Positions 1 to 64,000 of a stretch of 64,000 nucleotides of DNA are shown here, piece by piece (position 1 is the stretch's first letter; each line of letters starts with the position of its first letter). A model generated the notes under the pieces. It did not search any database and had not been told where the DNA came from. It saw only the letters and a list, made by a program, of their open reading frames with translations. Position numbers and translations under genes: made by a program. Source of the DNA: Caballeronia sp. NK8 (GTDB taxonomy: Bacteria > Pseudomonadota > Gammaproteobacteria > Burkholderiales > Burkholderiaceae); the NCBI RefSeq assembly GCF_018408855.1, contig NZ_AP024322.1:1612001-1676000 (forward strand), read 5' to 3'.

Positions 1-1430
1 CGCCGCCCGAACTGTTGTAGTCCGTTTCCTGCAACTCACGCCCGGTGCCTCCGTCGAAGATGATGTCCTGAGTCAGTTTTCCACTGGTATCGAACGACGC
101 CTGTTCCGTCTCGTGGCCGGCGCTGTTGTAGACGATCGCGTTCTGGGTGCCATTGATGTTCAGGATATGGTTGACCTGGCTGCCATCGGCGTTGATATCG
201 TTTTCTTGCGTTTCGCGGCCCGTGTTCGAATCGAAGAACACGTCTTGCGTCATCTTGCCATTCGTACCGAACGTAGCGTATTCAGTTTCGTGGCCACCTG
301 CGTTATAGACGATCGCGTTCTGTGTGCCGTTGGCGTTGAAGATGTGATCGATCTGACTACCGTCGGCGTTGAGGTCGTTCTCTTGTATCTCTCGGCCGGT
401 GTTCGAATCAAAGAAGACATCTTGTGTCATCTTGCCATTCGTGCCGATCGTGGCGTATTCGGTCTCGTGGCCAGCCGCGTCATAAACGGTCGCGTTCTGC
501 GTCCCGTTTGTGTTGAAAACATAGTCAACCTGACTACCGTCGGCATTGAGGTCGTTCTCTTGCGTTTCGCGCCCCGTGTTCGCGTCGAAGAAGACGTCCT
601 GCGTCATCTTGCCATTCGTGCCGTAGGTCGCGTACTCGGTCTCGTGGCCAGCCGTGTTGTAGACGATCGCGTTCTGCGTGCCGTTGGCGTTGAAGATGTG
701 ATCGATCTGACTGCCGTCGGCGTTGAGGTCGTTCTCTTGGGTTTCGCGACCCGTATTCGAATCGAAGAAGACGTCTTGCGTCATCTTGCCATTCGTGCCG
801 TATGTCGCGTACTCGGTCTCGTGGCCTGTCGAACTATAGAGGATCGCATTCTGCGTGCCATTGGCGTTGAAGATGTGATCGACTTCGCTCCCGTCCGCGT
901 TGATGTCGTTTTCCTGCATCTCGCGACCCGTGCCAGCGTCGTAGAAAAAGTCCTGGGTCAGTTTGCCGTCCACGCCATATGTCGCGTGTTCGGTCTCCTG
1001 GCCGGCGGCGTTATAGACGACTGCATTCTGTGAACCATCCGCATTGAGCAGATAGTCGGTCTGACTGCCATCCGGGTTGAAGTGATTTTCCTGCGTCTCG
1101 CGACCGGTAGTGGGGTCGAAGAATACGTCGAGCGTCTTCTTGCCGTCGACACCGAAGACGCCATATTCGGTTTCATGGCCGGCGGCATTGTAGACGGTTG
1201 CATTCTGCGAACCGTCTGCATTCAGCATGTAGTCGACCTGGCTGCCGTCAGCGTTGAAGTGATTCTCCTGGGTCTCGCGGCCGGTGGCGGCGTCGAAGAA
1301 CGCGTCCAGAGTCTTTTTGCCGTCGGTGCCAAAGGTGGCGTATTCGGTTTCATTACCCGACGTGTCGTAGGCGATGGCTGCCTGTGAGCCATCGACGTTG
1401 ATCTGGTAGGCGACTTCAGAACCGTCGGCG
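1..1430 (-). repeat. 177-bp in-frame tandem repeat array
   Basis: The same site (GCGTTCTG or a close variant) recurs at 138, 315, 492, 669, 846, 1023, 1200 and 1377, exactly 177 bp apart each time. This gives at least eight copies without indels. Each copy encodes 59 residues of the HEIGH-motif protein; a typical unit reads NADGSQIDHIFNANGTQNAI and continues with the GHETEY, GKMTQDVFFD and TGRETQEND blocks. The copies between about 140 and 850 are the most alike, while those nearest the peptidase domain (1200-1430) are more divergent. The array continues toward the left edge in altered form. Confidence 0.93.
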
Positions 1431-2350
1431 TGGAACTGATCTTCGCTGGTCAAGCGCCCTTGAGCATCGTAGATGTCTGCGTTGTAGCTGCCATCCGCTT
1501 GATGAGAGTAATTCGTTTGAGAAATGACGTTCCCGAACTGATCTCTCGTCGTGGAAGAACTGATCGTGCCGTTGTTAAAGTATTGCGAATCGGTCGAACC
1601 GTTCGCGTAATTCTCGGTCATCGAACTGAATTGCCCATCACCGTTGGGGTCGGAAAAGCTAACACTGGATGGCGGTGTTGGCGCCTGTGCAGTGGCTCCT
1701 CGCGACGAACCGTATACATCGTAGTACGGTTTATCGATTGCACTACCCTTTAACGTAGCGAAGATGCCCATTGCATCTTCGATCATCAGGTTCCGATCGA
1801 CGTCAGATTTCGCTCCGTCGGCGACGTCTTGCGAATGTTGTGCATCCAACAGGCCCTGAAGTCCGTCGCTGCTTCCATCGGGGTTATTTGCCCCAGCAAG
1901 ATAAATTTGCATCCCATTCGGATCGGTCTTCATGATCTCCTGCTGGACGATATAATTATTGTAGACCGCCTCACCTTCTCGATGGAGTCCGATCATAGCG
2001 TCGATGTTATAAGCATTTGGGTCGGAGACCGGTAGCTCTTGTTCGCTCTCGAACGCGAGATCTGCACTGAAATTGGTGAAGTGACCAATCTCATGCGCAA
2101 GCGTCCCTACTAGAACCGAATCCGACCAAGTTTGATAGTTGTTTGCAAAGATGATAGCGCCGCCATTGAATAAAATGCCACCATCCGAACCCACCTTCAT
2201 TGGGCTTGCCTTACCGTCTGAAATGGCGGTCTGATAGGCAAGAAGTTCAGAGACCAACGTTGAACTTTCGTTTATTAAAATCAATGCGTCAGCCGACAGC
2301 TTGACGTTGCCCCAGAAACTCTCATTTCCGGTTATAGTTTGAGTCGCCAT
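1..2350 (-). CDS. Putative type I secreted HEIGH-motif metallopeptidase with 59-residue tandem repeats (3' end outside window)
   Basis: An open frame on the minus strand begins at the ATG at 2350-2348 and runs without a stop to the left edge, giving at least 783 residues. The N-terminal ~220 residues form a non-repetitive domain with LAHEIGHF (HExxH at residues 86-90), the zinc-binding and catalytic motif of zincins. A downstream REGEAVYNN (about 124-132) could supply a third, glutamate ligand. A Ser/Gly/Asp-rich linker follows, then from about residue 305 an array of 59-residue repeats whose pattern (YNAAGHETEY, DGSQ, FFDSNTGRETQEND) resembles YD/RHS-type beta repeats. No N-terminal signal peptide is visible, as expected for a type I substrate whose export signal is C-terminal; that end is not in the window. 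The gene starts 10 bp after the lipoprotein gene, at the distal end of an operon encoding a complete type I exporter. Secretion and peptidase activity are inferred; no close family was recognised. Confidence 0.8.
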   Translation of the reverse strand, partial: MATQTITGNESFWGNVKLSADALILINESSTLVSELLAYQTAISDGKASPMKVGSDGGILFNGGAIIFANNYQTWSDSVLVGTLAHEIGHFTNFSADLAFESEQELPVSDPNAYNIDAMIGLHREGEAVYNNYIVQQEIMKTDPNGMQIYLAGANNPDGSSDGLQGLLDAQHSQDVADGAKSDVDRNLMIEDAMGIFATLKGSAIDKPYYDVYGSSRGATAQAPTPPSSVSFSDPNGDGQFSSMTENYANGSTDSQYFNNGTISSSTTRDQFGNVISQTNYSHQADGSYNADIYDAQGRLTSEDQFHADGSEVAYQINVDGSQAAIAYDTSGNETEYATFGTDGKKTLDAFFDAATGRETQENHFNADGSQVDYMLNADGSQNATVYNAAGHETEYGVFGVDGKKTLDVFFDPTTGRETQENHFNPDGSQTDYLLNADGSQNAVVYNAAGQETEHATYGVDGKLTQDFFYDAGTGREMQENDINADGSEVDHIFNANGTQNAILYSSTGHETEYATYGTNGKMTQDVFFDSNTGRETQENDLNADGSQIDHIFNANGTQNAIVYNTAGHETEYATYGTNGKMTQDVFFDANTGRETQENDLNADGSQVDYVFNTNGTQNATVYDAAGHETEYATIGTNGKMTQDVFFDSNTGREIQENDLNADGSQIDHIFNANGTQNAIVYNAGGHETEYATFGTNGKMTQDVFFDSNTGRETQENDINADGSQVNHILNINGTQNAIVYNSAGHETEQASFDTSGKLTQDIIFDGGTGRELQETDYNSSGG

Positions 2351-2360
2351 GATTATTCAC

Positions 2361-2939
2361 TCAGGTTGTTCGGTTCTGAAAAAGATAAAATGTTGCTGCG
2401 CAATTTGAATCTACAGTTTCATAGATGATATCTAACTCATAGTCCTGACCTCGTTTGAAAAAATACCGAAAACTTTTAATTTTTGCATGGGGATTTGGAA
2501 CAGGGGTTGAAAAACCGAAAACTTTGAACATCTTCGTTTGATCTATGCAACCCTTCGAGGTCATATTGTCTAGAGACAGCATTCCTCGAAACTTGTTACT
2601 TCCGCTCGCCCTGGAGATTCGGTAACGAAAATCTTTTGGCATCACAGAAAACCGTTCTGTTACGCTCTTATCGGTAAAAAACTCCGTGGCGTTACCCCGG
2701 TAATAATGCGTCTCCGGATCCGAAAGCGTTTCCAACGGCCCCGCCGTGATATTGATTCCAAGCCTTTGGGCCACGTACTTATAGTCATCGAGCTGACCGT
2801 GATCAACGATGTCACGGATCGCCGCCGCCAAGTCCTGATTGTCAGAGCTCGCTATTCCGGTGGACCCACATCCGAACAAAGCAACGATTAAACTGAAGCA
2901 ATACAACCAACGACGTTTCTTGATTAACAGCACGTACAT
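2361..2939 (-). CDS. Small lipoprotein between type I exporter and its presumed cargo
   Basis: The product is 192 residues. The N-terminus has basic residues (KKRR), a hydrophobic stretch and a lipobox ending LFGC with the lipidated Cys at residue 24, so it is probably a membrane-anchored periplasmic lipoprotein. The mature part contains two further cysteines (GCIDQ and NCAAT) that could form a disulfide, and a C-terminal half rich in beta-type alternation. A strong ribosome site (GGGAGGTG) precedes the ATG at 2939. It lies 39 bp after the HlyD gene and 10 bp before the HEIGH-motif gene, so it is cotranscribed with both. I recognise no family. By analogy with inhibitors encoded beside type I secreted proteases it could protect the producer or help load the cargo, but this is inference only. 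Confidence 0.82.
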   Translation of the reverse strand: MYVLLIKKRRWLYCFSLIVALFGCGSTGIASSDNQDLAAAIRDIVDHGQLDDYKYVAQRLGINITAGPLETLSDPETHYYRGNATEFFTDKSVTERFSVMPKDFRYRISRASGSNKFRGMLSLDNMTSKGCIDQTKMFKVFGFSTPVPNPHAKIKSFRYFFKRGQDYELDIIYETVDSNCAATFYLFQNRTT

Positions 2940-2978
2940 TCACCTCCCTAATTGAATCTGATCGCGTGCAGGTTCAAC

Positions 2979-4364
2979 TCAATCCCGCATCGACCTCTGA
3001 AGTCCATCCCTCACAGGTTCCAGCAAATAATCAAACGCGCTCCTCGTTCGTGTCTTGATGAAAACCTCCGCCCGCAACCCAGGCCCGAGCGCCACCGGTT
3101 CCTTCGCCAGCAGATTCGCCCGTGCAAGCGCCTGCGCCGAAATCTCCACGCGCGCCACATAAAACTGCTGATGATTGTCACGATCCGCCAACGAATCTGC
3201 GGAAAGATAAGCGACCTTGCCCTCAAGAACCGGCGACGTTCGCGGGTTGTACGCAGTCAGCCGCACATCGGCCGCGCTGCCGATCGCAATCTCGCGAACG
3301 TTATCGGGCTTGATCTTCGCCTCGACGATCAGCGGCGTTCCAGATGGCACAAGGTCGAGGATGGGGTCACGCGGACCGATTGCTTCGCCGATCGTGTGCA
3401 CCCTGAGGCCGACCACCTCTCCGGCCACCGGCGCGACAATGCGGGTTCGCGCATCCGTGTCCCGCGCGGGCCGCAACTGCTCCTCGATCTGTCCGGCCTT
3501 TTCCGTGCTTTCTTTAAGCTGAGTATCGGCCGATCGAACGTAGTCGTTGCGCAATGAAGCGATCTTGAGCGTGAGATCCGTTTGCCGCTGCCGCGATCGA
3601 ATCAGTTCAGCTGTGTCGGACTGCTGACGTGACTGATAGTCAGCGGCGGCGCGACGAAGCTCCATCATTTTCGTCTCCGTGACATAGCCCTCGCTTCGCA
3701 ATTGCTCGTTGACGTGCAATTCCTGCTTCGCGATGCCGAGGCTCTGTTCACTGGTGCTCACGAGCGCACGTTCTGCATCTGTTTCCTGCCGTGTTTGAGC
3801 GAGTTGCTGTTGCAGGAGCACGAATTGATCTTCAAATGCGCGACGTTCCGAATCGAACAGCGTGCGCTCGCGCTGCAACTGCGCAGCGACGGCCGGATCG
3901 GTCTGCCGTGCAAGCAGTCGCTGCGGAAATGCAATTGAGCTTTGCATGTCTCGCTCCGCGGCTAGGCGCGCCGCCTTCGCTTCTTCATCGTCCAGTTGCG
4001 CCTGCAGGGCGGTCATTTCCGCGTTGGGGCGCACATCATCGAGCATGGCGAGCGTCTGACCGGCCTTGACGCGGTCGCCATCTTTCACGAGGATCGCCCG
4101 GACGATGCCGCCTTCCTGATGTTGAATGGTCTTGCGCTCACCTTCGTCGCGGACCAGCCCTTCGGCCACGACGGCTCCGGACAGCGGCGCAAGCGCTGCC
4201 CATGCACCCATCGCACACGCGCCCACGAAGACCGAGAGGGACCCGAATGCAATCGCCCGGTGTGGCAAGCCGAGCCCTTGAACCGTATCGTCCGAACGCG
4301 TCACGTTCTGTCGGGCGAGGCGACGCATCGTCCGATACAACCTCATCACATTACGATTTTTCAT
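2979..4364 (-). CDS. Type I secretion periplasmic adaptor, HlyD/PrtE family
   Basis: This is the membrane fusion protein that links an inner-membrane ABC exporter to a TolC-type channel. The start at 4364 gives 461 residues, typical for the family, and forms an ATGA overlap with the ABC gene stop; a longer frame to 4463 exists but would run far into the ABC gene. One transmembrane segment lies at about residues 37-59. A biotinyl-lipoyl-like segment (about 60-110, with the DGDRVKAGQ motif), a long alpha-helical coiled coil and a C-terminal beta-barrel region with RIVAPVAGEV follow. Family assignment is firm from this layout; the cargo is inferred from the genes downstream. Confidence 0.95.
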   Translation of the reverse strand: MKNRNVMRLYRTMRRLARQNVTRSDDTVQGLGLPHRAIAFGSLSVFVGACAMGAWAALAPLSGAVVAEGLVRDEGERKTIQHQEGGIVRAILVKDGDRVKAGQTLAMLDDVRPNAEMTALQAQLDDEEAKAARLAAERDMQSSIAFPQRLLARQTDPAVAAQLQRERTLFDSERRAFEDQFVLLQQQLAQTRQETDAERALVSTSEQSLGIAKQELHVNEQLRSEGYVTETKMMELRRAAADYQSRQQSDTAELIRSRQRQTDLTLKIASLRNDYVRSADTQLKESTEKAGQIEEQLRPARDTDARTRIVAPVAGEVVGLRVHTIGEAIGPRDPILDLVPSGTPLIVEAKIKPDNVREIAIGSAADVRLTAYNPRTSPVLEGKVAYLSADSLADRDNHQQFYVARVEISAQALARANLLAKEPVALGPGLRAEVFIKTRTRSAFDYLLEPVRDGLQRSMRD

Positions 4365-6088
4365 GACGCTGGCGTCTCCTGCCGAGACTCGCGCGAAGCT
4401 GACGCGGCCGGCCTCATGCGTGATTGCATCCATCCTTGTACGTGTTCGCGCGTGCCGAAACAATCGATCTCGCCTGCGCGCATCACCATCACGCGATCTG
4501 CAAGCGCAAGCACGGTTTGACGATGCGTCACCACCACGACCGTCACACCGTCGCGCTTCAAGGCCTGTAACGCCATATTGAGTCGACGTTCACCTTCGAC
4601 ATCGAGGTTCGAATTCGGCTCGTCGAGAAGCACGAGACGCGGGTCGCCAAAGAGCGCGCGTGCGAAAGCGATCATTTGTCGCTGCCCGCCCGACAAGGCC
4701 AGCCCGGAATCAACGATTTGCGTCTGATATCCGTCTGGCAACGCGAGAATCATGTCGTGCACGCCCGCCCGCTTCGCCGCGAGGACGATGGCCGCCGATT
4801 CATGCCGTGACGCATCGGGATGGCGAGCGATATTGGCCGCTACACTTCCTCCAAACAACTCGACGTCCTGCGGCACGTAGCCAAGGTATCGACCGAGCGA
4901 CTCTCGCGGCCACTGGGCGATGTTCGCTCCATCCAGTCGAATCGCGCCCTCCCGCGGCGTCCAGACGCCCGCAAGCAGGCGCAGCAAGGTCGACTTGCCC
5001 GAAGCGCTTGGGCCGACGATCACCAGAAGTTGCCCCGCCGCGAGCGTGAACCGCACGTTTCCGAGCAACGCGCGCCCGCGCGGATCGCCGATCTCCCGGC
5101 TGCTGAAACTGGTGACATCGCTACTCAAATGACCCGCGGGACGGGGCAAAGCAATCGCCTGAGGCACGGGTGGCTGACGATACAGCTCATTGAGCCGGCT
5201 CCATGCTTGCCGCACTTCGGTCAGCTGTTTCCAGCTTCCGATGATCTGATCGATCGGTGCAAGGGCTTTGCCGAGCAGCAGCGTTGTCGCCATCATGACG
5301 CCGCCCGTTGCGAATTGATTGATGACGAGCCACGCGCCCGTTCCCATCATCACAACCTGAATCGCCTGCCGCGCGATCTTGCCAATATTTCGATTGAGCG
5401 CAGATGTGTCCGCAACCGATGTCTGAACGTCAACGTCGATGCGTCGACGCTCAGACCATGCGTCGATCATCGCCTTATTCATTCCGAGAACGGTCACGAT
5501 TTCGGCGTTCCTGTTGATCTGCGCGTAGAGCTGCTCGGTTTCCCTCTGCCGCGCAGTGTTGCTTCGAATGCTCGCCTCGGTCATGCGGTCGTTGGCAAAC
5601 GCAAGCCCGACCAGCACCACCGTGCTCGACATGGCGAGCAAACCCAATGACCAATGAAACAGAAACATGACGAAGAGATAGAACGCGAGCCACGGCAGAT
5701 CCATCAGGGCGATGACTCCGGCGCCCGACAGAAAGGAACGGACAGCCGCGATATCGGATGGGGTGGCCAGCGCATGCGCGGACGCGCGACGCGCTTGCAT
5801 CTCGACCCGCGCGGTTAGCGCAAGGCGATCGAGCCGGTCGCCGACCTGACGCGCGAGATGGCTCAGAATACGCGCGCGCACGACATCCACGCACAGCATC
5901 ATGCCCAACGCAATGCACATGAAAACGATCAGCATCACGAGTGTTTCGATGCTCCGGCTGGGCAGCACGCGATCGTAGACCTGCAACATGTAGAGCGTGG
6001 GCGCGAGCACAAGGAGATTGCTGGCGACACCGAACGACGCGGCGATCACAAGATGTCGCCTGATCGCGTGCAAAATGGATCCGTTCAT
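4361..6088 (-). CDS. Type I secretion ABC transporter/ATPase, PrtD-type
   Basis: The 575-residue protein has an N-terminal membrane domain with hydrophobic segments between about residues 15 and 290, then a nucleotide-binding domain. Visible motifs are Walker A GPSASGKST (359-367), signature LSGGQ (465-469) and Walker B LVLLDE (485-490), followed by an H-loop in VVVVTHR. There is no N-terminal C39 peptidase or C39-like domain, which places it with PrtD/HasD/LipB-type exporters that move RTX proteases, lipases and hemophores having uncleaved C-terminal signals. It overlaps the TolC gene (ATGA at 6088-6085) and the HlyD gene (4364-4361), implying translational coupling. Confidence 0.96.
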   Translation of the reverse strand: MNGSILHAIRRHLVIAASFGVASNLLVLAPTLYMLQVYDRVLPSRSIETLVMLIVFMCIALGMMLCVDVVRARILSHLARQVGDRLDRLALTARVEMQARRASAHALATPSDIAAVRSFLSGAGVIALMDLPWLAFYLFVMFLFHWSLGLLAMSSTVVLVGLAFANDRMTEASIRSNTARQRETEQLYAQINRNAEIVTVLGMNKAMIDAWSERRRIDVDVQTSVADTSALNRNIGKIARQAIQVVMMGTGAWLVINQFATGGVMMATTLLLGKALAPIDQIIGSWKQLTEVRQAWSRLNELYRQPPVPQAIALPRPAGHLSSDVTSFSSREIGDPRGRALLGNVRFTLAAGQLLVIVGPSASGKSTLLRLLAGVWTPREGAIRLDGANIAQWPRESLGRYLGYVPQDVELFGGSVAANIARHPDASRHESAAIVLAAKRAGVHDMILALPDGYQTQIVDSGLALSGGQRQMIAFARALFGDPRLVLLDEPNSNLDVEGERRLNMALQALKRDGVTVVVVTHRQTVLALADRVMVMRAGEIDCFGTREHVQGWMQSRMRPAASASRESRQETPAS

Positions 6089-7458
6089 TTCTGTTGCGCT
6101 TCCGAATGGTTCACCGCAGCACCGATGAGGCCTTCGAGTGTCGTCTCGTCCAGTTGAGCGACGCTCGCCCGCAAGCGCAGAAACTGCATCACGGCGTCGT
6201 ATCGAGCCTTCGCCAGATCACGCCGCGTCGTGAAGAGCTTCTCCGCCGCGCTGAGCACATCAGCGTTGATACGCACACCCGCCTTGAACCCTTTCTGATT
6301 CGATTTGAGCGACGTTTCCGCCGACAGCTGGGCCGTACGCAGCGCGGCGATTTGCGCGACGCTTTCCTGCAGCGCGAGATACGACTCGCGCGCGTCGAGG
6401 GCAGCCGAACGGCGCGCATCTTCGAGATCGCTCTGGGCCTTATCTTGCAATGCGAGTGCTTCGGCTTTCCTGCTCGACGTCTGTAGCCCATCGAATAATG
6501 GAATGCTTATCTGGATGCCGATTTCGCCCGAGCTTGCCCGGTTGGCGCCCGTGTAGAAGTTGGTCTGGCCGTTGATGAAAGCGGCATTCCCGTGGTTCAC
6601 GTTGCCGACGATCGATACACTCGGCAGGTAGCCCGCGTCCACCTTGCTGACCTCGCGCCTTGCGATTTCGAGCGCTATCTCCTGCTGCCTCACGTCGAAA
6701 GACTCGCGTGCTGCGGTATCCGCCCAATGATCGGCGCTATCCGCCCCGATCGCGGGCGCGCTCAGGTCTGGAACAAGGGCATCGACGTTCGTGACCGGAT
6801 GCGCCACGATCTTCTCGATCGCCGCATAGCACCTCAATACCTCCGCGTTCGCATGCACGAGATCCGATCGCGCCGCGTCCGCACCGGCTTGCGCTTCGTT
6901 CAGGTCGACGATCGTGGCGGCGCCGAGACTGAAACCGCGCTGGCTGATGGCCAGTTGTTCGTCGAGCGTGCGGACATGCTCATGCGCGAGGGCACGTTGG
7001 TCTTGCGCGGCGAGCGCGTCCAGATAGGCCTGGGTGGCGCGCAGAAGCAGATCCTGCCGTGCCGCCGCAAGCCCGAAGCCGGCGGCTATCGCACCGAGCT
7101 TGCCTTCCTGATAAGACTGCCAGTCATCCCACTTGAAAACGGCTTGATTGAGCGACAGGCTCGTGCCCAGTGTCGAATAAGATTCGGCAGGCTTGCCCGG
7201 AACAAAAATTCCGTTGCGGAAGACGGACTGACTCAGTTCCAGATGAGGTAATAACGCCGCTCTTGCTTCCGGCTCTTTCTGTATCGCCGCGCGAAACTGC
7301 GCTTCGGCGCTCGCGAATCGGGCGTCATGCTGTGCAGCTTCCTGCAAAACCTCGGATAGGCTTTCGGCCGAACAAGGTTGTGCTGTCAGCATCATCTGTA
7401 GTCCTGATATAAACACAAGGCACTTGACGCAAAGCGCTCCAACTATTGTTCGTTTCAT
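6085..7458 (-). CDS. Type I secretion outer membrane channel, TolC family
   Basis: The 457-residue product starts with a signal peptide (MKRTIVGALCVKCLVFISGL, cleavage probably after CSA near residue 31) and carries the paired helical repeats of the TolC/OEP family. One repeat reads SLNQAVFKWDDWQSYQEGKL and the matching one IQISIPLFDGLQTSSRK. It is the first gene of the secretion operon, so this locus supplies its own outer membrane channel. The ATG at 7458 has an AAAGGG just upstream, at unusually short spacing; the downstream in-frame ATG codons inside the signal peptide are less likely starts. Confidence 0.94.
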   Translation of the reverse strand: MKRTIVGALCVKCLVFISGLQMMLTAQPCSAESLSEVLQEAAQHDARFASAEAQFRAAIQKEPEARAALLPHLELSQSVFRNGIFVPGKPAESYSTLGTSLSLNQAVFKWDDWQSYQEGKLGAIAAGFGLAAARQDLLLRATQAYLDALAAQDQRALAHEHVRTLDEQLAISQRGFSLGAATIVDLNEAQAGADAARSDLVHANAEVLRCYAAIEKIVAHPVTNVDALVPDLSAPAIGADSADHWADTAARESFDVRQQEIALEIARREVSKVDAGYLPSVSIVGNVNHGNAAFINGQTNFYTGANRASSGEIGIQISIPLFDGLQTSSRKAEALALQDKAQSDLEDARRSAALDARESYLALQESVAQIAALRTAQLSAETSLKSNQKGFKAGVRINADVLSAAEKLFTTRRDLAKARYDAVMQFLRLRASVAQLDETTLEGLIGAAVNHSEAQQK

Positions 7459-7649
7459 GCCCTTTAGTCTCGATAGTGAACGTTGTCTTGAACGCTCCCC
7501 AATTCACCACCGCGACTATGCCGCACCCGCTTGCTCTGTGGCCCTAATCCAAATCCGAATTAAATGGTTAATGAATTAGCAAGGTTTCTTGCATTTTAAT
7601 TCCGCGCATTGCCTTCGCTATATGGATCTGAAAGTTCTTGATTTGCGAG
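7459..7649. other. Leader region of the type I secretion operon
   Basis: About 190 AT-rich bases separate the terminator of the upstream PLP-enzyme gene from the TolC start. The region must hold the promoter for the minus-strand secretion operon. The stretch around 7540-7580 (ttaaatggttaatgaatt) is much richer in A/T than its surroundings, but I cannot choose a single -35/-10 pair with confidence. Confidence 0.4.
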
Positions 7650-7679
7650 AAAAATATTGGCGTGCCGGATGCGGCACGC
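7650..7679 (-). terminator. Intrinsic terminator after the Cys/Met PLP-enzyme gene
   Basis: On the minus strand the stem GCGTGCCG (7679-7672) pairs with CGGCACGC (7667-7660) across a 4-base loop, followed by CAATATTTTT. It lies 8 bases beyond the stop of the PLP-enzyme gene and separates it from the secretion operon. Confidence 0.75.
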
Positions 7680-7686
7680 GCTTCTC

Positions 7687-8928
7687 TCACACCGCGCGCT
7701 TCAACGCCTGATCAAAATCAGCGATGAGATCGTCGGTATCCTCGATGCCCGCCGACAGCCGCAACATGCCGTCCGAAATGCCCATCGACTTGCGCACTTC
7801 GGGGCCGGCCTCGAAGAAGATCGTCGGCGCGACGGGGATGATCAGCGTGCGCGTATCGCCGAGGCCGGTCGCCTTGACCGGCAATTGCAGCGCATTGACC
7901 ACTTCGATCATGCGCTCGGCATTGCGCAACTCGAACGACAGCAGCCACGACGCGCCCTTGAACAGCGTCTGCGCGATCTCATACTGCGGATGACTCTTCA
8001 GCCCCGGATAGAACACGCGCCCGATGGCCTCGTGCCGTTCCAGAAACTGCGCGAGGGCGAGCGCGTTCTCGCTGCACTTCGCGACGCGCAGCGCGAGCGT
8101 TTCCGCGCCCATCGCGATCGAATGCGCCTGCTCCGACGACAGCGACGCGCCCATGTCGCGCAGGCCCTTCTTGCGAATCTGCAGAAGGCCTTGCTCCTTC
8201 GACGGCGAGCGCCGGTATTCATCGGCGATGTTCGGATACGCGCTCCAGTCGAACAGGCCCGTGTCCGTCACCGCGCCGCCGAGCGCCGCGCCATGCCCGG
8301 CGATGGTCTTCGTGAGCGAATTGACGACGAGACTCGCGCCGACCGTTTTCGGCCTGAACAGCGCAGGCGACGTGATCGTGTTGTCGACGACATACGCGAG
8401 CCCGCGCTCGCCGCACAGCTCGCCGATGCCCTTCAGATCGGGAATCTGCGTGCCCGGATTGGCGATGGTTTCGACGAACACCATGCGCGTGTTCGGCTTG
8501 ATCGCGTTCGCGACGTTTTCGGCGGAGGTGGCATCGACCATCGTCACTTCGATGCCGAGCGTTCGCAGCGTGCCGAAAAGGCTGTTGGTGTTGCCGAACA
8601 CGTAGCGGCTCGACACGAGATGATCGCCCGCGCGCAGCAGCGTGAGGAACACGGCAGTCAGCCCCGCCATGCCGGTGCTGAAGCAGATCGACCCGACGCC
8701 TTCTTCGAGACTCGTGATCTTGCGTTCGAGCGCGGCCGTAGTGGGCGTGCCCTGACGCGCGTAGTTGAAGCCGCCCTTCTTCGTGCCTTGGAACACGCCG
8801 ATCAGATCCTCCACGCGCTCGAATCCGTACTGGACCGATGTGTGGATCGCCTGGCGCACGCCGCCGTGCTCGACGCCGACGATTCTGTCGCCGTGAACGA
8901 TGCCTGTGGTGAAGCCTTGCTTGTCCAT
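7687..8928 (-). CDS. Cystathionine gamma-synthase family PLP-dependent enzyme
   Basis: A 413-residue member of the Cys/Met metabolism PLP enzymes (trans-sulfuration family), which catalyse gamma- or beta-replacement and elimination on homoserine esters, cystathionine or methionine. The substrate-phosphate region (YARQGTPTTAALE), the PLP-ring segment (FVETIANPGTQIPD then VVDNTITSPAL) and the PLP lysine in NSLTKTIAGHG are visible. The start at 8928 is preferred over one at 8988 because GGAGAAGGG precedes it and homology-like sequence begins there. The exact reaction (cystathionine gamma-synthase, methionine gamma-lyase-like or O-acetylhomoserine sulfhydrylase-like) cannot be decided by eye. It is transcribed away from the GST gene and followed by a terminator. 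Confidence 0.88.
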   Translation of the reverse strand: MDKQGFTTGIVHGDRIVGVEHGGVRQAIHTSVQYGFERVEDLIGVFQGTKKGGFNYARQGTPTTAALERKITSLEEGVGSICFSTGMAGLTAVFLTLLRAGDHLVSSRYVFGNTNSLFGTLRTLGIEVTMVDATSAENVANAIKPNTRMVFVETIANPGTQIPDLKGIGELCGERGLAYVVDNTITSPALFRPKTVGASLVVNSLTKTIAGHGAALGGAVTDTGLFDWSAYPNIADEYRRSPSKEQGLLQIRKKGLRDMGASLSSEQAHSIAMGAETLALRVAKCSENALALAQFLERHEAIGRVFYPGLKSHPQYEIAQTLFKGASWLLSFELRNAERMIEVVNALQLPVKATGLGDTRTLIIPVAPTIFFEAGPEVRKSMGISDGMLRLSAGIEDTDDLIADFDQALKRAV

Positions 8929-9094
8929 CCCTTCTCCGCTACGTCGAAAACGCAAAACATCGATTTTGCACGATCTGCGCCCGTTCATGGCGTTATCGCG
9001 CGACGGGAACGTGTGTTGCTCGCCGCTTCATCGAAAAAGCGCACACTCGCATGTCGCCGCGAACGCGGCATGCCCCAACCAGGAGCCCTTTCTC

Positions 9095-9817
9095 ATGGCT
9101 TACGAACTTCATTACTGGGACGGATTGCAGGGCCGCGGCGAATTCGTGCGGCTCGCGCTGGAAGATGCCGGGGCGCAGTACATCGATGTCGCGCGCGCAT
9201 CGAACGGCACGAACGCGATGATGAAAGTCCTGAACAGCAAGACCGAGGCGCATATCCCGTTCGCGCCGCCGTTCCTGAAGGACGGCGAGCTGATCGTGGC
9301 GCACGTCGCCAATATCCTTCTCTATCTCGGGCCGAAGCTCGGACTCGCGCCGAAGGACGAAGGCCTGCGCTACGTCGCGCACGGCGTGCAACTGACGATC
9401 GCCGATTTCGTGACCGAAGTGCACGACACGCATCATCCGCTCGCCACCGATCTCTACTACGAAGATCAGAAGGACGCCGCGAAAATCCGCACGCGGAGTT
9501 TTCTCGACAAGCGCGTGCCCAAGTTCATGAACTATTTCGAGCGCGTGCTGAAGCAGAATCCGCACGGCGACACGCAGATGATCGGCGATATCACGACTTA
9601 CGTGGATCTTTCGATCTTTCAGATCGTCGATGGGCTGCACTACGCCTTCCCGCGCGCGATGAAAAAGTTCGGCACGCAGTATCCGCGCGTCGCGGCGATT
9701 CACGACGCGGTGCTGCAAAGACCGAATATCGCGGCGTATGTCGATTCGCAACGGCGCATCCCCTTCAACGAATCGGGCATTTTCAGGCACTATCCCGAAC
9801 TCGATCAGGACGCGTGA
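9095..9817 (+). CDS. Glutathione S-transferase family protein
   Basis: A 240-residue protein with an N-terminal thioredoxin-like domain that opens with YELHYWDGLQGRGEFVRLAL, the GST N-terminal pattern with Tyr or Ser available for glutathione activation. The all-helical C-terminal domain carries MIGDITTYVDLSIFQIVDGL, the conserved N-capping-box region. The start at 9095 has AGGAG ten bases upstream; an upstream frame to 8900 lacks such a signal. It is 27 bp from the aldo/keto reductase gene and likely cotranscribed with it, suggesting a detoxification or redox unit. Substrate unknown. Confidence 0.9.
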   Translation: MAYELHYWDGLQGRGEFVRLALEDAGAQYIDVARASNGTNAMMKVLNSKTEAHIPFAPPFLKDGELIVAHVANILLYLGPKLGLAPKDEGLRYVAHGVQLTIADFVTEVHDTHHPLATDLYYEDQKDAAKIRTRSFLDKRVPKFMNYFERVLKQNPHGDTQMIGDITTYVDLSIFQIVDGLHYAFPRAMKKFGTQYPRVAAIHDAVLQRPNIAAYVDSQRRIPFNESGIFRHYPELDQDA

Positions 9818-9844
9818 AACCCCCACGCAAACTCAGGAGCCAGC

Positions 9845-10648
9845 ATGGTAGAAACGATTCCTTCCTTCGGTCTCGGCACGTTTCGCGTCGACGCCGCGAA
9901 GACCACGAACGCCGTAAAAAGCGCGTTGCAGATCGGCTATCGGCATATCGACACCGCGCAGTACTACAACAACGAAGCCGCCGTCGGCCAGGGCGTGCGC
10001 GAGTCGGACGTGCCGCGCGACGACATCTGGGTCACGACGAAAGTCTGGTGGGAGCGGCTTTCGCGCGATGCGCTCGTCGCAAGCCTGAAGGACAGTCACG
10101 CGAAGCTCGATATCGGCACGATCGATCTCGCGCTCGTGCACTGGCCGTCGCCCGACAGCGCGGTGCCGATCGCCGAAACGCTCGCGGCGATGCAGGAAGC
10201 GCAGAAGCTCGGGTTGATCCGTCATTTCGGCGTGTCGAACTTCACCGCGCCGCTGCTCGAAGAAGCGCTGAAGGCGCCGGGCGGCAAGGACATCGTCACG
10301 AACCAGTTCGAAGTGAGCCCGTTTCTCGCGAACCGCAAGCTCGTCGAGGCGACGCAGCAGCTCGGCGTGAAGGTGACCGCGTACATGCCGCTCGGCGAAG
10401 GCCGCGCGCATACGGACGCGACGCTCAAGGCCATTGCGGACAAACACGGCGCGACGCCCGCGCAGGTCACGTTCGCGTGGCTGCTGTCGCGCGATATCGT
10501 GGTGCTGTCGGCATCGACGAATCCGGCGCATCAGCAGGCCAACTGGGACGCGCAAAAGCTCAGGCTGGACGCCGACGACATCGCGAAAATCGATGCGCTC
10601 GACGAAGGCAAACGCCACGCGAATCCGCCGTTCGCGCCGAAGTGGTGA
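9845..10648 (+). CDS. dkgB: 2,5-diketo-D-gluconate reductase B-like aldo/keto reductase
   Basis: A 267-residue single-domain TIM-barrel NADPH-dependent reductase. The catalytic tetrad is visible: Asp and Tyr in GYRHIDTAQYYNNE, Lys in VTTKVWW and His in LVHWPSP. The length and the motifs FGVSNF and TPAQVTFAWLLSRD match DkgB (YafB), which reduces 2,5-diketo-D-gluconate, methylglyoxal and other small carbonyls in the cytoplasm. AGGAG lies 9 bases before the ATG. The gene closes a short operon with the GST gene and is followed by a good terminator. Confidence 0.9.
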   Translation: MVETIPSFGLGTFRVDAAKTTNAVKSALQIGYRHIDTAQYYNNEAAVGQGVRESDVPRDDIWVTTKVWWERLSRDALVASLKDSHAKLDIGTIDLALVHWPSPDSAVPIAETLAAMQEAQKLGLIRHFGVSNFTAPLLEEALKAPGGKDIVTNQFEVSPFLANRKLVEATQQLGVKVTAYMPLGEGRAHTDATLKAIADKHGATPAQVTFAWLLSRDIVVLSASTNPAHQQANWDAQKLRLDADDIAKIDALDEGKRHANPPFAPKW

Positions 10649-10668
10649 GGTCCGACGCAACGAACGCA

Positions 10669-10695
10669 GCCCGGCCGAGCGCGCCGGGCTTTTTT
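10669..10695 (+). terminator. Rho-independent terminator after dkgB
   Basis: GCCCGGC (10669-10675), a 7-base loop and GCCGGGC (10683-10689) form a perfect 7-bp GC stem followed by six T residues. It lies 20 bases past the dkgB stop. Confidence 0.88.
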
Positions 10696-10791
10696 GCGCC
10701 CGCCGCACGCGGGCCGCAGCGCGACGGCGCAATGCTATCCTTGCGACTCCCTTATTCCGTTTCCTTCTAAGCTTTCCACGATTTAGCAAAA

Positions 10792-12528
10792 GTGCTCTCA
10801 TTCCTGCTCAAGCTCCGTACACGCGCCCAACGGCTCTTCCGTCTGTCGGACTCGCATACGATGCTCGTCTGGGCGGTCGTCGTCGGCGTGGCCGGGGCTT
10901 TCGCGACGTCGGTCTTCCGCGAAGGCATCGAGTTGCTGCAGCGTCTTCTGGGCAATCATTCGGAAGGTCTCGTCGCGCTCGCCCGCAGCCTGCCGTGGCC
11001 CGTGCGTATCGTGCTGCCGGCGGCGGGCGGGCTCATCGCGGGCTTCTGCCTGCTGATCGCCCGCAAGCGCGCTAGCAAGAACGCCACCACGGACTACATG
11101 GAAGCCGTCACCATCGGCGATGGCGTGGTGCCCGTGTGGCAGAGCCTGTGGCGCAGCCTGTCCTCGCTCATCACGATTTCGAGCGGCGGCTCCATCGGCC
11201 GCGAAGGCTCGATGGTCCAGCTCGCCGCGCTCGTCTCATCGCTGATCGGCCGCTGGGTGCATTTCGATCCGCCGCGCCTGCGGCTGCTCGTCGCGTGCGG
11301 CGCCGCGGCCGGTATCACGTCGGCGTACAACGCGCCGATCGCCGGCGCGTTCTTCGTCACCGAACTCGTGCTCGGCTCGATGGCCATGGAAAGCTTCGGG
11401 CCGATCGTCGTGTCGTCGGTCGTCGCCAATATCACGATGCGCGAATTCGCCGGCTATCACCCGCCGTACGAGATGCCGGTCTTTCCGGCCATCACGGGCG
11501 TCGAAGTGCTGCTGTTCGTCGTGCTCGGGCTGCTGTGCGGCGTGCTCGCGCCGCATTTCCTGAGGTTGCTCGCGGCATCGAGAAAACGCTTCTCGATGCT
11601 TCCCTTGCCCTTGCCCGTGCGCCTCGCGCTGGGCGGGCTGATCGTCGGCGTGATCTCGATCTGGTGGCCCGAAGTTTGGGGCAACGGTTACGAAGTGGTG
11701 AACTCGCTGCTGCACGAGCCGTGGACTTGGGGCGCGCTCCTGACCGTGCTGGTCTTCAAGCTCATCGCGACGGCAGCCACGGCGGGCTCGGGCGCGGTGG
11801 GCGGTATTTTCACGCCGACGCTCTTCGTCGGCGCGGTACTCGGCTGCCTGTACGGCATCGGCGTGCACGCGATCTGGCCGGATCACACGTCCGCGCCCTT
11901 CGCCTACGCGATGGTCGGCATGGGGGCGTTTCTCGCCGCCGCGACGCACGCGCCGCTCATGGCGATCCTGATGATTTTCGAGATGACGCTCTCGTATCAG
12001 GTGATGCTGCCGCTGATGCTCTCGTGCGTGATCGCGTACTTCATCGCGCGCACGTCGGAGCAGACCTCCATGTACGAGGTCACGCTGCGCCGCAATCGTG
12101 AGGAGAAAGAGCGTCTGCGGCTGGCCGCGACGCAGATGCGCGAACTGGTCAAGCCCGCCGATACCGTCGTGCCGCTCACCGCGAATATCAAGGACATGAC
12201 GCGCGTGTTCCTCGAATATCCTGTGAAGTATCTCTACGTAGTCGATGAAGGCGAGCGCTTTCGCGGCGTGGTCGCACTGAAGGACATCACGTCCGACTTG
12301 CTCGACGAGCACGACACCAAAACCAAAACCGCCGCGGACTATCTCCAGCCGCAATTCGACGTGCTCACGCCCGACATGTCGCTCGGCGAGGCGCTACAAC
12401 ACTTCCTCGCGTTTCAGGGCGAGCGGTTGCCGGTGATCGAGAAAAAGACCCAGCCGCTCCTGCTCGGCGTCGTGTACAAAACCTCGCTTCTGGACGCATA
12501 CTTCCGTTTGAACCCGACTTCGCGCTGA
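10792..12528 (+). CDS. clcB: ClC-type voltage-gated chloride channel/antiporter with CBS pair
   Basis: A 578-residue ClC-family membrane protein with about ten hydrophobic segments in residues 20-440. The anion-pore motifs are visible as SGGSIGREGSMVQ (the GREGP-like selectivity segment) and GAVGGIFTPTLFVGA. The C-terminal ~130 residues look like two CBS domains (ELVKPADTVVPL and DVLTPDMSLGEALQHF), which regulate many ClC proteins. Members exchange Cl- for protons and help with acid or osmotic stress. The chosen start is GTG at 10792 and lacks a clear ribosome site, so the N-terminus is uncertain by a few residues. Confidence 0.9.
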   Translation: MLSFLLKLRTRAQRLFRLSDSHTMLVWAVVVGVAGAFATSVFREGIELLQRLLGNHSEGLVALARSLPWPVRIVLPAAGGLIAGFCLLIARKRASKNATTDYMEAVTIGDGVVPVWQSLWRSLSSLITISSGGSIGREGSMVQLAALVSSLIGRWVHFDPPRLRLLVACGAAAGITSAYNAPIAGAFFVTELVLGSMAMESFGPIVVSSVVANITMREFAGYHPPYEMPVFPAITGVEVLLFVVLGLLCGVLAPHFLRLLAASRKRFSMLPLPLPVRLALGGLIVGVISIWWPEVWGNGYEVVNSLLHEPWTWGALLTVLVFKLIATAATAGSGAVGGIFTPTLFVGAVLGCLYGIGVHAIWPDHTSAPFAYAMVGMGAFLAAATHAPLMAILMIFEMTLSYQVMLPLMLSCVIAYFIARTSEQTSMYEVTLRRNREEKERLRLAATQMRELVKPADTVVPLTANIKDMTRVFLEYPVKYLYVVDEGERFRGVVALKDITSDLLDEHDTKTKTAADYLQPQFDVLTPDMSLGEALQHFLAFQGERLPVIEKKTQPLLLGVVYKTSLLDAYFRLNPTSR

Positions 12529-12757
12529 AACTGCGCAGCCGTGCAATTTCGCGGCGCGCAACGACGCGTGCGCGCGTCTCGCGTGCGAGTCGGATCAACT
12601 TCATATTTCACTCGAAATACGTCCGCGCGACGCCCACTCGTCGCGCCCGTGTGCGCATCGTCCGAACGGAAACGCGCGCACGGCGAGCAGCTTGACGACG
12701 CATCGGCATAGGCTTTGCTTGGTGCTTCTCGCTGCTTCCGTGAGGAGGGGTTGCCCG

Positions 12758-13024
12758 ATGAAGACCTCAACGTTGTTGTCGATGGCCCTGGTTTCGGTCT
12801 CGTGCTATGCGGCGCCGCTGCACACGAGTTCGACGGATGACGCCATGGCCACCGCTGCCGCGACGCGCGCCGCGTTGCGTGTGAATGCCGCGCCTGTCTC
12901 GCCGCCCGCGCCGGAAGTCGCGGCGCAGGATCTCGATCATGCGCGCTGGCGTCACGTGCCGCTGCCGAAGTCGCGCACGCCGAGCCACGGCATGGCGAGC
13001 CAGCCGATCCAGGTGCAGACCTGA
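12758..13024 (+). CDS. Small secreted protein of unknown function
   Basis: An 88-residue product with a signal peptide (MKTSTLLSMALVSVSCYA, probable cleavage near AAP at residues 18-20). A short, Ala/Pro-rich mature part ends GMASQPIQVQT and has no recognised domain. GAGGAGGGG precedes the ATG at 12758, which makes this start much better than one at 12692. It sits 31 bp before the DUF2795 gene, so the two may be cotranscribed. Length and composition fit the many small Burkholderia periplasmic proteins of unknown role. Confidence 0.7.
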   Translation: MKTSTLLSMALVSVSCYAAPLHTSSTDDAMATAAATRAALRVNAAPVSPPAPEVAAQDLDHARWRHVPLPKSRTPSHGMASQPIQVQT

Positions 13025-13055
13025 CGCGGCCTCCTTTCACTTTCTGGACCTCGCA

Positions 13056-13298
13056 ATGACCGACACGCACGCAAAACACGCCTTGAACGACGAGCCGATC
13101 GACGATGAGATCGCTCAGGTGCTGCGCCTCGTGAAATATCCCGCGAACAAGGACGCGATCGTCGATGCGGCGCGCGAAGCGGGCGTGTCGAACGACGTGA
13201 TCACGCTGTTCGATGGCCTGCCGGAACAGGATTACAAGGACGCGGATTCGGTCGAGCAACTGTTGGGCAGCAATGGGGGACCGGGCATTTCGATTTAG
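13056..13298 (+). CDS. DUF2795 family small protein
   Basis: An 80-residue acidic cytoplasmic protein. The pattern VLRLVKYPANKDAIVDAARE followed by GVSNDVITLFDGLPEQDYKD and ADSVEQLLG matches the DUF2795 family, which has a conserved Tyr/Pro-Lys segment, an Ala-rich helix and LP-x-x-x-Y-x-x-A-x-x-V. Function is unknown; members often lie near stress or regulatory genes. The ATG at 13056 is the only sensible start. Confidence 0.82.
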   Translation: MTDTHAKHALNDEPIDDEIAQVLRLVKYPANKDAIVDAAREAGVSNDVITLFDGLPEQDYKDADSVEQLLGSNGGPGISI

Positions 13299-13771
13299 TG
13301 TGCGCGATTGTGTTGCGCGGATTCGCGCAGGTCTGACAAATCGTTATTCACCAATCACTTAGCGTGACTACGCGAGGCTTTTCAACACGACTGTCCACAG
13401 AAATTGTGGACAAGTTTCTGTTGCGGTGCAGCACCTCCCTACCTCGAAGTCGGACAACTAAGTCGTTGAAATTTAGACGTTTCAGACATGTTGTAAACGC
13501 CCCCTCGTGACCCCAGTTGTTCCCACTTCCCGGCAAAAAGGGAGCTTTTAGCGAGCAACGGACCATGCAACTCACCGAACTACAACTAACAAATCTAAGC
13601 GCCGCTGACGTGGCAAGACCCTCTCCGACAGCCCGAACGCCTCGACGTGCAGTCCGCGCGCAGCAGCACGCTCATCCATACTCCCATCGTCGTTCGCATG
13701 GCTCGCTCCGTGGTCCAGGGTTTGTCGCCTTGGACCACGAAATGCGAAGCAATGCAACTGCACGCCAAACT
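13299..13771. other. AT-richer intergenic region downstream of the hcp cassette
   Basis: No gene is supported in these 473 bases. It contains an inverted repeat TGTCCACA/TGTGGACA (13392-13399 and 13405-13412), an 11-base sequence ACTTCCCGGCA (13525-13535) that recurs at 15601-15611, and a long hairpin at 13710-13738 (GTGGTCCA/TGGACCAC with further wobble pairs) lacking a T-run. The base composition resembles the hcp cassette more than the core genome. Confidence 0.6.
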
Positions 13772-14371
13772 TTAATCGCCGAGCCAATCGTCAAGATATG
13801 AAAAGCCGACCTGGCCTTTGTTCGACATGTTCCCCATCATGAAGCCTGCTCCTGCGCCATCAACCAACCCGGCACTCTCCCCAACCAGAATGATTAGGGC
13901 GTGAGCGATGTCGAAAATAAACCACTTCCTGTGCATGAGCGCGGCTACCATTGATTCGATGTCGAAACCACCACACAGGATCAAAGAGCAACCGGCTGAA
14001 ACCAGAACCCCGGCACTCACATCCATGTACAGTGCCGGGCCTTCGAAATCGGTGTCCGCTAACTCTTTCCCGTTAAAGCCCGGCATCATCCATACGCCAC
14101 CCCGACCAAAAAAATCCGCTGTGGCGAGTGTTCCCGAAAGACTCCCACTTTTTAAAACGAACTTCGGAAGTTGGATTTGTGGGAGTCGGAGCGATGTAGG
14201 TAGGCGGGCAAACTCAACTCCGCTCCCTAAGCCACGGTAGGAAAAAGCCCATTGCTGTCCTCCGGGGGCGCGGAATGTAACGTCTCCCCCTGAAAAAAGC
14301 ATCGGCCCAACGTTTGCACCATATGCTGCTCCCGTTTTGCATTTCCACTTGCTGTCTCTAATTTCAATCAT
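13772..14371 (-). CDS. Unknown hydrophobic protein, third gene of hcp cassette (candidate effector or immunity)
   Basis: A 199-residue product not assigned to a family. The first half is soluble and beta-rich (GGQQWAFSYRGLGSGVEF). The second half has two long hydrophobic Gly/Ala-rich stretches, about residues 114-137 (DVSAGVLVSAGCSLILCGG) and 150-180 (FIFDIAHALIILVGESAGL then GAGAGFMMG), which could insert into membranes. Its ATG overlaps the DUF3592-like stop (ATGA at 14371-14368), so it is translated with hcp. A membrane-active effector carried by Hcp, or its immunity partner, are both possible; neither is shown. Confidence 0.75.
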   Translation of the reverse strand: MIEIRDSKWKCKTGAAYGANVGPMLFSGGDVTFRAPGGQQWAFSYRGLGSGVEFARLPTSLRLPQIQLPKFVLKSGSLSGTLATADFFGRGGVWMMPGFNGKELADTDFEGPALYMDVSAGVLVSAGCSLILCGGFDIESMVAALMHRKWFIFDIAHALIILVGESAGLVDGAGAGFMMGNMSNKGQVGFSYLDDWLGD

Positions 14372-14760
14372 ATTCGTTTAATTGAGCGACCTGAGATGCC
14401 GGCATACATCGCCGCAATAGCGACCACCCCTAAGATAAGTTCGAGGCCCCAAAGATTGAGAACGTCATTCAATTCAGGCTTGACGTCCGGTGCCTTCGGG
14501 TCGTAGCGAACCTCGACGGCTTCTCCGAGTGCGAAGGCTTGAAGGCGACTAACAAAAAGCGAGTAAGCGACATCGCGCTCTCCGTTGTTCACAACGAATT
14601 CCGCGAGAGCCTTATGCGGAGAATACACGTGAACAATCCGACCTTGCGCCAGCATTGAAGCGTTATAAAATTGCCAATGCATACCTCCGAATAGAGTCAA
14701 TAGGTAGATCAAAAAGCCCGCAAAGGCAAACGCCACGAAGTTAAAACGACGCGCTTTCAT
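14368..14760 (-). CDS. DUF3592-like membrane protein in hcp cassette
   Basis: A 130-residue protein with transmembrane segments near residues 7-26 and 103-122 and a small extracytoplasmic domain between them. That domain contains AQGRIVHVYSPHKALAEFVV and ALGEAVEVRYDPKAPDVKPE, the pattern of DUF3592 proteins with their conserved V-x-Y-D-P near the second helix. It is overlapped by hcp upstream (ATGA at 14760-14757) and by the unknown gene downstream. DUF3592-type genes often neighbour secreted toxins and polymorphic systems, so an immunity role is a reasonable guess. Confidence 0.8.
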   Translation of the reverse strand: MKARRFNFVAFAFAGFLIYLLTLFGGMHWQFYNASMLAQGRIVHVYSPHKALAEFVVNNGERDVAYSLFVSRLQAFALGEAVEVRYDPKAPDVKPELNDVLNLWGLELILGVVAIAAMYAGISGRSIKRI

Positions 14761-15245
14761 GCAACATCAGGGCCAAGTTTGTGCTGAGCGACGGCTGTAC
14801 CCACAGCAAGGCCATCTTTCTCCGGCGAATACTCCCACTTGAATTCCGTAAAGGACACAATCACTTCTTCGAAGTGCCCTCCAGAAAAGCCGAAAGGCTC
14901 CAATTCCATAAACATTACGTTCTTGAAGTTAATCTTCGAAAAATCGAATGGCGGCGGCGCTATCTTTCCCAGCGCCGCTGGGAGAGCTTGCGCCGTAGCG
15001 CTCCGTATGGAAAGAGTTGCGTGCTCGGCAACCTTATTCGCCAACATATGATTCAGCAAACTCACGGAAGCACGATCCACGCGATGGCCAAAACTTAAAT
15101 TGCGGACACTCGTATTCTTACCTTTTTTATCTCGGTGCGTCTTGGAGAAACGCCACTTCCAACTGATGACATTTATTTCCCCGATATGACCAGCGTCGGT
15201 TGACTCACCGGTAACATCAGTCATCTTGAACCAGATATTCGACAT
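14757..15245 (-). CDS. hcp: Orphan Hcp, type VI secretion tube protein
   Basis: A 162-residue Hcp-family protein, the hexameric ring that forms the type VI secretion tube and can carry small effectors. The N-terminus (IWFKMTDVTGESTDAGHIGE then INVISWKW) and the segments SFGHRVDRASVSLLNHMLAN and VSFTEFKWEYSPEKDG are typical. The start at 15245 follows AAGGAAAAAGGG. No other type VI structural gene lies in the window, so this is an orphan copy, presumably working with a system elsewhere. It heads a three-gene overlapping operon. Its lower GC than the flanking AsmA and DUF2795 genes suggests horizontal acquisition. Confidence 0.92.
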   Translation of the reverse strand: MSNIWFKMTDVTGESTDAGHIGEINVISWKWRFSKTHRDKKGKNTSVRNLSFGHRVDRASVSLLNHMLANKVAEHATLSIRSATAQALPAALGKIAPPPFDFSKINFKNVMFMELEPFGFSGGHFEEVIVSFTEFKWEYSPEKDGLAVGTAVAQHKLGPDVA

Positions 15246-15653
15246 CCCTTTTTCCTTTTCGCTGCTTGTTAACAAAAATATTCAGTGATGCTTATTTAGT
15301 TTCGACAAATATCGCGACTGCGAAAGAGGAAGCACGAAATTTGACAGGGCGTTGCGTTCATTCGGGCAACGCGAAGACGAGCCTGTGGATGTGTAAGACG
15401 CCCATTCAACGCACCGAGCGCGAACAAAAAACCCGGCGCGATCCGCATCACGCCGGGTTTTCTGAGCCAATTCAAGAAACTAGGTGAGTCGCCAAGCGGT
15501 TGTCCACAACCCTATCCCCTTGTACTGGGGATAAGTCATGCAAGCAATGGCGCGTCTTGAAGCGCACGCGACTTTCCCTTTGACGTCACGCACTTAGCCA
15601 ACTTCCCGGCACGTTTTCAACAGGGTGCTCCCCAATTGCTGGGGACAAGTATC
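15246..15653. other. Intergenic region upstream of hcp
   Basis: This 408-base stretch holds the hcp promoter (not pinpointed), the AsmA terminator at 15426-15461, a short palindrome GGTTGTCCACAACC (about 15498-15511), and a twice-repeated element TCCCC-n-CTGGGGAtAAGT/CTGGGGAcAAGT near 15516-15535 and 15630-15650. An 11-base ACTTCCCGGCA at 15601-15611 is identical to one at 13525-13535. No gene is supported; the short frames here cross the terminator hairpin. Confidence 0.6.
15426..15461 (-). terminator. Intrinsic terminator downstream of the AsmA-like gene
   Basis: AAAACCCGGCG (15428-15438) and CGCCGGGTTTT (15451-15461) form an 11-bp stem with a 12-base loop. On the minus strand it ends in TTTTTTG, so it should stop transcripts leaving the AsmA-like gene about 190 bases before hcp begins. 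It may work in both directions. Confidence 0.82.
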
Positions 15654-18017
15654 TCAACTCCCCCGATACTGCGAAGCACTCGCCGGCGCGGGCGCGGCAG
15701 GCTTCTTCGCCGCGCCCTTGGCCGCCGCCGCACCCGACGACATATAAGCCGGCGCCGCCTTCGCCTTTTCCTTCTGCCCCGCCGGCGGCGCGCTCGGCGC
15801 TTTGCCTATATCGGCGAGCATCTGCTGGCAAGGCAGCGGCTTGTTGTTGCTCGGCGCGATCAGCGGAATCAGCGCCGCGAACGGATTGATGAGCCCCAGA
15901 CCGACCATCGCGCCACCGCGTACCGCGAGCGCCCCGACGCTCACGCCGACCTTCGGATCCTTGAGCGTGCCCTTCACATACAGCGGCGAGCGCAGCGAAA
16001 ACACGCGGAAGCCCTTCGTATGCGGATGGATGCCGAGGTCCATATCCTCGGTCTTCATGTTGATGGTGCCGTCGACGTTGATGACCGCGTCGTCGGTATC
16101 GAGCGCGAAGACGCGCGAATCGAGCACGCCATCGGTCACGACGAAGTCCGCCGCCGCGCAGTTGATGTTCACGTCGCGCTTGCCAAAGAGCTTCTCGTAC
16201 ACGACATTCGCGACGTTCAACCCCGCGGCCTCCATGTACAGCCGGCTCACGGTGCCTTCCGTGATCAACGCCTTCACCTCACCATTCGATGACGCCGCTA
16301 GCGCCGCAGGCGAATTGCCCGTCGCCGAAAGCGCGGCATCGCCGTTGATCTCGCCGAGCGCCGATTGCATCGTCTTCACGGTCGGGAACAGCTGCTTCAG
16401 CTTGAGATGCCGCGCCTGTGCCGACACGCGACCTTTCAGCGGCGCCGCGCTGCCATCAAGATGAATGTTGGTTGCAATCGATCCGCCCGCCACGCCGAAC
16501 TTGAGCGGCTCGAACGACAGCACGCCGTCGGTCATCAGGACGTGCGTATACAGGTCCGTGATCGGCAGGTCCGGGTCCTTGATGATGCGCTGGCCGGTGA
16601 ACTTCACATCGGCGTCGATGGACTTCCAGCGATCGGTCTTGAACTCCTCGGTGGGCAGCGCCTTCGATGACGGCTGCTTCTCCTTCTCGCCGCGCTTGGC
16701 CTTGCTCGCGTTCGAATCGGCGCCGATGATCGGCGCGAGATCCTTGAACTGCAACAGATGCGACACCAGTTCGCCCTTGAGCAACGGACGCGGCTTCCTG
16801 CCCGCATAGACGAGCGAACCATTGATGTCACTGCCGCCCACGCGTCCCGTGAAGTTCTCGTAGTGGAACACGTTGCCGTCCTCGCGGAACTGGCCAGTGA
16901 GACGCCCTTCGGTCGCGAACGGCGGCGTTTCGGGCAGCGTCACGCCGGTGAACGGATAGAGATGCGCCATGCTGACCGCCTGAATCCATAACCGCAGATC
17001 GAGCGCGGCGAGATGCGCGGGATCGGTCACGGTGCCGACAAACGCGATGTGCGTGTCGCCGAGGCGCACGTCGGCCTGCACGGGGAACGGCCGCTTCGCG
17101 TCCTGCACGGCGAGCACGCCGCCCAGCTTGCCGTCGCCCGAGACCTTGCCGCCGTTGTACGTGCCCTTCACCGTCCAGCCGAATGCGTACGGCGGAATGG
17201 GCGGCTTGGGCCCTTCCTTGGTCGTGATGCTGGCGTTCGCCGACACGCTCGCCGGATTCGGCGCCGATGCATTCGCCGCCGCCGCAGCCGACGCCGCCGA
17301 TGCCGCCGACGCTTCGGATGCCGCGGCCGCGTCGGCCTGTTTGTTGAGCTTTGCCGCGCCGCTCTTGCCGACCATCTCCGCCGATGATTTCGCCGACGCC
17401 GCCTCTTGTTGCTTCATCACGTCGCCGATCGGCACGGGCTGGCCGAGCGTATCGACGACAACCTTCATCTCCGCCTTCGTCACCTGATCGGAAATGCTGA
17501 TCGTGCCTTTCGCGAGCGAGATGTCGCCGAGCTTCAGATTCCACGTCGACGGCTCGGTCGACTGCTTGAACTTGAAAGTCCAGTTGTTGCGGTTGTCCTT
17601 GAGCCGCTCGATGTCGACCGACGGATTCACGAGGTTGATCGTCGGGATCACGATGTCATGCGCGAGCAGCGGCAGCACGGCTACCTGGAAGTCGATTTCA
17701 TCGAGCGTCGCGAAGAATTTTTCGCGCGTCCAGTCCGGATTCGCGATGGTGATCTTTTCGGCGGAGAAGCGCGGCCACGGGACCCAGCGCTTCCAGCCCG
17801 TCTCGTTCGGCGGACGATGCCAGCCGACTTTCAGATCGCCGGTAATTTCGAAGCGCCGTCCGATCGCCTCCGATACCTTGTCATCCACCCACGGCCTCAG
17901 CCGGTTCCAGTCGAAGGTCAGGAATATGACCACCAGTATTGCGATCAGAACCGCCAGAACGGCAAAAAACCATGCGACGATCCTTCCGATTTTTCCGGTC
18001 GTGCGGGCCTGCACCAT
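15654..18017 (-). CDS. AsmA family protein
   Basis: A 787-residue inner-membrane anchored protein. A basic N-terminus and one transmembrane segment (about residues 14-33) are followed by the AsmA signature FDWNRLRPWVDDKVSEAIGR and RFEITGDLKV, then a very long beta-rich periplasmic region. An Ala/Ser-rich low-complexity linker (about 225-265) breaks the domain, and the C-terminal part contains the AsmA_2-like DGVLDSRVFALDTDDAVINV. AsmA-type proteins are bridge-like factors implicated in phospholipid transport to the outer membrane. The C-terminal tail is again Ala/Pro-rich. Divergent from fetA across only 76 bases. Confidence 0.92.
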   Translation of the reverse strand: MVQARTTGKIGRIVAWFFAVLAVLIAILVVIFLTFDWNRLRPWVDDKVSEAIGRRFEITGDLKVGWHRPPNETGWKRWVPWPRFSAEKITIANPDWTREKFFATLDEIDFQVAVLPLLAHDIVIPTINLVNPSVDIERLKDNRNNWTFKFKQSTEPSTWNLKLGDISLAKGTISISDQVTKAEMKVVVDTLGQPVPIGDVMKQQEAASAKSSAEMVGKSGAAKLNKQADAAAASEASAASAASAAAAANASAPNPASVSANASITTKEGPKPPIPPYAFGWTVKGTYNGGKVSGDGKLGGVLAVQDAKRPFPVQADVRLGDTHIAFVGTVTDPAHLAALDLRLWIQAVSMAHLYPFTGVTLPETPPFATEGRLTGQFREDGNVFHYENFTGRVGGSDINGSLVYAGRKPRPLLKGELVSHLLQFKDLAPIIGADSNASKAKRGEKEKQPSSKALPTEEFKTDRWKSIDADVKFTGQRIIKDPDLPITDLYTHVLMTDGVLSFEPLKFGVAGGSIATNIHLDGSAAPLKGRVSAQARHLKLKQLFPTVKTMQSALGEINGDAALSATGNSPAALAASSNGEVKALITEGTVSRLYMEAAGLNVANVVYEKLFGKRDVNINCAAADFVVTDGVLDSRVFALDTDDAVINVDGTINMKTEDMDLGIHPHTKGFRVFSLRSPLYVKGTLKDPKVGVSVGALAVRGGAMVGLGLINPFAALIPLIAPSNNKPLPCQQMLADIGKAPSAPPAGQKEKAKAAPAYMSSGAAAAKGAAKKPAAPAPASASQYRGS

Positions 18018-18093
18018 GACGGCTCCATCCGTTTTTTCTGATTATGTGAGCGGCAGCACATAGTGTGCCCGCCGAACGACGAATGTCCGTAAG

Positions 18094-18834
18094 ATGTCCG
18101 CTATAAAAACCTGCCCCACGAAAACGATGCCCGACGCGACATCGCCCACTTACACGCCTCCGGTCGAACTGGTCGCGGCGCACGGCATCGTGCGCCGTGA
18201 CGCCGTGCGCGCCACGACGCTTCTGCAGCCGACGGACTTCGCGCTCTACGCGGGCCAGCGCGCGTCGATCACCGGGCCGTCCGGCTCGGGCAAGAGCGTC
18301 TTGCTGCGCACGCTCGCCCTGCTCGATGCGAGCGACGCCGGATACGTGACGTGGCGCGGCGAGCGCATCGCGCGGGCACGGATACCGGCTTATCGGCGGC
18401 GGGTCGCGTATATCGCGCAGCGGCCCGCGATGCTCGACGGCACCGTCGAGGACAATCTGCGCTATCCGTTCACGCTCAAGACCTATTGCGACGCACACTT
18501 CGATCGCGACACCGCGACGCGACTGGCGCAAGCCGCCGGACGCGGCGCCGATTTCCTCGACAAGCTCGCCAGCGATCTTTCGGGCGGCGAGGCGCAGATC
18601 GCTGCGCTCGTGCGCGTGCTGCAGCTCGCACCCGATGTATTGCTGCTCGATGAACCGACCGCATCGCTCGATCCGGCTTCGGCGCGCGCGATCGAAGCAC
18701 TCGTCTGCGCATGGTTCGACGCCGATGCCGAACGCGCCTGTATCTGGGTATCGCACGATCCGGCGCAGGCGGCGCGCGTCGCCACGCGTCATCTGACGAT
18801 GAACGCCGGCGTGCTCGGCGAGGACACGCGATGA
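18094..18834 (+). CDS. fetA: Iron export ABC transporter, ATP-binding subunit FetA
   Basis: A 246-residue ABC ATPase. Walker A is GPSGSGKS (about residues 66-73), the signature is LSGGEAQ and Walker B is DVLLLDEPT, with an H-loop in IWVSHDP. The sequence YIAQRPAMLDGTVEDNLRYP and its partner gene identify it as FetA (YbbL), which works with FetB to export iron and confers peroxide resistance in E. coli. The start could also be the ATG at 18127; neither has a strong ribosome site. It overlaps fetB by four bases (18831-18834) and shares a short divergent promoter region with the AsmA-like gene. Confidence 0.9.
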   Translation: MSAIKTCPTKTMPDATSPTYTPPVELVAAHGIVRRDAVRATTLLQPTDFALYAGQRASITGPSGSGKSVLLRTLALLDASDAGYVTWRGERIARARIPAYRRRVAYIAQRPAMLDGTVEDNLRYPFTLKTYCDAHFDRDTATRLAQAAGRGADFLDKLASDLSGGEAQIAALVRVLQLAPDVLLLDEPTASLDPASARAIEALVCAWFDADAERACIWVSHDPAQAARVATRHLTMNAGVLGEDTR

Positions 18835-19646
18835 ACGGTTATCAGAACCTCGGTCTCGTCGACATCGGACTGGCAGCGGCGCTGATCGTCGTGAACGGCG
18901 CGCTGTCGGTCGCGCTCAATCTCGGGCTCGAACGCAAGCTGCTGATCGCCGCGATCAGGACCGTCGTGCAACTGCTTTTGATCGGCTATGTGCTCGGCTG
19001 GGTGTTCGCGTTCGATCGCTGGTATGTCGTACTGCCGCTGATGGCGTTGATGACCGTCATCGCCGGATTTGCGGCATCGGGTCGTGGTCGGCGCACCTAC
19101 GCGGGACAGCGCGCGGACAGCATCGTCTCTATCTGGGTCAGTTCGTGGCTGATCGGCGCGTTCGGGCTGTTCGTCGTGATCCGGATCCATCCGTGGTACG
19201 AACCGCAATATGCAATTCCGATTCTCGGCATGATCCTCGGCAACACGCTGACGGGGGTGTCGCTCGGCATCGAGCGCATGACGGAGGAACTGACCGCGGG
19301 GCGCGCGGCGGTGGAGATGTCGCTCGCGCTCGGCGCGTCGCGCTGGGAAGCGGCGCAGGGACCCGCGCGCCAGGCGGTGCGCGCGGGCATGATTCCCACC
19401 CTGAACCAGATGGCCGTGGTCGGCCTCGTCAGCCTGCCGGGCATGATGACCGGCCAGGTGCTCGCCGGGCAGTCGCCCTTGCAGGCGGTGCGCTATCAGA
19501 TCGTCATCATGTTTCTGATCGCGGCGGCGTCGGGGCTCGGCGTGGTCGGGGCCGTCGTGATGACGTATCGGCGGCTCTTTTCGCGCGATCACCGGTTCAT
19601 GGCGGCGAAGCTCGTGGAGCGCAAACCCCGCAAGCGCGCCGCCTAG
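18831..19646 (+). CDS. fetB: Iron export ABC transporter permease FetB (UPF0014)
   Basis: A 271-residue polytopic membrane protein with about seven hydrophobic segments. The family hallmarks are visible: AIRTVVQLLLIGYVLGWVF, PILGMILGNTLTGVSLGIER, EMSLALGASRWEA and MAVVGLVSLPGMMTGQVLAG. These are UPF0014/YbbM features. The ATG at 18831 overlaps the fetA stop, so the two subunits are coupled. It converges on a VOC gene with only a ten-base gap. Confidence 0.92.
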   Translation: MNGYQNLGLVDIGLAAALIVVNGALSVALNLGLERKLLIAAIRTVVQLLLIGYVLGWVFAFDRWYVVLPLMALMTVIAGFAASGRGRRTYAGQRADSIVSIWVSSWLIGAFGLFVVIRIHPWYEPQYAIPILGMILGNTLTGVSLGIERMTEELTAGRAAVEMSLALGASRWEAAQGPARQAVRAGMIPTLNQMAVVGLVSLPGMMTGQVLAGQSPLQAVRYQIVIMFLIAAASGLGVVGAVVMTYRRLFSRDHRFMAAKLVERKPRKRAA

Positions 19647-19656
19647 CGCGTCCGCA

Positions 19657-20133
19657 TCACGCGCCGTTGTAAGCCCGGTCCAGCTCCGCGATATCCAGCT
19701 TGATCATCTGCCGCATCGCGTGCATCGTGCGATCGGCCTTTGCCGGATCGGGGTCCTGCAGCATCGCAAGCAGACGCCTTGGCGCGATCTGCCACGTCAC
19801 GCCGTAGCGGTCCGTGAGCCAGCCGCACGCCAGCGACTGGCCGCCGTCCAGCAGCTTGTCCCAGTAATGGTCGATTTCTTCCTGCGTTTCGCATTTGATG
19901 AACATCGACAACGCCGGCGAGAATTTGAAATCGGAGTTGCCGTTCAGCGCCAGGAACGCTTCGCCTTCCAGTTCGAACAGAATGGCGAGCACGCTGCCGA
20001 CCGGGCCGGGGCTCGATTCGGTATGGCGCATGATCTCCGTGATGCGCGCGCTCCTGAATATGCCGACATAGTAGTTCACAGCCTCCTCGGCGTTGGCATC
20101 GGCGAACCATAGACAAGGGGAAATCTTGTTCAT
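19657..20133 (-). CDS. VOC family protein, PhnB/3-demethylubiquinone methyltransferase-like fold
   Basis: A 158-residue VOC-superfamily protein. It starts NKISPCLWFADANAEEAVNY and YVGIFRSARI, and contains LNGNSDFKFSPALSMFIKCE and the characteristic CGWLTDRYGVTWQIAPRRL. This is the pattern of the group historically mislabelled 3-demethylubiquinone-9 3-methyltransferase. The superfamily builds metal-dependent dioxygenases, glyoxalases and resistance proteins from beta-alpha-beta modules; the actual substrate is unknown. It is 37 bp downstream of a second VOC gene on the same strand. Confidence 0.88.
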   Translation of the reverse strand: MNKISPCLWFADANAEEAVNYYVGIFRSARITEIMRHTESSPGPVGSVLAILFELEGEAFLALNGNSDFKFSPALSMFIKCETQEEIDHYWDKLLDGGQSLACGWLTDRYGVTWQIAPRRLLAMLQDPDPAKADRTMHAMRQMIKLDIAELDRAYNGA

Positions 20134-20170
20134 GTGCGGGTCTCCGTTCGTGGAATCGTGGAATCGTGCG

Positions 20171-20641
20171 TCATGCGCACGGCTGTTGTCCCATCGCCTG
20201 CTTCATTTCTTCCGGCGCGACGTCGCGCACGTGCGTCGCGACCGACCATTGATGGCCGAACGGGTCTTCCAGGCGCCCGTATCGATCGCCCCAGAACATG
20301 TCGGCGACGGGCATCGTCACTTTCGCGCCGGCGCTTTCGGCCTGCTTCACGGTGGCGTCGACATCTTCGACATACAGGTGGATCGTGACCGGCGATCCCT
20401 TCAGTTCCTTCGGACCGACCGAGCCAAATTGCGGAAATTCATCGACGAGCATCAGCGTCGAATCGCCGATCTTCACCATCGCGTGCATGAGCTTGCCGTC
20501 CGGTCCGGGCAGGCGGCCCAGCTCGACGGCGCCGAACGCGCGTTTGTAGAACTCGATCGCATCGGCAGCGCCCGCGCAGACGAGGTGCGGGGTCAGCGTA
20601 TGCATGCCTTCGGGAATCGGCTTGACGGCGGAAGTGGACAT
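20171..20641 (-). CDS. VOC family protein, PhnB-like glyoxalase fold
   Basis: A 156-residue VOC-superfamily protein starting MSTSAVKPIPEGMHTLTPHL, the usual opening of PhnB-like members. The conserved segments AIEFYKRAFGAVELGRLPGP, LYVEDVDATVKQAESAGAKV and WGDRYGRLEDPFGHQWSVAT are visible. The start at 20641 is chosen because ACGGAG lies upstream. The function is not established; many such proteins are annotated as bleomycin-resistance or glyoxalase-like. Probably cotranscribed with the next VOC gene. Confidence 0.88.
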   Translation of the reverse strand: MSTSAVKPIPEGMHTLTPHLVCAGAADAIEFYKRAFGAVELGRLPGPDGKLMHAMVKIGDSTLMLVDEFPQFGSVGPKELKGSPVTIHLYVEDVDATVKQAESAGAKVTMPVADMFWGDRYGRLEDPFGHQWSVATHVRDVAPEEMKQAMGQQPCA

Positions 20642-20772
20642 ATCGGCTCCGTGTAGAAAATGAGGCACGCCGGTCTGGCGCGGCTCTCTACCCTACAACG
20701 AACGGCCGTGCCGTCAATCGACATATACGCGCGCGCAACGTCAAATTTTTTCACGCCGGTTCGCGCGATAGC

Positions 20773-22710
20773 TTATTTCGAAGGCTGCTCCGCGAGCGAT
20801 CGAATCAGCGCTTCGAGCCGCGAGAAATTCACGGGCTTGGTCAGATGGTCGCGAAATCCCGCTTCGCGGCAACGGCGGATGTCCTCGTCCATGCCATAGC
20901 CCGTGATCGCCACCGAAGGCTTGTCGGGCTGCAAGGTCTGCCACGCCCGCGCGATGTCCAGCCCGCTGCCATCCGGCAAGCCGATATCGCTCACCAGCAG
21001 ATCGAACGGCCCGCCCTTCGCGCGCTCCAGCGCGTCCCCGACGGTCACGGCGACCGTCACTTCGTGGCCGAGCATTTCGAGCACTTCGGCCATCGCCGAC
21101 GAAGTCTGCTCGTTGTCCTCCACCAGCAGCACTCTCAGCGCGCATCCCTGCTCCGCGCGCGCAGCCTCGACGAGCGGCTCATCCTCGTGCGCGGGCTGCA
21201 GTTTCGCGAGCGGCAGCGTAAGCGTGAAGCGCGCGCCCGTATCGCGGCCCTCGCTATGCGCCGAGAGCGTGCCGCCATGTTTCTGCGCCAGCGTGCTGGC
21301 GATCGCAAGGCCGAGGCCCAGGCCGCCGAACGAGCGCGTGATGGAATCGTCGGCCTGCTCGAACGCCGAGAAAATGCGCGGCAGCGCTTCCGCACTGATG
21401 CCGATGCCGCTGTCCGTCACCGACACCGCGATCGTCATCGGGTCCGGGTTCCACGTCCGCACGTCGATGCGCCCGCCAGCCGGCGTGAACTTCACCGCGT
21501 TCTTCATCAGGTTCCAGACGATCTGCTGCAGGCGCGCGGCATCGCCGAGCACGACGAATTGCGCAGCGTCGAAACGCGTGTCGAGCGTCAGGCCCTTCGC
21601 GCGCAGATCGGCCTCGGACATGTCGAGTGCGCTCGTCAGCAAGGTATCGAGCGCGACGCTCGCGAAATTGAGCGACAGCTTGCCGCGCGCGATGCTCGTG
21701 AGGTCGAGCAGATCGTCGATCAGCCGCGCTTCGAGTTCGACGTTGCGGCGGATGAGATCAAGTGTCGGATGCGCCTCGCGCGGCAGCGAGTGCTTCATCT
21801 CCAGCAAACGCACGGCCGCGAGAATGGGCGTGAGCGGCGTGCGCAACTCATGCGACAGCACCGCCAGAAAATGGTCCTTGGCGCGGTTCGCCGATTCCGC
21901 CTGGTCCTTGGCAAGGCGCAGCGCGTCGGCGGCCATGTGGGCATCGGTCGCGTCGCGCACGATCTTCGAAAAGCCGATCAGCTCGTCGTGCTCGCTGCGG
22001 ATCGCGGTGGTCACGCCCGACGCGAAGAACGAATGGCCGTCCTTGCGCCAGAGCCAGCGGTCGTCGCTCGCGCTGCCTTCGCGCCGCGCCGTCGCGAGCT
22101 CGGCCTCGAACACGCCCGCTTCGCGGTCTTCCTGCGCATAAAAAATGCTCGCGGACTGACCCAGCACGTCCTGCGCCGGAAAGCCGAGAATGCGCTCGGA
22201 CGCCGCGTTCCACGTGCGGATGCGTCCTTCCGGGTCGAGCGTGATGACGGCGTAGTCCTTCAGCGCGTCGATGAGCAGGCGGAAGTGCGTCTCCGTCTCG
22301 CGCAACGCCCGCTCGACCGCGATGCGTTGCGCGCGCTCCGCGCTCTCGCGCATCGCGCGACGCACGACGGCGGGGAGGCGTTGCAGACGCTGCTTCAGCA
22401 CGTAGTCGGTCGCGCCGCGCTTGAGCATGTCGACGGCATGCTCTTCGCCGAGCAGGCCCGACACGAAGATGAACGGCGTGTCCGGTGCGCGCTCGCTCGC
22501 GATCGTGAGCGCCTCGATGCCCGAAAACGTGGGCATCACGAAGTCGGCGAGGATCACGTCGAAACGCTTTTTCTCCAGCTCGGCGATGAAGGTCGCGGCG
22601 TCGTACACGATCGCGGCATCGACCGCGTAATCCGCGCGCTCAAGTTGGGCGATGGTCAGCTCCGCATCGAGTGCGTTGTCTTCGACGAGAAGCAGATGCA
22701 GGGGCTGCAT
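20773..22710 (-). CDS. Hybrid sensor histidine kinase (REC-PAS-HisKA-HATPase-REC)
   Basis: A 645-residue soluble kinase with no transmembrane segment. The order is an N-terminal receiver domain (about 4-118, phosphoacceptor Asp56 in ILADFVMP), a PAS domain (about 140-255, DYAVITLDPEGRIRTWN), HisKA with His287 in LSHELRTPLTP, HATPase (about 395-505, NLMKNAVKFTP and GIGISAEALPRIFSAF), and a C-terminal receiver (about 525-640, Asp in LLVSDIGLPDG). With a receiver at both ends it can take part in a multistep relay. It is 74 bp downstream of the phytochrome-linked response regulator, so it probably belongs to the same light-signalling operon. GAGGACG precedes the ATG. Confidence 0.94.
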   Translation of the reverse strand: MQPLHLLLVEDNALDAELTIAQLERADYAVDAAIVYDAATFIAELEKKRFDVILADFVMPTFSGIEALTIASERAPDTPFIFVSGLLGEEHAVDMLKRGATDYVLKQRLQRLPAVVRRAMRESAERAQRIAVERALRETETHFRLLIDALKDYAVITLDPEGRIRTWNAASERILGFPAQDVLGQSASIFYAQEDREAGVFEAELATARREGSASDDRWLWRKDGHSFFASGVTTAIRSEHDELIGFSKIVRDATDAHMAADALRLAKDQAESANRAKDHFLAVLSHELRTPLTPILAAVRLLEMKHSLPREAHPTLDLIRRNVELEARLIDDLLDLTSIARGKLSLNFASVALDTLLTSALDMSEADLRAKGLTLDTRFDAAQFVVLGDAARLQQIVWNLMKNAVKFTPAGGRIDVRTWNPDPMTIAVSVTDSGIGISAEALPRIFSAFEQADDSITRSFGGLGLGLAIASTLAQKHGGTLSAHSEGRDTGARFTLTLPLAKLQPAHEDEPLVEAARAEQGCALRVLLVEDNEQTSSAMAEVLEMLGHEVTVAVTVGDALERAKGGPFDLLVSDIGLPDGSGLDIARAWQTLQPDKPSVAITGYGMDEDIRRCREAGFRDHLTKPVNFSRLEALIRSLAEQPSK

Positions 22711-22784
22711 GATCTAGACGTCCTCTTCAAAGGACGCTTGAGCGGGCATCGGACTGGGCGAGTTCGCGAACATGAGCGCAGCGG

Positions 22785-23246
22785 TCATTGCGCGGGCGGG
22801 CGGCGAAAACGCGTCGAGCCCGGCGGCGGTTCGTTGAGCACGGCCCAGAACACGCCGAGATCGCTGATCGCCTCGACGAACTCCGCGAATTCCACCGGCT
22901 TCACCACGTAGGCATTGACGCCGAGTTCATAGCTGCGCACGAGATCCTGTTCTTCGCGCGATGACGTGAGCATGACCACCGGAACGCTCTTCAACGACGC
23001 ATTCGAGCGGATCATGTCGAGCACTTCGAGACCGTCGATCTTCGGCAGCTTCAGGTCGAGCAGGATCACCGCCGGATTGCCGGGGGCGCGCTCCTTCCAT
23101 TCGCCTTCGCAAGTGAGATAGTCGATGGCTTCCTGACCGTCGCGCGCCACGATCACTTCGTTCGCGAGCTGGCTCTTGCCGAGCGCGACGAGCGTGAGTT
23201 CGAGGTCGTTTGGATTGTCTTCGACGAGCAATATCGGTTTAAGCAT
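22785..23246 (-). CDS. Response regulator partner of bacteriophytochrome (Rcp-like)
   Basis: A 153-residue single-domain receiver. The acidic pocket is in LLVEDNPNDLEL, the phosphoacceptor Asp is in VILLDLKLPKIDG, and the conserved Thr/Ser and Lys are in VVMLTSSREEQD and YVVKPVEF. There is no output domain, as in Rcp1-type regulators paired with phytochromes. The ATG at 23246 lies inside the end of bphP (8-base overlap), which fixes this start and implies translational coupling; upstream extension into bphP is a shadow. It probably accepts phosphate from BphP and passes it on by protein contact. Confidence 0.93.
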   Translation of the reverse strand: MLKPILLVEDNPNDLELTLVALGKSQLANEVIVARDGQEAIDYLTCEGEWKERAPGNPAVILLDLKLPKIDGLEVLDMIRSNASLKSVPVVMLTSSREEQDLVRSYELGVNAYVVKPVEFAEFVEAISDLGVFWAVLNEPPPGSTRFRRPPAQ

Positions 23247-25596
23247 GGTCTTTTTTTGGCTTTGTGACTGACGCCCCCGGCGTGACGCTGGCGCTGCGGA
23301 AAACGACCGGCAGGGAAAAATAGAATACCGCGCCCTCTCCCAGCCGCCCTTCTGCCCACGTGCGTCCATCATGACGCTCGACGATGCGCCGCACGTTGGC
23401 GAGTCCGATGCCAGTGCCTTCGAACTCTTCCGCGCGATGCAGCCGTTGAAACACGCCGAACAGCTTCGCGCCATATTTCATGTCGAAGCCGACGCCGTTG
23501 TCGCGCACGCCGATCACGTATTCATCGGCGCTTCGGGTAGCGAATATCTCGATTTTCGCCGATTCCCGCGTTCTCGTATATTTCACCGCATTCGAAACGA
23601 GGTTGCGCAGCGCGAGTTGCAGGAAAGTGGCGTCGCCGGTCACGCGCGGCAGTTCGCCGATCACCCAGTCGATGTGCCGCTCCGAGCCTTCCGCCTCGAA
23701 CTCCTGCACCACGCCGCGCACGAGCAGGCCGAGATCGACCGGAGCGGGCCTGAGCGCCGCGCGGCCCATCTGCGAAAAGGTCAGCAGATCGTCGACGAGC
23801 GTGCCCGCGAAGCGCGCCGAATCCAGCATGTTGTTCAGAAAGCGCCGGCTCTTGTCCGACATGCGCTCGCCTTCCTGCTCGCGCAGCAGGTCGCCATACC
23901 CAGCGATATGGCGCAGCGGCGCGCGCAGATCGTGCGACACCGAATACGAGAACGCCTCCAGCTCCTTGTTCGCGCGCGTGAGTTCGGTCGCGAGTTCGGC
24001 GCGCTCTTCGGCACGGCGCAACACGATGTTGAGCAACGCGCCGCGCAATTCGCTGGCGATTTCGAGTTCGCCCTGACGCCACATCGCGGAATGTCCGCGC
24101 ACCGTTTCGAGCCACGGCGAAAAGTTCGTGCGCGGCGCGCTCGCGCCATCGGCGTCTTCGATCTTGACCGGCTCGCCCGCCCATTTGATCGTCTGCATCA
24201 GCTCGGGCCTGAACCAGAGCAGGTAGTTTCGAAAGATCTGCGAGACCGGCAGCGCGAGCACGCCGCAAGCCTTGTCCTGGTGCGCCTGCGCGGGCGGCCA
24301 TTCGCGCGCGAGCGAATCTGTGGCCCACACGCCGGAGGTGTGATCCGCGAGCCAGTGCGTGAGCGCGCGCACGGTGTCTTCGTCGGGCGTCGAGCCGAGC
24401 AGCGTGATCTGATCGTCGAACACGATCGCCGCGCCCGCCGAGCGCGCGAAGCTCAGCACGTCCTTCGGCACCGACTGCAAGCCGCCGACGAAGTTGTCGT
24501 GCTCGCCCATCGCGGAGATCAGGCGTCCCATCGTGCGGCGCAGCGCGGCCAGATACTCGCCTTCCTCGCGCTCTTCCTTCGCCTCGATCTGCAAGGACAG
24601 CATGTGCCCGAGATGCTCGACCGCCACGCGCGTGCTGAACGGCACGATGCGCGCGTCGTGATCGTGGCACGACACGAGTCCCCACAGCTTGCCGCGCACG
24701 ACGATCGACACCGACATCGACGCATGCGTGCCCATGTTGCGCATGTATTCCAGATGCACGGGCGAGAAGCTGCGCAGCGTCGCGTAAGTGAGATCGGTCG
24801 GACGGTTCGTGACGGGGTTCACGTTCGGCACGAGGCGCGCGGGCCGGTAGTTCACATCGGCGACGAGACGGATGCGGTTCTTCAGATACAGCGCGCGCGC
24901 CTGGCGCGGAATGTCCGACGCGGGAAAGAACTGATGCAGGAACGACGCGTAACCTTCATCGCGGTCTTCCGCGAGCACATGACTGCGCCCTTCTTCGTCG
25001 AAGCTGTAGAGCATCACGCGGCCGAAGCCCGTGATCGCGCGCACTTCGCGCACCGCGAGTTCCGCGAGCGCCTGCACGCTCGCCGCGTCCTGAAGCCCGC
25101 GCGCGAACGTGCGCACGAGCGGATACATCGATGCGAACGCGTCGCCCGTCGCCGCCGCGGCTTCCATCTCGACGATCAGCATGCCGTCGTGACGATGCAG
25201 CGTGATGTCGAAGCGCGTTGCCGGCGCGACCTCGACCGCACCGATGTAGAGCGGCGCGTCGTCGAGCGCGGAGGTGGCCGCCGCCTGCGCGATGCGTTGC
25301 GCGCCCGCTTCGCCCAGCACGGCATCGAGCGGTGCGCCGAGCAATGCTTCGACGCTCGCGCCGGTCAGCGAAGCCAGGTTTTCGCTCGCCTGCACGATGC
25401 GCAACTCACCGTCGAGCACGAGCAGAAAGCCATGCGGCTGAATGCCGCCGGGAATGTGGATCGGCTCGGCGTCGCAGTCCTTGCTCGCGACGCCCGAACT
25501 GAGCGTGCGCCGGCGCGCTTCGGCATCGGGCGGACCTTGCGATGCTTCGTGCAATGCCCGCGCGCCGATGGGTGGCTGGCTCGCGGATTCGCTCAT
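23239..25596 (-). CDS. bphP: Bacteriophytochrome histidine kinase
   Basis: A 785-residue red/far-red light sensor. The N-terminal PAS domain has the chromophore cysteine (Cys41) just before EPIHIPGGIQPHG, as in biliverdin-binding phytochromes. The GAF domain carries PASDIP (225-230, Asp228) and His281 in FSPVHLEYMRNMG, which hold the chromophore. The PHY domain contains the tongue-type LLWFRPE (459-465). HisKA follows with His555 in SVSHDLRAPL, then HATPase with NLVSNAVKYT and FEGTGIGLANV. All key residues are present, so an active photoreceptor kinase is expected. The start at 25596 overlaps bphO (ATGA), and the stop lies inside the regulator gene. Confidence 0.96.
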   Translation of the reverse strand: MSESASQPPIGARALHEASQGPPDAEARRRTLSSGVASKDCDAEPIHIPGGIQPHGFLLVLDGELRIVQASENLASLTGASVEALLGAPLDAVLGEAGAQRIAQAAATSALDDAPLYIGAVEVAPATRFDITLHRHDGMLIVEMEAAAATGDAFASMYPLVRTFARGLQDAASVQALAELAVREVRAITGFGRVMLYSFDEEGRSHVLAEDRDEGYASFLHQFFPASDIPRQARALYLKNRIRLVADVNYRPARLVPNVNPVTNRPTDLTYATLRSFSPVHLEYMRNMGTHASMSVSIVVRGKLWGLVSCHDHDARIVPFSTRVAVEHLGHMLSLQIEAKEEREEGEYLAALRRTMGRLISAMGEHDNFVGGLQSVPKDVLSFARSAGAAIVFDDQITLLGSTPDEDTVRALTHWLADHTSGVWATDSLAREWPPAQAHQDKACGVLALPVSQIFRNYLLWFRPELMQTIKWAGEPVKIEDADGASAPRTNFSPWLETVRGHSAMWRQGELEIASELRGALLNIVLRRAEERAELATELTRANKELEAFSYSVSHDLRAPLRHIAGYGDLLREQEGERMSDKSRRFLNNMLDSARFAGTLVDDLLTFSQMGRAALRPAPVDLGLLVRGVVQEFEAEGSERHIDWVIGELPRVTGDATFLQLALRNLVSNAVKYTRTRESAKIEIFATRSADEYVIGVRDNGVGFDMKYGAKLFGVFQRLHRAEEFEGTGIGLANVRRIVERHDGRTWAEGRLGEGAVFYFSLPVVFRSASVTPGASVTKPKKDHA

Positions 25597-26222
25597 GAAG
25601 CCGCTCCCTGCCCCGGTTGCGATGGTGCGAGATCGGCGGCTTCGGGACACAGCCACGCGTGCAGGCTTTCGAACGTCGCGATGGCTGCTTTCACTGCATC
25701 GTCGTGATGAAGCGCCGGCACCGATGCCGCCGCGATCTCGCGAAACGCGTTCCACATGCTGCCCGTGCGCGGGCCATAACCATCGAAATAGGCATTGCCG
25801 ATACCGGGCGTCAGAGCGAGACGCTGCGCCACGTGCGGCGCGATGAAGCGGCCACCGAGCGTGCTGCCTTCCATCACGTACATCGACCCGAACGCTTCTG
25901 CAACGTTATGCATGTGCGGCAGGTCGTTGCGCGGATCGGCCCGCGGTACGCAATCGCCCGTGCGCTGTTTGCCCGTCAGCGCGGCGAGATCGGCGGCGAG
26001 GAGCGGCGCCTTGCGGCGCGCATCGAAAAAGTCTTTCAGCGATGCGGGCATGCATGCGCCCGCCGCGTCTTCCCAGGGCGCGACATAGCCTTGAAAGCGT
26101 TCGAGCAGCGCGATGTACTCGTCGCGCTGCAGATCGTCGCGCATCAGGTCGAGCGCATTCTCCAGCCGCGCATGGCACGCGGCGGTCTCATTCTTCAAAC
26201 GCGACAGAAGGTCGAGTGGCAT
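25593..26222 (-). CDS. bphO: Heme oxygenase, BphO type
   Basis: A 209-residue biliverdin-producing heme oxygenase. The proximal heme ligand is probably His17 in ETAACHARLENALD, and the distal helix contains GSMYVMEGSTLGGRFIAPHV with the conserved Gly-rich segment. It opens heme to biliverdin, the chromophore of the phytochrome encoded immediately downstream. The start at 26222 follows AACGGAAC; an upstream frame to 26315 adds residues not typical of the family. The four-base overlap with bphP fits co-production of pigment and apoprotein. Confidence 0.94.
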   Translation of the reverse strand: MPLDLLSRLKNETAACHARLENALDLMRDDLQRDEYIALLERFQGYVAPWEDAAGACMPASLKDFFDARRKAPLLAADLAALTGKQRTGDCVPRADPRNDLPHMHNVAEAFGSMYVMEGSTLGGRFIAPHVAQRLALTPGIGNAYFDGYGPRTGSMWNAFREIAAASVPALHHDDAVKAAIATFESLHAWLCPEAADLAPSQPGQGAAS

Positions 26223-26434
26223 GTTCCGTTGTATTGGCTTCGGGCCGCGAGGCGGGCAAAGGATGCGGGCATCGGAAGGGCTTACCGGTTCGCGCGTATC
26301 GTGCAGCGCGTGCATCGGTAGAAAAAACGCGGCAAACGTTGATCCCCGGACCGCTCATGAATTAACGACTCATTCTACGCAAGCGGCCCGCGCACTGCTA
26401 TTTGCCGAGGCTTTTCACCGTTCGGTTCACCGCT

Positions 26435-26686
26435 TCATCGCTTCACCGGTTCAGCGTCGTCGCCTTCGCCTTGCCCCGGAGGAAACCCTCGCAGCGGCTT
26501 GTCCGTGTCGACGAGACCGCGTTCGATATCCTCATGCGCCTGCTTGCCGACATCGCGCGCTTCATGTTCCCGTTGCGAGTCGACGTTCTGATCCGCCTCG
26601 TGCGGCAGCGGCGCGTTCGAGGCATCGTCGCGCTGCTTTCCCGCGCGCTCGGGCGCGCTCTTCGGACTGGTGCTGGCCTGCTTCAT
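26435..26686 (-). CDS. Small hydrophilic protein downstream of ligD
   Basis: An 83-residue, highly charged protein with no cysteine, no hydrophobic stretch and probably little fixed structure. Segments such as HEADQNVDSQREHEARDVGK and AHEDIERGLVDTDKPLRG recall small Burkholderia proteins of unknown role. GGGAGA precedes the ATG at 26686, and the codon pattern supports coding. It is 40 bp after ligD and may be cotranscribed with the NHEJ genes. Confidence 0.68.
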   Translation of the reverse strand: MKQASTSPKSAPERAGKQRDDASNAPLPHEADQNVDSQREHEARDVGKQAHEDIERGLVDTDKPLRGFPPGQGEGDDAEPVKR

Positions 26687-26726
26687 GATCGTCTCCCTGT
26701 GTGACTTGCGTGACCTGTGTGACGGC

Positions 26727-29426
26727 TCACTTGCGCGAGCCGTTCATGCCGAGCCGCTTCTTCATCGCCGCCGTGAGCCGTTGACGCGCCTTGTCATAGC
26801 CCGTCCACGGATCGCGCTTCAATGCGTCGAGCCGCTCGCGCACGTTGCCGATATGCCATTGATCGCCGCTTTTCACGTCGCCGAGTTCGTCCCACGAGAT
26901 CGGCATCGATGCGCCGAGCCCCGGACGCGCACGCAGCGAAAACGCCGCAACCGTGCTCGACCCGCGGTTGTTGCGCAGATAGTCGATGAAGATCTTGCCC
27001 TTGCGATTCTGCATGCCCATCTTCGCGGAGAAGAGCTTGGGCAGCGTGCTCGCCATGTGCTGCGCGACCGCCTGCGAGAAGTCCTTCATGTCGTCCCAGC
27101 TCGCCTGCTTCGCGAGCGGCACGACCACATGAAAGCCCTTGCCGCCGCTCGTCTTGCAGAATGATGTAAGGCCCAGTTCGGCGAGCAGTTCCTTCGTGAG
27201 CTTCGCGGCCTCGAGCATGCGTTCCCAGCCGACGCCCTCGCCCGGATCGAGATCGAACACCATGCGATCCGGCTTCTCGATGTTCGACGCCACCGCGTTC
27301 CACGTATGCAATTCGATCGTGCCCATCTGCGCGGTGCCGACAAGCGCCTGCGCCGATTCGATCGTCAGCAGCGCGGGATGTCCCGGATCGATATCGGGAT
27401 GCTGCTTGATGTGCGGAATCGCGAGCTTCGCGCTGTGCTTCTGAAAGAACAGCTCGCCGCCGATATCTTCCGGCGCGCGCACGAGCGACACAGGCCGGTC
27501 CTTCAGATGCGGCAGCATCCAGTCGGCGACCGACGCGTAATACTCGACGACATCGAGTTTGGAACAGCCCGACGATTTGTCGATCACACGCTCAGGATGA
27601 CTGATCTTCACGCCTTCGACTTCCGCCGAAGTGGCTTTGCTCTTCACAGCCGCCTTCTTCGCCGTGGTCTTCGACGCCACCTTCTTCGCCGATGCCGGCA
27701 CTTCCTTCACGATCTGACGCGCGGGTTTATCGTCGCGCAGACTGACGAACGAGGCTTGTCGCACGATGCGCTCCTTGGTCCATTCCGCGAAATTGCACTC
27801 GGCCACGAGCTCGGGCCTGACCCAATGCACGGGCGTGCGGCTGCGTTCCTGCGGTTCGCTCGCAAACGGCATGCGTTGCGTCTCGCGGCGGTCGAGTTCC
27901 TTCTTCACCGCGACGAGCGTCGCATGGTCGAAACCGCTGCCCACGCGTCCCGCGTATTGCAGCTTGCCGTGCGCGTCGTAGACGCCGAGCAGCAGCGCGC
28001 CAAATTGCGCGCGGCTGCCCGCCGGCTCCGAATAGCCGCCGATCACGAACTCCTGGCGGCGCCTGCACTTGAGCTTGATCCACGCCTTGCTGCGCCCCGA
28101 CACATAGGTACTGTCGATACGCTTGCCGATGATCCCTTCCAGCGCCATGTCGCAGGCGCTCTTGAGCAACGCCTCGGCGTGAAAGGCGAAGTCCTGCGAA
28201 CAGCGCAGCACCGGATCGTCGACGGGTTCGATGAGCGCCTTCAGGATCGCGCGACGCTGCACGAGCGGCACATGGCGCAGGTCGTAGCCGTTCAGATACG
28301 GCGCGTCGAAGAAATACACGACGATGTCCTGCGGCCGTCCCGCGTCGAAGGCGTTCTGCAGCGCCTGGAAATCGGGCAGACCGCGATGGTCGAGCACCAC
28401 GGCTTCGCCGTCGAGCCAGCCGCTTTCGATGTCGAGCCGCTCCAGCGCCTTCACCTGCTTCGAAAACTTCGCGGTCCAGTCGTTGCCGTTGCGCGTATGA
28501 ATGCGAATCTCGCGCTTGCCCTTGATCGTTTCGATACGCACCAGCACGCGATAGCCGTCGAACTTGATTTCGTAGGCCCAGTCGTCGCCGGGCGGGGCGG
28601 CATCGACGAGCGTCGCGAGCTGCGGCTCGAACGTCGCCGGCAGCTTCGCCTTGCGCGCGCCCTCGATCGCCGGTTCGTGCGACAAGGTGCGCAACGACTC
28701 GGCGCTCCGATTCGCAACGATGTCCGGATGCGCGTGTCCATTGCCTTTCGTGCTGACCGTCTTGCGCGCCGGCGCTTTTTTCGCGCTGGCTTTGCGCTCG
28801 GTCCGCCCGCGCACGGCACCGCTCTTGTCGCGCGCGCCAAGTGATGTCGACAGCACGCTGCCGGGCTTCTTCAAGAGGATGTCGTATTCGGTCTCGGGCC
28901 GCGCTGCGTCGTCGCGTTCCTTGATGAGCAGCCACTGCTCCTTGTCGCCGCTGCCGCGCATGTGGCTCTTCACGAGCGTCCAGCCGCCATGCAGCTTTTC
29001 GCCGTCGAGCGTGAACTTGAGCTTGCCTTTCTCGTACTCGCGTGCAGCTTCATCGACGCTGCCCGACTGCGGCGCCCACGTTCCGCGATCCCACACGATG
29101 ACGCTGCCCGCGCCGTAGTTGCCCTCGGGAATCTCGCCTTCGAACGAACCGTAATCCAGCGGATGATCCTCGACATGAACCGCAAGCCGCTTCACCGATG
29201 GATCGAGGCTCGGGCCTTTCGGCACCGCCCACGACTTGAGCGTGCCATCGAGTTCGAGACGGAAGTCGTAATGCAGACGACGCGCATCGTGTTCCTGGAT
29301 CACGAACGACAACGCGCGCTTCGCCGATTTCTTCGCGCGCGCGCTGCGCTTCGCGGCAGCGCCGGACGGTTCCGGCGTCTTGTCGAAGCTGCGTTTGCGC
29401 TGATAGGTTGCGAGTTTCTCAGCCAT
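26727..29426 (-). CDS. ligD: Multifunctional ATP-dependent DNA ligase D
   Basis: An 899-residue NHEJ enzyme with three catalytic domains in the order phosphoesterase, ligase, polymerase. The phosphoesterase (about 30-190) shows RRLHYDFRLELDGTLKSWAV and HPLDYGSFEGEIPEGNYGAG. The ligase (about 260-560) has the adenylated Lys in YEIKFDGYR. The polymerase/primase domain (about 600-890) has FDLDPGEGVGWERM with the metal-binding DxD and GGKGFHVVVPL. It processes and seals double-strand breaks held by Ku, whose gene is 26 bp upstream. A Lys/Ala-rich linker separates domains. The layout is the same as in Pseudomonas LigD. Confidence 0.96.
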   Translation of the reverse strand: MAEKLATYQRKRSFDKTPEPSGAAAKRSARAKKSAKRALSFVIQEHDARRLHYDFRLELDGTLKSWAVPKGPSLDPSVKRLAVHVEDHPLDYGSFEGEIPEGNYGAGSVIVWDRGTWAPQSGSVDEAAREYEKGKLKFTLDGEKLHGGWTLVKSHMRGSGDKEQWLLIKERDDAARPETEYDILLKKPGSVLSTSLGARDKSGAVRGRTERKASAKKAPARKTVSTKGNGHAHPDIVANRSAESLRTLSHEPAIEGARKAKLPATFEPQLATLVDAAPPGDDWAYEIKFDGYRVLVRIETIKGKREIRIHTRNGNDWTAKFSKQVKALERLDIESGWLDGEAVVLDHRGLPDFQALQNAFDAGRPQDIVVYFFDAPYLNGYDLRHVPLVQRRAILKALIEPVDDPVLRCSQDFAFHAEALLKSACDMALEGIIGKRIDSTYVSGRSKAWIKLKCRRRQEFVIGGYSEPAGSRAQFGALLLGVYDAHGKLQYAGRVGSGFDHATLVAVKKELDRRETQRMPFASEPQERSRTPVHWVRPELVAECNFAEWTKERIVRQASFVSLRDDKPARQIVKEVPASAKKVASKTTAKKAAVKSKATSAEVEGVKISHPERVIDKSSGCSKLDVVEYYASVADWMLPHLKDRPVSLVRAPEDIGGELFFQKHSAKLAIPHIKQHPDIDPGHPALLTIESAQALVGTAQMGTIELHTWNAVASNIEKPDRMVFDLDPGEGVGWERMLEAAKLTKELLAELGLTSFCKTSGGKGFHVVVPLAKQASWDDMKDFSQAVAQHMASTLPKLFSAKMGMQNRKGKIFIDYLRNNRGSSTVAAFSLRARPGLGASMPISWDELGDVKSGDQWHIGNVRERLDALKRDPWTGYDKARQRLTAAMKKRLGMNGSRK

Positions 29427-29452
29427 CGTCGTCTAGCCGTTATGTCAGACGC

Positions 29453-30349
29453 TCATGCGCGCTTGCGGCGAGCGGCAGTCTTGCGTGCCGGACGCGCGGG
29501 TGCTTCGTCGTCGTCCTTCGCCTGCGCGGCCTTGCCCGCGCGCTTCGCCGTGCCGCCCGTCTTCAGACTGCGCTTGAGCAGTTCCGAAAGATCGAGAATC
29601 TCGGCGGACGGCTTCTGCTCGCCGCCTTCGTCGATCTTCGTCACTTCGGCGACCTTGCCATCCTTCACCTTCTTCTCGACGAGCGCCATGATGTCGTCCC
29701 GGAAGGTGTCGTGATACTTGGCGGGGTCCCAACTGTCGCTCATGTCTTCGATAAGACGCTTCGCCATTCCCAGTTCTTTCGGCGTGACGCCGGCCTTCTT
29801 CGTGTCCTCGTCGGGAAACTTGAATTCGCTGAAGTCGCGAACTTCGTCGCCCCAGCGCAAGGTGTTGAGCGCGAGCGCGGGACCGACGGGAATCAGCGCC
29901 GCCAGATGCTGCTTGTTGTGCAACACGACGCTCGCGATGCCGACCTTGCCCGTATCCTTCAGCGCGTCGCGCAGGAGCGCATAGACTTTCTCGCCCTTGC
30001 GATCCGGTGCGAGGTAGTAAGGCGTGTCGAGCGACAGGAACGAGATTTCGGGCGCCTCGACGAAAGCGAGAATGTCGACCGTCTGCGTCGATTCGGGATT
30101 GGCCGCGCGAATCTCGGCGTCGGACATCACCACGTACTTGCCCTTCTCGTACTCGAAGCCGCGCACGATGTTCTCGCGCGTGACTTCCTTTCCCGTGCTC
30201 TTGTTGATCTGCTTGTAGCCGATCGGATCCATCGAGCGCTTGTCGAGCAGGTTGAAGCCGACCTTCTCCGACTGCGTCGCCGGATAGAGTTGCACGGGCA
30301 CGTGGACCAGCCCGAAGCTGATCGCGCCTTTCCAGATCATGTGCGGCAT
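29453..30349 (-). CDS. ku: Ku protein, NHEJ DNA end-binding
   Basis: A 298-residue bacterial Ku homodimer subunit that rings DNA ends and recruits LigD. It starts MPHMIWKGAISFGLVHVPVQ, and carries the Ku core (YKQINKSTGKEVTRENIVRG, EISFLSLDTPYYLAPDRKGE, LIPVGPALALNTLRWGDEVR) and a basic Lys/Ala-rich C-terminal tail (about 255-298) that in other species aids DNA binding or ligase contact. The start at 30349 is preferred to 30499 because the conserved WKGAISFG motif begins there. With ligD it forms a complete two-gene NHEJ system. Confidence 0.96.
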   Translation of the reverse strand: MPHMIWKGAISFGLVHVPVQLYPATQSEKVGFNLLDKRSMDPIGYKQINKSTGKEVTRENIVRGFEYEKGKYVVMSDAEIRAANPESTQTVDILAFVEAPEISFLSLDTPYYLAPDRKGEKVYALLRDALKDTGKVGIASVVLHNKQHLAALIPVGPALALNTLRWGDEVRDFSEFKFPDEDTKKAGVTPKELGMAKRLIEDMSDSWDPAKYHDTFRDDIMALVEKKVKDGKVAEVTKIDEGGEQKPSAEILDLSELLKRSLKTGGTAKRAGKAAQAKDDDEAPARPARKTAARRKRA

Positions 30350-30584
30350 CGCGGCACCTTCGAAGCGTTGTTGACGCGCGTGCGATTGCGGCGCGGTATC
30401 GGAGGGAATCGCACGAAGCGTGCCAAGCATGATTGCGCGTAGCGATGCGCGCCGCGCCTGAAGCCATGCGCGAATGCGTGGCAAGGCATGGCCACGCATC
30501 TGTAAGCTTTACTGACGAGGCATGGCGCGCCGCCGCCTTAAAGGCGTTCGAGAGAAAGGACGGTTAGTTGCGAACGAAACTTAG

Positions 30585-30612
30585 AAAAAACGCGCCGGTG
30601 CAAACCGGCGCG
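30585..30612 (-). terminator. Intrinsic terminator after the secreted-protein gene
   Basis: On the minus strand CGCGCCGGT and ACCGGCGCG form a perfect 9-bp stem with a 4-base loop, followed by TTTTTT. It lies 13 bases after the stop of the gene ending at 30626. Confidence 0.88.
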
Positions 30613-30625
30613 CATGTGACAACAC

Positions 30626-31177
30626 TTACTTTCGGCTCGCCGTGACGGTCAGTTGTGTACCGTCGTCGAGCGTGATGGTTTTCTTCGAACCGGTCGCGGT
30701 CGGCATCGTGAAGCGGACGATCTGACTGAGGCGGTTATCGACCGGACACTGGAGCGTCTTGCCGCCTACAGTCACTTTGCTGGTGCCCTTCGGCGCATAG
30801 GCGCGAAAGCTGATCTGGACATTCGCCGATCCGTTGTCGCCGACCATCGGCGCGAAGCGGATCTGCACCTGCCGCACCGCCTGTCCGTCCGCGCTCTTGG
30901 GCACCGACGCCGCCTGCGGACAGCCATCCGGCACCGGCTGCGCGCCGCTCGCGGCGGTGCCCTGCCAGGTGAAGTCGTCGGTCTGGCCCGAGCGAATGGT
31001 GCGGGTCTCCTGCTCGTTGCCGAAATTCTTCGACGCCATCTTGACCGTGTACTTGATGGGGCCGTCATTGGGCGCTTCGGAGAGAACCTTGATGCCTGGC
31101 GTCGCCTGGGCGGTCGCGGCGAACATCGCGAGCGCGGCGACGGAAACGATGCGACGAACGATCAAACGACGATTCAT
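30626..31177 (-). CDS. Periplasmic protein of unknown function
   Basis: A 183-residue exported protein. The signal peptide runs MNRRLIVRRIVSVAALAMFA with likely cleavage at AQA/TPG (about residue 25). The mature protein is beta-rich and holds two cysteines (PDGCPQAA and TLQCPVDN) that could pair. GGAGGTGG precedes the ATG. I recognise conserved-looking segments (VQIRFAPMVGDNGSANVQIS) but no named family with certainty. It stands alone, bounded by its own terminator. Confidence 0.82.
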   Translation of the reverse strand: MNRRLIVRRIVSVAALAMFAATAQATPGIKVLSEAPNDGPIKYTVKMASKNFGNEQETRTIRSGQTDDFTWQGTAASGAQPVPDGCPQAASVPKSADGQAVRQVQIRFAPMVGDNGSANVQISFRAYAPKGTSKVTVGGKTLQCPVDNRLSQIVRFTMPTATGSKKTITLDDGTQLTVTASRK

Positions 31178-31332
31178 GCCGCCACCTCCGTATCGAGCGC
31201 TTTTAGGAAAGGCCGGCGCGGCGAAGCGCCAGCGTACTGCAGGGCCGATCCAGTCTAGCGCTCCGCATGCCGGGTCATCCTAGTGGAAAACCCGCGTGCG
31301 GCGCGATCCCGATGACGTTCGTCAACGCGCGA

Positions 31333-32349
31333 TCAGAAGCCGGTCAGCACCAGCTTGCCGACCGTGCGCCCTTCTTCCAGCAGGCGATGCGCCTCGCGCA
31401 GATTCGCCGCATCGATCTTGCCTAGATTCTTGCCGAGCGTCGTGCGGATCGTGCCTGCGTCGATCAGCCGCGCCACTTCGGAAAGCAGCTTGTGCTGCTC
31501 GATCATGTCGGGCGTCTTGAACATCGCGCGCGTGAACATGAACTCCCAGTGAAACGCAGCGCTCTTCGATTTCAGCAATTCGACCGCGATCGGCTTCGCA
31601 TTCTCGACGATCGTCGCGATGCCGCCTTGCGGCTTGACGACTTCGGCGGCGGCGGGGAAATGCCGGTCGGTGTCGTTGAAGATCAGCACGTAATCGACCT
31701 GCGCAAAGCCGATGTCCTTCATCTGCTTCGGAATGTCTTCGAAGTGATTGACGATGTGATCCGCGCCGAGGTCCTCGGCCCATTGCGCCGATTCCGGCCG
31801 CGACGCCGTGGCGATCACCTGGAGCTTCGCGACGCGCTTGGCGAGTTGAATGCCGATGGAACCCACGCCGCCCGCCCCGCCGATGATCAGCACCGACTTG
31901 CCCGCGTCCTTGCCTTCCGCCGACACGCGCAGCCGGTCGAATAACGCTTCCCACGCGGTGATGGTGGTGAGCGGCAGCGCCGCCGCGCAGGTGAAATCGA
32001 GCGTTTTCGGCTTCGCGCCGACGATGCGCTCGTCGATCAGATGGAACTCGCTGTTCGCGCCTTGCCGCGTGATGTCGCCCGCGTAGAAGACCGGATCGCC
32101 GACCTTGAAGAGCGACGCCTCGGGCCCGACGGCAGCCACCACGCCCGCCGCGTCCCAGCCGAGCACGCGCGGGGTTTCCTCGATCTTGTCCTTCGGCGCG
32201 CGCACTTTCGTATCGACGGGATTGACGGCGATCGCCTCGATTTTCACGAGCAGGTCGCGGCCGGTGGGCGCGGGTTTGTCGAGTTCGATGTCGATGAGCG
32301 ATTCGGGATGGGAAATCGGTAGGTAGCGCGTCAGACCAATGGCTTTCAT
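31333..32349 (-). CDS. Zinc-binding alcohol dehydrogenase family (quinone oxidoreductase-like) protein
   Basis: A 338-residue medium-chain dehydrogenase/reductase. It opens MKAIGLTRYLPISHPESLID, has the GroES-like region with DLLVKIEAIAVNPVDTKVRA and VLGWDAAGVVAAVGPEASLF, and a Rossmann fold with the NADPH motif IIGGAGGVGSIGIQLAKR. The catalytic-zinc ligand set of true alcohol dehydrogenases is absent, so it is more like zeta-crystallin/ZADH-type quinone or enone reductases. The start at 32349 is set by family alignment. It is divergent from a LysR gene, a common arrangement for a regulator and its target. Confidence 0.9.
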   Translation of the reverse strand: MKAIGLTRYLPISHPESLIDIELDKPAPTGRDLLVKIEAIAVNPVDTKVRAPKDKIEETPRVLGWDAAGVVAAVGPEASLFKVGDPVFYAGDITRQGANSEFHLIDERIVGAKPKTLDFTCAAALPLTTITAWEALFDRLRVSAEGKDAGKSVLIIGGAGGVGSIGIQLAKRVAKLQVIATASRPESAQWAEDLGADHIVNHFEDIPKQMKDIGFAQVDYVLIFNDTDRHFPAAAEVVKPQGGIATIVENAKPIAVELLKSKSAAFHWEFMFTRAMFKTPDMIEQHKLLSEVARLIDAGTIRTTLGKNLGKIDAANLREAHRLLEEGRTVGKLVLTGF

Positions 32350-32450
32350 GTTTCTGCTCCGTCGAAGGTGGATTTGCTTCGATCTTAATGCGCGTCCGGC
32401 ATCTCGAAAACAGTCATAATCGCTGAAACATTTTTCGGGAAATCCATCGA

Positions 32451-33407
32451 ATGGCGAGCGATCTTTCGGCGGAAAGCGCACCGCGCGAGCGGCTCGATCT
32501 GCTCGATGTCGGACTGTTCATGCGCGCGGCGGCGCTGGCGAATCTGTCGTCGGCGGCGCGCGAGTTCGGCTTGTCGCCGGCGGTGGCGAGCGCGCGCATC
32601 GCGGCGCTGGAGCGCATGCTCGGCACGCGGCTTCTGCATCGCACGACGCGGCGCGTCTCGGTCACGCAGGAAGGCGAGATTTTCGCGGCGCATGCGCGCG
32701 AACTGCTCGATGCCGCCGACGCCGCGCGTGCGTCGGTCGGGCGTGCGCGCGAACATCCGCATGGCCGCCTGCGCGTGACAATGCCCTCGTCACTCGGCCG
32801 CCAGCACATTTCACCGCTGATTCCCGCGTTTTTGCGCGCGTATCCCGGCGTGAGCGTGGAATTGCGCATGACCGATCAGATCGTCGATCTCGTCGATGAA
32901 GGCATCGACCTCGCGATCCGCATCGGCGCGCTGAAGGATTCGACGCTCATCGCCCGGAAACTCGCGAGCAACCGGCGTGTGCTGTGCGCGTCGCCTGAGT
33001 ATCTCGCCGCGCACGGCACGCCGCGACATCCCGCCGATCTCGTCGAGCACGAATGCGTGATCCTCGCCGATCAGCGCGACTGGAGTTTCGTGACGCCGAC
33101 TGGCGTGATCGAGGTGCGCGTGTCGGGGCGGCTCGTCACGGACAATGGCGAAGTGATCCGCGATGCGCTCGCGGCGGGCATCGGCATCGGGCTGAAATCG
33201 ACGTGGAGCGTCGCGCCGCTGCTGGCGAGCGGCGAACTCGTCACCGTGCTCGACGATTACCCGCTCGCGCAGACCGTGGCGATCTGGGCCGTGTATCCGA
33301 GCCGCGCGTTCGTGCCCCCGAAAACGCTCGCGTTCATCGACTTTCTGAGCGAGCGCTTCGGAGAGCCGCCCTACTGGGACCTCGATCCGGCGCGCGTGCA
33401 GCGCTGA
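32451..33407 (+). CDS. LysR family transcriptional regulator
   Basis: A 318-residue LTTR. The N-terminal winged helix (about residues 12-72) has LFMRAAALANLSSAAREFGL and SARIAALERMLGTRLLHRTT. The C-terminal substrate-binding fold begins LRVTMPSSLGRQHISPLIPA. Its type is the CrgA/DmlR-like group common in Burkholderia. The 101-base gap to the divergent dehydrogenase gene probably contains its operator, and autoregulation plus activation of that gene is the usual pattern. The inducer is unknown. Confidence 0.93.
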   Translation: MASDLSAESAPRERLDLLDVGLFMRAAALANLSSAAREFGLSPAVASARIAALERMLGTRLLHRTTRRVSVTQEGEIFAAHARELLDAADAARASVGRAREHPHGRLRVTMPSSLGRQHISPLIPAFLRAYPGVSVELRMTDQIVDLVDEGIDLAIRIGALKDSTLIARKLASNRRVLCASPEYLAAHGTPRHPADLVEHECVILADQRDWSFVTPTGVIEVRVSGRLVTDNGEVIRDALAAGIGIGLKSTWSVAPLLASGELVTVLDDYPLAQTVAIWAVYPSRAFVPPKTLAFIDFLSERFGEPPYWDLDPARVQR

Positions 33408-33453
33408 AGGTTCTTTACAATGGCGGTTTCGCCTTCACGCGCTTCCACCTTCG

Positions 33454-34293
33454 ATGAACCTCGTCATCCAAAGTCTCGCCCCGATTTCCGATTCGCATCT
33501 GCGGCCGCTGGCTGCGCTCGCCCGCTCGCACGAGACCCGGCGCGTCGACGACACGCTCCTGCGCCTGATCGACGCCGATCCGCTCCAGCGCCCCGATATC
33601 GACGCATATTGCGGCGCGCATGCGCTCGATTACGCCTACATCGCACCGCACGCGAAACTCGCCGATTTCGGCCTCGTCGCGATGGACATGGACTCGACGC
33701 TCATCACGATCGAATGCATCGACGAGATCGCGGACTTTTGCGGACTGAAGGCCGAGGTCGCGGCGATCACGGAAGCATCGATGCGCGGCGAGATCAAGGA
33801 CTTCAACGAGAGCCTCACGCGCCGAGTCGCGCTGCTGAAGGGTCTCGACGCGAGCGCGCTGGAACGCGTCTACGAGGAGCGCCTCAGGCTTTCGCCGGGT
33901 GCGGAACGCATGCTCGAAGGCGCGCGCGCCGCGGGACTGAAGACGCTGCTCGTGTCGGGCGGGTTTACGTTCTTCACCGAGCGTCTGAAGGCGCGCGTCG
34001 GGCTCGACTACACGCGCGCGAACACGCTCGAAATCGTCGATGGGAAGCTGACCGGGAAGGTCGTCGGGGATATCGTGAACGCGGAGGAAAAAGCGCGTAC
34101 GCTGGTCGAGACATGCGCGAAGATCGGCATCGATCCGAAACGCGCCATCGCCATGGGCGACGGCTCGAACGATCTGAAGATGATGGCCGAAGCGGGTTTG
34201 TCGGTGGCGTTTCGCGCGAAGCCGGTCGTGAGGCAATCGGCGAGTGTCGCGTTCAACTTCGTCGGGCTCGACGGGTTGTTGCGGCTGTTTTGA
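33454..34293 (+). CDS. serB: Phosphoserine phosphatase
   Basis: A 279-residue HAD-superfamily enzyme that dephosphorylates O-phosphoserine in the last step of serine biosynthesis. Motif I is DMDST at residues 78-82 (nucleophile Asp78, acid/base Asp80). Motif II is the Ser in LLVSGGFTFF, and motifs III and IV are the Lys in NAEEKA and MGDGSNDLKMM. The N-terminal ~70 residues form the usual ACT-like extension. The length and motifs match SerB fully. Confidence 0.96.
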   Translation: MNLVIQSLAPISDSHLRPLAALARSHETRRVDDTLLRLIDADPLQRPDIDAYCGAHALDYAYIAPHAKLADFGLVAMDMDSTLITIECIDEIADFCGLKAEVAAITEASMRGEIKDFNESLTRRVALLKGLDASALERVYEERLRLSPGAERMLEGARAAGLKTLLVSGGFTFFTERLKARVGLDYTRANTLEIVDGKLTGKVVGDIVNAEEKARTLVETCAKIGIDPKRAIAMGDGSNDLKMMAEAGLSVAFRAKPVVRQSASVAFNFVGLDGLLRLF

Positions 34294-34302
34294 TCGATGC
34301 TG

Positions 34303-34327
34303 GAACGGCGCCTTCGCGGCGCCGTTC
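34303..34327. terminator. Hairpin between convergent serB and metC
   Basis: GAACGGCGCC (34303-34312) and GGCGCCGTTC (34318-34327) form a perfect 10-bp stem with a 5-base loop, 9 bases after serB and 5 bases before the metC stop. There is no T-run in either direction, so it may act as a transcript-end stabiliser rather than a classic terminator. Confidence 0.55.
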
Positions 34328-34332
34328 GCAAT

Positions 34333-35526
34333 TCAGCCGAGCGCCTTGCTAAGCGCGGCTTCCAGATCCGCGCGCAAATCCGCTTCCGCTTCCAGCCCGA
34401 TATAGAACCGCACGAGCACACCTTCGTGCGGCCATTGCGAAGCCGTCCGCATCGAGCGAATGTTGTACGGCATCGCGAGGCTGTGCGCGCCGCCCCAGCT
34501 CCAGCCGATCGCAAACAACTCGAGCGCTTCGACGAAAGCATCGACTTGCGCGGACGTGTAACGGCCGTCGAACACGATCGAGAACAGGCCACCCGCGCCG
34601 CCCTTGAAATCGCGCTCGTAAAACGCGTGGCCCGGACAATCCTCGAGCGCCGGATGCAGCACGGCGGCGACTTCCGGACGCGCCTTCAGCCACTGCGCGA
34701 GCGCGAACGCGGTGCGATCGTGGGCTTCGTAGCGCGTCTTCATCGACGGCAGGCTGCGCAGCACGAGCGACGCGTCGTCCGCCGATACGCCGATGCCCAT
34801 TCTCATGCGCGCCCGCTTGAGCTTCTTGTGCAACTCGACATCGCGCGTGATGGTCGCACCCATCAACAGGTCGCTGCCGCCCGACTGATATTTCGTCAGC
34901 GCCTGCACGGAGATATCGACGCCATGCTCGAACGGCTTGAACGCGAGGCCCGCCGAAAACGTGTTGTCGATCGCGGTGACGATGCCCTTCGCGCGCGCCA
35001 AGGCAACGATCGCCGGCACGTCCTGTACTTCCATCGTCACCGAGCCGGGCGCTTCGAGCCAGATGAGCTTCGTGTTCGGCCGGATCGAATCGGCAATGCC
35101 CGCGCCTGTCATCGGGTCGTAGTAGGTCACTTCGAGCCCGAAATCGGCGGCGAGCCAGTCGGCGTGGTCGCGGTTCGGTGAATACGCGTTGTCGGGTACG
35201 AGCACGTGATCGCCCGCCTTCACCAGCGCGAAGTAGACGTTGGAGATCGCCGCGAGCCCCGACGGCTGCAGCAACGCATGCTCGCCGCCTTCGATCGCGG
35301 CGAGGCGCTGCGCGAGCGCGATGGTCGTCGGCGTGCCGTGCAGGCCATAGCGCCATTTGGAATCGTCGCTCCAGACGAGCGAGCGCATCGTGGCGAGATC
35401 GGGGAACACCACGGTCGAGGCGCGCGCGACCGGCACCGAGAACGACTCGAAGCCGGGCGTGATGCGATCCTCGGGCTGCACGATACGGGTTTGCAGATCG
35501 CGTGCGTTGTTGCTGGAATCAGTCAT
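34333..35526 (-). CDS. metC: Cystathionine beta-lyase
   Basis: A 397-residue PLP enzyme of the Cys/Met metabolism family that cleaves cystathionine to homocysteine, pyruvate and ammonia. The features are RYGLHGTPTTIALAQRLAAI, WLEAPGSVTMEVQDVPAIVA, AIDNTFSAGLAFKPFEHGVD and the PLP lysine in QALTKYQSGGSDLLMG. The SWGGAHSLAMPY segment near the C-terminus is characteristic of MetC-type lyases and separates it from the gamma-synthase-like enzyme at 7687-8928. Confidence 0.92.
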   Translation of the reverse strand: MTDSSNNARDLQTRIVQPEDRITPGFESFSVPVARASTVVFPDLATMRSLVWSDDSKWRYGLHGTPTTIALAQRLAAIEGGEHALLQPSGLAAISNVYFALVKAGDHVLVPDNAYSPNRDHADWLAADFGLEVTYYDPMTGAGIADSIRPNTKLIWLEAPGSVTMEVQDVPAIVALARAKGIVTAIDNTFSAGLAFKPFEHGVDISVQALTKYQSGGSDLLMGATITRDVELHKKLKRARMRMGIGVSADDASLVLRSLPSMKTRYEAHDRTAFALAQWLKARPEVAAVLHPALEDCPGHAFYERDFKGGAGGLFSIVFDGRYTSAQVDAFVEALELFAIGWSWGGAHSLAMPYNIRSMRTASQWPHEGVLVRFYIGLEAEADLRADLEAALSKALG

Positions 35527-35607
35527 GGCCTGAATGCAATACGGAAATCGAAGCGGAAAACGAAGAGAGCGCCGCCGGAAACCGCCCGGCGGCGCGAAGA
35601 AGGCGCG

Positions 35608-36252
35608 TCATTCGCCGATGATGACGTTGCTCGTGCCGCCCACGGCATTCTTCGGCGGCGCAGGCGACGCGGGTTCCAGCGACGGCGCGGCCGGCGCTTT
35701 GGCCGCGCCCGTCGGCGGCAGGGTTTTGCCGGCGACAGCCGGACGCAGGTCGAACGGCTGCGCGTTCGAATCGTCCGGGTCCATGCGCTCGCCCGACACG
35801 CTGCCGTCCGCCGCGAACTTGCCGACCCAGTTGCCCGTGATATGCGTGCCGTCGTTCGATTCCTCGATCTCGAGCGTGTCGCCGTCGCGATCGCCCGCGA
35901 CGAGAATCACGGCCGGGCTGCCGGCGAACGTGTACTCGCCGTGCACGCCGGACGGCTCGTCGGTTTTCGCGCCGAGCTTCATCTCGATCTGCCGGTTGCC
36001 GAGCGTGCCGACGTAACGCGGAAACCGCGCGTACTCCGGATTCGGCGTAAGCGGCTTTTGCGGCGGCAGCGCAAGCTCCTTGATGGCGGCCTGCGCGCCG
36101 TGCACGTCGGCGCCCGCGGGCTCGCGCTGATCGCGCGGCAGCACGCCGGTCGAACCCGAAGGCATCGGCGAACTGCAGCCCACGAGCGCGCACAGCGCGA
36201 TCGAGATCGTCGAGGCCGCGAAAAGACGCGGCCCTTTCAAGCTTTGCATCAT
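35608..36252 (-). CDS. Putative lipoprotein downstream of bktB
   Basis: A 214-residue protein with a lipoprotein signal (FAASTISIALCALVGC, lipidated Cys at about residue 26). A disordered Pro/Gly segment leads to a small beta-rich core (about 80-155; RYVGTLGNRQIEMKLGAKTD then AVILVAGDRDGDTLEIEESN), and a Pro/Ala-rich tail follows. AAGGACTGAGGG precedes the ATG. It starts 11 bases after the bktB stop and so is probably cotranscribed, though nothing ties it to thiolase function. No family recognised. Confidence 0.8.
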   Translation of the reverse strand: MMQSLKGPRLFAASTISIALCALVGCSSPMPSGSTGVLPRDQREPAGADVHGAQAAIKELALPPQKPLTPNPEYARFPRYVGTLGNRQIEMKLGAKTDEPSGVHGEYTFAGSPAVILVAGDRDGDTLEIEESNDGTHITGNWVGKFAADGSVSGERMDPDDSNAQPFDLRPAVAGKTLPPTGAAKAPAAPSLEPASPAPPKNAVGGTSNVIIGE

Positions 36253-36263
36253 CCCTCAGTCCT

Positions 36264-37448
36264 TCAAATGCGCTCGAAGATCGCCGCGATGCCCTGCCCG
36301 CCGCCGATGCACATCGTCACGAGCGCGTAACGCCCGCCGATGCGCTGTAGCTCGTACAGCGCCTTCACGGTGATGAGCGCGCCAGTCGCGCCGATCGGAT
36401 GGCCGAGCGAAATGCCCGAGCCGTTCGGGTTGACCTTCGCGGGATCGAGCTTCAGTTCCTGCGACACCGCGCACGCCTGCGCGGCGAACGCCTCGTTCGC
36501 TTCGATCACGTCGATATCGGCGACGGTCAGGCCCGCGCGCTCCAGCACCTTCTGCGTCGCGGGAACCGGGCCGATGCCCATGATCTTCGGATCGACGCCC
36601 GCATGCGCGTAGGCGACGAGGCGCGCGAGCGGTTTCGCGCCGCGCTTTTCCGCGACGGACCGCTCCATGAGCACGACGGCCGCCGCCGCGTCGTTGATGC
36701 CCGACGCATTGCCCGCCGTCACCGTGCCGTTTTCCTTCACGAAGACAGGTTTGAGCTTCGAGAAGTCTTCGGCGGTCGCGTTCATACGGACGTGCTCGTC
36801 GCGTTCGAACACGGTGTCGCCCTTCTTCGAGGCGAGCGTGATCGGCAGGATCTGCTCCTTGAAGTAGCCGGCTTCGATCGCCTTCGCCGCGCGCCGGTGC
36901 GATTCGAGCGCGAGCGCGTCCTGCATCTCGCGCGTGATGCCGAACTTCTGCGCGACGTTTTCGGCCGTCACGCCCATGTGGATCTTGTCGAACGGATCGT
37001 TCAGCGCGCCCACCATCATGTCGACGATGCGCGTGTCGCCCATGCGCTGGCCGAAGCGCGCGGCGGGCATGATGTACGCCGCGCGGCTCATGTTCTCCGC
37101 GCCGCCGCCGATGGCGACATCGGCATCGCCGAGCAGGATCGATTGCGACGCCGAGACGATCGCCTGAAGGCCCGACCCGCACAGGCGATTCACGGTGAGC
37201 GCGGGCGCGTGCTGCGACACGCCGCCCTCGATCGCCGCGACGCGCGCGAGATACATGTCGCGCGGCTCGGTATGCACGACGCTGCCGAACACGACATGGC
37301 CGACTTCGTCGCCCGCGACGTTCGCGCGCGAAAGCGCTTCGCGCACGACACGCGCGCCGAGATCGGTCGGGCTGAAGTCTTTCAGCGCGCCGCCGAAATC
37401 GCCGATTGCCGTACGCACGCCGCTCACCACCACCACTTCACGTTGCAT
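36264..37448 (-). CDS. bktB: Beta-ketothiolase / acetyl-CoA acyltransferase
   Basis: A 394-residue thiolase. The acylated Cys is in TVNRLCGSGLQAIVSA, and the C-terminal active-site segments are [32 protein letters not shown] and VTMCIGGGQGIAAIFERI. The sequence closely follows Cupriavidus necator BktB as I recall it, including HTEPRDMYLARVAAIEGGVS. BktB condenses acetyl-CoA with propionyl-CoA to beta-ketovaleryl-CoA for copolymer PHA, and it can serve in fatty acid breakdown. It lies in the rimO-kdgK transcription unit, about 9 kb from phaCAB. Confidence 0.93.
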   Translation of the reverse strand: MQREVVVVSGVRTAIGDFGGALKDFSPTDLGARVVREALSRANVAGDEVGHVVFGSVVHTEPRDMYLARVAAIEGGVSQHAPALTVNRLCGSGLQAIVSASQSILLGDADVAIGGGAENMSRAAYIMPAARFGQRMGDTRIVDMMVGALNDPFDKIHMGVTAENVAQKFGITREMQDALALESHRRAAKAIEAGYFKEQILPITLASKKGDTVFERDEHVRMNATAEDFSKLKPVFVKENGTVTAGNASGINDAAAAVVLMERSVAEKRGAKPLARLVAYAHAGVDPKIMGIGPVPATQKVLERAGLTVADIDVIEANEAFAAQACAVSQELKLDPAKVNPNGSGISLGHPIGATGALITVKALYELQRIGGRYALVTMCIGGGQGIAAIFERI

Positions 37449-37490
37449 GTTGTCGTCTCCGTCAGTTGTATTCGTCAGATCATGGATGGG

Positions 37491-38414
37491 TTATTCGGCG
37501 AGCGCGCGCTCGACGGTGGCCTGGTCCGGAATCGGCGCGACGGCGCCGAAGCCCTGCGTCGACAGGGCCGCCGCGACATTCGCATACCGCGCCGCCGCGA
37601 AAGGATCGTCGCCCGCGACGATGCGCGCGATGAACGCGCCGCCGAAGCAGTCGCCCGCGCCGGTCGCATCGACCGCCTGCACGACGCGGCCCGGCACGAC
37701 GCGCCGCTCGTCGGGCGTCGCGATATACGCGCCTTCGCGGCCGAGCTTGAGTGCGACGACCTTCGGGCCGAGACTCAAGAGTGCATCGACGATCGCGTCC
37801 TTGTCTTCGTGGCCCGTGAGCAGCGTCACGTCGTCCCAGCTCGGCAGGCAGATATCCGTCGAGCGGATGGCTTCGAGCATCACTGCGCGGGCGCGCGCGA
37901 GCGGCCACAGCTTCAGGCGCAGGTTCGTATCGAAGCTGACCTTCACGCCGTGCGTGCGCGCGTGATCGATCGCGGCGAACGCGGCATCGCACGCCGCCAC
38001 GCCGATCGCGAGGCTGATGCCCGACAGATGCACGACGCTCGCCGCCGCGATCGCATCGAGCGGCAGATGCGACGGCGCATAACGGCTCGCCGCGGAACCC
38101 GCGCGCAGATAGTCGAAGCGATGTCCGTTCTCGCCGTGCGACACGAAATAGACGCCCGTGGGCGCATCGTGATCCACGCGCACGGTGGAAGTATCGACGT
38201 TTTCCGTGCGCCACAGATCGAGCAGCAACTGCCCGAAATGATCGTTGCCGACCGCGGACACGAAGCCCGTCGACGCGCCCTGTCGCGACGCCGCGATCAG
38301 GAAGTTGGAAACGTCGCCGCCGAAGCCTTGCAGATAGTTCGGCTGATCGCGCGTCGACTGGTTGAACTCGACCATCGCCTCGCCGAGCGCGAGCACTTGC
38401 GGAGTCTGCGGCAT
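37491..38414 (-). CDS. kdgK: PfkB family sugar kinase, 2-dehydro-3-deoxygluconokinase-like
   Basis: A 307-residue ribokinase-fold kinase. The N-terminal sugar-binding signature is GGDVSNFLIAASRQGASTGF, and the C-terminal PfkB signature is DATGAGDCFGGAFIARI with the catalytic Asp in GAGD. LALGEAMVEFNQ at the start and the Gly-His region fit KdgK, which phosphorylates 2-keto-3-deoxygluconate in the Entner-Doudoroff branch. The start at 38414 follows rimO by four bases with the ribosome site inside the end of rimO. Substrate identity is inferred. Confidence 0.85.
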   Translation of the reverse strand: MPQTPQVLALGEAMVEFNQSTRDQPNYLQGFGGDVSNFLIAASRQGASTGFVSAVGNDHFGQLLLDLWRTENVDTSTVRVDHDAPTGVYFVSHGENGHRFDYLRAGSAASRYAPSHLPLDAIAAASVVHLSGISLAIGVAACDAAFAAIDHARTHGVKVSFDTNLRLKLWPLARARAVMLEAIRSTDICLPSWDDVTLLTGHEDKDAIVDALLSLGPKVVALKLGREGAYIATPDERRVVPGRVVQAVDATGAGDCFGGAFIARIVAGDDPFAAARYANVAAALSTQGFGAVAPIPDQATVERALAE

Positions 38415-38418
38415 GCTT

Positions 38419-39843
38419 TTAGACCTCGCCCCAGAGATCGTGGCCATCGGCGCCGGTGATTTTCACCGAGACGAAGTCGCCGGCCTTGTAGCGCTTCGAT
38501 GCCTTGGTTGCCGGCGCGATGTAGACCACGCCGTCGATTTCCGGCGCATCTGCCGCCGTGCGGCCGATGCCGCCCTCCGCGCTCACTTCATCGACGAGCA
38601 CCTTGAGCGTCTTGCCGACCTTTTTCTTCATGCGCTTGGCCGACAGCGCTTCCGCGAGTTCCATGAAGCGCGCGCGGCGTTCCTCGCGCACTTCGTCGGG
38701 CAATGCGCCGTCGAGCTCGTTCGCGGTGGCGCCTTCGACCGGCGAATACGCGAAGCAGCCGACGCGGTCCAGATCCGCTTCCTCGATGAAATCGAGCAGC
38801 GTCTGGAACTGCTCTTCCGTCTCGCCCGGAAAGCCCGCGATGAACGTGCTGCGGATGGTCAGGTCCGGACAGATCTCGCGCCAGATCTTCACGCGCTCGA
38901 GCACCTTTTCGGCGTTGGCCGGGCGCTTCATGCGCTTGAGGACTTCCGGATGCGCGTGCTGGAACGGCACGTCGAGATACGGCAGCACGTGGCCACGCAG
39001 GGGGCCTTCGGCCATCATCGGGATGACTTCGTCGACGCTCGGATACGGATACACGTAATGCAGGCGCACCCACGCGCCGTATTGCGCGGCGAGTTCGCCG
39101 AGCGCGCCGACGAGGTCGGTCATGCGCGTCTTGAGCGGCTTGCCGTTCCAGAAGCCGGTGCGGTATTTCACGTCGACGCCGTAGGCGCTCGTGTCCTGCG
39201 AGATCACGAGCAGTTCCTTCACGCCGGACTTGAAGAGATTTTCGGCTTCGAGCATCACCTCGGCGACGGGGCGCGAGACGAGATCGCCGCGCATCGACGG
39301 AATGATGCAGAACGTGCAACGATGGTTGCAGCCTTCGGAAATCTTGAGATACGCGTAGTGGCGCGGCGTGAGCTTGATGCCGGCGGGCGGCACCAGATCG
39401 ACGAACGGATCGTGCGGCTTGGGCAGATGCGCGTGCACCGCGTTCATCACTTCGTTGGTCGCGTGCGGGCCGGTCACGGCGAGCACCTTCGGATGCACTT
39501 CCTCGATGAGGCCCGTGCCGCTCGCGCTCTTTTTCGCGCCGAGGCAGCCCGTGACGATGACCTTGCCGTTTTCGCTCAACGCCTCGCCGATCGCGTCGAG
39601 GCTTTCCTGCACGGCTTCGTCGATGAAGCCGCAGGTGTTGACGACGACGAGGTCTGCGCCGTCATAGGTGCCGGAGATTTCGTAACCTTCGGCGCGCAAC
39701 TGGGTGATGATCTGCTCGGAATCGACGAGCGCTTTCGGGCAACCGAGCGACACCATGCCGATTTTCGGTGCGGGAGTTGTCCGGGCGGTTGAATCTAAAG
39801 AATTTTTCACGGGGGAGATGTTTTTGCGGGGCGCACTGGCCAA
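38419..39843 (-). CDS. rimO: Ribosomal protein uS12 methylthiotransferase
   Basis: A 474-residue radical-SAM enzyme that methylthiolates Asp89 of ribosomal protein S12. The UPF0004 domain (about 27-135) has cysteines in [26 protein letters not shown] and [10 protein letters not shown] for one cluster. The radical-SAM CxxxCxxC is in [17 protein letters not shown]-terminal TRAM domain (about 400-474) ends the protein. The [10 protein letters not shown] form distinguishes RimO from MiaB. It is the first gene of an operon-like run with kdgK, bktB and a lipoprotein gene. Confidence 0.96.
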
Positions 39844-39983
39844 TCCGACATTTTACCCCGGAGCGTTGGCGCGGACTCACTACACGGCCTAACCGATCCC
39901 GATGAGCACTTCGGACACTTCTTCACAATCGCGTGCGAGCCGAGCCCTACCATCGCGATTCCCTCACGCAATGTCATCGCCCG

Positions 39984-40769
39984 ATGCTCGACTCCTCCGC
40001 CCTTCGCGGCTTCAACCCGCTTTTCATCACGCCCTGCTACTCAGGCCAGGTGACGTCCGGCTACGCCACCAGCATGCTCACGCTGACCAACGAACTCTGG
40101 CGTCTCGGCGTGCAAGGCTCGATGCGTATCCGCTCCGGCGAAAGCCTCGTCACCCGCGCGCGCAATGAGGCCGTCGCGCATTTCCTCGCGCAGAAACAAC
40201 ATACGCATCTCTTCTGGATCGATGCCGACATCGGCTTCACGCCCGACCAGGCGCTGCGTCTGATGCTGGCGGACCGCGATGTCGTCGCGGGCGTCTATCC
40301 ATTGAAGCGCATCGACTGGACGGGCGACATTCCCGTCGGCCTCACGCAAGAGCAGTTTCTGACGCGCGCGCTGCGATATCCGGTGAATTCGCACAAGGGT
40401 GCGCGCGTTGCGATCGACAGCGACGGCTTCATGGAAGTGGACGAAGCGCCGACGGGCTTCATGTGCATCCGCCGCTCGGTGCTCGAAACGATGATCGCGC
40501 GCATGCCCGAGCTGCAATACGTTCCCGACGCGCCGCCCGATTCGCCGTTGCATGGCTACTGCCATCGCTTGTTCGACGTGATGGTCGAGCAAGAGACCGG
40601 ACGCTATCTTTCCGAGGACTATGCGTTCTGCCGCCGCTGGCGCGACCTGGGCGGAAAGGTCTTCGTCGATGCGCGCTCGAAGCTCGCGCATCATGGGTCG
40701 TACACGTATCGCGGGGATTTCGGCGCGGCGTGGGCGCAGGACCCGGAGCGCGCCGTGGGCGGGCTGTGA
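39984..40769 (+). CDS. Glycosyltransferase-like protein (GT-A fold)
   Basis: A 261-residue protein from the ATG at 39984 (a GTG at 39933 would add 17 residues; neither has a clear ribosome site). It has an N-terminal GT-A-like region with a DxD-type motif in HLFWIDADIGFTPDQALRLM, then DRDVVAGVYPLKRIDW, and a later SEDYAFCRRWRDLGGKVFVD that resembles the acceptor-side ED-x-x-F-x-x-R segment of family 2 enzymes. No membrane segment is seen. It lies alone, convergent with the Gtr-like cluster, so it may contribute to surface glycan synthesis. Confidence 0.8.
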   Translation: MLDSSALRGFNPLFITPCYSGQVTSGYATSMLTLTNELWRLGVQGSMRIRSGESLVTRARNEAVAHFLAQKQHTHLFWIDADIGFTPDQALRLMLADRDVVAGVYPLKRIDWTGDIPVGLTQEQFLTRALRYPVNSHKGARVAIDSDGFMEVDEAPTGFMCIRRSVLETMIARMPELQYVPDAPPDSPLHGYCHRLFDVMVEQETGRYLSEDYAFCRRWRDLGGKVFVDARSKLAHHGSYTYRGDFGAAWAQDPERAVGGL

Positions 40770-40792
40770 GCGGACGACGCGACGCGCCGTGA

Positions 40793-42445
40793 TCATTGAC
40801 GCCTGAAGACGCTCACCGGAGAACCATAGCGCCCCGATATCGGTGCCGTGGTATGTACCAGCACGTAGTGCTGTCCCGTCAGTTGTTCAAGCAGCCCCTC
40901 GGACATCGCAAAATTCTTCATTCCCTCGATGACCGATAGCGGCTCCTGCATCGCCACGACGACGTCGGGCGGCGTGCTGAGCGTCCGTGCGAGCATTTGC
41001 ATGCGCGTCGATTCCGGCAGCGCAACCGCTATGTACGGCCAGCACATGTTGAGCGGATAAGCGCTCGGCGCTTCGTGAGCCAGCAGAACATGCGGCAGAC
41101 AGCTCCAGGAAAACACCTTGTCCTGCGGCTTGATGTACTGCATCACCTCGCGAGTGGACTGGTTGATCGGCGCCCACTGGTTTTTTAACTCATTCTCCGC
41201 TCTCATCCCCGAGTAGCTGAATACGAGCGCTGCCGTCAGAAGGATCGAAACGGCGGAGCCGGACACTGAAATTCGCGGGGACGAATTGGCGAGCAAGAGT
41301 CCCATCGTGAACGCCACGGGAGCCAGGCACGCAAGGAAATAGTGCGGAAAGAATGTCAGCGCCAGTACCGCCTGCAACCACGCGGCGACCATCCACGCGA
41401 CGCCGAGCGTCAAGGCAATCCGACGTCTCGTCCAACCTTGCTCACGGGTGCGGAACAGCCACGAGAACGCCCACGGAACCATCGCGATCATCGCAATTGC
41501 GGTCCATACGCGGTGTGCGCTCAGGAACTGGGCCAGATTCAATTTCCACAAAGGAATCAGAAAGGACCGTTGCGCATTCGTTAGAACATCCGTGACGAGA
41601 CTCGTCGAGAGGCCCGCACGGTAGTACATCGTGCTGAACAAATAATTGTGCAGAGTCCCGGTGAGCATCAGATGGAGCGCGAAGCCGCCGAGGCAAAGCG
41701 CGGCCGCGCAACCGGCCCCCAGCGCCCATTGCAACAGCGAACGACGCCGCACGATCGCCATCCAGCAGACGATCAGCAGCGCTGCGGGAAGAATCGAGGT
41801 TTGCTTGACGAACCACGCGAGAAACACAAGCACGCCGATCAGCAGACCATGAGCGAACCAATGTCGCTCCGGCATGCGCGTCAATGCGGCCAGCAGCGCC
41901 AGTTCAGGCAACGCCTGATACAGCGCGATATTGAGTCCATCGTCCGTTGCGCGTACATCGGAAGCCAGAACGACATAAAGCGAAGCCGCCGCGAAACCCG
42001 CCAGAACGAATGAACGCGATCGCGCGCCTGCGCTGATTTTCTCCGCGCGATCGCGCGACACGCTCACGATGACGCCGAACAGGAGCAAGCCTGTAGCGCC
42101 GATCCATAGCGCCTCGGCCACGCGTGCCGCCCCCTCCAGCCCGAGCTTGTGGGCCAGCAGCAGCAGAATCGGGCTCCAATAGATCTCGACGAGCGGATTC
42201 TTCGTTTCGAACGACGCCCAGTAAGGCGCCTGACCATGCGCGATGTTGTTCGCCATGAAAACGAAGTGCGCGCCATCGCGTTGGACGGGTGCGGGAAGAT
42301 TGGCGTACGCGTAAAGCGCGACGAGCGCCGCGATGATTACGGATGCCAGCAGCACCCAGCGGACGACGCCATGGGCCGCCCGCGCTTCTGCGTGTATCGG
42401 ATTCGGCGCGCCGCGAGAACGGACCACGTCATGATCGACTGCCAA
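40793..42445 (-). CDS. Polytopic membrane glycosyltransferase-like protein (GT-C, ArnT/PMT-like)
   Basis: A 550-residue integral membrane protein with ten or more hydrophobic segments. The first periplasmic loop has NLPAPVQRDGAHFVFMANNI and GQAPYWASFETKNPLVEIYW, similar to GT-C enzymes that use lipid-linked sugars and have acidic residues in loop 1. A soluble C-terminal region ends the protein. The best start is TTG at 42445 with GGAGAG eight bases upstream. It is the last gene of a methyltransferase-GT2-GtrA run, where it would fill the place of the serotype-specific transferase (GtrC-like). Confidence 0.82.
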   Translation of the reverse strand: MAVDHDVVRSRGAPNPIHAEARAAHGVVRWVLLASVIIAALVALYAYANLPAPVQRDGAHFVFMANNIAHGQAPYWASFETKNPLVEIYWSPILLLLAHKLGLEGAARVAEALWIGATGLLLFGVIVSVSRDRAEKISAGARSRSFVLAGFAAASLYVVLASDVRATDDGLNIALYQALPELALLAALTRMPERHWFAHGLLIGVLVFLAWFVKQTSILPAALLIVCWMAIVRRRSLLQWALGAGCAAALCLGGFALHLMLTGTLHNYLFSTMYYRAGLSTSLVTDVLTNAQRSFLIPLWKLNLAQFLSAHRVWTAIAMIAMVPWAFSWLFRTREQGWTRRRIALTLGVAWMVAAWLQAVLALTFFPHYFLACLAPVAFTMGLLLANSSPRISVSGSAVSILLTAALVFSYSGMRAENELKNQWAPINQSTREVMQYIKPQDKVFSWSCLPHVLLAHEAPSAYPLNMCWPYIAVALPESTRMQMLARTLSTPPDVVVAMQEPLSVIEGMKNFAMSEGLLEQLTGQHYVLVHTTAPISGRYGSPVSVFRRQ

Positions 42446-42478
42446 CTGCTTCTCTCCTTCTTCACGTGCGTTCGACGA

Positions 42479-42871
42479 CTAGCCCGAAACGCGCCTCGTC
42501 GCATCGAACGTCCAGTAGCGATTGACGATGAAATTGCATACCGGGACGACAGCGATCACATAAAGCTGCGCGTTGAAATAGTTGCAATGCAGATATTCGA
42601 CGAGGCTGTAGACCATCGCCGTATTCAGCCCAAGACCGCCCAGCGACACGATGACATAGCGCCAGAGTCCCGCGAAATGCGATCGCTGCGACTGAAACGT
42701 CCATCGGTAATTGAGCGCGAAGGAAATGAGCAAGGCAGCGCTGAAACCCGCCGCGGCCCCCGCCGCAGGACGCCAGCCGAACCATTCGACACAACACGCG
42801 AGGATCGCGAGATGGGCGAGCGTGCCGAGCCCGCCTGCCACCAGATAGCGGATGAATTGCCTGGTTATCAT
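42479..42871 (-). CDS. GtrA family flippase-like membrane protein
   Basis: A 130-residue protein with four hydrophobic helices and the GtrA signature: FIRYLVAGGLGTLAHLAILA at the N-terminus, FALNYRWTFQSQ in the middle and CNFIVNRYWTFDA at the end. GtrA proteins are thought to move undecaprenyl-phosphate-linked sugars across the inner membrane. The ATG at 42871 overlaps the stop of the GT2 gene (42871-42868), so this is the real start rather than one farther upstream. Confidence 0.92.
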   Translation of the reverse strand: MITRQFIRYLVAGGLGTLAHLAILACCVEWFGWRPAAGAAAGFSAALLISFALNYRWTFQSQRSHFAGLWRYVIVSLGGLGLNTAMVYSLVEYLHCNYFNAQLYVIAVVPVCNFIVNRYWTFDATRRVSG

Positions 42872-43827
42872 TCGGCGTTCCACTGCGCGATGACATAGCG
42901 CGGTCTTCGCTTCACCTCCTCGTAGATGCGCGCGACATACACACCGATCAGGCCCATGCCGAGCATCAGCGCGCAGCCGAGGATCAGTAACAGAAGGATG
43001 ATGGTCGTGAAGCCATCGACGGCCGTCCCCGACAGTTTGCGAAGCAGCGTCTGAGCGCCGAGTATCACAGCGAAGGCCGCGAAGCCAAGGCCGGTGCCGA
43101 TCAACAGATAAAGCGGCGCGGAAGAAAACGAAGCGACAGCCGTGACGGCGAGACGCATGAGTTGCATGGTCGACCAGCCGCTCTCGCCGCCTGCCCGCTC
43201 GTCCACGTCGTAGCGAATCTGCGCGCGCTCGAAACCGAGCCACGCGTTCATGCCGCGGAAGAACAGGTTGCGTTCGTCCATCGCCCGCCACGCCTCGACG
43301 ACCCGGCGATCCATCAGCTTGAAGTCGGAAGCGCCGCGCAAGTCGAAGCCAGTCAGTCTGGAGAAAACCGCGTAAAACGCCCGGCTATTGATGCGGGTAA
43401 AAATGCTTTCCTTCGCGCGCGCCCGTTTGACGGCCTCGACGACATCGGCGCCTTCACGCCAGCACGCGACCATCTCGGGGATCAGCGTCGGCGGATGCTG
43501 AAGATCGCCGTCCATCACGATTACGGCATCGCCGCGCGCATGTTCGAGGCCCGCCGCGAGCGCGGCTTCCTTGCCGAAGTTGCGACTCAGTCGCGCGGCC
43601 TTGACTTCGGCGAACAGAGCGCATTGCTGCTCGATCACTTCCCAGGTGTTGTCGGGAGAGCCGTCGTCGATCAGCACGAGTTCGTAGCGAATCGGAATGT
43701 TTTTGAGGACCGCGATGATTTCCTGCAACGATTCGGCGAAATGGCTGGCTTCGCGATAAAGCGGAATCACCAGCGACAGCAAGGCTTTCTCGGACCGGTC
43801 AGACACGATGCACACCCATGCAGGCAA
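42868..43827 (-). CDS. Family 2 glycosyltransferase, GtrB/DPM1-like
   Basis: A 319-residue enzyme with a cytoplasmic GT-A domain and two C-terminal transmembrane segments (about residues 235-260 and 270-300). The motifs are LSLVIPLYREASHFAESLQE, LVLIDDGSPDNTWEV, SRNFGKEAALAAGLEHA and VIVMDGDLQHPP (metal-binding DxD). GtrB-type enzymes transfer a hexose to undecaprenyl phosphate. The ATG at 43827 is inside the methyltransferase gene; a GTG at 43806, overlapping that gene by eight bases, is an equally good start giving 312 residues. Confidence 0.92.
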   Translation of the reverse strand: MPAWVCIVSDRSEKALLSLVIPLYREASHFAESLQEIIAVLKNIPIRYELVLIDDGSPDNTWEVIEQQCALFAEVKAARLSRNFGKEAALAAGLEHARGDAVIVMDGDLQHPPTLIPEMVACWREGADVVEAVKRARAKESIFTRINSRAFYAVFSRLTGFDLRGASDFKLMDRRVVEAWRAMDERNLFFRGMNAWLGFERAQIRYDVDERAGGESGWSTMQLMRLAVTAVASFSSAPLYLLIGTGLGFAAFAVILGAQTLLRKLSGTAVDGFTTIILLLLILGCALMLGMGLIGVYVARIYEEVKRRPRYVIAQWNAE

Positions 43828-44650
43828 CCGTCGTGGCGGGCAGCCACATGTTGTAGCGGTTCAGCGCCTGAGGCACCGTGAGGCCGAACTTCGCGGCGAT
43901 CAGCGGCAAGGGGAAAGCGTGCGGATACGGCACCTCTTCGACCACGTCGAGCCCGCGTTCCTTCATCAGGCGCGACAGCGTGCGTTCGTCGAAATACAGC
44001 ACATGCTCAGGATATTTGAACGATGGCCACCGGTTACCCATGAGCCGCCGCCAGAAACTGCCGAAGTCCGGAGCCGCGAGCAGCAGCGTGCCGCCCGGCT
44101 TGAGCCTGCCGATCAGCGCATCGAGAAATTGCTTCGGATGGTAAGTGTGCTCGATAACGTGCGTCGCGATCACACAGTCGAAGCGCTCGCCTTCGGGAAC
44201 GGCGTCCGCACCGCCGAGCCAGACCTGATCCGCAAACCGGCGGGCGCTCTCGACCGCGTTGCGCGAGAAATCCGTCCCGGACCGACGCTCGAAGAATGGG
44301 CGCGCTTCGTCGAGCAGATAGCCGAATCCGCAGCCGACTTCCAGCAATGAACCGCCCGTTTTGCCCCGGCTTTTCAGAAACGACAGCAGCCGCCGGAACG
44401 TTCGGCGCAGAGCCTCTTCCTGATCGGAGTAGCTTTCGTATCCCTCGCCGTCTTCGCCGCCAAAATAATTGTCGTCCTGATAGAGGGAGAGCACTTGCTG
44501 CTCTGTCGCGCGCGGTGCAAGGTAAGCCATGCCGCATTGTGCACATGCGCAAACTGCATAGGGATTGCCGGTTTCCCCGCCATACAGCCGGTCGCGCTGC
44601 GAGCTGCCGCAAAGCGGGCAATCCGGAATCTCGTATTCCAGATCAGACAT
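43799..44650 (-). CDS. Zinc-ribbon class I SAM-dependent methyltransferase
   Basis: A 283-residue protein. Four cysteines in CPLCGSSQ and CACAQCGMAYL form an N-terminal zinc ribbon. The SAM-binding motif is LLEVGCGFGYLLDEARPF, followed by CVIATHVIEHTYHPKQFLDA and LKPGGTLLLAAPD. The layout is common in methyltransferases of surface-polysaccharide loci. It opens the cluster with the GT2, GtrA and GT-C genes, suggesting methylation of the sugar that they transfer. Substrate unknown. Confidence 0.92.
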   Translation of the reverse strand: MSDLEYEIPDCPLCGSSQRDRLYGGETGNPYAVCACAQCGMAYLAPRATEQQVLSLYQDDNYFGGEDGEGYESYSDQEEALRRTFRRLLSFLKSRGKTGGSLLEVGCGFGYLLDEARPFFERRSGTDFSRNAVESARRFADQVWLGGADAVPEGERFDCVIATHVIEHTYHPKQFLDALIGRLKPGGTLLLAAPDFGSFWRRLMGNRWPSFKYPEHVLYFDERTLSRLMKERGLDVVEEVPYPHAFPLPLIAAKFGLTVPQALNRYNMWLPATTVACMGVHRV

Positions 44651-44950
44651 AGATTAGACGCGAGACGCGGCCCGAACCGTGGCTCGATGCTGGCCGCAGT
44701 GACCCGCTTGCTGAAGGATCAAACGCGCATTATATGTGATCGCGAACAGCAATCTCCGGCATATGACTGACTGAAAGCAGTTAAAGCGCGATATATCGGG
44801 GAAACGCGAAGGATCGAGTACGAAGCTGTGCGCTTTGAAATTGAACGACCTGAGCCGCGCGTGTGGGACGACGCGGATAGTCAGAGCGACGGGCGGCGCT
44901 CACGCCCGCGTCGCCCACAGAGCGGGCATTCGAACCCGCCCATCACGCGA
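44651..44950. other. Intergenic region between the glycan cluster and phaR
   Basis: These 300 bases carry the promoter region of the methyltransferase-led operon (minus strand) and the 3' flank of phaR. A T-arm-like sequence occurs near 44928-44945 (GCGGGTTCGAATGCCCGC on the minus strand), but no complete tRNA can be folded around it. No gene seen; no confident promoter. Confidence 0.45.
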
Positions 44951-45526
44951 TTACTTCTTCTCCGTCGACGGCGGCGTGGGCGTCGGGAACGGGAACGTGT
45001 TGAACATCGATTTCGCCTGCGACTGCATCTGCTCCTGCATCTGCACGAACATGTTCTTCGACTGTTCGATGTAGCTCGTCATCATGCCCTGCATCATCGG
45101 CGCCTGCATGTTCATGAATTGCGACCAGACTTCCGGATTGAGCGCGTTGCCGTCATAGATGCCCTTGCTCTGCTCCGTCAGCTTCTGCTGGATGTCGATG
45201 AACGCCTGGATGTTCTTTTCCAGGTACGTGCCCATCATGCCCTGCATCGCGTGGCCGTAGAAGCGGATGATCTGCGAGAGCATCACCGACGAGAACATCG
45301 GCAGGCCGCCGCTCTCTTCTTCCAGAATGATCTGCAGAAGGATGCTGCGCGTCAGGTCGTCGTTGGACTTCGCGTCCAGCACCTTGAACTCTTCCTGATC
45401 GAGCACGAGTTGCTTCACATCCGACAACGTGATGTACGTGCTCGTCTCCGTGTCATACAGCCGACGGTTCGGATATTTTTTGATGAGTCGTTCGGCGGCT
45501 TTCTTTGTAGTAGTAGTGGTGGTCAT
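44951..45526 (-). CDS. phaR: Polyhydroxyalkanoate synthesis repressor PhaR
   Basis: A 191-residue PHB-accumulation regulator. The N-terminal DNA-binding domain (about 12-75) has LIKKYPNRRLYDTETSTYIT and LSDVKQLVLDQEEFKVLDAK. Two PHB_acc modules follow with Met/Gln-rich helices (FYGHAMQGMMGTYLEKNIQA) and a Met-rich C-terminus that likely binds PHB granules. PhaR represses phasin and its own gene until PHB granules titrate it away. The sequence AAAGGCG precedes the ATG. It is downstream of phaB but has its own 156-base leader with a palindrome that may be its operator. Confidence 0.95.
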   Translation of the reverse strand: MTTTTTTKKAAERLIKKYPNRRLYDTETSTYITLSDVKQLVLDQEEFKVLDAKSNDDLTRSILLQIILEEESGGLPMFSSVMLSQIIRFYGHAMQGMMGTYLEKNIQAFIDIQQKLTEQSKGIYDGNALNPEVWSQFMNMQAPMMQGMMTSYIEQSKNMFVQMQEQMQSQAKSMFNTFPFPTPTPPSTEKK

Positions 45527-45552
45527 TTAACGCCTTTAAACGCAAAACTTTA

Positions 45553-45564
45553 CTGCGATCGCAG
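45553..45564. promoter_or_regulatory. Candidate PhaR operator in the phaR leader
   Basis: CTGCGATCGCAG is a perfect 12-base palindrome 27 bases upstream of the phaR ATG. It has the form CTGC-N4-GCAG, which resembles the TGC-rich sites described for PhaR in Paracoccus denitrificans (recalled, not checked). Autoregulation of phaR would fit. Confidence 0.5.
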
Positions 45565-45635
45565 CAAGCAGGTCTTGCGTTGTCGCAAAAAAGCGCTGCT
45601 GCATGTTCGCCGCATCGTTGATAAATCCGGCGAGT

Positions 45636-45677
45636 GGCGGCTTCCCGCGGCGCTGAACAGCGCGCGGGAAGCCCGCC
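45636..45677 (-). terminator. Strong hairpin after phaB, without T-run
   Basis: GGCGGCTTCCCGCG (45636-45649) pairs with CGCGGGAAGCCCGCC (45663-45677) with one bulged base, starting 6 bases after the phaB stop on the minus strand. Without a T-run it may attenuate read-through into phaR or protect the phaCAB mRNA end. Confidence 0.5.
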
Positions 45678-45682
45678 GCCCG

Positions 45683-46423
45683 TCAGCCCATATGCAAGCC
45701 GCCGTTCAGGGAGAAGTCGGCGCCGGTCGAGAAGCCGGACTCATCGGACGCCAGCCACGCGCAGATCGAACCGATCTCGTCGGGCGTGCCCAGACGCCGC
45801 ACCGGAATCGTCGCGACGATCTTCTCCAGCACTTCCGGACGAATCGCCTTCACCATGTCCGTGCCGATATAGCCCGGCGACACCGTGTTGACCGTCACGC
45901 CCTTAGTCGCCACTTCCTGCGCGAGCGCCATCGTGAAGCCGTGAATGCCGGCCTTCGCGGTCGAATAATTCGTCTGGCCGAACTGGCCCTTCTGGCCGTT
46001 CACCGACGAAATATTGATGATGCGACCGAAGCCGCGCTCGACCATGCCGTCGATAACCTGCTTCGTGACGTTGAAGAGGCTCGTCAGGTTGGTGTCGATG
46101 ACCGCGGTCCAGTCTTCGTGCGTCATCTTGCGGAACACGACGTCGCGCGTGATGCCCGCGTTGTTCACGAGAATATCGACCTCGCCGACTTCGGCCTTGA
46201 CCTTGTCGAACGCGTTCTTGGTCGATTCCCAGTCGCCGACATTGCCTTCCGAGGCGATGAATTCGAAGCCGAGCGCCTTCTGGTCTTCGAGCCATTTCAC
46301 CCGGCGCGGCGAGTTCGGGCCGCAGCCCACGACGACCGTGAAGCCGTCCTTGAGCAGGCGCTGGCTGATACTCGTGCCGATGCCGCCCATCCCGCCGGTT
46401 ACATACGCTATGCGCTTCGCCAT
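45683..46423 (-). CDS. phaB: Acetoacetyl-CoA reductase
   Basis: A 246-residue short-chain dehydrogenase that reduces acetoacetyl-CoA to (R)-3-hydroxybutyryl-CoA with NADPH. It shows the cofactor motif TGGMGGIGTSI, NNAGITRD, the catalytic Ser in NISSVNGQKGQFGQ and the catalytic YSTAK (Tyr and Lys). The C-terminal NGGLHMG ending is typical of PhaB. It is the third gene of phaCAB and supplies the polymerase substrate. Confidence 0.96.
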   Translation of the reverse strand: MAKRIAYVTGGMGGIGTSISQRLLKDGFTVVVGCGPNSPRRVKWLEDQKALGFEFIASEGNVGDWESTKNAFDKVKAEVGEVDILVNNAGITRDVVFRKMTHEDWTAVIDTNLTSLFNVTKQVIDGMVERGFGRIINISSVNGQKGQFGQTNYSTAKAGIHGFTMALAQEVATKGVTVNTVSPGYIGTDMVKAIRPEVLEKIVATIPVRRLGTPDEIGSICAWLASDESGFSTGADFSLNGGLHMG

Positions 46424-46497
46424 TCCTCACTCCATTTTCGTTATGCGGACGACGATCTCCGTGCCGTCCGCTGGCCCTTCCCAATCCTGCCAGTGAC

Positions 46498-47679
<1,182 letters not shown>

Positions 47680-47757
47680 TTCAGTTTCCTTTGGCATCGA
47701 ATGTTAATGCGGTTCCGAACGGTTCAATGCGCTCTCGCGCACAGTCACACGCGCAGT

Positions 47758-49770
47758 TCAGGAGTCGCGTTCCAATACGTAACGGCCAGGCGCGGCCTCG
47801 ATCACCGGATAGGTCTTCGACCCCTGCGCGCCCGGTTTGACCTGCTCGCCCGCGTTTGCGGCGAGCCACTTCGACCAGGTGGGCCACCAGCTTCCAGGAT
47901 GCTCCGCCGCAGCCTCGAACCACGCATCGGGGTCCTCGGGCAGATGCTCGTCGTTGCTGTCGATCATCCAGAAACTGCGCTTGTTCTTCGACGGCGGATT
48001 GATCACGCCCGCGATATGCCCCGACGCGCCGAGCACGAACGTTTGCGGACCGTTCAGCACCGGAGCGGACGCATATGCCGATTTCCACGGCACGATATGG
48101 TCTTCGCGCGAACCGTAGATGAAGGTCGGCAACGTGAGGCGCGACAGGTCGACCTTCTCGCCGCATACCGTCAGCGCATTCGGATTCTTCAGCTTGTTCT
48201 CGAGATATGTATTGCGCAGATACCAGACGCACATCGGGCCCGGCAGGTTCGTCGAATCGCTGTTCCAGAACAGCAGATCGAACGCCTGCGGCGTGCGGCC
48301 CTTAAGGTAGTTGTCGACGACGTAGTTCCACACCAGATCGTTCGGGCGCAGATACGAGAACGTGTTCGCGAACTCGACGCCGCGCATGAGACCGGCAGGC
48401 GCGCCGTTCTTGCCGCCGATCGACTGCTCGCGCATCTGCACGTGCGCTTCGTCGACGAACACGTCGAGCACGCCGGTGTCCGAGAAGTCGAGCATCGACG
48501 TGAGCAGCGTCATCGATGCCGCCGGCTCCTCGCCACGCGCCGCCGCCACAGCGAGCGCGGTCGCGAGAATCGTTCCGCCGATGCAGAAGCCGAGCGTGTT
48601 GATCTGATCCTCGCCGGTGATCTCCCGCACGACGCCGATGCTCTCGAGCACGCCCTCTTCGACGTAGTCGTCCCACGTCTTGTGCGCGATCGACTGATTC
48701 GCATTGCGCCACGACAGGATGAACACCTGATGCCCTTCTTCGAGCGCATAGCGCACGAGCGAGCTTTCCGGCGAAAGATCGAGGATGTAGAACTTGTTGA
48801 TGCAGGGCGGCACGATCAAGAGCGGCCGCGCGTACACCTTCGGCGCGAGCGGCTTGTACTGGATCAGTTGCAGCAGCTCGTTCTCGTACACGACCGAGCC
48901 TTCCGTCGACGCGATGTTCTTGCCGACCAGAAAACGCGATTCGTCCGACTGGGAGATCTTGCCGCGCTGCATGTCGTTCAGCAGGTTCAGCATGCCCTGC
49001 CGCAAGCTTTCGCCCTTGCTCTCGATCAGCGTCTTCTGCGCATCGGGATTGAGCGCGAGGAAATTGCTCGGCGCGGCGGCGGCCGCCCATTGCTGAATGG
49101 TGAAGCGGATGCGCTCGCGCGTTTTCGGATCGCTCTGCACTGCGTCCGCGAGTTCCTGCAGATAGCGCGCGTTCAGCAGATACCACGCGGCGGTGAACGC
49201 GTACGCGGGCGTCGATTGCCATGAGACGTCGGTGAAGCGGCGGTCCTTCAGCGCAGTCGGATCGATGCTCTGCGCGCCCGCCTGCTTGAGCAGTTCACCC
49301 GCATCGCGCGAATAGTTGCTCTGCAGTTCGTGAAGACGCTCGGGCGGAATCGCGGCAGTCGGAATCTTCGGCAGCGTCGGCAAACCCTGCATCGCCGCGC
49401 CGAAGCCCGGCATGCTGCTCGCCAGCTTCGCGAATTCCGCGATGCCGTTCATCTTCGTGAAGTCGGGCATTTGCGGCATCGCGCCCAGTGTCGGAAACGC
49501 ATTCGGGAACGCGGACGGGAAACCGTTCGGAAAACCGTTGGCGAATGCGCTGAGCGCGGCAAATGGATTTGCAGCCGCGCCGGCCGCATCGCTCGCGGCA
49601 TTCGTCTGTGGAGTGAATTTGGACCATTGCGCGGGATCGGCGACGGAGCGCCACGCATTGAGCCATTGATCGAACGCTTGCTGTACGCCAGTCGTATCGG
49701 CCGGTGATGCCTCGGCCGAAGTGTCGGCGGTACGGGAGCGGGAAGATGAGGAAGTAGATTTGGAAGCCAT
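47758..49770 (-). CDS. phaC: Class I poly(3-hydroxyalkanoate) polymerase
   Basis: A 670-residue PHA synthase. The lipase-like box with catalytic Cys is in NTLGFCIGGTILATALAV, the catalytic Asp in YGSREDHIVPWKSAY and the His in GASGHIAGVINPPS. Conserved class I segments include LLIVPPCINKFYILDLSPES and HQVFILSWRNANQSIAHKTW. The protein is longer than the ~590 residues usual for Cupriavidus: the first ~110 residues are low-complexity, Ser/Ala-rich, then contain short repeats of FANGFPNGFPSAFPNAFPTL. It is the first gene of phaCAB and polymerises hydroxybutyryl-CoA into granules. Confidence 0.96.
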   Translation of the reverse strand: MASKSTSSSSRSRTADTSAEASPADTTGVQQAFDQWLNAWRSVADPAQWSKFTPQTNAASDAAGAAANPFAALSAFANGFPNGFPSAFPNAFPTLGAMPQMPDFTKMNGIAEFAKLASSMPGFGAAMQGLPTLPKIPTAAIPPERLHELQSNYSRDAGELLKQAGAQSIDPTALKDRRFTDVSWQSTPAYAFTAAWYLLNARYLQELADAVQSDPKTRERIRFTIQQWAAAAAPSNFLALNPDAQKTLIESKGESLRQGMLNLLNDMQRGKISQSDESRFLVGKNIASTEGSVVYENELLQLIQYKPLAPKVYARPLLIVPPCINKFYILDLSPESSLVRYALEEGHQVFILSWRNANQSIAHKTWDDYVEEGVLESIGVVREITGEDQINTLGFCIGGTILATALAVAAARGEEPAASMTLLTSMLDFSDTGVLDVFVDEAHVQMREQSIGGKNGAPAGLMRGVEFANTFSYLRPNDLVWNYVVDNYLKGRTPQAFDLLFWNSDSTNLPGPMCVWYLRNTYLENKLKNPNALTVCGEKVDLSRLTLPTFIYGSREDHIVPWKSAYASAPVLNGPQTFVLGASGHIAGVINPPSKNKRSFWMIDSNDEHLPEDPDAWFEAAAEHPGSWWPTWSKWLAANAGEQVKPGAQGSKTYPVIEAAPGRYVLERDS

Positions 49771-49806
49771 ACCCGCTATTGACCTGTGAGTCTCGCAAGA
49801 CTTGGA

Positions 49807-49818
49807 TTGCTAACGCAG
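49807..49818. promoter_or_regulatory. Candidate PhaR-type site in phaC leader
   Basis: TTGCTAACGCAG (CTGCGTTAGCAA on the minus strand) differs by one base from the CTGC-N4-GCAG form seen upstream of phaR. It lies between the predicted phaC promoter and the phaC start, where a repressor could block transcription. A chance match is possible. Confidence 0.3.
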
Positions 49819-49924
49819 GCATCGCCGGGCTTTCCTCGACCAGCGCGCAAGTGTTGGTGCGCCTTATGCGCGTGGCAAGTATGTGCCTTGCTACGCCGTG
49901 CCCGATTGAATGAATTCCAGGAAC

Positions 49925-49954
49925 ATTCTTGCTCCAGGATGTCAGGCATGTCAA
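49925..49954 (-). promoter_or_regulatory. Predicted sigma-70 promoter of phaC
   Basis: On the minus strand a perfect -35 box TTGACA (49954-49949) is followed after 18 bases by AAGAAT (49930-49925), which matches four of six -10 positions. It lies about 155 bases upstream of the phaC ATG. Confidence 0.5.
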
Positions 49955-50088
49955 TGCTTCGTCCCGATTTTGCCGCAGTGCGATATTTTTTTAATTATCG
50001 TTTTCCCCCATGCGAAATATTACGCTCATACGAGGCTTCGTCACGGGAAGGAAACGGTTGTCAGGCACACTCCGACTGCCGACTCCGG

Positions 50089-50925
50089 TCAATCCGCGAG
50101 CCAGATCATCGCCGCCATGCGGCCAGTCACGCGGTCGCGCCGATACGAATAAAAGCGCTCCTGTTCCGTGACCGTGCAATGCGTGCCGCCATGAACGCGC
50201 GCGGCGTCCACGCCCAGATCGGCGAGACGCAGGCGCGCGAGTGCGTAGATATCGGCGAAATATTTGGCAGGCGCGCCGCCCGCGGGCCTGAACGCGGCTT
50301 TCGTCATATCGCGGCGATCCGGCCGGGCAGCCGCGACGAAGGCATCGAGCACGTCCTCGCCGACTTCGAACGCGGCCGGACCGATCGCCGGGCCGAGAAA
50401 CGCGTTGAGCGCCGATGCCGGCACGCCCGCGAGCGTCGCCACGCGCTCGCCCGTCTTCTCGATGATGCCGCCCGCGAGACCCCGCCAGCCCGCGTGCGCG
50501 GCGCCGACCGCGCGGCCGTCGTCGTCGCAGAAGAGCACCGGAAGGCAGTCGGCCGTCATCACGACGCACACGACATCCGCGCGATCGGTCACGCTGGCGT
50601 CGGCGCGCGTGCGCTCGCCGCGCGCGAGGCGTTCGACGACCGCGTGCGCGTCCTCGACCTGCGTGCCGTGGATCTGTTCGAGCCACGCAGCCGGGCGCGT
50701 ACCCGTCGATGCGAGTACGCGGCGGCGATTCTCCTTCACCGCCTCCGGCGCATCGCCCGACGAAAAACCGAGATTGAGTCCGCCCGCTCCGGGCGTGCCG
50801 CCGCCGTAGGGCGCCTCGCTCACGCCGCCCGCGCGCGTCGTCACGAATGCGCGCACGCGCGGCGAAACGCGCCATTGCGGCCACAGACAGTCATTCGGTT
50901 GCAGTTCGGCTGCGTCGCGCGTCAT
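50089..50925 (-). CDS. pgeF: Peptidoglycan editing factor / purine nucleoside phosphorylase YfiH
   Basis: A 278-residue protein of the multicopper polyphenol-oxidase-like YfiH family. The conserved metal-site segments are [51 protein letters not shown] and [20 protein letters not shown]. YfiH has been shown elsewhere to act as a zinc purine nucleoside phosphorylase and to keep L-Ser out of peptidoglycan precursors. The ATG overlaps the rluD stop (50925-50922), a common arrangement in betaproteobacteria. Confidence 0.94.
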
Positions 50926-52103
50926 GCTTCGTCGTCCTCGTCATCTTCGTCGTCCCAGTCGTCTTCGTCCGCGCCCATTTCATAGGCTTCGGCGAAGTCG
51001 TCGTCCTCATCGAATTCGACGTTCTCGTCCTGCCCGAAGCCGAGTTCGGCCGCGAGCGCCGCGAGGTCCTCGGGCACATCCGCGCGCCAGTGCACCTCCT
51101 TGCCCGTCGCCGGATGAATCAGGCCGAGCCGCCAGGCGTGCAGCGCCTGACGCGCGAAATCGTTGGGCAGCGGCTTGACGGAGCGTTTGCCGCGCGCGTG
51201 CCCGTACACCGGATCGCCCAGCAACGGATGCTGGATATGCGCGCAATGCACACGAATCTGATGCGTGCGGCCGGTTTCCAGGTCGCAGTGGATCGCGCTG
51301 ACCGGTTGTCCGTGCCACGTGGTGCGGTCGATGGTCCGAAAATGCGTGCGCGCGGGCTTTCCCGATGCAGTCTTCACGACCGCCATGCGCGTGCGCTCGC
51401 GCGGATCGCGGCCGATGGGCGCGTCGATCGTGCCGTCCTCGGGCATCGTGCCCCAGACGAACGCGACATAGCGGCGCTTCACCGTGCGCGCCTGCAACTG
51501 GCGCACGAGGTCGGTCTGCGCCTCGAGCGTGCGCGCCACGACCATCAGTCCGGACGTTTCCTTGTCCAGCCGATGCACGATGCCCGCGCGCGGCAGCCCG
51601 GCGGCGGCATCGCCGTAGCGATGCAGCAGGCCGTTGAGCAGCGTGCCGCTCCAGTTGCCCGCAGCCGGATGCACGACCATGCCCGCCGGCTTGTTGACGA
51701 CGACGAGCGTGTCGTCCTCATACACGATATGCAGCGGCACCGGTTCGGGCGCGAACGCGAGTTGCTCCGGCAGGAGGTCCGGCACGAGCGTGATCGTCGC
51801 GCCGAGCGGCACGGGCTGGCGCACTTTCGCGCCCGCGCCGTCGACGAGCACGCGCCCTTCCTCGATCCAGCCCTGCAGGCGGCTGCGCGAGAACTCCGGA
51901 AAAAGTTTCGCGAGCACCTTGTCGAGCCGGTCGCCCGCAAGTGCGTCGGGCACGCGTGCCTCGCGCGGCGCCTCGCGGCCCGCGCCGCCGGTCGAATCGG
52001 CGGGTGCTGAGTCGGCGCGGGTGGCGCATGGGCTATAATCTTCAGGTTGGTCTTTGGTACTACGAGTACTTGAGCGGGTCATTTGAACGAGATTCGGCGG
52101 CAT
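50922..52103 (-). CDS. rluD: 23S rRNA pseudouridine synthase RluD
   Basis: A 393-residue RluA-family enzyme that makes pseudouridines 1911, 1915 and 1917 in 23S rRNA helix 69. An N-terminal S4 RNA-binding domain (about 50-115; [20 protein letters not shown]) precedes the catalytic domain with the Asp nucleophile in [19 protein letters not shown]. Unusually, the C-terminal ~38 residues are very acidic ([20 protein letters not shown] then DEDDEDDEA), and the first ~40 residues are disordered-looking. The ATG at 52082 is an alternative start. It is divergent from bamD. Confidence 0.94.
52034..52039 (+). promoter_or_regulatory. Candidate -10 box for bamD
   Basis: A perfect TATAAT lies 130 bases before the bamD ATG within the otherwise very GC-rich 5' end of divergent rluD. 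No good -35 box stands at the right distance, so this is a weak call. Confidence 0.3.
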
Positions 52104-52168
52104 GATTTGAATGCCGCGCCGGAAATACAGCTAGAACAGCGAGAATCAGCCAGGAATAGCAAGCACTG

Positions 52169-53002
52169 ATGCGAGCCTTCAACACCATTCATCTCTCGAT
52201 GCGTCAATCGATCAAGTATCTGGCACTGGCCGCGAGCGTCGCCATCGTAACGGCCTGTCATGGCCTGCCCGAGAAGACCGACGAAACGGCAACGTGGAAT
52301 AACAACAAATTATATACGGAGGCTCAGGACGCGCTATCCGGCAGCGACTGGGGCAAGTGCGCCAAGTATTTCGAAGCGCTCGAAGGCCGCGACCCGTTCG
52401 GCCATTTCGCGCAGCAGGCGCAGATCAACGTCGCGTACTGCAACTGGAAGGATAGCGAAACCGCCAACGCCGACCAGGCCATCGACCGTTTCATCAAGCT
52501 GCACCCGGATCACCCCGAGATCGCCTATGCGTACTATCTCAAGGGCATGATCCACTTCAACGACGACCTCGGCCTCTTCGGCCGCTTCTCGGGTCAGGAC
52601 ATGAGCGAGCGCGATCCGAAGTCGCTGCGCGAGTCCTATGACGCGTTCAAGGTCGTCGTCGACAAATATCCGCAAAGCAAGTACGCGCCCGACGCCGCGC
52701 AGCGCATGCGCTATATCGTGAACGCGCTCGCATCGCACGAAGTCCATGCGGCCGATTATTACTATCGCCGTGGCGCGTATGTGGCCGCGATCAATCGCGC
52801 GCAACTCGCGATCCGCGAGTACAAGAACGCGCCGGCGACGGAAGACGCGCTGCATATCATGATGCTGTCGTACGAGAAGCTCGATCAGCCGCAACTCGCC
52901 GACGACACCAAGCGCGTGCTCGCCGCCACGTTCCCGGACAGCCCGTATGTCACGGGCAAGCGCCGCGCGAACGCCGACAAGCCCTGGTATCAGATCTGGT
53001 AA
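52169..53002 (+). CDS. bamD: Outer membrane assembly lipoprotein BamD
   Basis: A 277-residue lipoprotein of the BAM complex, which inserts beta-barrel proteins. The lipobox is AIVTAC, with a signal segment QSIKYLALAASVAIVTAC. The mature part is a set of TPR-like helical hairpins (YTEAQDALSGSDWGKCAKYF, ADQAIDRFIKLHPDHPEIAY, YYYRRGAYVAAINRAQLAIR). An internal ATG at 52199 would give a more usual signal length. BamD is essential in E. coli. It is divergent from rluD and ends in a strong terminator. Confidence 0.95.
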   Translation: MRAFNTIHLSMRQSIKYLALAASVAIVTACHGLPEKTDETATWNNNKLYTEAQDALSGSDWGKCAKYFEALEGRDPFGHFAQQAQINVAYCNWKDSETANADQAIDRFIKLHPDHPEIAYAYYLKGMIHFNDDLGLFGRFSGQDMSERDPKSLRESYDAFKVVVDKYPQSKYAPDAAQRMRYIVNALASHEVHAADYYYRRGAYVAAINRAQLAIREYKNAPATEDALHIMMLSYEKLDQPQLADDTKRVLAATFPDSPYVTGKRRANADKPWYQIW

Positions 53003-53017
53003 CGCGCTTCCAGACAG

Positions 53018-53050
53018 AAACGGCCGGTTGAATCAACCGGCCGTTTTTTT
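53018..53050 (+). terminator. Strong intrinsic terminator after bamD
   Basis: AAACGGCCGGTTG (53018-53030) and CAACCGGCCGTTT (53034-53046) form a perfect 13-bp stem with a 3-base loop, ending in seven T. It stands between convergent bamD and dinG and may act on both. Confidence 0.93.
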
Positions 53051-53083
53051 GTATCGACGAAAACTTAGGATGCCGAGTGAATT

Positions 53084-55312
53084 TTATTCGGCCAGCTCCG
53101 TCTTCCATTTCGCCGCATCGCTGAAGAATTCGCGCACGACGTCCAGTTCGCGCGTGCGCTTGAACGGCGGCAGGCTTTGCCAGATGCGTCGCCCGTAGGG
53201 CTTGTCGACGAGCCGCGTGTCGCAGATCATCAGCACACCGCGATCCGTCTCCGCGCGAATCAGACGCCCCGCGCCCTGCTTGAGCGTGATGACCGCCTGC
53301 GGCAACTGGTGCACTGCGAACGGGCTCAGGCCTTTCTTCGTCAGCGCGTCGAGACGCGCCGCGAGCACCGGATCGTCGGGCGGCGCGAATGGCAGCTTGT
53401 CGATGACGACGAGCGACAGCGCATCGCCGCGCACGTCGACGCCTTCCCAGAAGCTCTGGCTGCCCACGAGAATCGCGTTGCCGTACGCGCGGAAACGATC
53501 GAGCAGCTCGGTGCGGCTCGCGTCGCCCTGCACGAGCAGCGGATTGTCCCAGCCGCGCCGCTCGATCACATCGCGCAGGCGCGTGGCGATCCGGTCCACC
53601 GCGCGCAGCGTCGTGCACAGCACGAACACGCCGCCACCCGCCGACTCGATCACGGGCAGCGCGGCTTCGAACACGGCATCGGTGAATTGCGGCGAGGAAG
53701 GCTGCGGCAGATTGCGCGGCACGTACAGCAAGCCTTGCGACGGGTAATCGAACGGGCTCGGCAAGGTCATCGAACGGCGCGCGTTGAGGCCCATCTGCGC
53801 CGCGTAATGCGTGAAGTCGCCGCGCACCGAAAGCGTCGCCGACGTGAAGATCCACGCGCGCGGCACGCCCGCGCGCTGTTTCGCGAAGATCGGCGCCACC
53901 GACAGCGGCGTCTCGTGCAATTGAACCGTGTGCGAGAACACTTCGATCCAGCGCACCATTTCGTTCGGCTCTTCCTTCGCGGCTTGCCTGGCGGTCTCTT
54001 CGTCGCCGACGACGGCGCGTTCGAGCGAAGTGGGCGGCGTGGTCCATCCGGCGAGCAGGTCCTGCAGCTCGCGCGCGCGACGAACCAGCGCCTGTAGCGA
54101 CTCCGCGCGCTCCGCGTGCGCGGACACCGCGGACGTGAGCGCCGACAGATGCGTCTCCAGCGTGTCGAGCGCATCGAAGAGCGGATGGCCGTCCGGCAAC
54201 TGCCCGAGCGACAGGCGCACCGAATCTTCCTTGAACACGAGCCGCAGGTCGCGCGCCGCGCGCTCCAGCGCCGCGCCGAGCTTGGTCCAGTCCGCCGCGT
54301 CGCGCGCGTGCGAAAGACCTTCGGCGACCGTATCGCGCGCGAGTTCGAGCAACTGCGTGGTCGAGAGCGTCTCGCCGAAAAAGAGCGTCGCCGTCTCGGG
54401 CAGCTGATGCGCCTCGTCGAAGATGATCGTGTTCGCCGTCGGCAGCAATTCAGCCATGCCGGTGTCGCGCAACATCACATCGGCGAAAAACAGGTGATGA
54501 TTCACCACGACGATGTCCGCCTGCTGCGCTTCCTTGCGCGCCTGCATCACGAAGCATTCCTTGTAGTGCGGGCATTCCTGGCCGAGACAGTTGTCGCGCG
54601 TGGACGTGACCATCGGCCAGACCGGTGAATTTTCCGGCACGCTCGCAAGCTCGGCCTTGTCGCCGGTGCGCGTGATCTTCGCGAAACGGATGATTTCCTG
54701 CAGATGCGACGTGTCCTGGCGCGACGGCAGGCGGCCGTTGTCTGCGGTGCGTTCCAGGTAGTAGTGACACAGATAGTTGGCGCGGCCCTTCAGCATCGCG
54801 ATGGACACCGGCACCGCGAGCGCGTCGCGCACGGTCGGGATATCGCGCTGAAAGAGCTGATCCTGCAGATGCTTGGTGCCGGTCGACACGATGACCTTGC
54901 CGCCCCACAGCATGGCCGGGACGAGATACGCGTAGGTCTTGCCCGTGCCCGTGCCCGCCTCGACGATGAGCGTGTTTTCGCCGCCGTCGATGGCCGCCTT
55001 CGCCGTCGCGATGCCGATGTCGTCGGCCGGCTGTTCGTCGGGCGCGTACGGCTTGTCCGACGGCCCGAGCTTGCGCGCGGGGCGGCGCTGCGCCTCGAAC
55101 ATCGCGGGCTCGGGCATCGCGCGGCCCGACGCTTCCATCGCGGCCGCGACCGAGCGCGCCATTTCGATCTGCGAGGCGCGCGGCCGGTAACCGTCGATCG
55201 CGCGCGCGAGCAGTCCTTGCGCGGCGAAGATGGCGTCGAGCTCGACGCTGCGCTTGCCGGTCAGTGCGAGCGGCGCGGTCGCATCGTCAGTGTTTTGTGT
55301 GGGTGAGTTCAA
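53084..55312 (-). CDS. dinG: ATP-dependent DNA helicase, DinG/XPD-like
   Basis: A 742-residue superfamily 2 helicase. It has motif I in VEAGTGTGKTYAYLVPAMLW, the iron-sulfur-type cysteines in NCLGQECPHYKECFVMQARK, the DEAH box in TIIFDEAHQLPETAT, and the C-terminal motif VI in VITLKQGAGRLIRAETDRGV. These enzymes unwind D-loops, R-loops or G-quadruplexes. The open frame starts with TTG at 55312; no better ATG is near, so a TTG start is likely. Confidence 0.92.
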   Translation of the reverse strand: MNSPTQNTDDATAPLALTGKRSVELDAIFAAQGLLARAIDGYRPRASQIEMARSVAAAMEASGRAMPEPAMFEAQRRPARKLGPSDKPYAPDEQPADDIGIATAKAAIDGGENTLIVEAGTGTGKTYAYLVPAMLWGGKVIVSTGTKHLQDQLFQRDIPTVRDALAVPVSIAMLKGRANYLCHYYLERTADNGRLPSRQDTSHLQEIIRFAKITRTGDKAELASVPENSPVWPMVTSTRDNCLGQECPHYKECFVMQARKEAQQADIVVVNHHLFFADVMLRDTGMAELLPTANTIIFDEAHQLPETATLFFGETLSTTQLLELARDTVAEGLSHARDAADWTKLGAALERAARDLRLVFKEDSVRLSLGQLPDGHPLFDALDTLETHLSALTSAVSAHAERAESLQALVRRARELQDLLAGWTTPPTSLERAVVGDEETARQAAKEEPNEMVRWIEVFSHTVQLHETPLSVAPIFAKQRAGVPRAWIFTSATLSVRGDFTHYAAQMGLNARRSMTLPSPFDYPSQGLLYVPRNLPQPSSPQFTDAVFEAALPVIESAGGGVFVLCTTLRAVDRIATRLRDVIERRGWDNPLLVQGDASRTELLDRFRAYGNAILVGSQSFWEGVDVRGDALSLVVIDKLPFAPPDDPVLAARLDALTKKGLSPFAVHQLPQAVITLKQGAGRLIRAETDRGVLMICDTRLVDKPYGRRIWQSLPPFKRTRELDVVREFFSDAAKWKTELAE

Positions 55313-55396
55313 GGCGTGCTAGATCCTGCGAGATTCGGCGCGGCCACGTACGCGAGGCGCCGACGCCAGCACGAGCCCGCGGCCGGCGCGCGGCGT

Positions 55397-55630
55397 TCAG
55401 TGCGCGTCCGAGTCCAGCTGCAATTGCAGCAGGAGAATGGTGTCCTTGACCTTGAGCTTGCGCTTTTTCAGGCGTCTCAGCTCCAGGTCGTCGATGCCGG
55501 ATAGCTTGTCGATCAGCGTGTCCAGGCTATGGTGCTCTTCCTGCAATTGCGCGATGCGATCGCGAAGCACGGCGGCATCCATGGCGGGTTGTCGGGGTGC
55601 GTGCGGGGATTCACTCAAGCGCTGCTGCAT
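55397..55630 (-). CDS. YdcH family (DUF465) small protein
   Basis: A 77-residue helical protein. The segment LRDRIAQLQEEHHSLDTLID followed by LELRRLKKRKLKVKDTILLL matches the YdcH/DUF465 pattern, with its conserved H-x-x-L-D and L-K-K-x-K-L-x-x-K-D. Function unknown. AGGAGG eight bases before the ATG at 55630 strongly supports this start. Confidence 0.88.
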   Translation of the reverse strand: MQQRLSESPHAPRQPAMDAAVLRDRIAQLQEEHHSLDTLIDKLSGIDDLELRRLKKRKLKVKDTILLLQLQLDSDAH

Positions 55631-55693
55631 GCTCGCCTCCTTTCATCCACTTTGCTCGGGCCTGCCCGCGCTCGCGCGGCGAGTCCGACTGTC

Positions 55694-56536
55694 CTACTTG
55701 GCTTGCTGTTGCTGTTGTTGCTGCTGCAGTTTCAGTTGTTGCTGGCGCTCCTGTTCCTGCTGCTGCGCCTTTTCCTGCGCCTTCCTGGCGGCTTCCTTCT
55801 GACGCGCTTCGACTTCCGCGCGATGTTGCGCGGCTTCCTGCTGCTTCTGGTCGAAGCGCTGAGCCTTTTGCTCGCGCTCCTGCGCATCCTGCACGCCGCG
55901 CGCGCGCGCTTCGTCCAGCTTCTTCTGATAGTCCGCCTGCTTTTGATCGTACGCCGCCTGATTGGCCGCGCGCTGCGGCGCTTCGGCATTGCGCTCGGCG
56001 GCGGCGAGCGCGTTCTGGCGCTGCCTGTCCTCGAAAGCCTTCTGGCTCGCCTGCTCGTTCGCCGCGCGCTGCGGCGCTTCCGCCTCATATTGCGCCCGCT
56101 TGAGCGCCGTCTGCTGGTCGCGTTGCTTCGCGCGTTCGGCGCGCTGCTCGTCGTCGAGCGCCAGTTGTTGCTGACGGATCTGCTGACGCGTTTCGCGCAT
56201 TTCGTTGCGCGCGTTGTCGAGACAGTGGTTCACGAAGAACTTGCTGTAGCAGTCGTGCTGCTTCACGCCGTAGCGGTAATTGTTTTCCTCGGTGCGCTGA
56301 TCCAGCGCCTTCTGACGCTGGGCGAACTCGCCCTTCAGCGCGTCATCGGCGCTTTGTTCGGCCGACGGCGCGCCATCGAGCGGACGCGCGCTCACGGACG
56401 TACCGGAATCGATCGGCCTGGCGGATTGGGCGAGCGCGACGTGCGGCGCGAGTGCGCCCGACGCGCACAGCAGCGCCAGAGCCGCGGCGGCAGGCACATT
56501 TGAAAGGCGAAAGTTGTGCAAATGGATAAACGGCAA
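55694..56536 (-). CDS. Gln-rich exported coiled-coil protein
   Basis: A 280-residue protein with a hydrophobic leader ([20 protein letters not shown], cleavage near LAQ/SAR at about residue 38). Most of the mature part is a long charged helix rich in Gln, Ala, Glu, Arg and Lys, with [20 protein letters not shown] and two copies of [10 protein letters not shown], ending in a glutamine run. There are two Cys in the mature part (HDCYSKF and NHCLDNA). The open frame starts at TTG 56536; a GTG at 56497 is also possible. Similar helical periplasmic proteins occur in Burkholderia, but I name no function. Confidence 0.75.
55700..55750 (-). repeat. Polyglutamine-coding CAG/CAA run
   Basis: On the minus strand the end of the coiled-coil gene is a near-continuous run of CAG/CAA codons interrupted only by LKL. 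Such runs can change length by slippage. Confidence 0.75.
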
Positions 56537-56761
56537 CGTGATAGAGAATCAGGTGCAGAAAGGTATGCAATAGGCCTGTGCGATGTCCAAATTCTATCAC
56601 CGCGCGCCGGAGCGCTCCGCCATTTATGGCAAAATGCCCCGCTCAGTATCCCGGTCCGAACCCCGCTCGCCATGCGGCCGCCCGCCCGCAGCGCCTCGCC
56701 TACGCGAATCGGCGCACCCGGGGCGGACTCGCCGCTGCCGAGCCGCAGACAGCGCAGAATC

Positions 56762-59101
56762 ATGACGGAAACCGTAGCACTCAAGATCGTACAGCGCATT
56801 GCCACCGAACTCACCGTGCAGCCGCGCCAGGTCGCCGCCGCCGTGCAGCTTCTCGACGAAGGCTCGACTGTCCCGTTCATCGCCCGGTATCGCAAGGAAG
56901 TCACCGGCAATCTCGACGACACCCAGTTGCGCACGCTCGAAGAGCGCCTGCTCTATCTGCGCGAACTCGAAGACCGCCGCGCGACGATCCTGCAAAGCAT
57001 CGACGAGCAAGGCAAGCTCACCGACGAACTGCGCGGCGCCATCGAAGGCGCGGACAGCAAGCAGGTGCTCGAAGATCTCTACCTGCCGTACAAGCCGAAG
57101 CGCCGCACGCGCGCGCAGATCGCCCGCGAAGCCGGCCTCGAGCCGCTCGCCCAGGCGCTGCTCGCCGATCCCACACTCGATCCGCAAGCCGAAGCCGCGA
57201 AGTTCGTCGATGCGGAAAAAGGCGTCGCCGATACCAAAGCCGCGCTCGACGGCGCGCGCGACATCCTCTCCGAGCAGTTCGGCGAAACGGCGGAAGTCCT
57301 CGGCAAGCTGCGCGAGCATCTGTTCGGTCAGGGCCTCGTCATGTCGAGCGTGGTGGACGGCAAGCAAGGCGAGGAAGGCGAGAAGTTCCGCGACTACTAC
57401 GACTACAGCGAGACGATCCGCACCGTGCCGTCGCATCGCGCGCTGGCGCTCTTTCGCGGCCGCAATGCGGGCGTCCTGAGCGTCAAGCTCGGTCTCGGCG
57501 AGGAACTCGACGCGCAGATTCCGCATCCGTGCGAAGCGATGATCGCGCAGAAGGTCGGCATCGCCAATCGTGGCCGCGCCGCCGACAAGTGGCTCTCCGA
57601 CGTGTGCCGCTGGTGCTGGCGCGTGAAGGTGCAGCCGCATCTCGAAACGGAACTGCTCACGCAGTTGCGCGAACAAGCCGAGCATGAAGCGATTCACGTG
57701 TTCGCGCGCAATCTGAAGGACTTGCTGCTCGCGGCGCCCGCCGGCCCGAAGGCTGTGATCGGCCTCGATCCGGGTCTGCGCACGGGCGTGAAGGTTGCGG
57801 TCGTCGATCGCACCGGCAAGCTGCTCGCCACCGACACCATCTACCCGCACGAGCCGCGCCGCGACTGGGACGGCTCGCTCGCGAAACTCGCCCGTATCGC
57901 GCAGGCGACAAAGGCCGAACTCATCTCCATCGGCAACGGCACCGCGTCGCGGGAAACCGACAAGCTCGCGAGCGAGCTGATCGCGAAGCATCCGGAGCTG
58001 AAGCTGCAGAAAATCGTCGTGTCCGAAGCGGGCGCGTCGGTGTATTCGGCCTCCGAGCTTGCCGCAAAGGAGTTTCCGGAACTCGACGTTTCGTTGCGCG
58101 GCGCGGTATCGATCGCGCGGCGTCTGCAGGACCCGCTCGCGGAACTCGTGAAAATCGAGCCGAAGGCGATCGGCGTCGGCCAGTATCAGCACGACGTGAA
58201 TCAGCGCGAACTGGCGCGCTCGCTCGATGCAACCGTCGAGGATTGCGTGAACGCCGTGGGCGTCGATGCGAACACTGCGTCAGTCGCGCTGCTGGCGCGC
58301 GTGTCGGGCTTGAACGCGACGCTCGCGCGCAATATCGTCGAGTATCGCGATGCCAACGGGCCGTTCCCGTCGCGCGAGCATCTGAAGAAGGTGCCGCGCC
58401 TCGGCGACAAGACCTTCGAGCAGGCCGCGGGCTTCCTGCGCATCAACAACGGCGAAAATCCGCTCGATCGTTCGTCGGTGCACCCGGAGGCGTATCCGGT
58501 CGTCGAGCGCATTCTCGCGAAGATCAAGAAGCATATCGGCGATGTGCTCGGCAAGCGCGAAGCGTTGACGGGACTTTCGCCGACCGAATTCGTCGACGAA
58601 CGTTTCGGCCTGCCGACCGTGCGCGACATTCTCACCGAACTGGAAAAACCCGGCCGCGATCCGCGCCCCGAGTTCAAGACGGCGACCTTCAAGGAAGGCA
58701 TCGAGAAGATTTCGGACCTCGTGCCGGGCATGATCCTGGAGGGCGTCGTGACGAATGTCGCGGCGTTCGGCGCGTTCGTCGATATCGGCGTGCATCAGGA
58801 CGGCCTCGTGCACGTCTCGGCGTTGTCGACGAAATTCATCAAGGACCCGCACGAGGTGGTGAAGGCGGGTCAGGTCGTCAAGGTGAAAGTGCTGGAAACC
58901 GATGTGAAGCGCCAGCGCATCTCGCTGACGATGCGCCTCGACGACGACCTCGCGCCTGCGACACCGGGCAATGCGGGCGCGCCATCGCGTGGCGGGCAGG
59001 ATCGCCGTGCGGGCGGCGGACGTGATACCCGCCCGAACCAGCGTCGCGAGCCCGAAGCGGCCGGCGCGATGGCAGCGGCGTTCGCGAAACTGAAACGCTG
59101 A
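56762..59101 (+). CDS. tex: Transcription accessory protein Tex
   Basis: A 779-residue RNA-binding protein. An N-terminal helical domain begins [20 protein letters not shown] with [19 protein letters not shown]. The central YqgF-like RNase H fold contains [20 protein letters not shown], helix-hairpin-helix motifs lie around [20 protein letters not shown], and the C-terminal S1 domain reads [20 protein letters not shown]. It influences transcription and toxin expression in several pathogens. The start at 56762 is set by family alignment; an upstream frame to 56516 overlaps the divergent coiled-coil gene. A Gly/Arg-rich tail follows S1. Confidence 0.95.
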
Positions 59102-59120
59102 CGCGCGAAACCGCCAAACA

Positions 59121-59157
59121 AAAACCCCACGTTTTGCGACGTGGGGTTTTCTTTTTT
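59121..59157. terminator. Bidirectional terminator between tex and kup
   Basis: AAAACCCCACGT (59121-59132) and ACGTGGGGTTTT (59139-59150) form a perfect 12-bp stem with a 6-base loop, then CTTTTTT on the plus strand and TTTTTGTTT on the minus strand. It serves the convergent tex and kup genes. Confidence 0.92.
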
Positions 59158-59180
59158 GCGCTGTCGAGAAAATCGAAGCG

Positions 59181-61073
59181 TCAGATCTCGATCTTCGTGC
59201 CCAGTTCCACCACGCGATTCGCGGGAATACTGAAGAAATCCGTCGGCTTGGCCGCGTTCTGGTGCATCCATGCGAACACGCGTTCACGCCATACCGACAT
59301 GCCTGGCAATTCCGTCGGCACGACAGTTTCGCGCGCCATGAAGAACGACGTGTCCATCAGTTCGAAAGTCATCGCGTGCGTGCGCGTGATCTGCTCCAGC
59401 ACGGCCTTCACATCGGGCGTCTCGTTGAAGCCGTAGGCCGCCTTCGTGAGGAACAGCCCGCCGCCGATGTCCTTCACTTCGAGACGATGCGCATCGTCGA
59501 CATAAGGAATGTCGCGCGTCGTGAAGTTCATGAAGATGGTGCGTTCGTGCAGCACCTTGTTGTGCTTCAGGTTGTGCAGCAGACTCACGGGCACGAGCGA
59601 ATCGCTGCCGGTGAGATAGATCGCCGTACCCGACACGCGATGCGGCGGATGCGCAAGCAGCCCCTGCAGGAACGGCATCAGCGGGATACCGTCGGCGGCC
59701 GTGCGATCCTTCACGATCATGCGGCCCTTGTACCACGTCATCAGCAGGAAGAAGAGCGCCCCGCCGATACACAACGGCAGCCAGCCGCCCTGCTCGATCT
59801 TCAGCAGGCTCGCGCCGAAAAAGCCGATGTCGATCATCAGGAACACGGCGATCATCCCGCCGACGAGCCAGCGGTTCCAGCCCCACAGATTCACCATCAC
59901 GACCGACACGAGGATGGTGGTCGTGAGCATCGTCGCGGTGACGGCGAGGCCGTACGCGGCGGCGAGATTCTCTGAACTCTTGAAGCCGATGACGATGCAC
60001 AGGATGATGAAAAGCAGCATCCAGTTGACGAGCGGAATATAGATCTGGCCGATCGCCAGTTCCGACGTGTGCAGAATCTTCATGCGCGGCACGTAGCCGA
60101 GCTGGATCGCCTGACTCGTCAGCGAGTACGCGCCGGAAATGACCGCCTGCGATGCGATCACCGTCGCAACCGTCGACAGGATCACGAGCGGCAGCAAGGC
60201 CCAGTCGGGCGCGAGCAGGAAGAACGGATTCTCGATGGCCTGCGGCGAGTGCATCAGCAACGCGCCCTGCCCGAAATAGTTCAGCAACAGCGACGGCATC
60301 ACGAAGCCATACCAGCCGTAGCGGATCGGCTTCACACCGAAGTGGCCCATGTCCGCGTACAGCGCTTCCGCCCCGGTCAGCACGAGCACGACCGAGCCGA
60401 GCACGATATACGCCTGCACGACGTGCTGCGCCATGAAGGAAAAGGCGTAATACGGATTGAGCGCGGCGATGATGCGCGGCTCCATCACGATATGCATGGC
60501 GCCGAGCACCGCGAGCGTCGCGAACCACACGACCATGATCGGCCCGAACAGCCTGCCGACCACCGCCGTGCCGTGGCGCTGAATCCAGAACAGCGCAATG
60601 AGGATCACGATCGTGATCGGCAGCACGTACGGCGTGAGCTTGGGCGCGGCGATCTCGAGGCCTTCGACCGCCGACAGCACCGACATCGCCGGCGTGATGA
60701 CCGCATCACCATAGAACATGCACGCGCCGAAAATGCCGAGCATCATCAGCACGCCCGAGACCTTGCCCCCGCCTCCCACGCTGCGCAGCGCGAGCGTGGT
60801 CATCGCGAATACGCCGCCTTCGCCATTGTTGTCGGCGCGCATGACGAACAGCACGTACTTGACGGCGACCACCATGACGATCGCCCAGAAAAGCAGGGAA
60901 ATGACGCCGAGGATCGACGCCTCGGACAAGCCGATGCCATGCGATGGGCTAAAGGCTTCCTTCAATGAGTAGAGAGGACTCGTGCCGATGTCGCCGAAGA
61001 CGACGCCGATGGCCGCGAGCGCAAGCGAGGACATGGGTTGTTTATGCTCGTGCGCGTGAGTCGTGTTAGTCAT
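59181..61073 (-). CDS. kup: Low-affinity potassium transporter Kup
   Basis: A 630-residue K+/H+ symporter. It begins with [20 protein letters not shown], the hallmark of the KUP family, and shows about twelve hydrophobic segments through residue ~440 ([40 protein letters not shown]). A cytoplasmic C-terminal domain ends [10 protein letters not shown]. Length and motifs are standard. A short His-rich N-terminus (HAHEHKQ) precedes the first segment. Confidence 0.95.
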
Positions 61074-61257
61074 ATGAGCGGAATATCCGTCCAGGGCGGA
61101 AAAAAAACGAACGCCATTCTATCCAACGTCGCACGATAAGACGCCTGCTCGGGTGTTGCTGCAACGCCACGAGAGACGCGAGTGAGAGTTTAGCATCGTG
61201 CCCCGCGTGCGTCGGCGGGCTTGCGCGTCACCATTTGTAGTTACTTCACCGGGTGCT

Positions 61258-61306
61258 GCAAAAGCAAAACGCCGTTGCGCCCGGCTGTGTGCCAGGCGAA
61301 CGGCGT
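61258..61306 (-). terminator. Terminator after the phosphoribosyltransferase gene
   Basis: On the minus strand ACGCCGTT (61306-61299) pairs with AACGGCGT (61276-61269), extended by inner CGCC/GGCG pairs, then TTTTGCTTTTGC. It lies about 30 bases after the stop at 61337. Confidence 0.72.
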
Positions 61307-61336
61307 CGATCCTGCGTGGCGTTCAGCCCTCGTGAA

Positions 61337-61897
61337 TCACCCGCGTCCGTTTTGCGTGCCTCGCTTGATCCACGCGCCGAGGTTGTGCGGGCGCACCGTG
61401 TCCCATTCCTCGAACGGCTGATGAATCCACGGATTCGTTTCAAGATGCTGAACGTGATAGTCGGGCTTGACCTTGGAGCACGCCTTGTACCAGAGCACCG
61501 CCGAGCGCACCGACGTGATCGCCGGATAACGCTCCTTCAGATGCTCCTGCACGCGCGCGAGCGTCACGCCCGAATCGACCAGATCGTCGACCAGCAGCAC
61601 GTTGCCGGAGAGATCGCCGCGCGTCATCGTGATGTACTGCGCGATGTCGAGATCGCCCTGCTCCGTGCCCGCCGCTTCGCGGTACGAACTCGTCGCCAGA
61701 ATGGCGAGCGGCAGGTCATAGATGCGCGAAAGCTGATCGCCTACGCGCAGGCCGCCGCGCGCAAGACACAGGATCTTGTCGAACTTCCAGCCCGACTCGT
61801 GCACCTTCAGCGCGAGGAGTTCGATCAGCCGGTGGTATTCATCCCAGCCGACCCAGAGGTTCTTGTCGTCGTTGCGCGGGTCCGTCATCGCGATCAT
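61337..61897 (-). CDS. Purine phosphoribosyltransferase (hypoxanthine/xanthine-guanine type)
   Basis: A 186-residue type I phosphoribosyltransferase. The PRPP motif is NVLLVDDLVDSGVTLARVQE, with the acidic pair and Ser/Gly/Thr loop present. The N-terminal part has WVGWDEYHRLIELLALKVHE and ILCLARGGLRVGDQLSRIYD. Its place behind purA supports purine salvage from hypoxanthine, guanine or xanthine with PRPP. The start could also be the ATG at 61888. The exact base is not decided by sequence reading. Confidence 0.9.
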   Translation of the reverse strand: MIAMTDPRNDDKNLWVGWDEYHRLIELLALKVHESGWKFDKILCLARGGLRVGDQLSRIYDLPLAILATSSYREAAGTEQGDLDIAQYITMTRGDLSGNVLLVDDLVDSGVTLARVQEHLKERYPAITSVRSAVLWYKACSKVKPDYHVQHLETNPWIHQPFEEWDTVRPHNLGAWIKRGTQNGRG

Positions 61898-61932
61898 GGT
61901 GAGGCTCTTTCAAATGCTTAGGTTATATACGA

Positions 61933-61960
61933 AATGTGGCCGCAGGGAGGCGGCCACATT
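61933..61960. terminator. Perfect hairpin between purA and the phosphoribosyltransferase gene
   Basis: AATGTGGCCGC (61933-61943) and GCGGCCACATT (61950-61960) form an 11-bp stem with a 6-base loop, 38 bases after the purA stop. There is no long T-run, so it may be an attenuator or a processing site inside the purine operon. Confidence 0.5.
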
Positions 61961-61998
61961 CTTTACAGCGTCCGAATCAGATTGAGGCTCTTGGGCGC

Positions 61999-63354
<1,356 letters not shown>

Positions 63355-63496
63355 TTAGCTGGTTAAAAACGTATTTTACCTATGTTCGCGAAAGGTTCCG
63401 AGTTTTTCGGGCCTGCTTCGCGATTTCGTCACGCTTGTGTGATTGGCATGGACTAAGAAAAAGTCCTTGCCGATCAAGCGATTGTATTTGTCGCGC

Positions 63497-64000
63497 TCAG
63501 TCGCGCGCCTCGACCGTCCACTTGCCGTCGCGCTCGACGAGCACGCGGTCGAACGCGAACTCGTCCAGAACGTGATCGTGGCCGGGCAGCGCCTGAATCA
63601 CCACTTCGCCGGCGTCGCGCAGCGCAAGAATCGCCGCGAGCAAGGGCTCGTCGTGCTTCCACGGCGCGAGGATCGCGCTGCCCCGCGCATCGACCGGTGA
63701 AATGCGCGCCACTTCGCGCAGGTCGAGCGAAAAGCCCGTCGCGGGCCGCGCACGTCCGTACGCGAGACCGACGTCGTCGTAACGGCCGCCGCGCGCGACC
63801 GCGTTCGGCACGCCGTCGACGTAAGCGGAAAACATGACGCCGCTGTGATACGCATACCCGCGCAGGTCCGCGAGATCGATCATCAGCTCCGCGCCTTCGA
63901 CCCGGCCGGCGAGGAACGCGAGATCGTCGAGCGCGCGCGCGATGACCGGCAGATTCGGCAGACGCCCGCGCGCGATCTGCAGCACCGACGCATCGCCATA
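63497..64000 (-). CDS. hisZ: ATP phosphoribosyltransferase regulatory subunit HisZ (5' end outside window)
   Basis: The last ~167 residues of a HisRS-like regulatory protein; the frame is open to the right edge, so the start is missing. The segments [40 protein letters not shown] and [20 protein letters not shown] match HisZ, which activates the short form of HisG in histidine biosynthesis. The histidyl-tRNA synthetase anticodon domain is absent: the frame ends WTVEARD. Context with purA agrees with Burkholderia gene order. Confidence 0.93.

Follow-up and report, generated by a model that had tools for sequence, protein, structure and literature searches.

Serralysins are RTX metzincins with an HExxHxxGxxH motif, and their operons (PrtA, Inh, PrtDEF) include Inh, a small envelope inhibitor. 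Proteases are cargo of PrtD-type exporters. The operon examined here lies in a window of 64,000 nucleotides from the soil bacterium Caballeronia sp. NK8 (contig NZ_AP024322.1, positions 1,612,001 to 1,676,000), and it resembles serralysin operons in having a PrtD-type exporter, a predicted metallopeptidase, and a candidate gene for a small envelope inhibitor. However, the N-terminal HEIGH domain of its cargo is neither RTX nor an HExxHxxGxxH metzincin. The antibacterial Cdz system of Caulobacter crescentus likewise combines a type I exporter with a dedicated immunity protein, CdzI, which has three predicted transmembrane segments; the window operon contains a candidate immunity protein. Cdz differs in having two small proteins with glycine zippers, 86 and 84 aa long, and the parts of its description drawn on here mention neither a large repeat carrier nor domain swapping.

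Two close precedents make the word 'undescribed', applied to this system in a preliminary description of the sequence, too strong. FrpC of Neisseria meningitidis, an RTX protein, leaves the cell by type I secretion, and FrpD, a lipoprotein encoded in the same operon, binds its N-terminal domain. For FrpC, an N-terminal domain that varies and spans about 350 aa has been reported. An antibacterial role has been hypothesised for the pair (PMC6759196). The window operon similarly joins a predicted type I cargo to a lipoprotein gene. Unlike FrpC, however, the cargo lacks RTX repeats and has instead YD-like repeats, a PrtD-type exporter, and a HEIGH zincin-like N-terminal domain. A profile of its lipoprotein retrieved nothing from the PDB by sequence at E up to 10. 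The second precedent is from Stenotrophomonas maltophilia, where Smlt3024, a type IV secretion system (T4SS) effector homologous to the N-termini of RTX proteins, has a periplasmic toxicity that was shown experimentally to be neutralised by the lipoprotein Smlt3025. The profile of orfY, a partner gene of QYAG N-terminal domains discussed below, weakly matches Smlt3025 (6PDK, E 0.0066). This pair is a precedent for QYAG/orfY at most, as it uses a T4SS and has no tie to the HEIGH domain and its lipoprotein.

In CDI and Rhs systems, a conserved repeat carrier bears a replaceable toxin with an adjacent immunity gene, and orphan modules occur. Polymorphic toxins have mainly been described as C-terminal toxins that use type V, VI, VII, and related routes. 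Co-replacement of a toxin-type front end and a small gene is a pattern not usually linked to type I pumps, and among the open-access papers searched none was found whose title or abstract describes a type I polymorphic family in which N-termini are swapped. The variable domain of CDI/Rhs-type polymorphic toxins is C-terminal (PMC3482391), whereas here it is N-terminal, as expected if the type I signal occupies the C-terminus, and its partner gene lies upstream. We propose, with a probability of roughly 0.65, that the operon encodes a polymorphic antibacterial toxin system, complete in itself, that uses a PrtD-type type I exporter.

The operon and its cargo

Positions 1-7458 of the window carry a single operon on the minus strand, encoding TolC, PrtD-type ABC, and HlyD proteins together with a lipoprotein and a repeat protein. 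The TolC-family outer-membrane channel (6085..7458, minus strand) matches PF02321 and TIGR01844 (232.9 bits, cut-off 225.15). Its gene shares an ATGA overlap with that of the PrtD-type type I secretion permease/ATPase (4361..6088, minus strand; TIGR01842, 588.6 bits, cut-off 510.15), and a second ATGA overlap joins the latter to the gene for the HlyD-type membrane-fusion protein (2979..4364, minus strand; TIGR01843, 337.5 bits, cut-off 208.65). The ATG start of HlyD is taken from this overlap; the open reading frame listing gives instead a TTG at 4463. All three exporter components are thus assigned above curated NCBIfam cut-offs, and the earlier account of five same-strand genes in one unit, ATGA joins, and a PrtD-type exporter holds throughout. 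The fourth gene encodes a small lipoprotein (2361..2939, minus strand) with a lipobox at Cys24 and invariant cysteines at 131 and 180, predicted to be an immunity protein or inhibitor of the HEIGH domain. It lies 10 bp upstream of the cargo gene.

Within the window, the cargo gene (1..2350, minus strand) encodes the N-terminal 783 of 1013 residues; the full gene is L002:13309-16350, minus strand. The protein (P0001) had been called giant, and is complete at 1013 aa. Leftward extension, as proposed in the preliminary description, did place a stop codon just past the window edge, at 690 nt, but the cargo is not truncated by it: it appears intact because its final ~90 residues are conserved in relatives. 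The C-terminus, which the same description had singled out for a check, has no classical RTX tail, but a conserved non-RTX tail is present. This aromatic C-terminal tail is common to 30 of 72 proteins (the query and 71 homologues). Together, the operon and the conserved tail suggest that the cargo is secreted by the exporter of its own operon.

The lack of RTX repeats noted for the windowed part extends to the complete protein, which contains no GGxGxD and has no PF00353 at E up to 1, ruling out an RTX protease. The 59-residue repeats are likewise present: seven units of YD/DGS type span residues 334-746 (113..1351, minus strand), and imperfect copies continue towards the tail. The repeats match PF12904, PF18807, and PF11178 above cut-offs and do not match PF05593; a relative, P0024, matches TIGR01643 (35.6 bits versus 15.8). 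An M10 metzincin, defined by HExxHxxGxxH together with PF00413, was also rejected, as the sequence reads HEIGHFTNFSA and P0001 has no PF00413 at E up to 1. Matrixin domains do sit at the C-terminus of related cargos, as in P0035, which has PF00413 there. No PDB sequence match to P0001 was obtained at E up to 1, and its only PADLOC match is a weak one to capP (E 0.0089). Genome contigs searched with P0001 alone yielded no loci, and A1 yielded five.

The N-terminal domain and its replacement

Cargo residues 1-225 (1676..2350, minus strand) form a swappable zincin-like domain, a predicted toxin that is replaced in relatives. The HEIGH motif sits where it had been reported, at residues 86-90 (2081..2095, minus strand). 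In the AlphaFold prediction (pLDDT 93.5), which had been suggested as a check, it lies on a helix of a confidently modelled domain that resembles HExxH zincins, with conserved glutamates downstream. The VIA-align rows for the predicted domain are mostly HExxH zincins by title, and in such comparisons the absence of a fold family from the rows carries no evidential weight. HExxH is present in 35/35 homologues, a count that follows from their having been selected for the motif; E125 is kept in 33 of these HEIGH-selected proteins and E127 in 30. Of the PDB hits of A2, the best 60 of 119 all map to matrixin or repeat segments in other rows; none is in the N-terminal domain. The HEIGH domain may be a metallopeptidase toxin that acts in the envelope. 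The idea that catalysis is universal across the family was dropped, as YELGH forms exist.

The 30 tail-bearing proteins carry N-terminal domains of the HEIGH (19), SVAG (6), QYAG (4), and YELGH (1) kinds. Six pairs were compared, with C-terminal identity taken over the last 250 aa and an N-terminal match threshold of E 1e-3. Four of them are highly similar at the C-terminus and have no N-terminal match at this threshold: P0006/P0021 (98.4% identity), P0007/P0020 (94.4%), P0011/P0027 (94.4%), and P0008/P0014 (87.6%). The C-termini of P0010/P0013 are 93% alike and the N-termini 32%, and the corresponding values for P0003/P0002 are 98% and 40%. The family shares with polymorphic toxins a conserved carrier that has its variable domain at the predicted toxin end.

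Replacement can be traced at the DNA level in one genome pair. The exporter DNA of L021 aligns with that of L039/L095 at 84.1% over 4583 bp, and the downstream flank is common to both. Past hlyD the two do not match until roughly residue 318 of the cargo, where similarity resumes at 78% in the repeats and tail. The loss of similarity is confined to the small gene and the N-terminal domain. In the window operon this cassette is poor in GC, at 44.7% for the lipoprotein and 49.5% for the N-terminal domain, compared with 60-61% for the exporter genes.

Partner genes and orphan modules

The small gene follows the N-terminal domain. The lipoprotein family lies upstream of the HEIGH gene in 18/26 HEIGH-type loci and, in a set of 35 loci, accompanies 17 of the 21 HEIGH-type and none of the 14 others (Fisher p 1.6e-6). 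A lipoprotein profile gave 10 matches in 8/144 genomes, five of the eight appearing to contain training sequences, and all 10 matches are within 2 kb of an N-terminal domain match. The lipoprotein is the key partner and candidate cognate immunity protein, replaced together with the N-terminal domain. The preliminary description had overlooked both this role and the fact that the HEIGH domain is one among several exchangeable N-termini.

Other N-terminal domains have other partners. The SVAG domain is paired in 2/2 loci with a small membrane protein of 108-113 aa, which has three or more hydrophobic segments and is probably located in the inner membrane. For QYAG, the orphan genes orfX and orfY of L020 had been named beforehand as possible partners. 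The choice of orfY, which encodes an FrpD/Smlt3025-like lipoprotein, was borne out, as it is the upstream neighbour of the QYAG gene in 5/5 loci; orfX did not hold up as a partner, three relatives being found apart from any recognised cargo. One QYAG-bearing locus, L090, also encodes a self-processing module of the FrpC type (PDB 6sjw, E 1.6e-37). No type I ABC gene was seen within the fetched stretch in 4/5 QYAG loci, which slightly lowers confidence in the polymorphic-toxin reading and in the broader proposal given below. Orphan modules comprise two copies of orfY in L020 and the membrane gene in L023, and truncated modules are found in L090 (QYAG plus orfY) and L076 (HEIGH plus lipoprotein pieces). 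In gene location and pairing, the adjacent partner is, with exceptions, specific for its variable domain, and displaced modules of candidate toxin or immunity genes accompany the family as they do polymorphic toxins.

Proposed mechanism, competing readings, and significance

The pairing recognised in the preliminary description, of a dedicated exporter and a cargo that fuses a zincin-like domain to repeats, is real. In the proposed toxin system, the conserved repeat region and aromatic tail would act as an export and display carrier, with display or release both possible. Residues 1-225 would be the exchangeable toxin domain. In this operon it would be a zincin-like metallopeptidase with zinc-dependent catalysis, whose target in neighbouring cells is probably extracytoplasmic, either an envelope protein or peptidoglycan. 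The lipoprotein would be the cognate immunity protein in the producer envelope, blocking the domain either before its export or afterwards. Replacement of the cassette of immunity gene and N-terminal domain, between hlyD and the repeat region, would give rise to new specificities.

Antagonism, adhesion, and matrix degradation had all been suggested as roles, and antagonism is the best supported of the three. If the cargo were an adhesin, its N-terminal domain would bind and the lipoprotein would hold it on the producer surface, as proposed for Neisseria FrpD and FrpC, which share one operon; variation would then reflect receptor or immune selection, and a tether too would be expected to follow its N-terminal domain. 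However, the SVAG partner, if in the inner membrane, would not tether at the surface, several orphan partner copies accumulate, and Smlt3025, a relative of orfY, has been shown to be an immunity protein. We regard an adhesin as unlikely. Less likely again is an ordinary exoprotease that serves nutrition or interaction with a host and is inhibited by the lipoprotein, for self-protection, in the manner of Inh. The protease cargo of PrtD-type exporters, the predicted zincin-like fold, and the C-terminal matrixin domains of related cargos would all suit it, but unrelated N-terminal domains sit on the same carrier with partners that change accordingly, and the inhibitor of a housekeeping protease is not expected to leave orphan arrays. 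Least likely is that the HEIGH domain has no peptidase function, using its metal for another reaction or being a pseudo-enzyme whose toxicity, if any, comes from binding; the retention of E125 and E127 fits a gluzincin-type third ligand and counts against this.

A broader proposal has about an even chance of being correct. Type I secretion would serve generally to deliver polymorphic antibacterial toxins whose polarity is reversed. A toxin domain at the N-terminus and the immunity gene upstream of it would transfer together, as a single cassette, from one carrier to another (YD-like repeats with an aromatic tail, RTX, or a matrixin tail) and from one exporter to another (PrtD-type or LssB-type). 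HEIGH domains would then represent a novel class of zincin toxins and their lipoprotein partners a novel immunity family, and the N-terminal variability of FrpC-like proteins would be part of the same phenomenon. The analysis yields candidates for a zincin toxin and for an immunity family. If the proposal is true, N-terminal cassettes exported by type I systems would add a delivery route for polymorphic toxins, bear on the function of FrpC/FrpD, and suggest functions for many exoproteins annotated as 'hypothetical', 'matrixin', or 'RTX' and for the small genes upstream of them.

The operon and the spread of its tail

The host genome is 9.2 Mb in size, and the five-gene arrangement described from the window beforehand (positions 1-7458, minus strand) was borne out, with TolC, PrtD-type ABC, HlyD, lipoprotein and repeat-protein cargo genes placed as stated. 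The exporter proteins score above the NCBIfam cut-offs for PrtD, HlyD and TolC. Leftward extension, which the preliminary description had called for, showed that the cargo (P0001) is complete at 1013 aa. It comprises an N-terminal domain (residues 1-225, with HEIGH at 86-90), a linker, seven 59-aa units (334-746), imperfect units, and an aromatic tail that terminates in GFSW. The GGxGxD motif is absent from the complete 1013-aa protein.

A search of 5.8 billion proteins, with 7993 candidates scored, returned 71 cargo homologues. Where named, these come chiefly from Caballeronia, Paraburkholderia, Burkholderia, and Bradyrhizobium, and include P0053 (Caballeronia fortuita) and P0054 (C. pedi); the closest is P0002 from Caballeronia sp. 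S22 (87%). The common tail occurs in 30 of the 72 proteins (query plus homologues), and the N-termini of these 30 belong to four classes: HEIGH (19), SVAG (6), QYAG (4), and YELGH (1). Across whole genomes, the tail is rare. The last 193 cargo residues are matched in 4 of 58 genomes of the window's genus, among which only the window's own genome has a full-length cargo match. A shorter tail query matched 5 of 398 genomes sampled across a family and 10 of 144 genomes from the genus of genome G145, taken to be Paraburkholderia.

Several homologues depart from this layout. Residues 1-230 of P0031, a record without the tail, form a further unrelated domain ahead of the same repeats, perhaps papain-like when read by eye. 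P0055 (Xanthobacter) and P0059 (Bradyrhizobium) are distantly related in their repeats; by eye their N-terminus resembles a glycoside hydrolase, with no family match seen, and could be a different type of N-terminal cargo. Some cargos (P0035, P0043, P0044, P0045, P0046, and L026:6917-11293) have two HExxH sites, one N-terminal and the other in a C-terminal matrixin-like region that replaces the aromatic tail. In a P. antibiotica operon, the ABC gene is broken by an apparent frameshift, either real or a sequencing error (L022:5581-7300).

Exchange of the N-terminal domain and its upstream gene

Similarity at the two ends of the cargo was compared in six pairs, with an N-terminal threshold of E 1e-3. 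In four pairs, the C-termini match at 87.6-98.4% over 250 aa and the N-termini show no similarity at this threshold; in the other two, the N-termini are of the same or a sister class (32% and 40%), and the corresponding C-terminal values are 93% and 98%. The HEIGH cargo of locus L020 (P0006) and the QYAG protein P0021, for example, have C-termini that are 98.4% identical.

The clearest case of a swap is the pair formed by P. ribeironis (L021) and G145 (L039/L095). Their loci share 84.1% DNA identity across tolC-ABC-hlyD, lose similarity at the end of hlyD, regain it near cargo residue 318 (78%), and have the downstream flank in common (79-83%). The replaced piece holds the lipoprotein and HEIGH domain in one genome, and a 108-aa membrane protein and SVAG domain in the other. 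A neighbour gene with 86% identity is downstream in L021 and upstream in L039; the remaining upstream side is without similarity within the stretches compared.

Base composition changes over the same genes. GC content in the window is 44.7% for the lipoprotein gene and 49.5% for the N-domain, compared with 60-61% in the exporter genes and 62.7% overall. The small gene shows the same drop in all ten other operons measured (39-48% versus 57-64% for the ABC gene). Identity between the window and S22 is 70% in the lipoprotein, 81% in the N-domain, 87% in the middle, and 92% at the C-terminus. Remnants also occur: L023 carries an orphan copy of the SVAG partner, and in L076 the present cassette is preceded by a truncated HEIGH module and fragments of the matching lipoprotein.

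Partners of the N-terminal domain classes

Pairing was surveyed by running small-gene and N-domain profiles on the ORFs of 35 loci, then of eight more. The lipoprotein family lies upstream in 18 of 26 HEIGH-type loci, with another small gene between lipoprotein and cargo in L020. Among the first 35 loci, it was found in 17 of 21 HEIGH-type loci versus 0 of 14 others (Fisher p 1.6e-6, indicative only because the loci are not independent lineages). The profile, built from 12 sequences, also found the lipoprotein outside its training set in ten of these 35 loci and in L136 from the later eight; the L067 lipoprotein duplicates a sequence used in training. To check specificity, 144 genomes were searched with this profile, giving ten lipoprotein matches in eight genomes, all lying 2 kb or less from an N-domain match, with at most 22 candidates scored per genome and training sequences apparently present in five of the eight. 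Conversely, an N-domain match came without any lipoprotein match in 9 of 17 genomes; several of these nine cases are YELGH-class or stand-alone proteins.

A type I ABC gene accompanies 17 of the 18 HEIGH loci with the lipoprotein, the exception (L077) being a contig end, and none of the eight without it (L068, L075, L079, L080, L130, L131, L132, and L135; L130, L131, L132, and L135 were examined over 8 kb). With neither lipoprotein nor type I exporter in view at these eight loci, the HEIGH domain has other users. Some of the eight proteins have a low-complexity C-terminus, and by eye the L130 domain sits beside genes resembling type VI secretion parts; the eight may belong to a different system, as effectors directed against non-bacterial targets. 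On a Cupriavidus taiwanensis conjugative plasmid (L024:7231-14523, also with a protein annotated as hemolysin) and in L067, the same lipoprotein family and HEIGH domain precede an LssB-type exporter; the cassette thus occurs with two types of exporter.

Other classes have other partners. YELGH-type loci carry a different small gene, a distant relative of the HEIGH lipoprotein, in six of eight cases, three of them (L133, L134, and L137) outside its training set. A membrane protein accompanies SVAG (2/2 loci), the FrpD/Smlt3025-like lipoprotein orfY accompanies QYAG (5/5), and a 262-aa exported protein accompanies a further class (2/2; L043 and L076), with these three profiles trained on the very loci counted.

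Two extra small genes beside the HEIGH cargo of L020, orfX and orfY, had been put forward beforehand as possible QYAG partners. A search with the P0021 N-domain found QYAG loci in 5 of 144 genomes, and orfY is directly upstream in all five, in three copies each in L090 and L091. The loci of orfX did not bear it out as partner: its lipoproteins adjoin cargo operons (L020:9233-9859, L023:8772-9275, and L023:11391-11969), and three relatives (L102-L104) are not near any recognised cargo. The L090 and L091 cargos are RTX proteins, and L090 also has a truncated QYAG module of 140 aa. Within the stretches fetched, a type I ABC gene is present in L090 alone, and the aromatic tail is missing from all five loci; these absences count against a simple story.

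Known systems and the probable site of action

The orfY protein matches 6PDK (E 0.0066 over 43 residues), the structure of Smlt3025, which has been shown to neutralise Smlt3024, a T4SS effector that acts in the periplasm and is homologous to RTX protein N-termini (PMC6759196). In the same paper, FrpC is hypothesised to be an antibacterial effector exported by type I secretion, with FrpD conferring immunity to it (PMC6759196). L090 combines an FrpC-type self-processing module with RTX repeats. One review describes the N-terminal domain of FrpC-like proteins (~350 aa) as considerably variable, possibly from immune pressure (PMC5472700). In the antibacterial type I system Cdz, the immunity protein resides in the inner membrane (PMC5380434), and a 2012 polymorphic-toxin survey mentions type I export as the way in which large RTX toxins leave the cell (PMC3482391).

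The operon is most economically read as encoding a polymorphic toxin exported by type I secretion, its zincin at the N-terminus and the lipoprotein serving as immunity protein; we infer secretion, toxicity, metal binding, immunity, and target alike. The lipobox and two invariant cysteines of the lipoprotein, together with the hydrophobic segments of the SVAG partner, point to the envelope as the probable site of action.
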